Source: a virus
Virus record (IMG/VR): IMGVR_UViG_3300048839_001116
Coordinates: 1-40,604 of that record
Length of the DNA stretch: 40,604 nt
Direction: 5' to 3' (one strand)
The notes under the pieces were generated by a model that saw only the letters and a list, made by a program, of their open reading frames with translations, was not told the origin of the DNA and did not search any database. Position 1 is the stretch's first letter. Each line of letters starts with the position of its first letter. Both the position numbers and the translations under genes were made by a program. Positions 1-40,604 of the stretch are shown here, piece by piece.

Positions 1-12
1 GAGTAATTGCAC

Positions 13-231
13 ATGAGTCGAATAGTTCCTCTACATGAGCCCATCCTCCAGAGGAGCCCTCAGGAGCGCCTGGATTCGCTTTTTCTGAAACGGGATGAAG
101 AGGCATTGACAGCCATCTCGGGGCTTGTGTGGGTGGATGATACGGAGTTTTATTCTGACGACGAGCTATTAAAACGAGCGCAGGCGCGATATCCTAAGCG
201 TAAGGGACCGCCTTCTTCTCCTGAAAGGTAG
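13..231 (+). CDS. Small hypothetical early protein
   Basis: A 72-residue protein if read from the ATG at 13; an in-frame TTG two codons earlier is a weaker choice. It is polar and charged, with Trp-Val-Asp-Asp in the middle and a basic, proline-rich C-terminus. I see no membrane segment or known motif. It lies on the plus strand and ends facing a minus-strand gene. If the window is a circle cut open, it is the last gene of the plus-strand early cluster that begins at 38812. Function unknown. Confidence 0.55.
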   Translation: MSRIVPLHEPILQRSPQERLDSLFLKRDEEALTAISGLVWVDDTEFYSDDELLKRAQARYPKRKGPPSSPER

Positions 232-356
232 CGTCAGGCCAGCCTCGGATGGTCCCCTGCGAGCGAAAGCGAGCATCAAATGAGTGTCCGAGCCTGGGTG
301 TTAACGGTATGGTGTGGGGGCGTCCCATTCGATAGACTCGCTACTAGACGCCTCTT
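232..356. other. Convergent intergenic stretch
   Basis: This gap separates the 3' ends of a plus-strand and a minus-strand gene, so a bidirectional terminator would be expected. I see GGCGTC at 319-324 pairing with GACGCC at 347-352 across a long loop, and CTCGGA/TCCGAG arms near 245-250 and 288-293. Neither is followed by a clean T-run. A terminator is possible but not shown. Confidence 0.25.
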
Positions 357-773
357 TTAAAAGTTGAACCAAGCCTTGCGCGGCTTCGGATTCGAATAAA
401 TTTTCCAGGTAATTCGAAGCGAGTCAGAGAGTGGAAACGGTCGAATGGTTCCACCGTCGAGAATGTGCTCGCTTTCGTGGTGGTATCCGATTTCAAGGGA
501 CTCGATCGGACGCACGTACATTTTGAACTCCCACGCAATATATCGGTACTGAGATCGGTCGGTCATGGATTTGATCGTGTTGTCCCAAAAGACTCCTGGT
601 GCAAGCTCGGTGTTGAGATCGAGATTCACTCCTTCGAAGGGACTGTAGCCGTTCTCTGCCATGAAGGAGCTTCGAGCGGAGGGGTGAAAGAGAACGTACT
701 CGATGGATGCGTCAGTCAGGTTCCAGGTGACGGAGAAGGGGAGAAAGAGAAGGGGGATCATCCAGTGCGGCAT
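357..773 (-). CDS. Small exported beta-rich protein
   Basis: A 138-residue protein with a hydrophobic N-terminus (MPHWMIPLLFLPFSV) that looks like a Sec signal peptide, perhaps cut after about residue 22. There is no lipobox cysteine. The mature part alternates polar and hydrophobic residues and is rich in aromatics (YRYIAWEFKMYV, LEIGYHHESEHILDG), suggesting beta strands of a small barrel or sandwich in the periplasm or outer membrane. AGAGG lies just upstream of the ATG. It sits downstream of the primase-helicase and may be cotranscribed with it. Function unknown; superinfection exclusion or envelope modification are guesses. Confidence 0.6.
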   Translation of the reverse strand: MPHWMIPLLFLPFSVTWNLTDASIEYVLFHPSARSSFMAENGYSPFEGVNLDLNTELAPGVFWDNTIKSMTDRSQYRYIAWEFKMYVRPIESLEIGYHHESEHILDGGTIRPFPLSDSLRITWKIYSNPKPRKAWFNF

Positions 774-818
774 GGTCCTCTTAGGATTTCATGAAATCGG
801 CCCGCGGTCCAGAGGGGG

Positions 819-3173
819 CTAGTAAGGCCCCTCGCGAACGCCTACCCCCTGGAGACGGCGCTGCGTCCGATCCCGAATGCGTCGGGTCTTGATGTCGGGG
901 ATGTAGCGTCTGAGCTGAATGGAGAGACTGATGGAATTGATGTTTTTTGATTCATACCCATTGGATTCGCACCATTGACGAAAATTGTCGTAGAGCAGAG
1001 GTACTGAGATGCTTTGAGGAGCATCAATGTCATAGATGACGACGTTCTCGCGGCACCAAAGTAGAACGGGGTCCACGGTTTCTTGATAGGCGATTAGATC
1101 CTCGTCGGTTTCATCATCGCCCTTTGAGAACGTATCGTTTTTGAGAAGGCTTGCGTATCCAAGCAAAAAGGCGTTCAGGATTCCGGGTAGCTCTTCCTGA
1201 AGCTTTTCTCCGATGTGTCGGTCAATGTTTCCAAGAGACTGAGAGAATTTCACTCCGAAAGGAACGATCAAGAAGCGCCTAAAAAAGCCACGAGAGGCGT
1301 CGTTACTCATCGGCATTTGGTTACAGGAGAAGATGAGCTTGGCGCGGTTTCTGAAGTTGTAGGCGTTTCGATACAGTTTTCTGATTTGCATTTCACCGCC
1401 TGAGATCAGGTTCTTAAAGCTCGTGGTGTCGAAAAGTTTGTTAGGAGTTTCTTCGGTGATGTTGAAGAGCTTCCCGTCGAGCGAGCTTCTTCGTTCCACG
1501 TTCTCCATGTCTTTAAAGGAAAGAGTCGTGTAGGCCCCCCCACCGGCTACGGCCTTGATCACCTCAATGAATGTGGACTTTCCGTTGTTTCCTTCTCCTT
1601 CAAGCACGAGCGCCTTTTGGTAGGTGCAAGAAGATCCGGCCAGACAGTAGCCGCCAAACTCAAGCAAGGTCTGGACGAGTTCAGGCCGTCCGGCACACAC
1701 TTCGCTTAGAAACTGCTCGAAGCGTGGGGCCACGGCTCCTGGATCATAGGAGTAGGGAAGAACGTACTTAAAGCCAAAGCTCGGAGAGTGTGCGTGAAGT
1801 TCCCCTGTTCGGATATCTAGCACTCCGTTTTTGAGGTTCACTTTGCCGATGGTGGAGCGGCTCCATTCGTCCTGGCGCACAAGGTTCGTGGTTTGAATGA
1901 GATCAAGAAACTCTTTTCGCATGGTGCTGGATGCATAGGGGTCAAAGTGCTTCTGGGCGAAGTTCATGATCCAGTCGTGAGGCATTTCTTCGAAGTGGGT
2001 TTCCTTCCAGACCCACACGAATTTATCGTGCGATCGGTAGAGGTGCTTGTTTTCGAAGAATTGGCGAAGATCCTTGTAGTTGGGTTTTCCGCGTTTTACT
2101 TTCTGGGTTTCTGGATCAAACACCATATCGTGAAAGCCGGTTGACTCTGTTTTGATGGAGTCGGGGCTTTTCAGCATGATAGGGGATGATTTTTGGGCGG
2201 CGAACGGGCACGTGGCGCAGCCCTTCCAAAGGTGGGCGATGGAAGAGCAAAGGCGCGGGCCTGACGCCAGGGTTGCGTGCTCTAGCTTCTGTTTGATGTC
2301 ATCTTCTGATCCGCCATGGTGGCGCTTTCCGAAGCGGGGTTGAAAGGTGTTCACAGCGACGGCTTCGGCGTTCGTCATGCGCCCCATGATGGAAAGGGCT
2401 GCGTAGAGTTCAGGCTCGTCGATTTCGGCGGGATGCGTGCGCACATGCTGCATGAATGAGCACTGAGTGAAAACGGCTGCGTTGTCGGCTTTGATGAAGG
2501 CGGCAGCTGATTTTGCTTCCACCTGGTGGGATTCAGGTATGAGAGGGATTCCTGAAAAGGTGATGAGGTCAAAGTCACTCGGTAAAATGGTTGCGTTCAG
2601 GAGACGGGCGACGGTGTCAGGCTTTCCTGGCTTTCGGTTCACGGTCCCTGGGATTCGGAAAAAGCGCCGGTGATCGAACACGGACGGGTCCATGGAGTTT
2701 TCTTTATTGAGAGGGAGTTCGGCTTTCACCAGGGCTTGTCGGAGAATTTCAAGGACGGCTTTGTACCGAAAGCGATGGGTTTGGAAGAACTTCGGATCGA
2801 CGATGGGGTACTTGAGCCCGACGATGATGTGAAGGCCGTTTCCTGAGCACACGATTCCGCAGTGTTCTTTCGGCACCTGGAGAGTGGAGCAGACGACGGT
2901 GGCGTATTCGTCCACACGAGACACGTCGATTCCGTCGATGTCGAAGAACATTACGTCAAGAGATTCGAACGCACGCTTTTCTCCTGCTCGGCAGTGCGCG
3001 AGGGTGTAGAAGAGATTATAATTTTCGGCGGCAGGGATTTGCGCTAAGTAGGCGTCCAGATTTTCAAAAAGATCGGCGACACTTTGTGCGGCGAGGTCGG
3101 GATGGATGAATGTGTCGTACTTTTTTTCTTTTCCGTCCTTCATGAAGGAACGGAGCTTAATGAGCTGAATCAT
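819..3173 (-). CDS. Primase-helicase (AEP primase + SF3/D5-type helicase)
   Basis: A 784-residue two-domain replication protein. The N-terminal part looks like an archaeo-eukaryotic primase: DxD in MFFDIDGID (77-83), SGNGLH (110-115), and HRRFFRIPGTVN (168-179). A cysteine cluster (C309, C319, C322) may be a small zinc site. The C-terminal half is a D5-like superfamily 3 helicase with Walker A GEGNNGKST (526-534), Walker B FNITEE (570-575), motif C FSCN and a nearby RRF arginine finger. In phages such fusions unwind DNA and lay primers at forks. It fits the family A polymerase at 8893. It is transcribed divergently from the other replication genes. Confidence 0.93.
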   Translation of the reverse strand: MIQLIKLRSFMKDGKEKKYDTFIHPDLAAQSVADLFENLDAYLAQIPAAENYNLFYTLAHCRAGEKRAFESLDVMFFDIDGIDVSRVDEYATVVCSTLQVPKEHCGIVCSGNGLHIIVGLKYPIVDPKFFQTHRFRYKAVLEILRQALVKAELPLNKENSMDPSVFDHRRFFRIPGTVNRKPGKPDTVARLLNATILPSDFDLITFSGIPLIPESHQVEAKSAAAFIKADNAAVFTQCSFMQHVRTHPAEIDEPELYAALSIMGRMTNAEAVAVNTFQPRFGKRHHGGSEDDIKQKLEHATLASGPRLCSSIAHLWKGCATCPFAAQKSSPIMLKSPDSIKTESTGFHDMVFDPETQKVKRGKPNYKDLRQFFENKHLYRSHDKFVWVWKETHFEEMPHDWIMNFAQKHFDPYASSTMRKEFLDLIQTTNLVRQDEWSRSTIGKVNLKNGVLDIRTGELHAHSPSFGFKYVLPYSYDPGAVAPRFEQFLSEVCAGRPELVQTLLEFGGYCLAGSSCTYQKALVLEGEGNNGKSTFIEVIKAVAGGGAYTTLSFKDMENVERRSSLDGKLFNITEETPNKLFDTTSFKNLISGGEMQIRKLYRNAYNFRNRAKLIFSCNQMPMSNDASRGFFRRFLIVPFGVKFSQSLGNIDRHIGEKLQEELPGILNAFLLGYASLLKNDTFSKGDDETDEDLIAYQETVDPVLLWCRENVVIYDIDAPQSISVPLLYDNFRQWCESNGYESKNINSISLSIQLRRYIPDIKTRRIRDRTQRRLQGVGVREGPY

Positions 3174-3380
3174 TCTGAGAGAGTCCTTTCTCGGCGGTCT
3201 ATGTTGACAGTAACCGTATCGCTCGATTAGGGTCTTGTAAAGTCCCCTTTGTTCCTTTCACTCGTCCTCGGCGGGAAACAGTGAAAGTCGAGCGAAGGGG
3301 ATTTTTATTTTTCGGGGGGCTTGCACATTTTAAAAAGTTTGATAGCGTCGGACAGGTAACAACAAACAAAGGAGGCATTC
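3174..3380. promoter_or_regulatory. Divergent early control region
   Basis: This stretch separates the minus-strand primase-helicase from the plus-strand early operon. It must hold promoters for both. On the plus strand TTGACA at 3204-3209 is a perfect -35 match, but the -10 at 17 bases (TTAGGG) is poor. A second candidate is TTGCAC near 3320, before a T/A-rich stretch. A strong Shine-Dalgarno (AAAGGAGG) precedes the ATG at 3381. Promoter assignments are guesses. Confidence 0.35.
3244..3312 (+). terminator. Hairpin plus T-run (terminator or attenuator)
   Basis: Two nested inverted repeats are visible: CCCCTT (3244-3249) with AAGGGG (3295-3300), and CTTTCACT (3255-3262) with AGTGAAAG (3280-3287). 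They are followed at once by ATTTTTATTTTT on the plus strand. This has the shape of an intrinsic terminator. It lies upstream of the early operon rather than after a gene, so it may be a leader attenuator or an insulator. Confidence 0.45.
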
Positions 3381-3611
3381 ATGGCTAATTTAAGGGGAGA
3401 AGTAACGGTTACGTTCAAACAGGCGGAGGTGCTGGCACTTCTCAAGAGTCCGGACCTACCGACAAGTGTGAATCGTAAGGTGCTGAAAGCGTTTCAGCAG
3501 TCCGCGGTTCGTCCGATCGGTGCAAAGGCATCGGCGTTTGCAGCGGCGAAGAAAAATTCCACGCGAACAGCAACGGCTGTGCAACAACAGACCTCAGCCG
3601 CGGCTGAGTAG
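3381..3611 (+). CDS. Small early protein, unknown
   Basis: A 76-residue protein and first gene of the plus-strand early operon, with a strong AAAGGAGG Shine-Dalgarno before its ATG. The first 50 residues look folded (VTVTFKQAEVLALLKSPDLP, then NRKVLKAFQQ). The last 25 are Ala/Thr/Gln-rich and probably disordered. No known motif. Small early proteins of this kind often modify host processes, but nothing here shows that. Confidence 0.7.
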   Translation: MANLRGEVTVTFKQAEVLALLKSPDLPTSVNRKVLKAFQQSAVRPIGAKASAFAAAKKNSTRTATAVQQQTSAAAE

Positions 3612-3633
3612 TGTGGAAAACAGGACTTCAGGT

Positions 3634-3693
3634 ATGCGCTCGGAAACTCAGATCGTGAGGCAACAGCGGCGTGGCCTGGAGTCCCTTTTTTAG
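3634..3693 (+). CDS. Possible 19-residue micro-ORF
   Basis: In the gap between two early genes there is an ATG-started reading frame of 19 codons (MRSETQIVRQQRRGLESLF) ending TAG at 3691-3693, abutting the Shine-Dalgarno of the next gene. AGGA lies about 9 bases upstream of its ATG. It could be a leader peptide coupling translation, or chance. Confidence 0.2.
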   Translation: MRSETQIVRQQRRGLESLF

Positions 3694-3704
3694 AGGGAAT
3701 GGTC

Positions 3705-3890
3705 ATGGATAAGACAGAGCAGCCAGTAGTAGGAGTAACGGACCAGACGCCAGCGCAGGACACTCTTGCAAGTGTGTGGATCGACTTCATTGAGTCAGCA
3801 ATGGCGCAAGGGTACAGTGTCGGCGATTGCTACGAAGCACTGAGACAGTACACGGCGAACAAGGAGGTGCAAGGTGGCGGAGCCGAATGA
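3705..3890 (+). CDS. Small early protein, unknown
   Basis: I prefer the ATG at 3705, six bases after GAGGGA, to the ATG at 3699, which directly abuts it. This gives 61 residues. The middle (ASVWIDFIESAMAQGYSVGD) looks like an amphipathic helix. No motif recognised. It overlaps the following gene by 17 bases. Confidence 0.6.
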   Translation: MDKTEQPVVGVTDQTPAQDTLASVWIDFIESAMAQGYSVGDCYEALRQYTANKEVQGGGAE

Positions 3891-4110
3891 AGTCCCTATG
3901 GGAGTGATTTTGATCCACGGGAGCACGCCGCTTGAGTCCGGTGGTGAGCCGAAACCCTATAAGAGAAGTATCTTTTTTTATCAGGAGTCGGAGCTAGATG
4001 ACCTGATGAGCCGTGCGTGGAAGCCGGGAGCGACTGCGATCGTGGTTCGAACGCTTCCAAAAACAAAGCAGAGAGTAAAGGCGTCGAGCACGCCGGGAGT
4101 ATGGAAATGA
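3874..4110 (+). CDS. Small early protein, unknown
   Basis: A 78-residue protein starting at GTG, with AGGAGG about seven bases upstream. It contains a beta-like stretch (MGVILIHGSTPL), an acidic helix (ESELDDLMSRAW), a second strand (TAIVVRTL) and a basic tail. No family recognised. Its stop overlaps the next start in an ATGA junction, so the two are probably translationally coupled. Confidence 0.65.
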   Translation: MAEPNEVPMGVILIHGSTPLESGGEPKPYKRSIFFYQESELDDLMSRAWKPGATAIVVRTLPKTKQRVKASSTPGVWK

Positions 4111-4325
4111 CTTTGAAGGAATTGAAGGTAGCTGTGGCGAGAGAGTGTACGAGGCCGTTTCTCGTTGGTTTTCGGGATCTGGACGTAGTGGTCAAGGTAC
4201 ATCCCCATGACTTAGGTAACGTAAAAAGAAACGTGTACAAGGGTGCCGTGCCTCCAGGAGTTCGCTTTGAGGCACTCAAACTCCAGGACCGTTTGAAAGC
4301 AGCCTGGAGTATGCTGCACGTATGA
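4107..4325 (+). CDS. Small early protein, unknown
   Basis: The reading frame is open further upstream, but the ATG at 4107 is the best start: it overlaps the previous stop as ATGA and has GGGAG eight bases before it. The 72-residue product begins MTLKELKVAVARECTRPFLV and includes DLDVVVKVHPHDLG. No motif recognised. It is coupled by another ATGA overlap to the next gene. Confidence 0.6.
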   Translation: MTLKELKVAVARECTRPFLVGFRDLDVVVKVHPHDLGNVKRNVYKGAVPPGVRFEALKLQDRLKAAWSMLHV

Positions 4326-4531
4326 TTGCGGGAAAATACACGTCAGATCAGTTTGCTCTTCTCATTCAAGAGGCGTCCAATCGGGCGACGACGGATTGGG
4401 AGGAGAAGTTTCTCGACGACATGACGGATCGCCTGGTGAAGTACGGCCCACGGCTCATGGTGACAGATAAGCAGCTCTCAAAGCTTGAGCGCATGGCGGA
4501 GGGGTCGGACGATGTTCCTCAAGAAGGCTAA
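4322..4531 (+). CDS. Small early protein, unknown
   Basis: A 69-residue, mostly helical and acidic protein (SDQFALLIQEASNRATTDWE, then FLDDMTDRLVKYG). The segment MVTDKQLSKLERMAEG resembles the helical pieces found in several small phage proteins, but I cannot name a family. It starts in an ATGA overlap and ends 20 bases inside the next gene. Confidence 0.6.
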   Translation: MIAGKYTSDQFALLIQEASNRATTDWEEKFLDDMTDRLVKYGPRLMVTDKQLSKLERMAEGSDDVPQEG

Positions 4532-4754
4532 GCGAAGAGACGTTCAGCTTCACGCCGCGGTCACGATCATGCCGCGGGTGAACAGTACGGAGATCATTGG
4601 CGAGAAGGACCAGGAGGTCGCGCAATTTTGCGTGCAGCTTGATGCGAAATTCGGCCCTTTCACAAGGAAGCAGGTAGACATTGCGTTTGAGGGGTTGAAA
4701 GAACACTGCTTCGCTAAGATGCGCGCAGCGGGGCTTCTCCGGAGTGGTGAATGA
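4512..4754 (+). CDS. Small early protein, unknown
   Basis: The frame is open from 4485, but GGAGGGG at 4498-4504 places the start at the ATG at 4512, giving 80 residues beginning MFLKKAKRRDVQLHAAVTIM. It is basic at the N-terminus with a helical C-terminus (TRKQVDIAFEGLKEHCFAKM). No motif recognised. Its stop overlaps the helicase start as ATGA, so it may be produced together with the helicase. Confidence 0.6.
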   Translation: MFLKKAKRRDVQLHAAVTIMPRVNSTEIIGEKDQEVAQFCVQLDAKFGPFTRKQVDIAFEGLKEHCFAKMRAAGLLRSGE

Positions 4755-6208
4755 TCGAATTTCTTCGCGATCCCGCCGAACATCAGAGAGAGGGACTCAG
4801 GCGGGCCACGGCCCCAGGGGTCAGGGATTTTGCCTTTCTTTGGGACATGGGGACTCGGAAAACGTCTACGACGATTACGGTGCTGCGTTCGAAGTTTGCT
4901 GAGTATCAAAGGATTCTGCGTACAATCGTTTTTTGTCCGGTGAGTGTGTGTGAGAACTGGAAGAAAGAATTTTATCTGGATTCTAAGGTGGGGAAGCAGG
5001 TGCAGCTTCTCACAGGCTCGCAGGTGAATCGGATCAAGATATTTGAGAAGTGGAAGGACAGCCATCCGGCAACGATCTTTGTGACGAACTACGAAGCGCT
5101 TCAGATGAAAGATTTGTGCCAGAGGTGGATTAACTGGCGGCCTGAGGTCTTTGTGTTTGATGAATCACAGCGTTTGAAAAACCCGTCTGGTGTTCGCACG
5201 AAGATGGCGATTGTGCTGGCTGACTTGGCGGAGCATCGCTACATTTTGTCAGGAACGCCTATTCTCAATAATCCCATGGACATTTGGGCGCAGTACCGCG
5301 TTCTCGACAAAGGGGAAAGTTTTGTGGACCTTCTCGGCAGGCCGCTTAACTTCTACGCGTTTCGTGGGAGGTACTTCACGGACAAGAACGAAAAGATGGC
5401 GCGAAATGTCCACTTCCCAAAATTCGAAGCAGCTGAGGGGGCGCTCGATGAGTTGCACAGGATCATTTATAAAAAGGCCATGCGCGTGATGAAGGATGAG
5501 TGCCTTGATCTTCCGGATCTCGTGAAGATTCCTGTTCATGTTGAAATGAGCCGTGAGCAGACGAGGATCTACGAAGAGATGCGCGAGGAGTATATCGCCT
5601 TTCTCCAGTCGGGGGAGGCCGTGACGGCTCAAATCGCCATCACCAAGGCGCTGAGACTCATGCAGATCGTGTCGGGCTTTGTGAAAGATGAGAACGGCCA
5701 GGAGCACGACCTGGAGAGTGTGCCGAGAGTGCAGGCGTTGACGGATCTGCTTGAAGATATTCCGTCCCACGAAAAGGTGATCATCTGGAGCACGTTTAAG
5801 CAGAATTATCGACAGATCAGGAAGGTGCTTGAGAAGCTTTCCATTCCCTATACGGAGCTTCACGGAGAGGTGACGGGGTCAGATCGGCAGGCAAATATTG
5901 ACCGCTTCCAGAACGATCCTTCGTGTCGAGCGATCGTAGCGAACCAGGCAGCTGGTGGTGTGGGTGTGACGCTCACAGCGGCGGCTTATTCGATCTATTA
6001 CACCAGGAATTTCAGCCTGGAGCAAGATGCTCAGAGTGAGGCGAGAAACTATCGAAGCGGATCAGAGCGCCACAAGAAAGTGATCCGATACGACCTGGTG
6101 TCACCAGGAACGATTGATGAGATCGCGATGGAGTCACTTGCCAATAAGCTCAGTGTCGCCGAACAGGTGCTTGCAATAAAAAATAAACTATGCAATCAAA
6201 TTAGATAA
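4751..6208 (+). CDS. SNF2-type DNA helicase/translocase
   Basis: A 485-residue superfamily 2 ATPase of the SNF2/DEAD-like type found in many phage replication modules. A Walker A-like DMGTRKT lies at 32-38, VFDESQ (Walker B, DExx box) at 135-140, LSGTP (motif III) at 166-170, GGVGVTLT (motif V) and QSEARNYRSGS (motif VI) near the C-terminus. It probably translocates on DNA during replication, recombination or repair. The Walker A has Arg where most relatives have Gly (GTGKT). The start has GGAG six bases upstream. Confidence 0.92.
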   Translation: MIEFLRDPAEHQREGLRRATAPGVRDFAFLWDMGTRKTSTTITVLRSKFAEYQRILRTIVFCPVSVCENWKKEFYLDSKVGKQVQLLTGSQVNRIKIFEKWKDSHPATIFVTNYEALQMKDLCQRWINWRPEVFVFDESQRLKNPSGVRTKMAIVLADLAEHRYILSGTPILNNPMDIWAQYRVLDKGESFVDLLGRPLNFYAFRGRYFTDKNEKMARNVHFPKFEAAEGALDELHRIIYKKAMRVMKDECLDLPDLVKIPVHVEMSREQTRIYEEMREEYIAFLQSGEAVTAQIAITKALRLMQIVSGFVKDENGQEHDLESVPRVQALTDLLEDIPSHEKVIIWSTFKQNYRQIRKVLEKLSIPYTELHGEVTGSDRQANIDRFQNDPSCRAIVANQAAGGVGVTLTAAAYSIYYTRNFSLEQDAQSEARNYRSGSERHKKVIRYDLVSPGTIDEIAMESLANKLSVAEQVLAIKNKLCNQIR

Positions 6209-6227
6209 CACAGAAAAGAGGAAGCCA

Positions 6228-6743
6228 ATGGATCAGACACCAGCAAGTGAAGAAGGAAAAAGAGCATATAGGGACATGGTTGCGGCTACGTCAACCGTGG
6301 ACGCACAATCAAAGGCCGATGTGAAAGTAACTGAACTCGACCAGCTTTGTATCGAGCTTTTCAAACAAAAAGCAGTCGTCGAAGAGCATGAGGATGCTCT
6401 GAAGGACCAAAATCAAAAGTACGCCGAACTCAAAGCCGAGGTGATTTCCTACATGGAGCACCTCGAAAAAGATAAGTACCCTGTGAAAGGTCATGGGACG
6501 CTTTCCTTGTCGGATCGGTTCTCGGTACGCGTACCTAAGACTTTGGAAGAAAAGAAGGCGCTATTTGAGTACCTGAAAGAGAAAGGTATCTTTTTTGAAA
6601 TGGCGAGCGTGAACTCTCAAACGCTCAATTCATTTTATAAGGCTGAGATGGAGGAAGCGGCTAAGCAAGGCAACACCGATTTCTCCATCCCTGGAGTAGG
6701 TGAGCCGAATCACCAGAGGACTCTCAGCATTCGAAAGGAATAG
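6228..6743 (+). CDS. Coiled-coil protein paired with the ssDNA-binding candidate
   Basis: A 171-residue protein with an AGAGGAAG Shine-Dalgarno. Residues about 35-85 form a charged heptad-like coil (ELFKQKAVVEEHEDALKDQN). The rest is a compact domain (GHGTLSLSDRFSVRVPKTLE, then VNSQTLNSFYKAEME) ending in the strand TLSIRKE. From general knowledge, proteins of this layout often neighbour ssDNA-binding or annealing genes in phages, but I cannot assign a biochemical role. It is followed by a hairpin and then the next gene, likely in one operon. Confidence 0.75.
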   Translation: MDQTPASEEGKRAYRDMVAATSTVDAQSKADVKVTELDQLCIELFKQKAVVEEHEDALKDQNQKYAELKAEVISYMEHLEKDKYPVKGHGTLSLSDRFSVRVPKTLEEKKALFEYLKEKGIFFEMASVNSQTLNSFYKAEMEEAAKQGNTDFSIPGVGEPNHQRTLSIRKE

Positions 6744-6775
6744 GTGGATACCACCTAGAAAACGGCCCACGGGCC
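6741..6775 (+). promoter_or_regulatory. Two short hairpins between operon genes
   Basis: TAGGTGG-ATA-CCACCTA (6741-6757) is a perfect 7-bp stem that includes the stop codon of the upstream gene. GGCCC-AC-GGGCC (6764-6775) follows directly. There is no T-run, so these look more like RNA-stability or translation-spacing elements than terminators. The second also belongs to the dispersed GGYCCACGG family. Confidence 0.4.
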
Positions 6776-6799
6776 ACGTAACAATGAAAGAAGGAAGCA

Positions 6800-7600
6800 A
6801 TGGCGAAGAAGAATCAAGAAGTGGAAAAGAAAGCAGAGGCGGCGGTACCTGCTACCGTGAGCGAGGAAACGGCTTGGGGATCGGAAGGCATTGACGGAGG
6901 GGATTTACTCGTACCGAAGATCCTTCTCATGCAGGGGCTTTCTAAGTTCGTCACCGAAGGGGTGGCAAACGTCGGACAGATCCGCGACAGCCTGGAAGCA
7001 AAGCTTCTAGGAGGTGCGGTGGGTCCGAGTCAGCCCCCCCAGGAGCTGGAGTTACTTGCGTTTGGGAGCTTTAAGACTTGGGTGCTCTTCGAGAAACAAG
7101 GCAAAAAGGACAAGTACGTAGGTACTGTGCCTTATACGCCCGAAAATCAGGGATGGCCTCTTGAGGAAGTGGTGAATGGGATCTCTGTTCGTCGCGACAA
7201 GTGCTTGAACTTCTACGTGCTGCTCACGAAGGATATCGCGGAAGGGTTTGCGTTCCCCCACTGCTTGTCCTTTCGGCGCACGTCGATGTCGGCGGGCAAG
7301 AAGCTTGCAACCCTTGCGGCGAAAGCTCGTGTGTTCAATAAGCCCCTGGCCGGAAGTACTTTTAAGCTCACCGTCGCGATCAAGGAGAACGAAGAAGGAA
7401 AATTCTTTGTGTGGGATCTGGCAGGAGGAAGAAATTCCACTGAGGCTGAGCTTCAGGAAGCAAAAAAATGGCATGAAGCGACGAAGTCGCGTGCGGTCAA
7501 GGTGGATGACTCTGACATCCGCACTGAGCCTGACGCGCCTCAAGCCTCAAGCCAACCCGCTACAGGCGCAAGTGGTGCGCCTGATGGAATGGACTACTAG
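6800..7600 (+). CDS. Probable ssDNA-binding replication protein
   Basis: A 266-residue protein with a charged Ala/Glu-rich N-terminus, a beta-rich core (DLLVPKILLMQGLS, LELLAFGSFKTWVLFEK, then SFRRTSMSAGKKLATLAAKA) and a disordered Ala/Ser/Pro tail ending GAPDGMDY. A flexible tail ending in acidic and aromatic residues is typical of phage and bacterial ssDNA-binding proteins, where it recruits partners. Position between helicase and polymerase genes supports this. No signature motif is decisive. GAAGGAAG lies before the ATG. Confidence 0.55.
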   Translation: MAKKNQEVEKKAEAAVPATVSEETAWGSEGIDGGDLLVPKILLMQGLSKFVTEGVANVGQIRDSLEAKLLGGAVGPSQPPQELELLAFGSFKTWVLFEKQGKKDKYVGTVPYTPENQGWPLEEVVNGISVRRDKCLNFYVLLTKDIAEGFAFPHCLSFRRTSMSAGKKLATLAAKARVFNKPLAGSTFKLTVAIKENEEGKFFVWDLAGGRNSTEAELQEAKKWHEATKSRAVKVDDSDIRTEPDAPQASSQPATGASGAPDGMDY

Positions 7601-7634
7601 CATCGCCCCCGCGACTCTGTAGTCCAACTTCGAC

Positions 7635-7663
7635 GCCCAGGGCGAAGTAAAAAATCCCTGGGC
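7635..7663 (+). promoter_or_regulatory. Intercistronic hairpin
   Basis: GCCCAGGG (7635-7642) and CCCTGGGC (7656-7663) form a perfect 8-bp stem with a 13-base A-rich loop. It lies in the gap before the Fis-type regulator. No T-run follows, so it is more likely to affect mRNA stability or translation than to terminate. Confidence 0.45.
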
Positions 7664-7686
7664 ACCATAAAAAGAAAGGCTATGAA

Positions 7687-7902
7687 ATGGATATCAAAGT
7701 CACGCTACCACCAGAGGGGTGCAGCCTCTATAAGCTCATCAACAACATTGAGCGGCAGCTCGTTGAGCAGGCGTATCGAAACGCCCTTGGAAACAAAACA
7801 CGTGCAGCCGCACTTCTTGGGATTCAGCGTACAACGCTCACAGAAAAAATGCGAAAGCTGGGGCTGCACGTTTCTCCGAAGGACAAGGTGCAGGCATGTT
7901 AG
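7687..7902 (+). CDS. Fis-type helix-turn-helix DNA-binding protein
   Basis: A 71-residue protein whose residues about 25-62 match the Fis-family C-terminal helix-turn-helix: LVEQAYRNALGNKTRAAALL, then GIQRTTLTEKMRKLGL. Such proteins dimerise and bend DNA. This one may control phage transcription or assist replication. The preceding in-frame context gives GAAAGG about nine bases before the ATG at 7687. It overlaps the exonuclease gene by seven bases. Confidence 0.88.
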   Translation: MDIKVTLPPEGCSLYKLINNIERQLVEQAYRNALGNKTRAAALLGIQRTTLTEKMRKLGLHVSPKDKVQAC

Positions 7903-8630
7903 TCGTTGGGATCGACTTTGAAACGACGTTCACCGATCCTGTTGATCCCACAAAGTGCCGCATTATTGAAGCGGGCTGCGTTCTTTGGGATACGGAGCGA
8001 AAGCTTCCCCTTCAGATGCTCAACCAAGTTTGCTGGCAGGATGATTACGGTCCTTTTGATCCACGGATCACGGAGCTAACGGGCCTGACGCATGACGATC
8101 TAGTGCAGTACGGTCGGCCTGTGAAGACCATTCTCGGTAACGTGCAAGCGTTTATGAGCCAGGGTAAGTCCATCGTTGCGCACAATGGAACGCTCTTTGA
8201 TAGACCGGTACTTGAAGCAGAGCTTGCGCGGCACGGATGCGACCCCATGCCGAGTGTTCCTTGGATCGACACCACGTGTGATGTCCCCTATCCTCCGAAG
8301 ATTGAAACCAGAAAGCTTGATTTCCTTTGTCCTGCGCATGGATTTCTCAATCCCTTTGCGCACCGAGCGGTGTTCGATGTGCTTTGTATGTTGCGTGTGC
8401 TCAGCCACTACAACGTGGAGGAAGTTATGCGACGGTCCACGGCCCCTAAAGTAAAGCTACGTGCGTTCACGGAAAAGCCCTGGACGGACGGAGGCGTGTC
8501 GAATACAAAGGCCAAAGAATTTGGTTTCCGGTTTGATGGCGCTCTAAAAGTGTGGACGCGGATCATTTTGGAGGAAGAGTTAGCGGAACTCAAAGCGAAG
8601 TGTCCTTTGAAAGTGGAGGTGATTCAATGA
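7896..8630 (+). CDS. DEDDh 3'-5' exonuclease (DnaQ/RNase T-like)
   Basis: A 244-residue exonuclease. The DEDDh residues are visible: D7 and E9 in VGIDFET, D102 in VAHNGTLFDRPVL, and H156/D161 in HRAVFD. A C-terminal extension (KEFGFRFDGALKVWTR) looks like a small added domain of the kind seen on some bacterial and phage exonucleases. It removes nucleotides from 3' ends. As the polymerase at 8893 has its own exonuclease domain, this one is probably for repair, recombination or host DNA breakdown. It overlaps both neighbours. Confidence 0.9.
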   Translation: MLVVGIDFETTFTDPVDPTKCRIIEAGCVLWDTERKLPLQMLNQVCWQDDYGPFDPRITELTGLTHDDLVQYGRPVKTILGNVQAFMSQGKSIVAHNGTLFDRPVLEAELARHGCDPMPSVPWIDTTCDVPYPPKIETRKLDFLCPAHGFLNPFAHRAVFDVLCMLRVLSHYNVEEVMRRSTAPKVKLRAFTEKPWTDGGVSNTKAKEFGFRFDGALKVWTRIILEEELAELKAKCPLKVEVIQ

Positions 8631-8746
8631 AACGTAAAAAAGGTCGGGGCAGAAAATACTTTGCGCATCGAAGTACACGCAGAGCATGGTCCAACCAAGC
8701 AGCTTGGAAAAATCTTCAACAAATACGACACCCAGGAAGATTTTGA
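8627..8746 (+). CDS. Tiny basic protein
   Basis: A 39-residue, very basic peptide (MKRKKGRGRKYFAHRSTRRA at the start). It has the best Shine-Dalgarno of the area, GGAGGT six bases before the ATG. The ATG overlaps the exonuclease stop, and its own stop TGA is followed one base later by the next ATG. The signals argue that it is translated. It could bind nucleic acid, or serve mainly to couple translation of the next gene. The neighbouring frame is also open here. Confidence 0.5.
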   Translation: MKRKKGRGRKYFAHRSTRRAWSNQAAWKNLQQIRHPGRF

Positions 8747-8747
8747 T

Positions 8748-8915
8748 ATGCACATAGGAAGGGAAAAGCGCACGCAGGTTATGTACGTTCGTGTTCGTCC
8801 GACGCTTAAGCAAGCACTTGAACGTGCTGCCGCACGTGAGGGAATCAGCCTATCCGAACTCGTGGACCGTCTTTTAGCAATGGGCAAACGCTGTGAAGAT
8901 AGTCGAAAAAAGTGA
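8748..8915 (+). CDS. Ribbon-helix-helix DNA-binding protein
   Basis: A 55-residue protein read from the ATG at 8748, which has AGGAAGA seven bases upstream. QVMYVRVRPTLKQALERAAA followed by REGISLSELVDRLL is the strand-helix-helix pattern of small Arc/MetJ/CopG-type repressors. The frame is open upstream to the exonuclease stop with a TTG at 8661 (84 residues), so a longer form is possible. It could be the phage's own transcription repressor; its target is unknown. Confidence 0.75.
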   Translation: MHIGREKRTQVMYVRVRPTLKQALERAAAREGISLSELVDRLLAMGKRCEDSRKK

Positions 8916-10812
8916 GATCGACGGTATCTGCGCTCATTTGATGTGTCAGCCACGGCTGGCGCTCGACACAGAAACCACGGGGCTGGATGTGTGGGGAGAT
9001 GACCGGATGTTCTCGCTCATTCTCGCGGACCATGAGCAAGAGTACTATTTTGATTTCAACGCGCGCTCGTCCAATCCACTCGACAAAAGAAAAAGCCTAC
9101 GCAGCCTAACTTCTTTGTTTGAGCAGGCAGGCGTTCTCTGGTGTATGCATAACGCAAAATTTGACCTGGCCGTACTGCACCAGGAGGGGGTACGTGTGGC
9201 GGGAGAGATTCACTGCACCGAAGCCATTGGGCGCGTTGCCTATAACCAACATTTCGCTTACTCGCTTGACGCGCTCGTCAAACCCCTGGGGGCTCGAAAA
9301 GACACGCGCGTTGATGACTACATTACGGAGCATAAGCTTTATCGAATGGTGGACGGCGAGAAACAGAAAATGTTTGATCGCGTACCTGTTGAGATCATGG
9401 CTCGATACGGTGCGATGGATGCGCGTCTCACTCACATGCTCGCCGGCTATCAAATCGCGAACATCCGAAAACAGCAGGAGAGTGTCGAGAAGGGGAAACG
9501 CGGGCCGTGGGACATCATGCTTCAGGAACGCGCGATCACAAAAGTATTCTTTGAGATGGAGAAAACAGGCATCTCTGTTGATCTTGACTTTGTTCGCGAA
9601 GCCTACGCAAACGAGCGAAGCGTTATTACAGAGGGAATAAACGCATTTCAGTCTATGACAGGCGTCCCTTTTGTTGATAGCAGTAAGACACTTGCACCGA
9701 TCTTTGATCGAATGGGAGTTCCCTACCCTCTGACAGAGAAAGGGAATCCGTCTTTTGCCAAGGACGCGCTGGAGGACATGAATACGCCTCTAGGAGAGAA
9801 GATTCTTGAAATCAGAAAAGCTCAGAAGCGCGCCACCACGTACTTTGCCAACTTCTTGAAGTTTTCGCGTGATGGGATTATCCATCCCAACATGCGCCAG
9901 GGGGGTACTGCCCCTGGACGCATCTCCTATTCGAGTCCGAACTTCCAAAACCTTCCTAAGCGCACCGAGAAGGTCACGGACAAATTCAACACGCGCCGAT
10001 CAGTCGTTCCTTCTAAAGGACGGGCCTTAGTGATGCTCGACTACGATCAGATGGAGTATCGTCTGATGCTTGAGTACGCAAAACAGATGAACGTGATTGA
10101 GCAGGTTCTTGGCGGCTTAGACGTTCATGAGGCAATGGCGCAGCTGATGAAAGTTCACAGGGATTCAGCAAAAACGCTGAACTTCATGCTGCTCTATGGC
10201 GGAGGGGTCGCAACGCTTTGCGCAGAACTGTTTTCCCCAAACATCCCCATAGCTGTGCTCCAGGATTTGATGCGTGTGAAGAAGTGGGGACGCGCGGCCC
10301 TGCGTCCGGATCTTCTTTCCGCACTGACGCGTGAGCAGGTGGATCACAACATGGCTGAGCTAGAGAAAGCAGATGCCCTGAGGGAGGTTTACTTTGACCG
10401 CCTGCCCGGAGTGAAGGCGTTTAGTGACGACGTGATTGAGCGCGCCAAGCGCCGCGGATGGGTGAAGAACTGGGCAGGCCGTATTTGTCACTTCCCTATC
10501 AGAGCGCTTGCCTATAAGGCGCCTAATCATCTGATTCAGGGTGGGTGCGCTGACGTGGTGAAGAAAGCCATGCTGGAGGTAGCGCGTTACTTGGACGAGA
10601 AGAAATGCCAAACAAAGATGATCCTCCAGGTGCATGACGAGCTGGTGTTTGACGCACACCCCCAGGAACTCGAGATTTTTCCGGTGATACAGACCATCAT
10701 GCAGTCGGCCTACCCGCACAGGTACCTGCCTCTTACGGTGGGTGTAGAACACTCCTGGCGCTCCCTGGCTGACAAAGTGGAAGGATTCCCTACCCGTGGC
10801 GAAGCAGCCTGA
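8893..10812 (+). CDS. Family A DNA polymerase with 3'-5' exonuclease
   Basis: A 639-residue replicative polymerase of the Pol I/T7 type. Exonuclease motifs: ALDTETTG (23-30), MHNAKFDL (85-92), YGAMDA (172-177). Polymerase motifs: MLDYDQMEYRL (381-391, motif A), R423-K427-F431-Y435 in motif B, and VHDE (580-583, motif C). No 5'-3' nuclease domain is present. Phe at 431 is the position that discriminates against dideoxynucleotides in E. coli Pol I. The start is GTG at 8893, overlapping the previous gene, with no strong Shine-Dalgarno. It works with the primase-helicase at 819-3173. Confidence 0.96.
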   Translation: MKIVEKSEIDGICAHLMCQPRLALDTETTGLDVWGDDRMFSLILADHEQEYYFDFNARSSNPLDKRKSLRSLTSLFEQAGVLWCMHNAKFDLAVLHQEGVRVAGEIHCTEAIGRVAYNQHFAYSLDALVKPLGARKDTRVDDYITEHKLYRMVDGEKQKMFDRVPVEIMARYGAMDARLTHMLAGYQIANIRKQQESVEKGKRGPWDIMLQERAITKVFFEMEKTGISVDLDFVREAYANERSVITEGINAFQSMTGVPFVDSSKTLAPIFDRMGVPYPLTEKGNPSFAKDALEDMNTPLGEKILEIRKAQKRATTYFANFLKFSRDGIIHPNMRQGGTAPGRISYSSPNFQNLPKRTEKVTDKFNTRRSVVPSKGRALVMLDYDQMEYRLMLEYAKQMNVIEQVLGGLDVHEAMAQLMKVHRDSAKTLNFMLLYGGGVATLCAELFSPNIPIAVLQDLMRVKKWGRAALRPDLLSALTREQVDHNMAELEKADALREVYFDRLPGVKAFSDDVIERAKRRGWVKNWAGRICHFPIRALAYKAPNHLIQGGCADVVKKAMLEVARYLDEKKCQTKMILQVHDELVFDAHPQELEIFPVIQTIMQSAYPHRYLPLTVGVEHSWRSLADKVEGFPTRGEAA

Positions 10813-11113
10813 GACACGATTTAAAGAGCGCGTATGGCGCGATCTGAAGGCGCTTAAAAGCAAAGGGCTCCCCATCCACTTTAGGAAGATCCAACAGGTT
10901 TGTATCAATGGCACACCCGACATACTCCTGTGTGTCAACGGACGCGCGGTTGATTTGGAATTGAAGGCCGGTCCACGGTCCAGGGTTTCACGTCTCCAGA
11001 GGTGGGAGATGAAACAGACAGAAAAAGCAGGAGGACTTGCCTTTTTGGCGTGGCCTGAGATTTGGCCGGACGTTCTTCGTAAGCTCGTTGATCTTTGTAT
11101 CAAGGAACCTTAA
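10796..11113 (+). CDS. VRR-NUC domain nuclease
   Basis: A 105-residue protein matching the VRR-NUC fold. GTPDILLCVNGRAVDLELKA (about residues 38-57) carries the catalytic D, E and K of the PD-(D/E)XK core, followed by SRLQRWEMKQTEKAGGLAF. These stand-alone phage nucleases are thought to cut branched DNA such as Holliday or packaging junctions. The start is GTG, overlapping the polymerase end by 17 bases. Confidence 0.9.
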   Translation: MAKQPETRFKERVWRDLKALKSKGLPIHFRKIQQVCINGTPDILLCVNGRAVDLELKAGPRSRVSRLQRWEMKQTEKAGGLAFLAWPEIWPDVLRKLVDLCIKEP

Positions 11114-11122
11114 ACTGAGAAG

Positions 11123-13027
11123 GTGTTCGCACAACAAATCAATTGCACGGACGAGGACGCGATCGAGTTCGACCCCGACCTTTTCGAGGTAGGTCCATCA
11201 GGTTGCCGCCTCAAACTCGTTCCGAATCCAGGGCGCATCTTCCAACAGACGTTTCAGAATGATACAGGGTTCATTTATGATTCGAATCTAGCGGAGATTG
11301 TTCCAGGGATTCTTCGCCAGAAAAATCAAACTCCAGTGAACTCCGTCTTTGGTGCGCGATTCACGGACACCATCAACGGAAACTGGACGCGCAATAATCT
11401 CTCAACAACTGCGACGGCGATCGGATCGCCTGCCATTGTAGACGGAAAACTCGCCACCAATGGGCCTGGAAATGGTGTTCATATCACGAACGCCGATATC
11501 GGGCTCGCAGGGATGCGCGGCATGATCGAATTTAAAATCACGCCGACTTATTCAGGTACGCCCGATGTGAATTACGGTGCTGTTCATCTCGGCAATCCGT
11601 CCTCGCCCACGGGAGCGGACTCCTTCACGCTCCTTCATAGTGCTTCTGGGGGGACGTGGAGAATTACGGCCCGAGATTCGTCTAACGTGAGCCAACATTC
11701 AGCACAGATAGTCGGGTCGGCCTGGTCGCCGGTTGCAGGGACCGAATACGTCGTGAGAATATATTGGGATCTCCGTGCTGTGATGGATGGCGGTTTTGGG
11801 TATCGGATTGAAATTAACAACGTCCTCCACGGCTCCCTCGCTTCGGCGTTCACACGCGGAAATTCTGCTACGAGGCTCTACGTTGGATCAAACCCAACCT
11901 ACACACCAGGGCGAGCATCGTTTCGCCACCTTCATATCTACGACGTTCCTCCGGCACTCGGCGGCGCACTTGATTACGTGGTTCCAGCTTTCAAGTACGC
12001 CAAAAACCGAGTACGTCCCCCAGCGTTTATCTATACCGGAAACGGCACCATTCAAAGTGTCGAAGTATTCACTGTCACCGTCGTGAATGGTGTGCGCTTC
12101 GGTGTAGCTGAAATGTACGTCGATGTGTCTGATCCGGAGAACCCGGTGTGGGCCGAAAGCGTTGAGGTCTATGAAGACGCAAGCCCGCCTGAAGATATTC
12201 AGGAGCACCTGCCTCTGCTGGAGGTAGAAGGCGCAGGAGTCGCTCCCTACTTTATCGACTTCCCTGACTCTAATACTCAAAGCTCCATCTCTCTGATCTA
12301 CGTCGAACTCACGGGCCAGATTTTCTCGACTGATAACCCTGCATTTGTGAGTGCGGAGATGACTGAAGCGGATGAAGTGAGCGCGTTTCTAGCGAGCATC
12401 AATGCTCCAGCAGGCACAGCCGTAAAATTCTCAGCACTCGTTTCTGGTGTAGAGAAGTCCTTTCAATCGGGAGCATGGAGCGCTTCAGCCGGATACGCTA
12501 CCGCGAACACTTACGCCGAGTTTCAAGCCGCCTTTGCGACCCTGCTTGCGTCGCGTGAAACACTTCAGATCAAGGTCTACCTTCACTGGGAAAGCGGGAT
12601 CAACTCACCTGCTGTGTCATTAATGTCGTATCTATATAGTGCGTATGGCGTGACTCCAGACGAGCCTGCTCGGTGCTTGGTTTACTGCTACCTGAACGAC
12701 GTAGCAGGAACTCTCAAGGATGTTCCTCAGCAAGCCACACTCACCGTGGAGCTTTTGGTGCCTTTTCAATACGCAGGCAGATTCATTGCTCGCTACAAGC
12801 GAGTGTTCAAATTCGATGCAGACGGTTACGTAGAAACATCACCCGCATTCCTCAGTGTAGCAGATCCGACCGTGAAAGAGGGGCTAGTCGAGTCAGCCAC
12901 CGCGGGGCTTTCTCCGTATAAGTTCACGCTGAACTATCGCGACAGCGATAACAAAAAGATCGTACAGGTACTCGAAAGCAAGCAAGTGCCGAACACCGAC
13001 AAAAAGAATTTAGCTGAGTACCTCTAG
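11123..13027 (+). CDS. Fibre-like structural protein with LamG-like domain
   Basis: A 634-residue, beta-rich protein. Residues about 85-275 look like a concanavalin A/LamG-type sandwich (GNWTRNNLST, GMIEFKITPTYSG, YRIEINNVLHG, then FRHLHIYDVPP). The rest contains repetitive beta stretches. This fits an adsorption or tail-tip protein that binds sugars on the host surface. The start is GTG at 11123 with weak upstream signal. A stop three codons upstream rules out a longer form. It is the only large structural-type gene on the plus strand, placed after the replication genes. Its stop interlocks with the opposing lysis-region gene. Confidence 0.65.
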   Translation: MFAQQINCTDEDAIEFDPDLFEVGPSGCRLKLVPNPGRIFQQTFQNDTGFIYDSNLAEIVPGILRQKNQTPVNSVFGARFTDTINGNWTRNNLSTTATAIGSPAIVDGKLATNGPGNGVHITNADIGLAGMRGMIEFKITPTYSGTPDVNYGAVHLGNPSSPTGADSFTLLHSASGGTWRITARDSSNVSQHSAQIVGSAWSPVAGTEYVVRIYWDLRAVMDGGFGYRIEINNVLHGSLASAFTRGNSATRLYVGSNPTYTPGRASFRHLHIYDVPPALGGALDYVVPAFKYAKNRVRPPAFIYTGNGTIQSVEVFTVTVVNGVRFGVAEMYVDVSDPENPVWAESVEVYEDASPPEDIQEHLPLLEVEGAGVAPYFIDFPDSNTQSSISLIYVELTGQIFSTDNPAFVSAEMTEADEVSAFLASINAPAGTAVKFSALVSGVEKSFQSGAWSASAGYATANTYAEFQAAFATLLASRETLQIKVYLHWESGINSPAVSLMSYLYSAYGVTPDEPARCLVYCYLNDVAGTLKDVPQQATLTVELLVPFQYAGRFIARYKRVFKFDADGYVETSPAFLSVADPTVKEGLVESATAGLSPYKFTLNYRDSDNKKIVQVLESKQVPNTDKKNLAEYL

Positions 13028-13302
13028 CGGGGAATACCGGCGAGGTCGTCTTGGTCAATCTCTTCCTGGGATTCGCCTGTGCGGCCCAGCTCGTACTCTT
13101 GTTTTTTGTACGCCATGTGCTGGTCAATGAGGAGCTTTCTCCCGAAGAGATAGGCAACGAAAAGACCAAGCTTGACGCCCGCAACGATTAGACTCCAGAT
13201 GCCGATATCAGGCGTCATGACTGATTTGAAAACGTGATCCAGCTGCTCGTAAGTGAGCCCCGGACGCCTGAGATCCTGATACTTAAATCTTGAGTCAGTC
13301 AT
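13024..13302 (-). CDS. Small single-span membrane protein, end of lysis block
   Basis: A 92-residue protein from the ATG at 13302, eight bases inside the lipoprotein gene. One hydrophobic segment (WSLIVAGVKLGLFVAYLF) sits mid-protein, followed by a charged helix (KKQEYELGRTGESQEEIDQD). It may be an inner-membrane lysis accessory; pairing with the neighbouring lipoprotein as a spanin-like complex is only a guess. Its TAG stop lies in the CTAG shared with the plus-strand fibre gene. Confidence 0.6.
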   Translation of the reverse strand: MTDSRFKYQDLRRPGLTYEQLDHVFKSVMTPDIGIWSLIVAGVKLGLFVAYLFGRKLLIDQHMAYKKQEYELGRTGESQEEIDQDDLAGIPR

Positions 13303-13942
13303 AATTGTAGTAGTTGAATCGCGCAGCAAAACTTTCTGAGTAAGCTTTCACTTGCTCAGGATCACCCTTGATTTCAACGATCGTTTTCTTGGAGTACCGC
13401 TTCCACTTTCCTTCATCGAAGACGTGAGAGGTTCGCGCGTGAGCGCCAAGCACAAGCCCTGTCTTTCCGTCCTTGTCGCGTAGATAGATCGCCTCGCGCG
13501 GGAGGTAACGAGCATCCACGACAGAAAAGCGCACTTCAAATTGGGAAGAGATCGGAGAGTCCCTGTCCTGCGGAAAGATTTCTCCGATGCAGGTAAAACT
13601 CCTGAATTGCGCGAACGCCTCAGCCTTAAGCGTAAAGCTATACTGCTCTCCGCTTGGGACCGTTGCGGGCGGAATCGTGTCAACCCCTTGAGTGCAGCGG
13701 ATATTGAGCGAGTAGCTATAGCTTTGAGCATCGAACGAGAAAGTCAGCGGCTCGGTGGATTTCAGGCGCTTGGCGCAGAGTCCCGGCAACCCCTCCATGT
13801 CTCGACAAAGCTTGCCGTTCAGATAGACCGGAAACTCGCTCGATCCGGCTTGGGCGGACACAAGAAAGCCGATGTCGTCTTTATAGGCAAGCGTCGTGCA
13901 AGCTCCGAGGAGAAGCACGACGCCCAAAAAGACTTTACGCAC
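13295..13942 (-). CDS. Predicted lipoprotein in lysis block
   Basis: Started at GTG 13942, with GGAAAG upstream, the 215-residue product begins VRKVFLGVVLLLGAC. This is a classic lipoprotein signal with the lipobox LGAC. The mature part is beta-rich (YSYSLNIRCTQG, FEVRFSVVDARYL) with several cysteines. It is probably anchored in the outer membrane. The position beside the holin and endolysin suggests a role in outer-membrane disruption or in the cell envelope. It is much longer than Rz1-type spanins. Confidence 0.7.
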   Translation of the reverse strand: MRKVFLGVVLLLGACTTLAYKDDIGFLVSAQAGSSEFPVYLNGKLCRDMEGLPGLCAKRLKSTEPLTFSFDAQSYSYSLNIRCTQGVDTIPPATVPSGEQYSFTLKAEAFAQFRSFTCIGEIFPQDRDSPISSQFEVRFSVVDARYLPREAIYLRDKDGKTGLVLGAHARTSHVFDEGKWKRYSKKTIVEIKGDPEQVKAYSESFAARFNYYNYD

Positions 13943-14423
13943 TTTTCTTTCCGCCAAGCAGTCCTTGGATGACTCCAATGACCATTTGAACGGTCGCACC
14001 GATTCCGGGGAGATTCTTGATGCCGTCTAACAGCTCATGCAGGATCACCGAGCCCAAGCCCGCAAAGAGGTAAGCTCCTAAGCCCGACCAAGAGAATCCC
14101 GAGCCTGACACCATGAGGAGTGTTCCTGCGACAAGAGAAAGAGCAGGAGCCACGATCACCTTTGGCAAGAAAGAGGGAAGCCTGTCCCAAATCAAGCCGC
14201 GCAGGAAAGATACTTTCATGGAAGAGACAACGAGTGTAATGACAGCCGCAATCTTCGCGGCCCAGGAAAGTCCGCCCATTGCTTGGATGGCTTCAAGGAT
14301 GCTTGCGAGAAATGCCTCAGGAGGCACGTCGGAAGCAAAAGAAAGAGTCGCAATCAAGATTGTCGACACGGCCAAAATGTACATGATCGCAAAACGAACC
14401 ATCAAAGTTAAATAGATCCCCAT
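13935..14423 (-). CDS. Multi-span membrane protein, holin candidate
   Basis: A 162-residue protein with about four hydrophobic segments: MVRFAIMYILAVSTILIATL, AAKIAAVITLVVSSM, VIVAPALSLVAGTLLMVSG, and LGAYLFAGLGSVILHELL. A glycine-rich, basic C-terminus (GLLGGKKSA) follows. Adjacent endolysin and lipoprotein genes make a holin the most likely role, opening the inner membrane at the end of infection. Sequence alone does not place it in a named holin family. Confidence 0.6.
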   Translation of the reverse strand: MGIYLTLMVRFAIMYILAVSTILIATLSFASDVPPEAFLASILEAIQAMGGLSWAAKIAAVITLVVSSMKVSFLRGLIWDRLPSFLPKVIVAPALSLVAGTLLMVSGSGFSWSGLGAYLFAGLGSVILHELLDGIKNLPGIGATVQMVIGVIQGLLGGKKSA

Positions 14424-14467
14424 AATTGAAAAACCCCCATGATTTAAAATATCCTTGAGTGAATAGC

Positions 14468-14938
14468 CTAATCGAAAACCTGGAGAAAGCCAAGTAGGCG
14501 CATAGTTCCTACGGGCTTGAGAGAGCGCCTGCGGATATAGACCCCCTCCCCCTCTCGGACGATCGTTGTCCCGCCGGGAGAAGTGTTTGCTTCCACTGTC
14601 TCAATCCAATCAGGTCCGACACTGCGCACTATCCCTGCGTGCCCTGCCCATGACTCTCCGTGCTGCCAAAGCGCCCAACGCCCAGGCGCAGGGATCCTCT
14701 TCCGATAAACGGTCGGAGTCTGATTCCAGACGGCAAGGACGGACTCGGATCGCACGGCCAATACGCGCCCCCCGTGAGCCTCTGCCGTTTCGAGAGCGCA
14801 AAACTGGAGAAAGCCCATGCAGTAGGGCTCCCCTTGTGCCTTGCCGTCTACCGCCTTTTGAAAGCGCTCAATGATCGGGCCGTCGTTTTGGCCCGTGGCC
14901 TCAGTGATCCCGACGTAAAAGCTCGCAAGGTCGAGCAT
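14468..14938 (-). CDS. Endolysin, CHAP-like peptidase
   Basis: I prefer the ATG at 14938, giving 156 residues beginning MLDLASFYVGITEATG; an upstream TTG at 15004 would add 22 residues inside the preceding gene. The catalytic pair of a CHAP/NlpC-type cysteine peptidase is visible: Cys in GEPYCMGFLQFC and His in WAGHAGIV, followed by WIETVEANTSPGG, typical of CHAP folds. It would cut peptide bonds in peptidoglycan. There is no signal peptide, so it would need the holin to reach the wall. Confidence 0.85.
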   Translation of the reverse strand: MLDLASFYVGITEATGQNDGPIIERFQKAVDGKAQGEPYCMGFLQFCALETAEAHGGRVLAVRSESVLAVWNQTPTVYRKRIPAPGRWALWQHGESWAGHAGIVRSVGPDWIETVEANTSPGGTTIVREGEGVYIRRRSLKPVGTMRLLGFLQVFD

Positions 14939-14951
14939 CCGGAGATTCAGG

Positions 14952-15182
14952 TCATTCCGAGCGGGGCTCAAGCTTTCCTCGAATGTAAGAGACGTCTCTT
15001 GCAATTTGGCCCGTGAGAGTCTCTTGAGCCGTTATTCTCCCACTCACATGCTGCTCGACCTTTTCAAGCTCTGACTTCTTTGCAAAATTCATAAAAACCC
15101 AAGCAATGATGCCCGACACAAATGCAATGAGAGCTGCACTCGTTGAAATCGCGGCCCAAAGTGGGATCGTTGGCTCGGTCAT
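14952..15182 (-). CDS. Small membrane-anchored coiled-coil protein
   Basis: A 76-residue protein with one N-terminal membrane span (LWAAISTSAALIAFVSGIIA) and a charged helical tail (KKSELEKVEQHVSGR). The layout resembles XhlA-type haemolysin-associated proteins and inner-membrane spanins. It starts directly at the end of the fibre-like gene and precedes the endolysin, so it likely belongs to the lysis block. Confidence 0.65.
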   Translation of the reverse strand: MTEPTIPLWAAISTSAALIAFVSGIIAWVFMNFAKKSELEKVEQHVSGRITAQETLTGQIARDVSYIRGKLEPRSE

Positions 15183-16271
15183 TTATCTCCCCAAATATCT
15201 GATTACAATGAACGTAGTGTCCGCACCGCCAAGAATATCCAAGCTCCCGCCGCCATTATTAATAAACGCGGTAGCGTGGATCGTACTCCCGGCAGAGCAC
15301 GAATACTCAATTTCAGGGTGGTTTTGCACCCCTATCGCTTGCCAATTGACCACGTCGGAGCCGCCTACGCTGATGCGAGTTGATTGATACGTCGTCGCAT
15401 TTGCTGACCACCGCAAAAGAACGAAAGCGCCGTACCTGCCCGACTTTGGACAAGTAAAAGACCATGATCCTCCGGTTGTTACAGCTCCGTGAGAGTCCGA
15501 AACAAGGGTAGCAAAATTAATTCGATCAGATGATAGGTCAGCAACCGTCTGGTTAGTCGTCCTCGTGTACATCGCATGGGGTTGCCTAATTTCAAACGGC
15601 CATATAGATACTTCAGCCGGTGCGCTCGCCCACGTTCCAGCGGTCGCTTGCGTGATTCGGATTCTTGCAAAAAGCCTGGCTCCTACGTTCGACCGCGCAG
15701 TCGTCGAATAAAGAATGCGATTCGAGTCAGCGGCACCCGCTCCACCCTCGGCGGTAGTCGATACCAGGGTACCGGAATCAAAATCCACTTGTGAGACGGC
15801 AAGCTCCAAAGCGCCTGCATTATTAATCAAATGGACATGAAGATCGTGAGGCTGCCCTGAAAGTGTTCCAAGTGTTGAGCCGCTCGAAATGACAAGAGAC
15901 TGCGCGGACGTCGCGGTCGCAATCGAGTAGGCCCCGCTCGTTGCGGTTCCGCTCCGCATTCCGGCTCGGCACGGACTCGCACTACTTGGATCATTCCCGC
16001 CCGCATCTTTGAGCGAAATGGTGAGCGCGTTCGACGCGACTGACGCGGTGATTGAGCAGTTGTCGAGAAGCTGAGAGGAATCGGCACCACCATTCGTAGC
16101 CCTAAGTACTCCCGTAACAGCCGCTGGTTTACTGACATCCACCGCACCAGCGCGCATCCGCCCGCCACCAGGGGGGGAGCGAAGGACCGTGTCAGCAGGC
16201 CCCGTCTCATAAGCAAACGCAGGGCTGCATCCTACAAGTAACGCCAATACAAGCAGTGTTTTTTTCATCAT
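15183..16271 (-). CDS. Exported fibre-like protein with C1q-like C-terminus
   Basis: Read from the ATG at 16271 (ATGA overlap with the preceding gene), it has 362 residues. It begins MMKKTLLVLALLVGCSPAFA, which looks like a signal peptide and contains a lipobox-like LVGC. The C-terminal 130 residues (SGRYGAFVLLRWS, STRISVGGSDVV, ending FIVIRYLGR) resemble the C1q/TNF-like trimer heads found on many phage fibres. A signal sequence on a virion fibre would be unusual. It may instead be displayed on the infected cell. Start and role are uncertain. Confidence 0.65.
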   Translation of the reverse strand: MMKKTLLVLALLVGCSPAFAYETGPADTVLRSPPGGGRMRAGAVDVSKPAAVTGVLRATNGGADSSQLLDNCSITASVASNALTISLKDAGGNDPSSASPCRAGMRSGTATSGAYSIATATSAQSLVISSGSTLGTLSGQPHDLHVHLINNAGALELAVSQVDFDSGTLVSTTAEGGAGAADSNRILYSTTARSNVGARLFARIRITQATAGTWASAPAEVSIWPFEIRQPHAMYTRTTNQTVADLSSDRINFATLVSDSHGAVTTGGSWSFTCPKSGRYGAFVLLRWSANATTYQSTRISVGGSDVVNWQAIGVQNHPEIEYSCSAGSTIHATAFINNGGGSLDILGGADTTFIVIRYLGR

Positions 16272-17131
16272 GACAAGATACTCCATTCTGATCCGATTGA
16301 AAGCATTGTTAAAGCCGCATACTGCTGGTCAAGCACATCATCCGTCGCGCCATCAATCGTTCCGATGATGTTCACCACGTTCGCTGATCCATCCATCTTC
16401 TTGACACGAAGAATTTTCCCCTGGGAACTCGCAGCAGGCGGCAGTGTGATGTCCACATCACCCGCGGTCGCGTCTACAAGAAGTGTCTCATCCTCCAACG
16501 TCGCCACGTAATCAGCTGTTTTTGTAGCGATCGCGGACCGCGAGCTTCCCCGCAAGAACACATTACGCGTATCCGTAATTCCGCCCGTTGAAGGTAGCCC
16601 CGTGCCTGCCGCAATCGCAAGCTCGGCGATCTTCAAATACCCCGCAGGTGTTGCCGGCGCAGACGGTGATCCCGCAGGCGTTCCCGTCACGACAAGAAGC
16701 TCCGATTCCCAGTCTGTTTTCACATCAAAAGAAAGCGTGGTCGTGCTCCCCACAAGAGGTTTATATACGCGGTTTTGTGAAGCCGACACCGCACGAGCAT
16801 GCTTGATGCAAACGATGTCAATACGCGGATTCGCTCCATCCGCAGCATCGAGCACCAATGTCTCAGGCGCATCTCGGTACAGCATTCGTTTCTTTGGCTC
16901 AGACCCCGTGACCGTGTTGTCTGTCTGTGCGCCAACACCGGCAGCGACTTCTACAGACGTAGCGCTGTCGTAGGAGACTTTAAATCCGCCGCCAAAGCAG
17001 AAATTTTCCTGCTCGGCCCCCAGGTGGAAGCCAATGCGATCCAGTACCTCCGACTCAGCGACCTGCGCCATGTCGTTGAGATCCTGGAAAACTACTTCCT
17101 GCCCGTCGCCGTAATTAACTCTTGGTGCCAT
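16268..17131 (-). CDS. Tail fibre/appendage protein
   Basis: A 287-residue protein with AGGGGGAA before the ATG. Its beginning (RVNYGDGQEVVFQDLNDMAQ) and the core (YKPLVGSTTTLSFDV, YLKIAELAIAAGTG) resemble the N-terminal virion-attachment parts of myovirus tail fibres. The C-terminus has regular beta strands (DVDITLPPAASSQGKILRVK) like those in fibre shafts. Its place just after the baseplate genes supports this. It probably bears or forms the side fibre. Confidence 0.7.
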   Translation of the reverse strand: MAPRVNYGDGQEVVFQDLNDMAQVAESEVLDRIGFHLGAEQENFCFGGGFKVSYDSATSVEVAAGVGAQTDNTVTGSEPKKRMLYRDAPETLVLDAADGANPRIDIVCIKHARAVSASQNRVYKPLVGSTTTLSFDVKTDWESELLVVTGTPAGSPSAPATPAGYLKIAELAIAAGTGLPSTGGITDTRNVFLRGSSRSAIATKTADYVATLEDETLLVDATAGDVDITLPPAASSQGKILRVKKMDGSANVVNIIGTIDGATDDVLDQQYAALTMLSIGSEWSILS

Positions 17132-17154
17132 GCGTTCCCCCTATTATCCGACCT

Positions 17155-17790
17155 TTATGCCGCTCGTTCAATGATTTTGTACAGTACTCCCAAAGCTTTT
17201 ACCGTATCCACCGCCTCCTGGATGCTCGAATAGAGCCCCTCTGGCACCTCATTCGACCCAATGAAGTCCTCACGGTTCAAAAAATGACCTCGATCAAGGA
17301 ACATGTAGGGCGGGTGTACCTGCTTATCAACCAGAATGGTGAACACGTTGTAGGGGAACTCATTGAGCAAGAACTGGCCCCGATTCAAAAAAAGACCCCT
17401 ATTCAAGTAGGCTCCGTTAGCATCCCCTGACTCGATGATTACGCATTCTCCCACAAGGAGCAGCCCATCTACGATGCGCTTAATGTTGTGAACGTCGCTC
17501 TGATTGATGATGTTCCGCACTCGAAAAGAATACTCCCCGTCCTCTTCCATTTCATCATCCGGAAGCTCTATTCTAACAATGGAGCGCTCATCTCCGTGAA
17601 GATCCACCACACCGCCCGACGCTTGGGCAATAAACGTCTGTTGCTGAGTAGCTTCTCCCTCAGCCTGAATATCGCTTAAAATTTTCGCCGTCGTCCGAAA
17701 GTGCGCCTCCTGGTGCTGGTTTCGAGAAAAAAACCAGCTCGGCACAAGCCCCTTCAGTTTCTGGAACCATTGCTCCGGTGTCAGTGCCAT
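17155..17790 (-). CDS. Baseplate-to-fibre linker, gp48-like
   Basis: A 211-residue protein directly after the baseplate J gene, the position taken by Mu gp48/P2 I-type proteins that close the baseplate and hold fibres. The N-terminal helix (LTPEQWFQKLKGLVPSW) fits this. A curious internal repeat is present: YLNRGLFLNRGQFLLNE and later FLDRGHFLNREDF. No strong family motif is visible, so the assignment rests mainly on position. Confidence 0.6.
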   Translation of the reverse strand: MALTPEQWFQKLKGLVPSWFFSRNQHQEAHFRTTAKILSDIQAEGEATQQQTFIAQASGGVVDLHGDERSIVRIELPDDEMEEDGEYSFRVRNIINQSDVHNIKRIVDGLLLVGECVIIESGDANGAYLNRGLFLNRGQFLLNEFPYNVFTILVDKQVHPPYMFLDRGHFLNREDFIGSNEVPEGLYSSIQEAVDTVKALGVLYKIIERAA

Positions 17791-17793
17791 CGC

Positions 17794-18963
17794 TTAAAGC
17801 TCCAAGTTTCCTGGAATCAATTTTTGCCCCGTCACACCCGCCACGTTCCCCGCGGGCACGTCTGTCGTAAACGCCGTGATGTCATCCGTACCTGCCGGAC
17901 CCCAAAGCGCCATCATCGCCGCCTCAGCAGTCGCGATCGTGAACCCAGCCCCTGTCGGGAGTCCCTGAATGTAAAGCCTCATTGTGTCGATGATCATGGT
18001 GAGATCCGTCTGGAACGTGGCAAAGTTCGGTCCAGCAGGATTGAGCGTCACCTGACCCTCCCAGTCCAAACTAAACGCCGTCGCTGCGAGCACGTCGATT
18101 CGAACGCCCGCTGCCCGCACAAAGCTGATTGCTTCTTCAACCGCGGAAATCAGCGCACCACTCGCCACACCGTTCACGTCGGCAATGTACAAGCGCACTC
18201 GCGGAATCCCGAAGTAATTCCCAATAGGCGTTGCCGTTGAAACATCCCACTCGATCACGTACTGAACAAACTCCACCGCGGTAGCATTCACCACACCCGG
18301 CACGTTTCTCGCCGTCGCTTCAATCGCCGCCTTTGTCGCTCCCTGGAGCGCCACAAGAAGCCTACGAATCGTCTCACGGTACTGCGCGTCTGTTTGAGTC
18401 GGCGCTCCTCCAGCGAATGCCGCTGCGTTCGTCACGACCACAGAAAGATCCGTCAAAGTAGTCTCAATCACAGCCACCTTGCTCGCTGTGACGTTACCCT
18501 CTGATCCGGCGACAAGAGCCTGCACTGACGCATTGATCGACGTTCCAACAAGGACCACTTCGTTGATGACTTCAAATCTCTGGCTCTGTCCACTTGAATT
18601 AGGCGGCGTTTTAACGACGGTCCCCACAGGGATCGTCACATCACCCGCATCCGTGTTCGGTCGCGAGAAGGTCACTGTTCCAAGCGCTTTACTAGCACCA
18701 GGGCGGGCAAATCCGCTTCCAAAATGATCCACAGCAAGCGTCTGAAGATCGTCAGGCCCACCCGTTATCTCTGGCCCGTGAGCAGTCGAGAAAAATGTTT
18801 TTGCAAACTCATTCAGAATCAGTGTCTGCACTTCGCTGATGGCGAGATTTGTGGCTCCACCTACAGCATCAATGACAGAACCCTCGCTCGTATCTGTGAG
18901 CGACGGATCAAGCGACTGGAGCTGATTAATCCAGTCCGAAAAAAGCTCTTGAAAGGACTTCAC
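17794..18963 (-). CDS. Baseplate J-like protein (wedge)
   Basis: A 389-residue protein with the start typical of the gpJ family (MKSFQELFSDWINQLQSLDP, then SEGSVIDAVGGATNLAISE). GSEGNVTASKVAVIE and GGAPTQTDAQYRETIRRLL match the family's conserved middle. It forms part of the baseplate wedge and links to gp25-like and fibre proteins. It starts in an ATGA overlap with the gp25-like gene. Confidence 0.92.
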   Translation of the reverse strand: MKSFQELFSDWINQLQSLDPSLTDTSEGSVIDAVGGATNLAISEVQTLILNEFAKTFFSTAHGPEITGGPDDLQTLAVDHFGSGFARPGASKALGTVTFSRPNTDAGDVTIPVGTVVKTPPNSSGQSQRFEVINEVVLVGTSINASVQALVAGSEGNVTASKVAVIETTLTDLSVVVTNAAAFAGGAPTQTDAQYRETIRRLLVALQGATKAAIEATARNVPGVVNATAVEFVQYVIEWDVSTATPIGNYFGIPRVRLYIADVNGVASGALISAVEEAISFVRAAGVRIDVLAATAFSLDWEGQVTLNPAGPNFATFQTDLTMIIDTMRLYIQGLPTGAGFTIATAEAAMMALWGPAGTDDITAFTTDVPAGNVAGVTGQKLIPGNLEL

Positions 18964-19364
18964 CCGGCCACCTCTCCAAACGGTATAAATGTCACCTGAC
19001 TTTCATCATACCCGATCGGCTTCACCCTCACAACGATGCTCGTCAGCTCAGGCGTTAGATCGTCCACATCCACACGCACCCCGGTCACACTTTCCACGCG
19101 AGGATCTTGCTCAAACTGCTCTTTGATTCGATTAGCGAGCCTACGCTGCGCCTCCAGGCCGCTTGGCGAGTTCTGGAAATCCTTGATTCCTACCCCGTAG
19201 TTAGGCCGATGCGCCAGTGATCCCGGCGACGTGATCAAACGATGAAAAAGAGCCTGCTTCAAGTTCGCAAGGCCCGAAATCCGGTCCCACCCACCCTGCA
19301 CACTCAGCACGTAGTCTTCGTTGTGCGCTATGTCTGTCAACATTACTTCGTTGATGGTTGCCAT
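18960..19364 (-). CDS. Baseplate wedge protein, GpW/gp25 family
   Basis: A 134-residue protein matching the GpW/gp25 lysozyme-like fold: SGLANLKQALFHRLITSPGS, then HRPNYGVGIKDF, and later RIKEQFEQDPRVESV. In T4 and P2 this protein joins the wedge to the sheath initiator. It sits between the spike and gpJ genes, as in most contractile-tail phages. Confidence 0.92.
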   Translation of the reverse strand: MATINEVMLTDIAHNEDYVLSVQGGWDRISGLANLKQALFHRLITSPGSLAHRPNYGVGIKDFQNSPSGLEAQRRLANRIKEQFEQDPRVESVTGVRVDVDDLTPELTSIVVRVKPIGYDESQVTFIPFGEVAG

Positions 19365-19366
19365 AC

Positions 19367-19573
19367 CTAGCTCACCGTTCCTGTCACCGCTCCACCTGCG
19401 CCGACTCCGCTCGTTACGGTTCCGGTCACAAGCGCGTTGGCTTGGATGTACTCCACCACCGCCGTCGCAATGGCCTCGGCCATCTCATCGAGCGCTCCAT
19501 CATCCTCGACGTTCTTTACGTCGGATATCTCGTCCTTCAATGCTTGCTTGAGTCCTGCAATGGTCATCGGCAT
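19367..19573 (-). CDS. Small baseplate-region protein
   Basis: A 68-residue protein: a charged helix (LKQALKDEISDVKNVEDD), a second helix (EAIATAVVEYIQANALV) and a Gly/Val-rich tail. Small proteins of this kind occur between the spike and gp25-like genes in Mu-like and related phages. Function unknown. Confidence 0.65.
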   Translation of the reverse strand: MPMTIAGLKQALKDEISDVKNVEDDGALDEMAEAIATAVVEYIQANALVTGTVTSGVGAGGAVTGTVS

Positions 19574-19577
19574 CGGT

Positions 19578-20228
19578 TTATTTCTCCGTATACGCTAAGT
19601 CGGATAGAATCTCCCCGTCATCCACCGGGCTCGCTTTAAAGGTATCATAATCCCCTGAGTGAGCAACAAAGCTCGCTGCCTGAATAGGCGGCGTCGTAGG
19701 GATTCCAAACGCATCCAAATGATTGTGTGTACTCACATCAGTAGCAAACGTGCTGAGTGATTGCAGGATCGTCGATAACAGATCCTGAAGCACAAGCCCA
19801 AGCACCAGAGGCTCTTCCGGATCAGCCCCCCCTCGCCCAAGCAAAATCGACTCATCTGACAAAAGGTGCAGCACCTTTCCTGCCAGGGCTCGAAGCACCG
19901 TGTGCCCTCCCTCAGCTTGTACCGGGATCAAGTCCGTTCTCGAACTCAACCGATGCGTCAGATAACACTCGTCGTTGCTTCCTGCGAATACGAGAAGCAC
20001 CATGTCGTCCGGCTGAGGAAAAGAAAACTGACCTGCGTTCGGACCGATCGCACTCCACGCCACACGTGCGACCACTTCACGATCCTCAGTTAAAATGGAG
20101 CACTTGGCGAGCAGCTGCGAGCGGTCAGAAGCGAGTTCTGTCTCCATCACCTTTCCCACGGCAATGTGCGTTCGCTTATCGCTGAACATTTGCCGGAACG
20201 TTTCGAGATCAATCGGGATTCCAGCCAT
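19578..20228 (-). CDS. Baseplate spike protein, gpV/gp45-like
   Basis: A 216-residue protein. An OB-like N-terminal part (RSQLLAKCSILTEDREVVAR, then QFSFPQPDDMVLLVFAGSND) matches the hub-binding domain of central spikes. The segment THNHLDAFGIPTTPP near the C-terminus resembles the HxH metal-binding tip motif of phage spikes. It pierces the host outer membrane on contraction. Order hub-LysM-spike-gp25 is conserved. Confidence 0.8.
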   Translation of the reverse strand: MAGIPIDLETFRQMFSDKRTHIAVGKVMETELASDRSQLLAKCSILTEDREVVARVAWSAIGPNAGQFSFPQPDDMVLLVFAGSNDECYLTHRLSSRTDLIPVQAEGGHTVLRALAGKVLHLLSDESILLGRGGADPEEPLVLGLVLQDLLSTILQSLSTFATDVSTHNHLDAFGIPTTPPIQAASFVAHSGDYDTFKASPVDDGEILSDLAYTEK

Positions 20229-21649
20229 TACCGCAACCTCTCTGGTGTCTCGATGAAATTGATAAAATTCACCGTCGCCTCAAGCCCCGACTCTTGGTCA
20301 AGCGTGTACTGCACGCCCTTGGTGTAAAAAGGAGTGTTGAAGCGCGGATTAGAAAGAGTCTCAGCAAGAACCTCGGCCACCGCAGGCTCATAGCAATTTG
20401 CACGAAGGTACCGCGCTTTCTCCGCCACACTTGAAAGTCTCTGCACCCCCTTCATGTCCCCCTGGTCCACTTCAAGCTGCACGGGTGTCCCGATCCTAAG
20501 CTGAAACAAATTAAAGCATTCTCCATCCACACCCGCCGCACTCGGACCCACGAAATTCTGAAAAGGTACGTCCAGCTCCTTGGTTTTAAACGACCCCTCG
20601 ATCTGCTGACGACCCATCTCCTCGTAAAGCTCTTCACCAATACCGATCAAATGCGCCTTGCTGTTCACATCCGGCACACGAAAAGAAATGTAGGGAGCAG
20701 GCTTTGGTTCCCCAGGTGTTCCGTCAGGCTTCACAGAAGGCAGCTCCACTTCTCGCTGAGCCACGCCCGTAGCACGCGCCCATGCGTCCGTTGCCTCAGC
20801 AGGAATTTGCGCCTGGAGCACTTCTTTTGTAAGTACGTTCAGAGACTTCACCGATATGTTGAAGTTCTTTTGCCGCCCGATCTTTCTCTTGTACTCAAGC
20901 TCGCGCACATTTCGCCCATACACAAACATCACGGCACGGTTTCGATCGTAGAGCGCGCGCGGCTTTGTCACCACCAGGCGATCTAGCTCCACGTAAGCGA
21001 TCAGCCCTGCGTTGGCTACCATGTTCTGGATCACGTCCCAATAGCTTTCATCACTGCCTCTGTTTCTCTGACCGCCAAGCTTGCTGTTGCTCACCTTGTT
21101 GGAAGAGAATTGCGCGATCGTGGGTAGCGTCGTAAGCCCCCGGATATCCAGCTTCAGATCCACCGTCTCCTCAAGCTCCGCCAACAGCTGCCGAAGAATC
21201 ACGTCCATCGGCTGACCATAATCAATCAACCCGCCTGTGTACTTCCGGTCAATGAGAAGTGCCGTGAAGTCTCTCCCCTCCATTCGCACCGTTCGGTTCG
21301 AGTCATCAAAAGTGATGGATTCCTCATCAGCAAATCCAAGAAACACAGTGTTCCGCTCGCTTGGGACGATCAGCCGATTCTCATTGTTCGGCTCAAAAAC
21401 TCCCTTCATATCCTGCATGTGAATCGTGACTCCACACGCACGAATGGACCGCGGATCAAAAGGAAAATGCTTGAAGTCAATCTCCGCACTGAACGTATCC
21501 GCTTGCGTGTAGTCGTTGATGTTCACCGTCACACGCTTCGCGATAATGGGGAGCGTGTACACCTCCTGGAGGCGCGCATTGCTCTTAAAGTTGAAATCTT
21601 CCCAAATCACCCGAAGTGTCAGTGCGGCTTGTGGATAGTAGTAGCCCAT
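20228..21649 (-). CDS. Tail hub protein, gpD-like
   Basis: A 473-residue protein resembling the late control D/gp44 family that forms the baseplate hub ring: KRVTVNINDYTQADTFSAEI near the start, later GRDFTALLIDRKYTGG and the long beta-rich C-terminal part. It shares junctions of one base with both neighbours (spike downstream, LysM-containing upstream), as expected of a single assembly unit. Confidence 0.82.
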   Translation of the reverse strand: MGYYYPQAALTLRVIWEDFNFKSNARLQEVYTLPIIAKRVTVNINDYTQADTFSAEIDFKHFPFDPRSIRACGVTIHMQDMKGVFEPNNENRLIVPSERNTVFLGFADEESITFDDSNRTVRMEGRDFTALLIDRKYTGGLIDYGQPMDVILRQLLAELEETVDLKLDIRGLTTLPTIAQFSSNKVSNSKLGGQRNRGSDESYWDVIQNMVANAGLIAYVELDRLVVTKPRALYDRNRAVMFVYGRNVRELEYKRKIGRQKNFNISVKSLNVLTKEVLQAQIPAEATDAWARATGVAQREVELPSVKPDGTPGEPKPAPYISFRVPDVNSKAHLIGIGEELYEEMGRQQIEGSFKTKELDVPFQNFVGPSAAGVDGECFNLFQLRIGTPVQLEVDQGDMKGVQRLSSVAEKARYLRANCYEPAVAEVLAETLSNPRFNTPFYTKGVQYTLDQESGLEATVNFINFIETPERLR

Positions 21650-22806
21650 CAGATCCTCGGTATTTCAAGCACTGCGCCCACTATAAGGTCAGCCGACTGA
21701 AGCTTGTTGTGATCGTAGATCGCCTGCCATGAATCAGCTGAATTGTAATACTGAACCGCGAGCCTTTGAAGCGAGTCTCCCGACTTCACCAGGTGGCGTC
21801 TGAGCGGTGTCGAATTGATCAAAGAAGCAAACCGCACTCGAAGCGCCGCCAAAAGAGCCAGCAACCCCGCCATACCTGATAAATTATTCTGAACGTACTG
21901 CGCGTTTTTAACAGTAGCGGCCTGCTTGAAACTATCCCCGGTAACATCCTTACCTAAGTTCTCCACAGTCAGCTGGATCGAGCCCACCGCACGCGAAAGC
22001 CTAGAAAGCTCCGCACGCGCATTTCGAATGAGCCCAAGCGCACGATTCGCCCCCTTCACAGCACTGTCTACGTCATCCACGATGCCTGTCACAAAATCCG
22101 TCACCAGTCCCACAGCCGAACTGATCCCGTCCAGCTGGTCATTGAAGAACTCAACCAAAGTCCGCGGCATCTCTTCTGGAATAGACGAGTAGGTGCTGAG
22201 AAACGCAGCCGCTGCGTTCGTTAGCTCCTTGTTTGGCCTGATCAAGTCATCATCGGCGTTCTGAGTAAACCTGCACCCGCTTGGCGCATTAAATCCTACA
22301 ATTGAAAACTTGATGTCGTACTCAATATCCGTCAGACGAAAAAGCCTGAATTTTGCTTCCTCAATAAACCCGTACCTGCGCCATTCCCCAAGCGTGATCT
22401 TCACCAGGTTGCCGCGAAGTCGAATCGCGTCCACAAGCTCCTGGTACTCCTGGGCAGCTGCCTTTAAATTGGTGTCCTTGAAGCGCTTTGTTTTAAAGCG
22501 TCCCTTGATCGTCGTGTCGCTCTCACTTGGCCCAAGCACCTGCACTGTGGGCTCACTGCTGCCTGCGTAGTAATCCTTCACGATCCTTTGTGTTCCACCG
22601 AACTCAAAGGGAACGAGCGGCATGAACGATCCGACCAGTGTGACAGCATCCGCTGTCATCTCACGCCCCTGGACCACTTCTACAATCTGAAACCCACCCT
22701 CAAAATCCGGCTGAAACGCAACCGAAGGGCGTACCCCAGGCTGGCGAAAACCTCCCAGGCCCACCGCACTCAGTACCGATCCTGCTGCTTTTTCAAGTAG
22801 TGGCAT
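21649..22806 (-). CDS. Tail protein with C-terminal LysM domain
   Basis: A 385-residue protein. Its last about 50 residues form a LysM domain (RRHLVKSGDSLQRLAVQYYN, later GAVLEIPRI), a fold that in many contractile-tail systems attaches the hub rather than cell wall. The N-terminal half is similar to the hub-connecting proteins encoded between tape measure and gpD. The start codon shares one base with the tape measure stop. Confidence 0.82.
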   Translation of the reverse strand: MPLLEKAAGSVLSAVGLGGFRQPGVRPSVAFQPDFEGGFQIVEVVQGREMTADAVTLVGSFMPLVPFEFGGTQRIVKDYYAGSSEPTVQVLGPSESDTTIKGRFKTKRFKDTNLKAAAQEYQELVDAIRLRGNLVKITLGEWRRYGFIEEAKFRLFRLTDIEYDIKFSIVGFNAPSGCRFTQNADDDLIRPNKELTNAAAAFLSTYSSIPEEMPRTLVEFFNDQLDGISSAVGLVTDFVTGIVDDVDSAVKGANRALGLIRNARAELSRLSRAVGSIQLTVENLGKDVTGDSFKQAATVKNAQYVQNNLSGMAGLLALLAALRVRFASLINSTPLRRHLVKSGDSLQRLAVQYYNSADSWQAIYDHNKLQSADLIVGAVLEIPRI

Positions 22807-24665
22807 TAGCGAGCAAACGCCCCCGTGAAGGACCGGCCCGCGGCCTGTCCTGGATTCTGAGCCGCTTTCAAGAGCTGCTCTTTCAAAGTAAACGCGATTC
22901 GATCAGGCTCCATCTGCTGCTTGAAGTCGTTCCTAATCTCTACTTTCCCGATGTGTGTTGTCTGAGTGACCACCGCACCCGTACCATCCGAAATGGCCTG
23001 GAGTCCGCGCTCGATCATGTCGTCAATGCCTCCCGTGAACGCGTCTCCAATGGCCGAAAAGCTAAACCCACCACCCGTAACAAATGACTTCACTTGCTCA
23101 ACGAACTCGAAAACAGCAAACAAAAGCCCATTAAACGTAGACTGCGCCAGGAGAAGTGTAGTCCCCAGTGCGTCGATTATGAAAACGAGTGCTTCAAAGT
23201 ATCGCGAAACCTGAAACAGAGGAGACAAAAAGCGCGCGATCGTGTCGAAGATCGCAACAAAGGGCTTTAGAAAAATTCCCACCACGGCACTGAGCTTCGC
23301 CATCGCTGTTGCAAACTTAGGCGTCAGATCCAGCATGTCTTTCGCATCTTCCACATCCGCGATCGCTCGCGCTCGAGATATGAGCTGAAGCACGCCCAGG
23401 ATGGCCGCAAAAGGAAGCAAGATCCGTGACCCAATCACAACAATGCCGTTTGCGATCTTAAAGAAAGCTCCAAAGATCCCCGTTGCTCCTGTAATAAAAA
23501 TCATGAATCGGCCAAGCGCCAATGATATCGCCGTGATACCTCCAAGCACTGCCGCAAGCGTTCCGCCTAAGCCCATGAGCGCGATACGTGTAGCCGAGGC
23601 CGTGAGTCCAAGCATCGAAATCACTTGTGCAAGGCCCGTGAGAACCGCAATCACGGTCAGGATCGTTCCCGCAAGGTTGATGTCCGTCTTGATTCTCCTT
23701 AATTGAAGCAGATTCGTGAGCAACGACTCAGGATCAGAGATAAGTGGACCAACGAACGCAGAAACCGCCGCGATCAATTCCTTTCCGCCCGTCTGAAGCG
23801 TGTTAGTCAGCATGTTCATCACTTTCAGCAAGGGAACCAGAACCACGTCACCGAGAGGTTTTAGTATCGAGAAAGGCCCCTTGATCGCTTCAGTTAATCG
23901 CTGCATCTCCCCACTCAAACTCCGTGCATTGCCTTCAAGCACATCCATGTCCGAACTGAATTGCTTGAGCGCTTCTGACACCACTTTCAAACGCTCCGGA
24001 GCAGGCAGCAGGTTGAAAGCTTGCGGACCTCCCTGCTTATTGAAGGGAGAAAACGCCGTTGTTTCATTCATGAGGCGCTGAAAAAGAGTATCGGCCACGC
24101 TGGCTCGTCCCTGAATCAAATCGAGAAGCTGCCCGCGCGCAAGCCCAGGATCAACACCCAGTGTGGGTGCTGACTTGAGAAAGTTTCGCGATATATCAAT
24201 GGCAGTAGAAAAGTTCGGACCCGCAAGACCCTTCGGCACCAGCGTCGCAGCAAGTAGCTTCGACATTTCCAACATATCCGTACTCGGAAGCGAGAACTCC
24301 TGCGCAAGCAGGTTGATCCGTTCCATGATGTTCGCCGAAACATTCAAACGATCCTGGAACGTCGTCACATCCCCAGTGAGATTGCCTAAGTTCGACGAAA
24401 TGATGTTCGCAAACTGCCTCTGCGACATCCCAAACTTATCCGACGCTTGAATCGCCGTAGAAAGTATCCCGAGCAAGCTTCCTGCGCCTACACCTAACTG
24501 TGCCGCGAGCCCCATCCCCAGGCGCTGAAAAGAAAGAAGCGTGTTGTCCGCAGCCCCCTGGAGGCGATCCACAGCCCCCTGGAGCGCGTTCGTGTTGACG
24601 ATGGCCGCACCCGTCTCGAACCGGAACTCAGTGAGCACTTTAAACGCCTGAGTTCCTATCGCCAC
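22806..24665 (-). CDS. Tail tape measure protein
   Basis: A 619-residue protein starting at GTG with GGGAGG upstream. It is long, helical and repetitive, with a broad hydrophobic stretch around residues 330-440 (AGTILTVIAVLTGLAQ, ILLPFAAILGVLQLI) typical of tape measures that later insert into the host membrane. It directly follows the frameshifted tail chaperone gene. At the usual 0.15 nm per residue its length predicts a tail of roughly 90 nm (inference). Confidence 0.92.
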   Translation of the reverse strand: MAIGTQAFKVLTEFRFETGAAIVNTNALQGAVDRLQGAADNTLLSFQRLGMGLAAQLGVGAGSLLGILSTAIQASDKFGMSQRQFANIISSNLGNLTGDVTTFQDRLNVSANIMERINLLAQEFSLPSTDMLEMSKLLAATLVPKGLAGPNFSTAIDISRNFLKSAPTLGVDPGLARGQLLDLIQGRASVADTLFQRLMNETTAFSPFNKQGGPQAFNLLPAPERLKVVSEALKQFSSDMDVLEGNARSLSGEMQRLTEAIKGPFSILKPLGDVVLVPLLKVMNMLTNTLQTGGKELIAAVSAFVGPLISDPESLLTNLLQLRRIKTDINLAGTILTVIAVLTGLAQVISMLGLTASATRIALMGLGGTLAAVLGGITAISLALGRFMIFITGATGIFGAFFKIANGIVVIGSRILLPFAAILGVLQLISRARAIADVEDAKDMLDLTPKFATAMAKLSAVVGIFLKPFVAIFDTIARFLSPLFQVSRYFEALVFIIDALGTTLLLAQSTFNGLLFAVFEFVEQVKSFVTGGGFSFSAIGDAFTGGIDDMIERGLQAISDGTGAVVTQTTHIGKVEIRNDFKQQMEPDRIAFTLKEQLLKAAQNPGQAAGRSFTGAFAR

Positions 24666-24669
24666 GTTG

Positions 24670-25142
24670 CTAGACCTCCCTGCCTGATTCTGATTTTAAC
24701 AGAATTTCAAGCTGTTCACAAAACTCGATAAACTGCCAAGGAGTCATCTCCATGACATCGGCAGGTCGAAGGCTCGTGTACCGACAGATCCAGGCTATTT
24801 GACGCCAGAAACGACGTGCTCGACCTGTAACTTTCCCATGTCACCGTCGTCGCCCATCATCTGCTGCACAGCCTGGAGCACCTGCTTATACTCCTTGATA
24901 GTGAAAAGATCATCCAGCCGCTCCAGATCAGACGCTTTCACAGGCTTATCATCCACTGCGTAAATGAGGATCTTGACTAACTCCTTCTGCATGAACACAG
25001 CCAGCAGCATGGGGTTGTCACCCGCCCGAGGTGCCGCAGCCGTGGCCGCAAGCTCCTGGTGCTTAATCTTCATCTCACGAAGCAGGACCGTCTTTCCGGT
25101 CCCCAACGTCACACGTGTACCCTGCATTTCATTCTCGGACAT
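24670..25142 (-). CDS. Tail assembly chaperone, -1 frameshift fusion
   Basis: Reading 104 codons from 25142, shifting back one base at GGGAAAG (24831-24837) and continuing to the stop at 24670-24672 gives a 157-residue fusion. The added 53 residues (VTGRARRFWRQIAW, then PADVMEMTPWQFIEFCEQLE) look like real protein. This is the gpGT-type arrangement of lambda, P2 and others, in which a small fraction of chaperone carries a tail-tube-binding extension that guides assembly around the tape measure. It ends within the Shine-Dalgarno zone of the tape measure gene. Confidence 0.85.
24795..25142 (-). CDS. Tail assembly chaperone, unshifted product
   Basis: A 115-residue protein between tail tube and tape measure genes, the standard location. 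It has an N-terminal strand region (GTRVTLGTGKTVLLREMK) and a helical remainder (ERLDDLFTIKEYKQVLQAVQ) ending GDMGKLQVEHVVSGVK. Most ribosomes should make this form; the frameshifted version is listed separately. Confidence 0.85.
   Translation of the reverse strand: MSENEMQGTRVTLGTGKTVLLREMKIKHQELAATAAAPRAGDNPMLLAVFMQKELVKILIYAVDDKPVKASDLERLDDLFTIKEYKQVLQAVQQMMGDDGDMGKLQVEHVVSGVK
24831..24837 (-). other. Programmed -1 frameshift slippery site
   Basis: On the minus strand the zero-frame reading is ATG-GGA-AAG, so the heptamer is G-GGA-AAG, an exact X-XXY-YYZ site and the same heptamer used in the lambda G/T gene. It sits 11 codons before the zero-frame stop. The -1 frame stays open for 53 codons beyond. 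Confidence 0.85.
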
Positions 25143-25207
25143 AGTGCTTCTCTCCCTTGTTAATGGCGCCCCTGTGCTAATCCCTTAGCCCAGGGGCATC
25201 TACTGCC

Positions 25208-25630
25208 TTAGAGCGGAAGTCGGCCAGATGCCTGGAAGTCAAGCTTCTTGGTCATCTTGGCATTCAATCCACCCTGCTGCTTCGACATCTTCCATTGAAC
25301 GTCGAAATACACATAGCTCTTCACGCTTCCATCAGCATATTGCTCCGAGCTGATGAAGGTGTAGTCACTCACACCGATACCGGCCAAGTTCGAAGTGACC
25401 AGCGCGTCGATGAACTCATCAATGGCCGCGTCCTTCACCTCAGCGTCCACACTGCCGCTCCAACCCTCAATCGCCTGATCCCCTTCAGGAAGAGGCTGAC
25501 CGACGTACATGGACCGCATGAAAGTGGAATCCTGATTCACCTGGACGTTGGTCAGGTTCACAATGTCCTGAAGCGCTCCGTCTTGGAAAATCTTAAACTG
25601 CCCGAGATGACCGCGAATACTTGCACTCAT
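25208..25630 (-). CDS. Major tail tube protein
   Basis: A 140-residue, beta-rich protein directly after the sheath gene in the transcript. The start (SIRGHLGQFKIFQDGALQDI, then VQVNQDSTFMRSMYVGQPLP) matches tube proteins of Mu-like contractile phages. It polymerises into the inner tube inside the sheath. Confidence 0.87.
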   Translation of the reverse strand: MSASIRGHLGQFKIFQDGALQDIVNLTNVQVNQDSTFMRSMYVGQPLPEGDQAIEGWSGSVDAEVKDAAIDEFIDALVTSNLAGIGVSDYTFISSEQYADGSVKSYVYFDVQWKMSKQQGGLNAKMTKKLDFQASGRLPL

Positions 25631-25649
25631 TTTTCAAATCCCCCTTTGA

Positions 25650-27092
25650 TTAAGCCGCTTCAGTGACTACGACACTCTCGCCGATCTCAGCCTGGAGAAC
25701 GATGAACCGCATCGAAGAATGAATGCGCTGACGCCACAAAATTTTGAAGAACCCAAGGGATATGGACAGATCCGTATTCAAGCTCTCCGTGTCCACGAGC
25801 TTTGCAAGCCCCGTTGATACTTCAGAGTCCTTTGGAAGAATCCCGTCCCGCTCCAAGCTGTCGATGAACCCAAGGATCGCTCCCTTTACCAGTGACCGAT
25901 TGGCTGAGGTGTTCGGAGCGTTCTGGTAGTTCTTCAAGAACTGTCCGACTGAGTTCGTGAGGAAGTCAGCCATTCTGCGCCTGAGGATCATCACCTTCGA
26001 TGAATCAAGGATCTGTGTCACCACACCTGATTTCACCTTGAAGCCTACGTCCGCATCCTGCTCGAAAGCAGCGATCCCTGCGCTCTTCAGGTTGATGTAA
26101 TGCGTCCGGTTGAGTGCAAGCTTGAGTCCCGTGATTCCGCCCGTAAACTGAGCATTCTTCACGTAAGCCGGATCAATGTGTGGTGCCGTCTGAGTCAAGA
26201 TGCTCAGCATCCAGGGAGCCGGGCTCGTGTACACAAGCTGGCCGTCGATACTGGTCTGAACCCAGGGAAACGCGTAGATGATTCGTCCATCCACGTCACG
26301 CTTGTCGGACACATCCGTGATCGCGTCAGAAACGCTATCACTTTCAGCTCCGGCCATAATGACCATCTTGTCCTGAGTCGCGGCTGCGTGCGCCTTCAGA
26401 TACCCGTTTCGAGTATCGTTGTACGCATCCAAGCAAATGAAGTTTCCGGCATTCGCCACTTCGCAAAGCGCGATCGCATCCTCATAATCCCCATCTACGA
26501 TGGTTCCATCCGACCCGGAGGTAAGATTGGTGAATGCGACGTTGTCAGGCTCTGCTGCCGAACTGTTAACCACCGCCGTGATCAACTGAGAACTTGCGAA
26601 AGTCTCAGCAGTAATCGAAGCAATCGCGACGTTGTCGTACACCTCGTCGTTCAACACCGCGTCCGCGTTGTTGTCATGAATCGTGTACTTCTTCCCAGAA
26701 TCCGTTCCTGCCTCGATCTTCACTTGGATGTTGTTTCCGTAAACACCCTTCCCCTGCTTTGCAGAGAAGGTGATTCGAGGAGTCGCGGAACTTTCGAAAG
26801 CTCCCGATGCAACCACTGCGTCCGCAGCGATCACTCGAATGAGCTTCAGCATTCCGAAGCGTTTATTCTTGAGCGCGGTATTGATCCCGTAGCTCGCCTT
26901 TCCAAAAATCTCATGGATCTCACCAATAGAACCGACCGAAGTCAGCGCCATGGGGCCGCGTTGAGCAGCTCCGATGATGATGCCTACATTAGCAGCCACC
27001 CCGGCCACGTTGGGTGCAGGAGCCGTCTCGTTGATAACGATTCCGTCTACGTCGTCAAAGGTCGTCGGGTCACTTGATCTAAAAATGCTCAT
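25650..27092 (-). CDS. Tail sheath protein
   Basis: A 480-residue protein with sheath-family features: N-terminal ETAPAPNVAGVAANVGIIIG, the ADAVVASGAFE region, and a C-terminal domain including FLTNSVGQFLKNYQN and the final strand FIVLQAEI. Contraction of this protein drives the tube through the host envelope; its presence identifies the phage as a myovirus. Confidence 0.93.
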   Translation of the reverse strand: MSIFRSSDPTTFDDVDGIVINETAPAPNVAGVAANVGIIIGAAQRGPMALTSVGSIGEIHEIFGKASYGINTALKNKRFGMLKLIRVIAADAVVASGAFESSATPRITFSAKQGKGVYGNNIQVKIEAGTDSGKKYTIHDNNADAVLNDEVYDNVAIASITAETFASSQLITAVVNSSAAEPDNVAFTNLTSGSDGTIVDGDYEDAIALCEVANAGNFICLDAYNDTRNGYLKAHAAATQDKMVIMAGAESDSVSDAITDVSDKRDVDGRIIYAFPWVQTSIDGQLVYTSPAPWMLSILTQTAPHIDPAYVKNAQFTGGITGLKLALNRTHYINLKSAGIAAFEQDADVGFKVKSGVVTQILDSSKVMILRRRMADFLTNSVGQFLKNYQNAPNTSANRSLVKGAILGFIDSLERDGILPKDSEVSTGLAKLVDTESLNTDLSISLGFFKILWRQRIHSSMRFIVLQAEIGESVVVTEAA

Positions 27093-27104
27093 TCGCTAGC
27101 TCCT

Positions 27105-27677
27105 TTATTCGTTCTCGATAGTATCCGGTGTTTCGAGATTTGTTTCAAACTCTTTCATCACAAATTCCGTGCGACTCTTCACTGCTCGCGTGTTCGCCAA
27201 TACGTTGATTCTAACCCGCCACTCTCCCCTTTGGCTAGAGGCTTCCCCGTCATCCTGCTGGAACCCCGTCAGATCGTACCGACACCACACTCCATGGTAC
27301 CCTGTCAGCTGAAGGCTCACGCCACCAGGGATGATTATTGGGTTGATCGCGTCCATGAACTCCTCAAGCAGATTCGATCGCTCCACCTTATCCCGGCACC
27401 AGAGATCGAGCTGAAGAGGCACGTCATACATCCCCACCACGTACTTGAGCACGCGCTGCGTTGGTTCATCGTCCACTTCAGACGATGAGAGAGGGTAGGG
27501 ATCAAGAGGCGTGTACTCCGGAGCGCTGGCAAACAGGCTCAATGACGGCATGGAAAGTGGTACGTTGGCCGCAGGGAAGTCGTAGACCACCTGGGAAAGG
27601 CTCGGCATGTTTGCTTTCAGGTGCACCCCGAGTGCCCGCTCCAGGACTCGAATGCACGCAGCATTAGCGACGGCCAC
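27105..27677 (-). CDS. Tail terminator-like protein
   Basis: A 190-residue protein starting at GTG with GAGGAG upstream. TQRVLKYVVGMYDVPLQLDL, followed by KVERSNLLEEFMDAI, is similar in layout to tail terminator/completion proteins (gpU-type alpha-beta fold). It lies just before the sheath gene in transcription, the usual place. It would cap the tail tube and join it to the neck. Confidence 0.65.
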   Translation of the reverse strand: MAVANAACIRVLERALGVHLKANMPSLSQVVYDFPAANVPLSMPSLSLFASAPEYTPLDPYPLSSSEVDDEPTQRVLKYVVGMYDVPLQLDLWCRDKVERSNLLEEFMDAINPIIIPGGVSLQLTGYHGVWCRYDLTGFQQDDGEASSQRGEWRVRINVLANTRAVKSRTEFVMKEFETNLETPDTIENE

Positions 27678-28128
27678 GCTCTAGCTCCTCTTGAATGTTT
27701 CGAACGATCGTCGGGAGCATCTTCTCCAGCACGTTTCTCGGCTTCATCCCCTCGCGCTCAATCTTGGCACGTGTCCCATATGCCAGTGCCCGAACTTCCT
27801 CAGAGTAGTCGGGTGGCTGTGAGGGATCATTCAAAACTCTTTTCGCCCACTCAAGCAAAGGCTTGATCGGCGCCGTGTAGGGCCGCGCACCAAATTCAAT
27901 AATAGGCGCATGAGGCGCATAGTTCCCTAAAATCGCACGCACTTCATCGGCTTCAAAATCCCAGCTTGCGGCATAGAGCCCTGTGTCCACAGGAGACGCT
28001 GCCACCAGGTCGGGGATGGAACGAGCAAGCCCGCTCACCACACCGTGCTTGATGTCGTCCATGTGCTGATCAGAGAACTCGCCCAGCACCTTGGAAAAAT
28101 CTTTCAGCTGCACGGTTCGTGTACTCAT
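27664..28128 (-). CDS. HK97 gp10-like neck/tail completion protein
   Basis: A 154-residue protein with the core of the HK97 gp10 family: ASPVDTGLYAASWDFE, then GNYAPHAPIIEFGARPYTAP and LLEWAKRVL. The start overlaps the end of the tagged gene upstream by ATGA. It helps complete the head-tail joint. Confidence 0.85.
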   Translation of the reverse strand: MSTRTVQLKDFSKVLGEFSDQHMDDIKHGVVSGLARSIPDLVAASPVDTGLYAASWDFEADEVRAILGNYAPHAPIIEFGARPYTAPIKPLLEWAKRVLNDPSQPPDYSEEVRALAYGTRAKIEREGMKPRNVLEKMLPTIVRNIQEELERGRR

Positions 28129-28613
28129 TTCACGCTCTTTAAGTGACGGCCCTTCAACCGAATCCGCGCCTGTCTGAAAAGGCGTGCGCCACCTGCTCTG
28201 CCTGATGCGTAGAAAGCAGCTGCTTTTGGGCTGCTACTTATTTTAGTCGCCAGCATCCCTACTCCCACTCCAGCGAATGCCGTTGAGATAGGCGCAACCA
28301 AAGGCACCTTAGCCTCACCCTTCTCAATATTTTGGTTTGATGCGTATGATTTTTTCGGACCAAATGCAGCCATGGCAGCACCTAAACTAAGTGCGCCGAC
28401 TGCCGCGCCCATCGCGGTGTTTCGAAAAGCACCTTTCGCAAACGTCTTAAGCGTGTTCGCCGACATCTTTCCTGACGGAACAGCCACAGGAATCACAGAC
28501 CCCACAAGCGCACCAATCTGAGCACCTGCCTGGATGCCTGCCTTCGCTCGCTCACTCGCTCGAATCGGCACGATCCTCCCCCGAACCCGTCTAAACTGAA
28601 CTTTCTCAGCCAT
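28125..28613 (-). CDS. Tagged Gly/Ala-rich hydrophobic virion candidate
   Basis: A 162-residue protein. It begins with the shared tag FRRVRGRIVPIR (residues 7-18) found on three other head-region proteins. Three Gly/Ala-rich hydrophobic stretches follow (GAQIGALVGSVIPVAV, MGAAVGALSLGAAMAAFG, ISTAFAGVGVGMLAT) of glycine-zipper type, then a basic tail. This suggests a membrane-active protein. Inference: it is carried in the virion and inserted into the host membrane on ejection. It is inserted between two neck genes. No family recognised. Confidence 0.7.
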   Translation of the reverse strand: MAEKVQFRRVRGRIVPIRASERAKAGIQAGAQIGALVGSVIPVAVPSGKMSANTLKTFAKGAFRNTAMGAAVGALSLGAAMAAFGPKKSYASNQNIEKGEAKVPLVAPISTAFAGVGVGMLATKISSSPKAAAFYASGRAGGARLFRQARIRLKGRHLKSVK

Positions 28614-29035
28614 CAGAATCTCCTCAAATCCGTGAGCTTTCTCACCTGTACGTTCCAGTATGCGTGCTTCTCGACCACCGAGATTACGCGGTAAAGCGTT
28701 CCATTCACTTCGTAAAATCGTTCAACGAGCGGATTCGACGAGTACCCGTTCACGTCCGTCTCAAGCGGGTATTGATTCTTCGAGATCATCGTCAGGAACA
28801 AGTCCCCCTGCTTAATCGCTCCACCCGCCGCCACTTTCGCGTTGTGCGCCAGATCCACCACACCCGGCTGCGGGTCCATCACCACGCGCACCTCCGTAGC
28901 CGTCCCCTCACCCACTTCTCCACCCGTCCAGGTGCGAGTCACAAAAGCCGCGTTCGCTAACACCGCTCCGAGATCCTCTCGGATTCTCAAAATGTCGTCC
29001 AAATCCCCTGCTATGAAGTCTTGAACCAGTGCCAT
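28613..29035 (-). CDS. Head closure/neck protein
   Basis: A 140-residue, beta-rich protein (TEVRVVMDPQPGVVDLA, GDLFLTMISKNQYP, RFYEVNGTLYRVISVVEK) in the position of SPP1 gp16/HK97-type head closure proteins. It would seal the portal channel until the tail joins. The assignment rests on position and secondary-structure pattern. Confidence 0.6.
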   Translation of the reverse strand: MALVQDFIAGDLDDILRIREDLGAVLANAAFVTRTWTGGEVGEGTATEVRVVMDPQPGVVDLAHNAKVAAGGAIKQGDLFLTMISKNQYPLETDVNGYSSNPLVERFYEVNGTLYRVISVVEKHAYWNVQVRKLTDLRRF

Positions 29036-29041
29036 AGCACC

Positions 29042-29404
29042 TCACACACAGACGTTGATCATTCCACCACTGGAGCCCATCACATCAATCTCAAGCAAAT
29101 TCGAAAGCTCTTTCACCAGGGCTCTCTTCTCGCTCCGAAGCACGGAAAACGCTCCGCGCTCCGTATCCAGCTCAATGTCCCCGACTCGCTTCACTCCCGC
29201 CTTGCCGAGTGATCCGTACACCTTCGTGTCTACCGCCTCTATCTGATCAAGAAGCGAAAGCACCTGGTTCTCCATCTCAGGAGAGATATTCGTCACTCGA
29301 TCATTCACAATCGAATTAAACGAAGTCGATCCCACAACAATCGTGCGACCAGGCCAACCCAGGTACCTGATCACGTCCGCTTTTTGCTGAGCACTCAGTG
29401 CCAT
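29042..29404 (-). CDS. Head-tail adaptor
   Basis: A 120-residue, mainly helical protein (MALSAQQKADVIRYLGWPGR, SPEMENQVLSLLDQIEAV, KRALVKELSNLLEIDV). Its place after the capsid genes and before the closure protein matches gp15/gp6-type adaptors that bind the portal. Moderate confidence, by position and helical layout. Confidence 0.65.
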   Translation of the reverse strand: MALSAQQKADVIRYLGWPGRTIVVGSTSFNSIVNDRVTNISPEMENQVLSLLDQIEAVDTKVYGSLGKAGVKRVGDIELDTERGAFSVLRSEKRALVKELSNLLEIDVMGSSGGMINVCV

Positions 29405-29613
29405 TAGTGGGCTCCTGGTTTATTCTTTCCTTTTCGCGGCTTCACAACTTCAGCCACCTCACCCGAAGCTTCCTCCACAACAGGCGCTTCCGCTACCGCG
29501 GGGCTCACAGGCTCCTGAGGGGGGGCAAAAGTCTGCTCGTTCAACTTCACCGGCTCGCCGATGACCTTCGTCTCAGCTGCCTGTCTCTGCCGTCTACGCG
29601 CCATGATTCCCAT
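29404..29613 (-). CDS. Small disordered head-region protein
   Basis: A 69-residue protein rich in Ala, Glu, Val, Pro and Lys (VAEAPVVEEASGEVAEVVKP), with a basic start (MARRRQRQ) and a basic end. AGGAGA lies about ten bases before the ATG at 29613. Probably unstructured. Its stop overlaps the adaptor start. Function unknown. Confidence 0.6.
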   Translation of the reverse strand: MGIMARRRQRQAAETKVIGEPVKLNEQTFAPPQEPVSPAVAEAPVVEEASGEVAEVVKPRKGKNKPGAH

Positions 29614-29682
29614 GTGTCAAATCTCCTAAAAAAACGGGGCCACGAGTTCCCAGAGTCCCGCAGCCCCGAACCTTTTCCTGAC

Positions 29683-30063
29683 TTACAAAGGGTAGTAAGT
29701 AAGGACCATCGAGCCCGCAGTAATGACAGCCGCACCTTCCAGTACGATGTCAAGACTGAGTGAGCTGTCCGCATCCTGCTCCTCCTGACCAGAGACAATG
29801 GCCGCAGCCTTTGCCACCAGTGCTGTCAGAGCGCCCTGATTTGCGGCCCGTGAATCGTAGCTCGCTACGACCGTAGACCCCTTCTTCAAGGACACGGTGA
29901 TGTAATCCGTGTCGTTGGCAGCGATGCCTACGGAATCCATCAGGTGTAAGCTCACGATCTTCGACTTCTTAGGAAGATAGAAGACCCCTGTTTCCTGATT
30001 GGCAGTGACGTTGCCTTGAGCAACGACCACTGAAATCGGGTTATTTTCGTTTGATAGTGCCAT
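29683..30063 (-). CDS. Capsid decoration-like protein
   Basis: A 126-residue, beta-rich protein (ISVVVAQGNVTANQETGVFY, SKIVSLHLMDSVG, VLEGAAVITAGSMVLTYYP) that lies just after the major capsid gene. Small beta proteins here usually decorate or cement the capsid surface. No specific family motif was recognised. Confidence 0.6.
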   Translation of the reverse strand: MALSNENNPISVVVAQGNVTANQETGVFYLPKKSKIVSLHLMDSVGIAANDTDYITVSLKKGSTVVASYDSRAANQGALTALVAKAAAIVSGQEEQDADSSLSLDIVLEGAAVITAGSMVLTYYPL

Positions 30064-30080
30064 TTTTTCGTTTTCCTTTC

Positions 30081-30989
30081 TTAGACGCCGTCTGCTCGGC
30101 TGACCGTGGTGGTGAGAACCGCGGTGCGCTTGTCGAGTGCCGACACCTTACCGTGGAAGCTCTTGACGCCGTACCACTCGTTCCCCGTGAACACCCACTC
30201 ACGCTGGAGAATGTCGTAGTCTGACTCCATCTCCATGTCTTGTTTCGTGATGATGCCGTAAGGATTCATCTTGTGGATGGAAGCCTTGTAAGCATCCTTC
30301 CCGTCGATGTCCGTGGTTTTCGGAGTGGTGTCTGCGACGATGACCGCCATTCCGAGCAACCGGCCCTTGAAGCCTTCAACCCAGAAAAGAGGATCGTTTG
30401 AATCCGCCTTCAGGAATCCAGCCGTGGTATCCAACATCAGATCCAAGAACTGAAGAGAGTGCATGAAGCACACAACGGATTGATCGGCCTTGTCACCGAA
30501 CGCCACCGTCTTTCCAACAGCAAGATTGGAAATGTTCATCACATGAGCTGCTGCCGTAGCAGTGAACCCCTGTGTGAAGTTTCCACCCGCGTGCATCTCA
30601 GTGACGAGATCCGCGTCCACAAGCTCCGCGTGGACTCGACCGATCTGGCTCTGAATTTCAGAGATGATCTTCTGAGTCGTTGCGGCTGACTTCTTGAACG
30701 CTTTCTTTTTCACGCCCACAGCTTTTCCTGCCTCTTCAACCACACAGCTGAAAGAGTCGTCAGAAAGCGAATCAACCAAAAGCCCCTCAGTCTCCGCCGG
30801 CTTCTGTGCGGCTCCGATCGCCTTGAAGAAAGGGAAATTGACCGTCAGGCCCTTGCCTGCGTCCGGTGCCAAATCCCTGTTTCGTAGCGCCACTGAACCG
30901 TGGACCAACTTCTTATCGAAGTAGGCACGGACATGGTCCTGCCAAACCTTCGGTTCAAAAACAAAATCTGCTGCAACTGTTGCACCCAT
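30081..30989 (-). CDS. Major capsid protein
   Basis: A 302-residue protein after the scaffold gene. DFVFEPKVWQDHVRAYFDKK at the start, AFKKSAATTQKIISEIQSQI in the middle and GFKGRLLGMAVIVADTT later follow the layout of HK97-fold capsid proteins of the P22-gp5-like/Mu-like sort. It forms the icosahedral shell. I see no separate prohead protease gene nearby. Confidence 0.85.
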   Translation of the reverse strand: MGATVAADFVFEPKVWQDHVRAYFDKKLVHGSVALRNRDLAPDAGKGLTVNFPFFKAIGAAQKPAETEGLLVDSLSDDSFSCVVEEAGKAVGVKKKAFKKSAATTQKIISEIQSQIGRVHAELVDADLVTEMHAGGNFTQGFTATAAAHVMNISNLAVGKTVAFGDKADQSVVCFMHSLQFLDLMLDTTAGFLKADSNDPLFWVEGFKGRLLGMAVIVADTTPKTTDIDGKDAYKASIHKMNPYGIITKQDMEMESDYDILQREWVFTGNEWYGVKSFHGKVSALDKRTAVLTTTVSRADGV

Positions 30990-31016
30990 TTTTATCGCCC
31001 TCCCAGGCTCTTAGGT

Positions 31017-31778
31017 TTACACCAAGATTCTTTTATCTCTGGCTTCAGCCATCAGCTTATCGTACTGGGCACGGTTCCTAGCAAACAGATCGGACTTTTC
31101 TCCGATGTTCATTCGGGTGAACTGCTCCACAGTGACCTCACTGCTCCCACCAGGAGAGGGTGCGCCCTGTGTGACACTCGTCGAAGAAGCACCACCGCTT
31201 CCCGCCTGTGTCCGGCGTGCCTGCTTTGCAAGCTCCGCCATCATGTCCGAATCAAGCTCTTGGTCATCCTCAAGCTCCGCCAATTTTTCGTGCACCAGGA
31301 AGCGGAAGTACTTCAAATCCGCTTTCGATACGCCGTTCTCTAAAGCCGCCTCAAGAATTGCCGAGTTGACCACGATCTGCTCATTCTGAGCAGTTACCCC
31401 TTTTAACTTCTCTTCCGGATCAGCCTCATCATCTTCAATGAGTCCTGCTTCAACAAGAGCCGTCTTGAGCTTTCCGTGTGCATCGGACAAAGAACCATTC
31501 TTTTTCCGAGCCTCAGCATTCTCTTTTCTCAAATCCTTGATCATCTTCTGAACTTTTGGATCAAGCTTGGTAACGTCTAGTTCCCCGCTCTCTCCGCCAT
31601 CCGTACCCTGATCACCGGCTCCACCTTCGGAAGATCCACTCCCGGCAGCAGCGCCCTTAGATTTGTCCTTCGAAGAATCTTGAGCCCCCTGGGCTCCTGC
31701 TTCTCCACTTGCCTGAGTTCCTGACCCAGCACTTCCGCCCGCATTATCATCAGGCGCAAACATTCTTAACCACCACAT
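31017..31778 (-). CDS. Scaffolding protein
   Basis: I take the ATG at 31778 (a TTG three codons upstream is weaker), giving 253 residues. The N-terminal 80 residues are Gly/Ser/Ala-rich and disordered. The middle is a charged coiled coil (KVQKMIKDLRKENAEARKKN) and the end is helical and basic (YDKLMAEARDKRILV). This acidic, coiled-coil layout directly before the capsid gene is typical of phage scaffolds. The tagged cargo proteins could be recruited by it or by the capsid. Confidence 0.82.
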   Translation of the reverse strand: MWWLRMFAPDDNAGGSAGSGTQASGEAGAQGAQDSSKDKSKGAAAGSGSSEGGAGDQGTDGGESGELDVTKLDPKVQKMIKDLRKENAEARKKNGSLSDAHGKLKTALVEAGLIEDDEADPEEKLKGVTAQNEQIVVNSAILEAALENGVSKADLKYFRFLVHEKLAELEDDQELDSDMMAELAKQARRTQAGSGGASSTSVTQGAPSPGGSSEVTVEQFTRMNIGEKSDLFARNRAQYDKLMAEARDKRILV

Positions 31779-31843
31779 AAGAACCAACCTTTTCTACCGC
31801 TCCTGGCGGAGTGAAAGCTTTCTGCTTGTTAACGAAAATTTTA

Positions 31844-32677
31844 TCACGAGTCCCAAACTTGTCTATAGGGGATCATGATAGACCGATCATTGGGCCGATC
31901 AGGTGGTACCATGAACTCCCTCCAGTCGCCCTTCCAACGATACCGAAACGGCTGATCTACAGGCACAATCAGGTTCATCTGTGCAGCTAACTTCGAATCC
32001 GCCGCAGTACGAGAATCCATTGGATGATAAAGCGCCTTCTTAATATCGGGGAGTGTCGTTTCTTTGACGTATTTTAAACTGTTGAGCTTGCCGACGTTGT
32101 ACACGTGATGAAGTTCAGTGCGCGCGATTCGGTGAAGCTTCCACTCCTCGCCCTGAAAAAAGAGCCCTAGATTTTTAACCACCTTGCTCAAGCTGCTCTC
32201 CGCAAGCATCTCGTTACTCAGCTGCATCATCAGATTAGATCGAAGATCCTCACTGTACGCATCAATAGACGACTCATACCGGTTGATCAAAAAGTTGCTC
32301 GACTCTTGAGCCACGATCTGAGCATTCAAATTAATCGGAACCACTGCTCCACGAAAATGCTTTTCAAACTTCTCCAGCTCTTCAATCTCGTGCTCCACAC
32401 CCTTGAGCGCTGTCTCCAGGGCTGCTTCACTCATTCCGCCTTTGAGCGAAAGACTCATCGCCGATATGGCCGCGTCCACCTGGACCATCACGCCACGCGC
32501 CTGCTGCGCTGAAAAAGTCCCTTCCTCAAACCGATCCAAACGATCACGAAGCTGCATCCGCACTTCACGATACCGACGTAGCAGCTTCCTCGCTTGCTCC
32601 TCTTCGAGCCTGAGTGCTGCTTTCACATGGTCCTCGACAATGCCGAGTGAATCGACTTCCTCAAAGAAATCACTCAC
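31844..32677 (-). CDS. MuF-type minor head protein
   Basis: A 277-residue protein with a long helical N-terminal part and a MuF/SPP1 gp7-like C-terminal domain: RIARTELHHVYNVGKLNSLK, then HPMDSRTAADSKLA and VPVDQPFRYRWKG. These proteins bind the portal and enter the head in a few copies. In other phages MuF proteins carry toxin domains; none is visible here. Confidence 0.85.
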   Translation of the reverse strand: MSDFFEEVDSLGIVEDHVKAALRLEEEQARKLLRRYREVRMQLRDRLDRFEEGTFSAQQARGVMVQVDAAISAMSLSLKGGMSEAALETALKGVEHEIEELEKFEKHFRGAVVPINLNAQIVAQESSNFLINRYESSIDAYSEDLRSNLMMQLSNEMLAESSLSKVVKNLGLFFQGEEWKLHRIARTELHHVYNVGKLNSLKYVKETTLPDIKKALYHPMDSRTAADSKLAAQMNLIVPVDQPFRYRWKGDWREFMVPPDRPNDRSIMIPYRQVWDS

Positions 32678-33576
32678 GGTTTTTTCCTGCCTCTGAGCGG
32701 ATTCTTAGGAGGCGTGAGCGAAAAATCCTTAGAAGACTTTCCAATCGGCTCTAGTGTGTATCCCTTCTTCCGGAGTGATTTAAACGCGCGCATGATCTTA
32801 GCACTCGATCCCTCTGCCGCAGCCCGCTCACTGATAACGGTAGCTTTTTTGAAATCTTTTGGAGCGAACCCAATATGCCCGCCATCAAGCAGCTCTTTTG
32901 CAGTAACCGGATCACTGTGCGCAACGACTGTCCTGCTCCCTCGCATTCGCTGAGCCACTGGCCGCGTGATGGTTCGATTCGATGGAAGCTTGCCCAGCGC
33001 GGTATCCACAAGTTCCCCTCGGTGCGTGATATTTCCTGCATGCGCATCAATGCTGAGCCCCGACTTAAACGAAATCCAATTAGCGCTCAAACGCGCTCTC
33101 TCGATGTTTCTAGCCGCCTCCATCGTGGTCATGCCTTTTGGGTTTTTTGTTGTTCTCACTGTTCCAACATCCACATGCGGCTGCACAAGTGCTTTTAGCT
33201 TTCTGGTGAGCCTAACAGAGAACGACTCTACCGTAGGAACATCGAAGTTAGGTAGATTTGCTCCAATCGCCTGCGCTCGTGCGACCTTGTCGTCAATCCC
33301 TGGGATGGCTTCAATCAGTTTCTTGCTCTTGATCGCTCGCGACGGATTACTCGCTGGAATCTTCAGCACTTGATCGGAACCCTTAATACTGAACACGTCG
33401 AAATCAACACCCTTGCCAAGCTTCTTTAGTCCCTTTGCCGTATGCCTGAACCCCTTTGGTGTAACGGATTCTGCGGCAGCGCTGATCTCAGGGCTCGCAA
33501 GCTTTACGTTTGACCGAATCGGAACAATCCGACCCTTGATCCGTCTGAACACGTACCTGCTTAGCTTAACGCTCAC
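32674..33576 (-). CDS. Tagged kinase-like protein, candidate virion effector
   Basis: A 300-residue protein. The shared tag FRRIKGRIVPIR is at residues 10-21. The next part resembles an atypical protein-kinase or aminoglycoside-kinase fold: a Gly loop-like LGKGVDFDVFSI (53-64), a VLKIP with K72 in the place of the ATP-binding lysine, a hinge-like ALVQPHVD (129-136), LSIDAHAGNI (174-183) like the D-x-H-x-G-N catalytic loop, and ELVDTAL (188-194) with D191 in the metal-binding place. The C-terminus is basic. Inference: a virion-carried enzyme that modifies the host. The kinase call rests on motifs only. Confidence 0.55.
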   Translation of the reverse strand: MSVKLSRYVFRRIKGRIVPIRSNVKLASPEISAAAESVTPKGFRHTAKGLKKLGKGVDFDVFSIKGSDQVLKIPASNPSRAIKSKKLIEAIPGIDDKVARAQAIGANLPNFDVPTVESFSVRLTRKLKALVQPHVDVGTVRTTKNPKGMTTMEAARNIERARLSANWISFKSGLSIDAHAGNITHRGELVDTALGKLPSNRTITRPVAQRMRGSRTVVAHSDPVTAKELLDGGHIGFAPKDFKKATVISERAAAEGSSAKIMRAFKSLRKKGYTLEPIGKSSKDFSLTPPKNPLRGRKKP

Positions 33577-33579
33577 AGA

Positions 33580-34131
33580 CTACTTCCACTTCCTACGAAT
33601 CGCTCGAAACATCGCTTCAGTAAACGGGGACCGCGCACCCACCGCACCAAAGAACGCTGCACCCGTTGCAACCGAAGCCGCCGCTCCTGCTACCGCAGTC
33701 GTGGCAACCACAGCCGGCGACGCCGCGTCGGCCTTTTTTCCCGATACTCCTTCTCGAATCTTATTGGCTCCCACCGCTCCAAGCGTTGCCCCTATCGCCG
33801 TAGCCGCGACCCGGAGGGACTTCTGCTTTCTGAAAAGAAGGTCGGAACGCTTACTCGAAAAATCCAAATTCAGCTCCAGCTGCTTCGGACTCTTCCTCGT
33901 GAAGTTCTTTGCAAACTCCCTGGCACTATTCTCAAAGTGTGCCGCCTTCTTGAGAACTTCTGCGGAAAGCTTTCCTCCCGCAAGAGCCGTGAGTAATCCA
34001 CCCGCTGCAATGGAAGCCCCACCCGCAATCGAGCGGATCGCTGCGTGCTTTTCCTGATTGTCCTTCACACGGATCGGGACCACACGGCCCCTGACACGTC
34101 TAAATACAACCTTTTTTTCCTCTTTAGGCAT
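33580..34131 (-). CDS. Tagged Gly/Ala-rich hydrophobic virion candidate
   Basis: A 183-residue protein. The shared tag FRRVRGRVVPIR is at residues 10-21. Later come Gly/Ala-rich hydrophobic stretches (SIAGGASIAAGGLLTALAGG, VAATAIGATLGAVGA, AAASVATGAAFFGAVGA) of glycine-zipper type and a basic C-terminus (MFRAIRRKWK). The layout parallels the tagged gene at 28125, but apart from the tag the sequences differ. Likely membrane-active. It follows the portal gene directly. Confidence 0.65.
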   Translation of the reverse strand: MPKEEKKVVFRRVRGRVVPIRVKDNQEKHAAIRSIAGGASIAAGGLLTALAGGKLSAEVLKKAAHFENSAREFAKNFTRKSPKQLELNLDFSSKRSDLLFRKQKSLRVAATAIGATLGAVGANKIREGVSGKKADAASPAVVATTAVAGAAASVATGAAFFGAVGARSPFTEAMFRAIRRKWK

Positions 34132-35642
34132 CAGAATCCCCCAAACGGATTAATGATCGGCTGTGCCGCGATCTTCTGAATCTCCATCTCCACATCCTCA
34201 ATGCCGAAGTCCTTGGCAAGCCACCGCGTGATGGTTTCACGTGACACCAGGTTGCCTGACGCAGCCGCGGACCCCACGGCCACCTTCGTCTGAAGATCCT
34301 GCATCGTCATCGGAAAAACAGGAGGCCATAGAAGCGTCACATTGAGCGACTTCGGAGCCCACCCTTCCGGAAGATTCATACCGACAGGCTCCCCGCGCGC
34401 GTGCAGCTGAAGGATCGTCACCGCAATCTTGAGTGTGAGTCGAACAAGAATATCTTCCACCACAGGACGAAGCTCGTTCACAAGCTCCACCATCGGCCCA
34501 TGAAGCACTTCCATGGCCTTTGCACTCTGAGCGCTTCCCACGATCTTCTCAGGATCAAGCAGCACGACCCGAGCCACATCCTGCACCAGGTGGTAAACCT
34601 TGTCGCGAAACTCTCCCGCAACCTTCACACCATTCAAATTACTCTCAAGAAACTGTCCCTTGCCGTCGCGCCCCAAGTTCCACGCCTTCGACGACGACCG
34701 GATCAATTCCTCCAGCTGGTCAGCATCCATCCCCGAAACAAGCAGCTGCGGATCTTGGTTATATCCAATCGCAACCGAAGACTGACTTAGGCTGTAATTC
34801 ATCTCGTTTGAGAAATCTAAAATGTCCTCAATGAGCGAATCCCCATCCGGTGAATGCTTCTTTTCACATGTACGCAGCCACTCACCCTGGACGTAACCGA
34901 GCCCATGCTCCACACGGCTCTGCTCCTTGAACTCAGGCTCTTGCGACGGATTCTTAGGATCGTAAATCGGATTGTCGTAAAGAATATCGACCATCTCCCC
35001 GAGATCCAGCTGGTACCACCTACATACCGGATTTCCGCGTGCGTCCTTCTCGTTCTCTGTCTCGTAGACATACTTCACACGAAGAGAACTCAGCTCACCT
35101 GATTGTGAGAAAGTAGGATAACAGAACTTTGAATCGTATCTCTCAAGCTTCACGATTCCTTCCACAAAGTAGAACCGCACAAAACTAGAGCCTACCGCAA
35201 GCATTCTCCGAATCGGTTCGAGCAAGTGCAGGCGGATTTTAGCAAATCGAACCACCGCCTGGAGAAAGGCCGTCGTGTCCGGATCTTCCTCCACACTCAG
35301 CGTGGGAAACGTGTCGTTACCAATGAGCTTTGACGTGGTTCGCTCACAGATCGCGCGCTCAATGCCGACAACAATCCGCGGTGACCGCTTCCTGACAGGC
35401 ACAGGCGGAGCCGAACACGATCCCTCTTCCCACCCCACAAGGCTTGCGTACTGCCGCTGCTCGTACCATGAATCCAGCTTCTCTAACTTTTCCGACCGAA
35501 AGTGATGCTTGGTGCTATCCGAGCGCTCCAGAATCGTGCCCAGTGAATTAAATGCGCGCTTTGCCGATCGAGACAGCCCAAGAAAGCTCCTTCCATTGGA
35601 ATCGGTTCCTGTGATCACCGGAAGCTTTCTCTCACCTGCCAT
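34131..35642 (-). CDS. Portal protein
   Basis: A 503-residue protein of the SPP1 gp6/Mu-type portal group. Visible features are RIVVGIERAICERTTSKLIG (about 85-110), LLEPIRRMLAVGSSFVRFYF, a long middle with DILDFSNEMNYSLSQSSVAI, and a C-terminal helical part. Twelve copies form the channel at one capsid vertex for DNA packaging and ejection. The start and stop share single bases with neighbouring tagged genes on both sides. Confidence 0.9.
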   Translation of the reverse strand: MAGERKLPVITGTDSNGRSFLGLSRSAKRAFNSLGTILERSDSTKHHFRSEKLEKLDSWYEQRQYASLVGWEEGSCSAPPVPVRKRSPRIVVGIERAICERTTSKLIGNDTFPTLSVEEDPDTTAFLQAVVRFAKIRLHLLEPIRRMLAVGSSFVRFYFVEGIVKLERYDSKFCYPTFSQSGELSSLRVKYVYETENEKDARGNPVCRWYQLDLGEMVDILYDNPIYDPKNPSQEPEFKEQSRVEHGLGYVQGEWLRTCEKKHSPDGDSLIEDILDFSNEMNYSLSQSSVAIGYNQDPQLLVSGMDADQLEELIRSSSKAWNLGRDGKGQFLESNLNGVKVAGEFRDKVYHLVQDVARVVLLDPEKIVGSAQSAKAMEVLHGPMVELVNELRPVVEDILVRLTLKIAVTILQLHARGEPVGMNLPEGWAPKSLNVTLLWPPVFPMTMQDLQTKVAVGSAAASGNLVSRETITRWLAKDFGIEDVEMEIQKIAAQPIINPFGGF

Positions 35643-36127
35643 TATTTCTTTCTCCGTTTGAGCGTGCTTGTTGATCCACGAACTACCGATATCACGTCTT
35701 TCTTAAACTGATCCTGGATGACCTTTGCCGCTTCCTTCGCACCTGCCAAGCGCTTCGAGTACCCGCCTTCATCAATCACGAACCGTGAACGCATCTTACT
35801 CCGGATCTTCACCTGCGCAGGATGCTCAATATTCGAGCTTCTCACAAACTTTTTCCCCGCTCTCCTTGAAAAATCCGTGATCTGTTCAAACATGTCTGAA
35901 GCGATACCTTTTTTTCGATACTTCTGAGTCACATTCATCGCTGAAATCTTGGCGTGCTTCTTCCCCTTCGGAAAATCAACAATCGCCAAGCTGACCGGAT
36001 GCGTGGACCCTTCCGGTTTAGCAGAAAAGAGCCTTCGCGTAGCGCCTGCATTCGTGCCCAATGCCTCGCTTCCTATCCGGATAGGTATAATCCTACCACC
36101 AATCCGCCTGAAAATCGTTTTCGCCAT
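35642..36127 (-). CDS. Tagged GNAT-like acetyltransferase, candidate virion effector
   Basis: A 161-residue protein. The shared tag FRRIGGRIIPIR is at residues 6-17. The following part fits a GNAT fold: strand VSLAIVDF, strand AKISAMNV, then motif A QKYRKKGIASDMFEQI (68-83), with R-K-K-G-I-A matching the acetyl-CoA-binding R/Q-x-x-G-x-G/A, and later RSSNIEHPAQVKIRSKMRSRF-type end segment (96-116). The C-terminus is basic. Inference: an acetyltransferase delivered with the DNA. It lies between terminase and portal genes, an unusual place for an enzyme. Confidence 0.62.
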   Translation of the reverse strand: MAKTIFRRIGGRIIPIRIGSEALGTNAGATRRLFSAKPEGSTHPVSLAIVDFPKGKKHAKISAMNVTQKYRKKGIASDMFEQITDFSRRAGKKFVRSSNIEHPAQVKIRSKMRSRFVIDEGGYSKRLAGAKEAAKVIQDQFKKDVISVVRGSTSTLKRRKK

Positions 36128-36129
36128 CC

Positions 36130-37818
36130 CTAGCTCGTCCCCATCACGCTCGCGTCCACTGCACTGGTCTTGTACCTATTATTGACCAAGCCGTACAACA
36201 TTTCCAGTGCGTCCGGTCCGTCGTCATGCTCCGCGTTAGGAAAATCATCCAGCTGGCCCATGAACTCCTGCGAAAGATTACGGTTAAACAAAATGTATCC
36301 GTTCGTGATCTTGGGCTCAAGCGTGTAGATTCTCTTGTGTTTATTTTCAATGGCCTCGATGTCATAGAGAGGCAGCTTGATCAGCTTCTTCCTCTCCTGC
36401 TCGATCGCTTTTCTTGCCGCCACGATGTTCGGCAAAAGCAGGTTTCGATACAGGTTCGTCTCCACACCAAACTTCTCATACTGCCACTCGTCGTGCTGCA
36501 CGAACATTTGCTCGATCTGTTTGCTCGGAGGTGCTCGCTTCGTCCAATCGGAGTGTGCAAAAAGCCTGCCCCGCGGATCGTGCAGCCCCGTGAGAAGGCA
36601 CGCAAAGTCTCCCTTCTTTCCGGGCTTTGACTTCGTCTGCCCGGTAGCCGGATCAAGCACACCATACGCCTGCATAATGTTCATCGGGATGAATAGGCCC
36701 GACGACTCGATAACAAAACCTCTTTTCCCTTCGTGCTCTGTCTCGTGGTACCAGTGCAACCGCTCAAATAGCTTCTCGTCGGAGCCTAGTGGCGTATTCT
36801 GCCTCTCCTTCATGAAAGCGCGCCTGCCGTCCTCCACCAGCTCCTTCATCAGCTCAACGTAAGGATTTTTCTCAGGCCAAAGCACCTGTGTTCCCTGAAG
36901 CATGGCTTCTTTGTTCTCTTCGTAGTACCGATTCGCACGAGCCAAGCGCTCAGGCTTATCGTACTCAAGGTCCGTGAGCAGCCCGCGCCACTTCTCCCAG
37001 AGATCCTCCCGCTCGCTCCAGGAGATCACGGACTTGTAAACACGGCTGTCGTACATAGGGTTGTCAATCAGCTCCACCAGGAGTGCTTTCTTGTGAAGAA
37101 TCGTTCCAACACCCTCGATGCTCGTATTCTCATCACCGAGCTTCGTGATGTCCTCACGGTACCAGGTGGCATACTTCGACCGAATCGCTTCGTTTTCTAC
37201 TTCAGAAGAGTGCTCAACGTCGTCGAAGATAATCTTAGTCGGCCTGTGCGCCCCGTGCCGGATACCGCGGACCTGCGAGCCTGTACCATACGCTTCAAAC
37301 TTACACGAATGCTCTCCCGCAAAAGCCTCAAAGCTTCCTTCCGCCACCTGCTTACGCAAAAACCTAATTCTGTAATCTGAAACCAAAAGAGTGTTCGTAA
37401 GTAGCTCAGTCCGAATGTCTCGAAGCTTTCCCAAAGCCTGAGGATCTCCGTTTGAGAAAATGACGATGTACTTCTCCAATCCATAACAGAGATCGTGGAT
37501 AGGTTTAATGAGGGACGTGAGCGTTGACTTCGCTTCACCACGAGGTGCAGCGCGTACCCGTCTAACCTTCCTCTCACCGTACTTCCAAGAACTGAACAGA
37601 TCGTAATGAAATTCGTTAAAAGGGTGGCGGCAGTAATGCGGAAAATAGTAACTCGCAAAGAGATCCGTGTTCGTAGCACAGCGAGCCCATAGTGCATCAG
37701 AAAATGAAGCCTGGTCATTTTCTTTTTCGAAGGTGCTTAATAGCTTCTCGAACTCGGTTTGCGTTAGATCCGATATTTCCTGTATCAGATCCGCCTTCTG
37801 ATTTTTCCCAACATCCAT
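36130..37818 (-). CDS. terL: Terminase large subunit
   Basis: A 562-residue packaging motor. The ATPase part has Walker A-like APRGEAKST (91-99), Walker B KIIFDDVEH and a coupling region around GDENTSIEGVGTI. The nuclease part has GVLDPATG and the acidic DDGPDALEML near the end. It cuts concatemers and pumps DNA into the prohead. The ATG at 37818 lies 104 bases inside the small-subunit gene, an unusually long overlap. Confidence 0.95.
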   Translation of the reverse strand: MDVGKNQKADLIQEISDLTQTEFEKLLSTFEKENDQASFSDALWARCATNTDLFASYYFPHYCRHPFNEFHYDLFSSWKYGERKVRRVRAAPRGEAKSTLTSLIKPIHDLCYGLEKYIVIFSNGDPQALGKLRDIRTELLTNTLLVSDYRIRFLRKQVAEGSFEAFAGEHSCKFEAYGTGSQVRGIRHGAHRPTKIIFDDVEHSSEVENEAIRSKYATWYREDITKLGDENTSIEGVGTILHKKALLVELIDNPMYDSRVYKSVISWSEREDLWEKWRGLLTDLEYDKPERLARANRYYEENKEAMLQGTQVLWPEKNPYVELMKELVEDGRRAFMKERQNTPLGSDEKLFERLHWYHETEHEGKRGFVIESSGLFIPMNIMQAYGVLDPATGQTKSKPGKKGDFACLLTGLHDPRGRLFAHSDWTKRAPPSKQIEQMFVQHDEWQYEKFGVETNLYRNLLLPNIVAARKAIEQERKKLIKLPLYDIEAIENKHKRIYTLEPKITNGYILFNRNLSQEFMGQLDDFPNAEHDDGPDALEMLYGLVNNRYKTSAVDASVMGTS

Positions 37819-38317
37819 GGTACCTGCCTAGCAGCTCTGCCGCTTTGAGTTTGTCGTGTAGTTTAATGGCGACTGATCCGCCTTCCTTTGTTGTGGTTTC
37901 CGTGTAGGACTGAATGGCAGCATCGAGGCCCTCGCTGACCAGTGTCTCTGTGTCTACCATTTCAAGCTTCTTGTTTTTCACACGCGCAAACGTGCCCATG
38001 CGCGCGAACGCAATCAGCTCAAGCTCCGCGATCAAATCATCAACGGTCTTTCGTGCGCGCGCACTCGCTTCCTTTAAACGCTCATTGATTAAAGATTGTA
38101 CCCTAGGACGCGCTAGCAAACGTGCGCCTTGAACCGTGGCCGCGCGCGCGTTCTGTTTGTATCCTGCCGCGCTGATGGCTTGTGCGGCATTGTGTCCGTT
38201 CGTTATGTACGCATCTACAAACAGCTCTTCCCTCAAGCGCATTCTTCTCTCGTGTAGCTTACCGGGCGCTTCCTCATCCACCAGGGATGGGGGAGCGACT
38301 TTGTCCTGGTTCGGCAT
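37715..38317 (-). CDS. terS: Terminase small subunit
   Basis: A 200-residue protein of the Terminase_2-type. RLREELFVDAYITNGHNAAQ, followed by AISAAGYKQNARAATVQGAR, is the DNA-binding helix-turn-helix domain; ARLLARPRVQSLINERL is also typical. It recognises the packaging site and feeds DNA to the large subunit. The ATG has GGGAGG closely upstream. It is the first gene of the 25-kb late minus-strand block. Confidence 0.9.
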   Translation of the reverse strand: MPNQDKVAPPSLVDEEAPGKLHERRMRLREELFVDAYITNGHNAAQAISAAGYKQNARAATVQGARLLARPRVQSLINERLKEASARARKTVDDLIAELELIAFARMGTFARVKNKKLEMVDTETLVSEGLDAAIQSYTETTTKEGGSVAIKLHDKLKAAELLGRYHGCWEKSEGGSDTGNIGSNANRVREAIKHLRKRK

Positions 38318-38811
38318 CTAGCCTCCCTCCCGAGCCTTCAGTGTAGCACCAGAGGAGGGGAACTCAAGCAAGCAAAAACAACGAAAAAAGCACCTGGTGA
38401 CAGCATACCTGACTGGTTCAACCTGTCGCTAAACACGTCACAGATCATGTCACAAGAAAAATATGTAGTAACTCTATATACTTATATATATATAATAGTA
38501 TAGTAATGACATGTGTGACATATATATAGTATATATAGCAGCAGTGAAAAATATTTTTTTAATTTATATGTAGAAGTTACCCCCCCTGACAACCCGTCAT
38601 ACCTGTCATCAAGCCTAATTATCTAACGATTACACCGACTTAACGCATGACAGGTCACTTTTCAACCCGTCACACCCGTCACACCTGTCGCAAAACCTGG
38701 CACAGAAACGTACAGATATTTGACAATATGCCGTACAAAGTTTGACACAAGAAACGCGCATTAAGTGATTTAATATCTTGAAACGTCAAAAATAAGTGAT
38801 ATGACGTCTTC
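38318..38811. promoter_or_regulatory. Divergent AT-rich control region, possible origin
   Basis: A 494-base non-coding stretch between the late (minus) and early (plus) blocks. 38460-38575 is very AT-rich with alternating TA runs (about 38474-38540). Around it are many TGAC/GTCA-containing elements: CCCGTCAYACCYGKC copies, ACCTGTCG at 38421-38428 and 38683-38690, an inverted TGACAGGTCAC at 38648-38658, and two TTGACA boxes at 38720 and 38742 without clear -10 partners. This could be an origin with an unwinding zone, the late/early promoter switch, or both. I see no gene. Confidence 0.55.
38593..38689 (+). repeat. Iterated CCCGTCAYACCYGKC repeats
   Basis: Copies: CCCGTCATACCTGTC (38593-38607), CCCGTCACACCCGTC (38666-38680), CCCGTCACACCTGTC (38675-38689, overlapping the previous by a half-unit), and CCCGTCACACCTGGC at 38846-38860, inside the first codons of the next gene. 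They look like binding sites for a phage protein, perhaps the ribbon-helix-helix or Fis-type regulators or an initiator. Confidence 0.7.
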
Positions 38812-39072
38812 ATGGAACACGAAAAGTCACAAAAACAGACACCAGCCCGTCACACCTGGCGACGGCTCGCGCTCGAACAAACGCTCGACGCCATGGACGC
38901 TCTTCGGGATCTTCGCACCCAGCGCTCCACGGTCCGTGCAGAACACCTCCTGGTAGTCGCCGAGAGCAGTTTGAATGCAGCCCTGGCGAGTGTGCAGGCT
39001 TACCGTGAAGCGTGGGCCGTGGAGCGTGAGGCAAAGAAAAAGGAAGGAGCGACGGAATGGACCGAAGAATAA
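38812..39072 (+). CDS. Small helical early protein
   Basis: An 86-residue protein, first gene of the right-hand plus-strand cluster. It is largely helical and charged (ALEQTLDAMDALRDLRTQRS, then HLLVVAESSLNAALASVQAY). No clear Shine-Dalgarno precedes the ATG, and one of the upstream repeats extends into its first codons, which could let a bound protein block its expression. Function unknown. Confidence 0.55.
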   Translation: MEHEKSQKQTPARHTWRRLALEQTLDAMDALRDLRTQRSTVRAEHLLVVAESSLNAALASVQAYREAWAVEREAKKKEGATEWTEE

Positions 39073-39299
39073 AGCGATCGCACACGTCGTTGTCGATGGC
39101 GCAGGATTTATGCGGCACACTGGCGGCCCACGGTGCGCTGTTCGCGGTAGTGCGCGGGGATATGAGAGTACATCTCACACCTGGAGACATCGAGGATCTG
39201 ATCGCGCAGGCTCGTAGACGAAGCCCTTGCTACACGCTTGACCAGTGGTTGGATGAACTTTTAGAGACACGCTTACCGCCCCCAGGAGGTGACAAATGA
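39057..39299 (+). CDS. Small early protein, unknown
   Basis: An 80-residue protein with AAGGAAGGAG upstream of the ATG, overlapping the previous gene by 16 bases. It contains AQDLCGTLAAHGALFAVVRG and the helix TPGDIEDLIAQARRR. No motif recognised. An ATGA overlap joins it to the next gene. Confidence 0.6.
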   Translation: MDRRIKRSHTSLSMAQDLCGTLAAHGALFAVVRGDMRVHLTPGDIEDLIAQARRRSPCYTLDQWLDELLETRLPPPGGDK

Positions 39300-39595
39300 G
39301 TGAAGTTTTAAGGCAGGAGATTTCTGATTTGAGGGCGCAGGTTGCGTACATGGATCAAACACTGCTGAGGGGGGCAGCAGCGCTGAACGCCATGGGCGGT
39401 ATGCTCACACACCTGATGAATGCGTACACTATTGTACGGGATCTGATTGAGCGTGAGAAGATCCCGCTCATAAACACACCGGAAGGAGCGCAACTGGGGG
39501 AGCATTTTTCAGAGATCATAAAACACCAGGGGCGGTTTAAAGAAATCCAGGCAGAGATGGTGTCACTCCAGAGGAAATACAATGAAGAGGTATGA
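39296..39595 (+). CDS. Coiled-coil early protein
   Basis: A 99-residue helical protein: SEVLRQEISDLRAQVAYMDQ at the start and FKEIQAEMVSLQRKYNEEV at the end form coiled-coil stretches around a hydrophobic middle (NAMGGMLTHLMNAYTIVRDL). AGGAGG precedes its ATG. Function unknown. Confidence 0.62.
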   Translation: MSEVLRQEISDLRAQVAYMDQTLLRGAAALNAMGGMLTHLMNAYTIVRDLIEREKIPLINTPEGAQLGEHFSEIIKHQGRFKEIQAEMVSLQRKYNEEV

Positions 39596-39857
39596 GTGGC
39601 ATCACCAGGGCTGGAGCATACGGCTCACGGTCCGTGAAGGCAGTAAGACAGGAAGCCTGGTGGACCCGCAAGGGGGAGAGCATGTGTTACACACGCTGGA
39701 CCACAGCCGCGCGGGGCGCGGGTATTTGAGGAACGGAGAGATTGTTCGATTTGCGCGGCACGAGATTGAGAATCGGTTACAGAAGGTGAATTACGTGAAG
39801 ATGTTTCGAAGCAAAAAACAAAGAGGAGAGAACCATGAGCAAGCTTTACAGAATTGA
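39582..39857 (+). CDS. Small early protein, unknown
   Basis: A 91-residue basic protein beginning MKRYEWHHQGWSIRLTVREG. It has a beta-like first half and a basic helical end. It overlaps the previous gene by 14 bases and the next by 23, so expression is likely coupled. No motif recognised. Confidence 0.55.
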   Translation: MKRYEWHHQGWSIRLTVREGSKTGSLVDPQGGEHVLHTLDHSRAGRGYLRNGEIVRFARHEIENRLQKVNYVKMFRSKKQRGENHEQALQN

Positions 39858-40233
39858 GATCACAAATCCAGACGGGACGAAGGAAGAGGGGGACACGCGT
39901 CAGTATTACGCGGTAATTCAGCAAGGGGTTGCGCCTACACTTTCTGTCAACCACGATGGTAAAGCGAATTTCCAGGAAGCAGATAATTCAACCAGAGTTC
40001 GCTTCATTGAGGAAACCGGCGCGATGTCACAGGCTGATGTCGAGAAGCAAGCCGCGTTGCTCATGAGCAAGGTGACAAGAATCCTTGAGCTAGAGAAGCG
40101 TGAGCGTGAGTTGACTGATACGATTGATTTGCTTTCGAATCGTGTGGAGGACAGGGATCGAACGATTTCCCGCCTGGAGAGACGGCCCACGGTCCAAGAA
40201 GCATTGGACACGCTTAAGGAGGTGCTCGGATGA
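39835..40233 (+). CDS. Early protein with C-terminal coiled coil
   Basis: A 132-residue protein with AGAGGAGAG upstream of the ATG. The first 60 residues look beta-rich (LYRIEITNPDG, QYYAVIQQGVAPTL). The second half is a coiled coil (ILELEKRERELTDTIDLLSN). No family recognised. It overlaps the following gene by ATGA. Confidence 0.62.
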   Translation: MSKLYRIEITNPDGTKEEGDTRQYYAVIQQGVAPTLSVNHDGKANFQEADNSTRVRFIEETGAMSQADVEKQAALLMSKVTRILELEKRERELTDTIDLLSNRVEDRDRTISRLERRPTVQEALDTLKEVLG

Positions 40234-40406
40234 AACACACGATACTGTACTACTGGGATTTTGCCATGACTCTTGGATTTGCTGCGGCCATGCTTTTCGG
40301 ATGTTTTTTTGGAATTTTCCTGGGCAGGCTTTCCGCAAAAAAAGAAGTGATGTGTACGCAGTGCTGTAGGGTTTGTGGAAGGTCTAATGGGGAGGTGATG
40401 AAATGA
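40230..40406 (+). CDS. Small membrane protein with Cys pairs
   Basis: A 58-residue protein that starts in an ATGA overlap. One membrane span (about residues 11-31: FAMTLGFAAAMLFGCFFGI) is followed by a short tail with CTQCCRVCG, a CxxC/CxxC-like cluster that could bind a metal or form disulphides. Early small membrane proteins of phages often act on host envelope processes; no direct evidence here. Confidence 0.6.
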   Translation: MKHTILYYWDFAMTLGFAAAMLFGCFFGIFLGRLSAKKEVMCTQCCRVCGRSNGEVMK

Positions 40407-40604
40407 CTGACGAGAACACAGTGAGGCATCTAATAGACTACCATGTGGGCGAGATTCGTAAGGAGATTCCGACGTGTTTTGCTACGGAGGATGTGGTGAA
40501 CTTATGGGACTTGTCTGTTTTGTTGGCAAGTAATCATCGTGCGGGCGCCCACGCGGACGCACTCGTGTTTTTGGGCGACATTCGAGCGGACTTAGTGGAG
40601 ATCA
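40403..40604 (+). CDS. Early protein, cut by window end
   Basis: The frame begins with ATG in an ATGA overlap with the previous stop, has GGAGG about seven bases upstream, and stays open for 67 codons to the window end. The visible part begins MTDENTVRHLIDYHVGEIRK and is acidic and helical. If the window ends are joined, the frame would end after 12 more codons at base 38. Function unknown. Confidence 0.6.
   Translation, partial: MTDENTVRHLIDYHVGEIRKEIPTCFATEDVVNLWDLSVLLASNHRAGAHADALVFLGDIRADLVEI

Follow-up and report, generated by a model that had tools for sequence, protein, structure and literature searches.

A probable −1 ribosomal frameshift site in the tail assembly chaperone gene of an uncultured contractile-tailed phage and its relatives

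The stretch of DNA analysed here (the window) is an entire IMG/VR virus record of 40,604 bases and belongs to an uncultured phage with a contractile tail. Among its minus-strand genes are a primase gene and matches to terminase, portal, major head, neck and sheath families, while DNA polymerase and helicase genes are carried on the plus strand. The terminase matches 255 phage records, each at less than 60% identity. Also on the plus strand, 3′ of the DNA polymerase gene, a 634-aa ORF (11123–13027) gave no PHROG match at E 0.001. The tail genes lie on the minus strand in the order sheath, tube, chaperone and tape measure. The sheath gene (25650–27092) matches phrog_279 (E 3e-15), and the tape measure protein gene (22806–24665, GTG start) matches phrog_1272 (E 4.9e-5). 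The tube gene (25208–25630), which matches phrog_12993, a family of unknown function, was named by its position between sheath and chaperone. The protein that follows the tape measure gene matches baseplate and endolysin families. Neither the tube nor the chaperone had a match in the phage collection, and the tube alignment gave none in prokaryote genome contigs.

The putative G-like tail assembly chaperone gene (minus strand, 24795–25142) runs from an ATG to a TAG and encodes 115 aa in the 0 frame. Near its end the minus strand reads GAC ATG GGA AAG TTA CAG, and thus carries the candidate slippery heptamer GGGAAAG (24831–24837) in the register G_GGA_AAG, 11 sense codons upstream of the stop. 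From the heptamer on, the −1 frame encodes GKVTGRARRFWRQIAWICRYTSLRPADVMEMTPWQFIEFCEQLEILLKSESGREV and ends at a TAG (24672–24670); this extension, a T-like domain (minus strand, 24670–24837), consists of GK followed by 53 residues. The 0 and −1 frames are both open over a 46-nt overlap (minus strand, 24795–24840), and the GTG of the tape measure gene (24665) begins four bases past the extension TAG. The position, strand and register of the heptamer, its distance from the stop and the 53 residues ending just ahead of the tape measure start, all claimed in a preliminary description of this DNA, were borne out by the sequence and its translation. The same description called the heptamer identical to that of lambda, and indeed gene G of lambda (J02459) carries GGGAAAG in the matching register, at 10109. 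Between 24666 and 24794 there is otherwise no noteworthy ORF, just a mechanical one of 42 aa in the third frame (24716–24844, GTG start), which overlaps this region. An annotation blind to frameshifting would overlook the 53-residue C-terminal domain.

Across the window GGGAAAG was not enriched (7 matches versus a mean of 6.79 in shuffles). When the codons of the window's own chaperone gene were permuted, an exact in-frame GGGAAAG in the 46-nt overlap had P = 0.0079 and any canonical heptamer there P = 0.014. Taken alone, the window thus gives modest, suggestive support for a frameshift site (P about 0.008), and it is the relatives that are decisive.

Relatives were collected with the tube protein as bait, which is unbiased towards the heptamer or the extension and gave 47 loci in viral contigs. 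Two of these (L059 and L065) were left out because their contigs end ahead of the chaperone gene; the remaining 45, two loci found via the extension and the window itself made up 48 loci, reduced to 43 non-redundant ones by removal of the near-duplicates L036, L037, L057, L068 and L069. The sheath as bait gave three loci, which were not taken further, and searches with just the chaperone turned up no relatives, either among viral contigs or in the phage collection. All 48 loci have a gene of 103–132 aa and, behind it in its −1 frame, an extension belonging to one and the same family, characterised by the motif W..I.W..RYTS; that of L072 is a weak match (10.6 bits).

We then considered whether the −1 frame is maintained as protein. 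Over 25 codons from RYTS on, past the 0-frame stop, pairwise differences at the three −1 codon positions numbered 11203/7474/15351, a pattern which argues that the −1 frame is translated as protein. In the overlap, variation per site by codon position was 0.37/0.41/0.50, versus 0.63/0.58/0.72 in the 60 nt upstream (computed on 11 gap-free loci). The codon-position differences past the stop show that selection acts on the −1 frame at the protein level. These results also bear on a pseudogene or sequencing error, in which an indel in the contig would have split one original frame. A lone −1 step in one contig would look identical to what is seen here; the arrangement is however common to all 48 loci, which come from separate contigs, selection at the codon level is seen on either side of the shift site, and the chance of such an artefact is negligible.

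In each of the 48 loci the equivalent position holds a slippery sequence or one resembling it. GGGAAAG was found in 18, GGGAAAC in 12, CCCAAAG and GGGGGAG in five each and GTCAAAG in two, with GGGGGAA, CCCCCAG (L044), TTTTTTG, AAAAAAG, GGAAAAG and ACAAAAG in one locus each. A canonical in-frame X_XXY_YYZ heptamer was present in the overlap of 32 of the 43 non-redundant loci, versus 3.56 expected from codon permutation; the parts of these genes that lie upstream of the overlap had 18 in 4004 codons. Glycine is encoded at the site in 32 loci, by GGA in 26 and by GGG in six, always preceded by G, while among 310 glycine codons elsewhere in the chaperone genes 93 were GGA, 46 GGG and 52 preceded by G. 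GGGAAAC accounted for 12 of the 43 non-redundant loci, including L029, the row most identical to the window. Thus the exact heptamer varies among relatives, while the site and the frame stay. Conservation in close relatives had been proposed as a check: the downstream frame was kept in 48 of 48 loci, but the literal GGGAAAG was absent from the site in 30 of 48, among them L029 and the window's two nearest rows on the tree, L047 and L034.

The other 11 non-redundant loci are without a canonical heptamer, and their sites were placed by eye. In seven of them the site includes GGGGGA or CCCCCA, against 0.14 expected, in a test framed after these sequences had been seen. Such runs would suit a frame change made by RNA polymerase slipping on a short run in place of the ribosome. 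The runs in the window are however just three bases long, and the codon register, which is kept at the site, can be read by the ribosome alone. We therefore regard polymerase slippage as extremely unlikely. As an observation in its own right, the seven loci (L034, L047, L048, L052, L072, L094 and L044), with GGGGGAG, GGGGGAA or CCCCCAG at the site, all keep the −1 extension.

The extension might alternatively be a separate small gene, with its own start or read by re-initiation past the chaperone stop, in which case the heptamer would be incidental. In the window, no ATG, GTG or TTG was found in the extension ahead of the conserved motif, the first occurring at residue 29, past the motif. Counting the window, 35 of the 43 loci lack any of these three start codons ahead of the motif, and the seven GGGGGAR or CCCCCAG loci all belong to this set; the remaining eight do have one, among them three (L041, L061 and L063) of the four loci with A_AAG only. 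G-rich sites could also act as ribosome-binding sites, as is suspected for G_GGG constructs in PMC4066793. Retention of an in-frame slippery site far above chance argues against a separate gene, and overall we find this explanation very unlikely, less so than polymerase slippage.

We next looked for a stimulatory RNA structure. No conserved downstream structure was found over the 43 loci, the mean z being −0.74 for the 60 nt and −1.11 for the 90 nt past the site, with −0.35 for the upstream control. The window has a possible 8-bp stem (minus strand, 24762–24827; arms 24820–24827 and 24762–24769) that begins 3 nt past the heptamer; it was not significant (z −1.52, 18 of 200 shuffles folding equally well) and is not conserved. 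A strong stem in L041 and L063, formed by the codons of LWRQIAWICRYT, was set aside as absent from most of the family. Since no conserved structure was found, the heptamer and its local context may suffice, or stimulators may differ among lineages.

Both products were modelled from family alignments, with pLDDT 87.1 for the chaperone and 93.5 for the extension, predicted as three helices. Against solved structures, the best match of the chaperone model by Foldseek was the HK97 tail assembly chaperone 2ob9 (E 0.11, 15% identity). By Z the three best were YqbN 3klu (7.0; 10% identity, E 1.4), 3fgx (6.2) and 2ob9 (5.7). Against viral models, a tail assembly chaperone was named in 10 of the best 50 of 445 matches, two of the 445 reaching E 0.001 or better. 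The predicted chaperone fold thus appears similar to those of the HK97 chaperone and YqbN, but scores as modest as these may reflect no more than a common arrangement, and they offer support for kinship, not proof.

The window chaperone had no family match of its own and did not match Pfam PF10109 (Phage_TAC_7), which holds P2 E and Mu 41. Two of the 43 chaperones matched PF10109 weakly (best E 0.048, unrelated families scoring better), and the tail assembly chaperone families phrog_31986 and phrog_20192 matched two and one of the 43, respectively. Hits of a PDB profile search to the ABC transporter protein uup (E 0.0028) and a designed cage (1.4) were taken as chance. For the extension, phrog_634 (gp51, baseplate hub assembly catalyst) matched two of 43 sequences (best E 2e-4), and Gp51 of a Prochlorococcus phage was the second Foldseek match of its model (TM 0.69, E 1.2); the single sequence of T4 gp51 gave nothing detectable against the extension. 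DUF6760 matched three of 43 extensions (best E 0.0076; below its own cut-off in L052, where this was looked at), and our literature search found no paper on it. VIA-align gave no match for the extension among the two chains compared.

Gene order and register allow a closer comparison with known systems. As in the window, lambda has GGGAAAG in the same register of a gene that adjoins the tape measure gene, gpG and gpGT being the two products. The distance from heptamer to stop differs (five codons in lambda, 11 in the window), as does the length of the T part from the heptamer (146 versus 55 residues). Lambda has no contractile sheath. Using hhalign against the single lambda G and T sequences, a weak test, we found no similarity. 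Phage P2, with gpE and gpE+E′, resembles the window in its contractile tail, its −1 shift and the location of the site before the tape measure gene T, and its extension is likewise short (59 residues from the heptamer, 55 in the window). The P2 heptamer is TTTTTTG, six codons before the stop, compared with GGGAAAG and 11 codons in the window; the relative L060 also has TTTTTTG. E′ and the extension had no significant sequence similarity, 12 of 60 shuffles of E′ scoring equally. Phage Mu shares the contractile tail and the order tube, chaperone (gp41), tape measure, but its record gives a verified −2 shift, whereas the shift in the window would be −1; the Mu gene also has a G-run, close to the end of gp41. 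No sequence similarity of the chaperone to Mu 41 or P2 E was detectable. The founding paper on such chaperones is reportedly that of Xu et al. 2004.

Taken together, gene order, codon register, the lack of a start for the extension and conservation in relatives support the −1 frameshifted tail chaperone suggested earlier for this locus. Programmed −1 ribosomal frameshifting very probably yields a tail assembly chaperone pair of the G/GT type, predicted from the sequence as a 115-aa protein and a 157-aa fusion. Most ribosomes would reach the 0-frame stop and release the 115-aa chaperone. A minority would slip back by one base on G_GGA_AAG, the P-site tRNA moving from GGA to GGG and the A-site tRNA from AAG to AAA, and would continue in the −1 frame to give the 157-aa fusion (104 + 53 residues). 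Sequence, register, the retention of site and frame and the selection on the −1 frame are established directly; that the shift occurs, and how often, is inferred from them. According to PMC5009743, lambda makes gpG and gpGT at 30:1; the G portion, present in both, binds the tape measure protein, and the tail tube protein is bound by the T part. By analogy, the division of labour between the two forms here would be that of lambda: the 115-aa protein would attach to the tape measure protein, and tail tube subunits would be brought in by the helical domain fused to the C-terminus of the longer form, the tube growing around the tape measure. The chaperone is very probably an addition to the G/GT class, and the device is ordinary and well known in phages; what would join the users of this classic recoding device is a phage group whose tube and chaperone are unmatched in the phage collection.

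Several of the heptamers found in this family have been studied in E. coli. In PMC4066793, C_CCA_AAG, G_GGA_AAG and A_AAA_AAG were the most efficient heptamers in the presence of stimulators, and GGGAAAC had low efficiency yet occurs in insertion sequences; GGGAAAC is also reported to be where an archaeal virus shifts frame. With the 43 non-redundant loci, as many natural variants of one shift site are now available.

To follow the turnover of the site we used a tree whose columns exclude it, except for L066, where the site aligns further upstream. To explain the six GGGGGAR loci, four or more changes are required on this tree, in which gain and loss are indistinguishable and many forks are weak. 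The four loci with A_AAG only (L041, L043, L061 and L063) need at least three, inside one group of eight rows. The window itself falls in a group (support 82/86) with L034 and L047, each of which has GGGGGAG. Tentatively, and at somewhat less than even chance, we propose that the slippery site turns over freely, with four or more changes into or out of G_GGG_GAR on the tree, and that, if these sites work, slippage led by the P site is a regular natural solution for this gene. On G_GGG_GAR the P-site tRNA can re-pair perfectly and the A-site tRNA cannot, so these are not X_XXZ_ZZN heptamers. In the passages of PMC4066793 that deal with tetramers, C_CCC and above all A_AAG shifted with a stimulator, and the signal from G_GGG in E. 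coli was ascribed to initiation and not to shifting. The program PRFect has backward motif classes called ‘five’, ‘twofour’ and ‘twoonefour’ (PMC10885494); judged by their names, these would fit GGGGGAG, GGAAAAG and AACAAAAG. In view of these classes and of the Mu G-run, sites of the GGGGGAR type may not be new. A literature search for GGGGGAG together with frameshift and slippery found no paper, and in one study from a broader search the string forms part of a ribosome-binding site. The recurrence of GGGGGAR is the sole mildly surprising part of this system, and if these sites work, the family offers a ready-made series in which to test re-pairing at the P site only.

Two further features were observed in the relatives. 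L047 has a tRNA-like gene (3615–3698) between tube and chaperone, to which ARAGORN gives the anticodon atat and no name. Finally, the tube protein is strikingly conserved, with a mean column identity of 75% (21 sequences), beside a fast-changing chaperone (36%).
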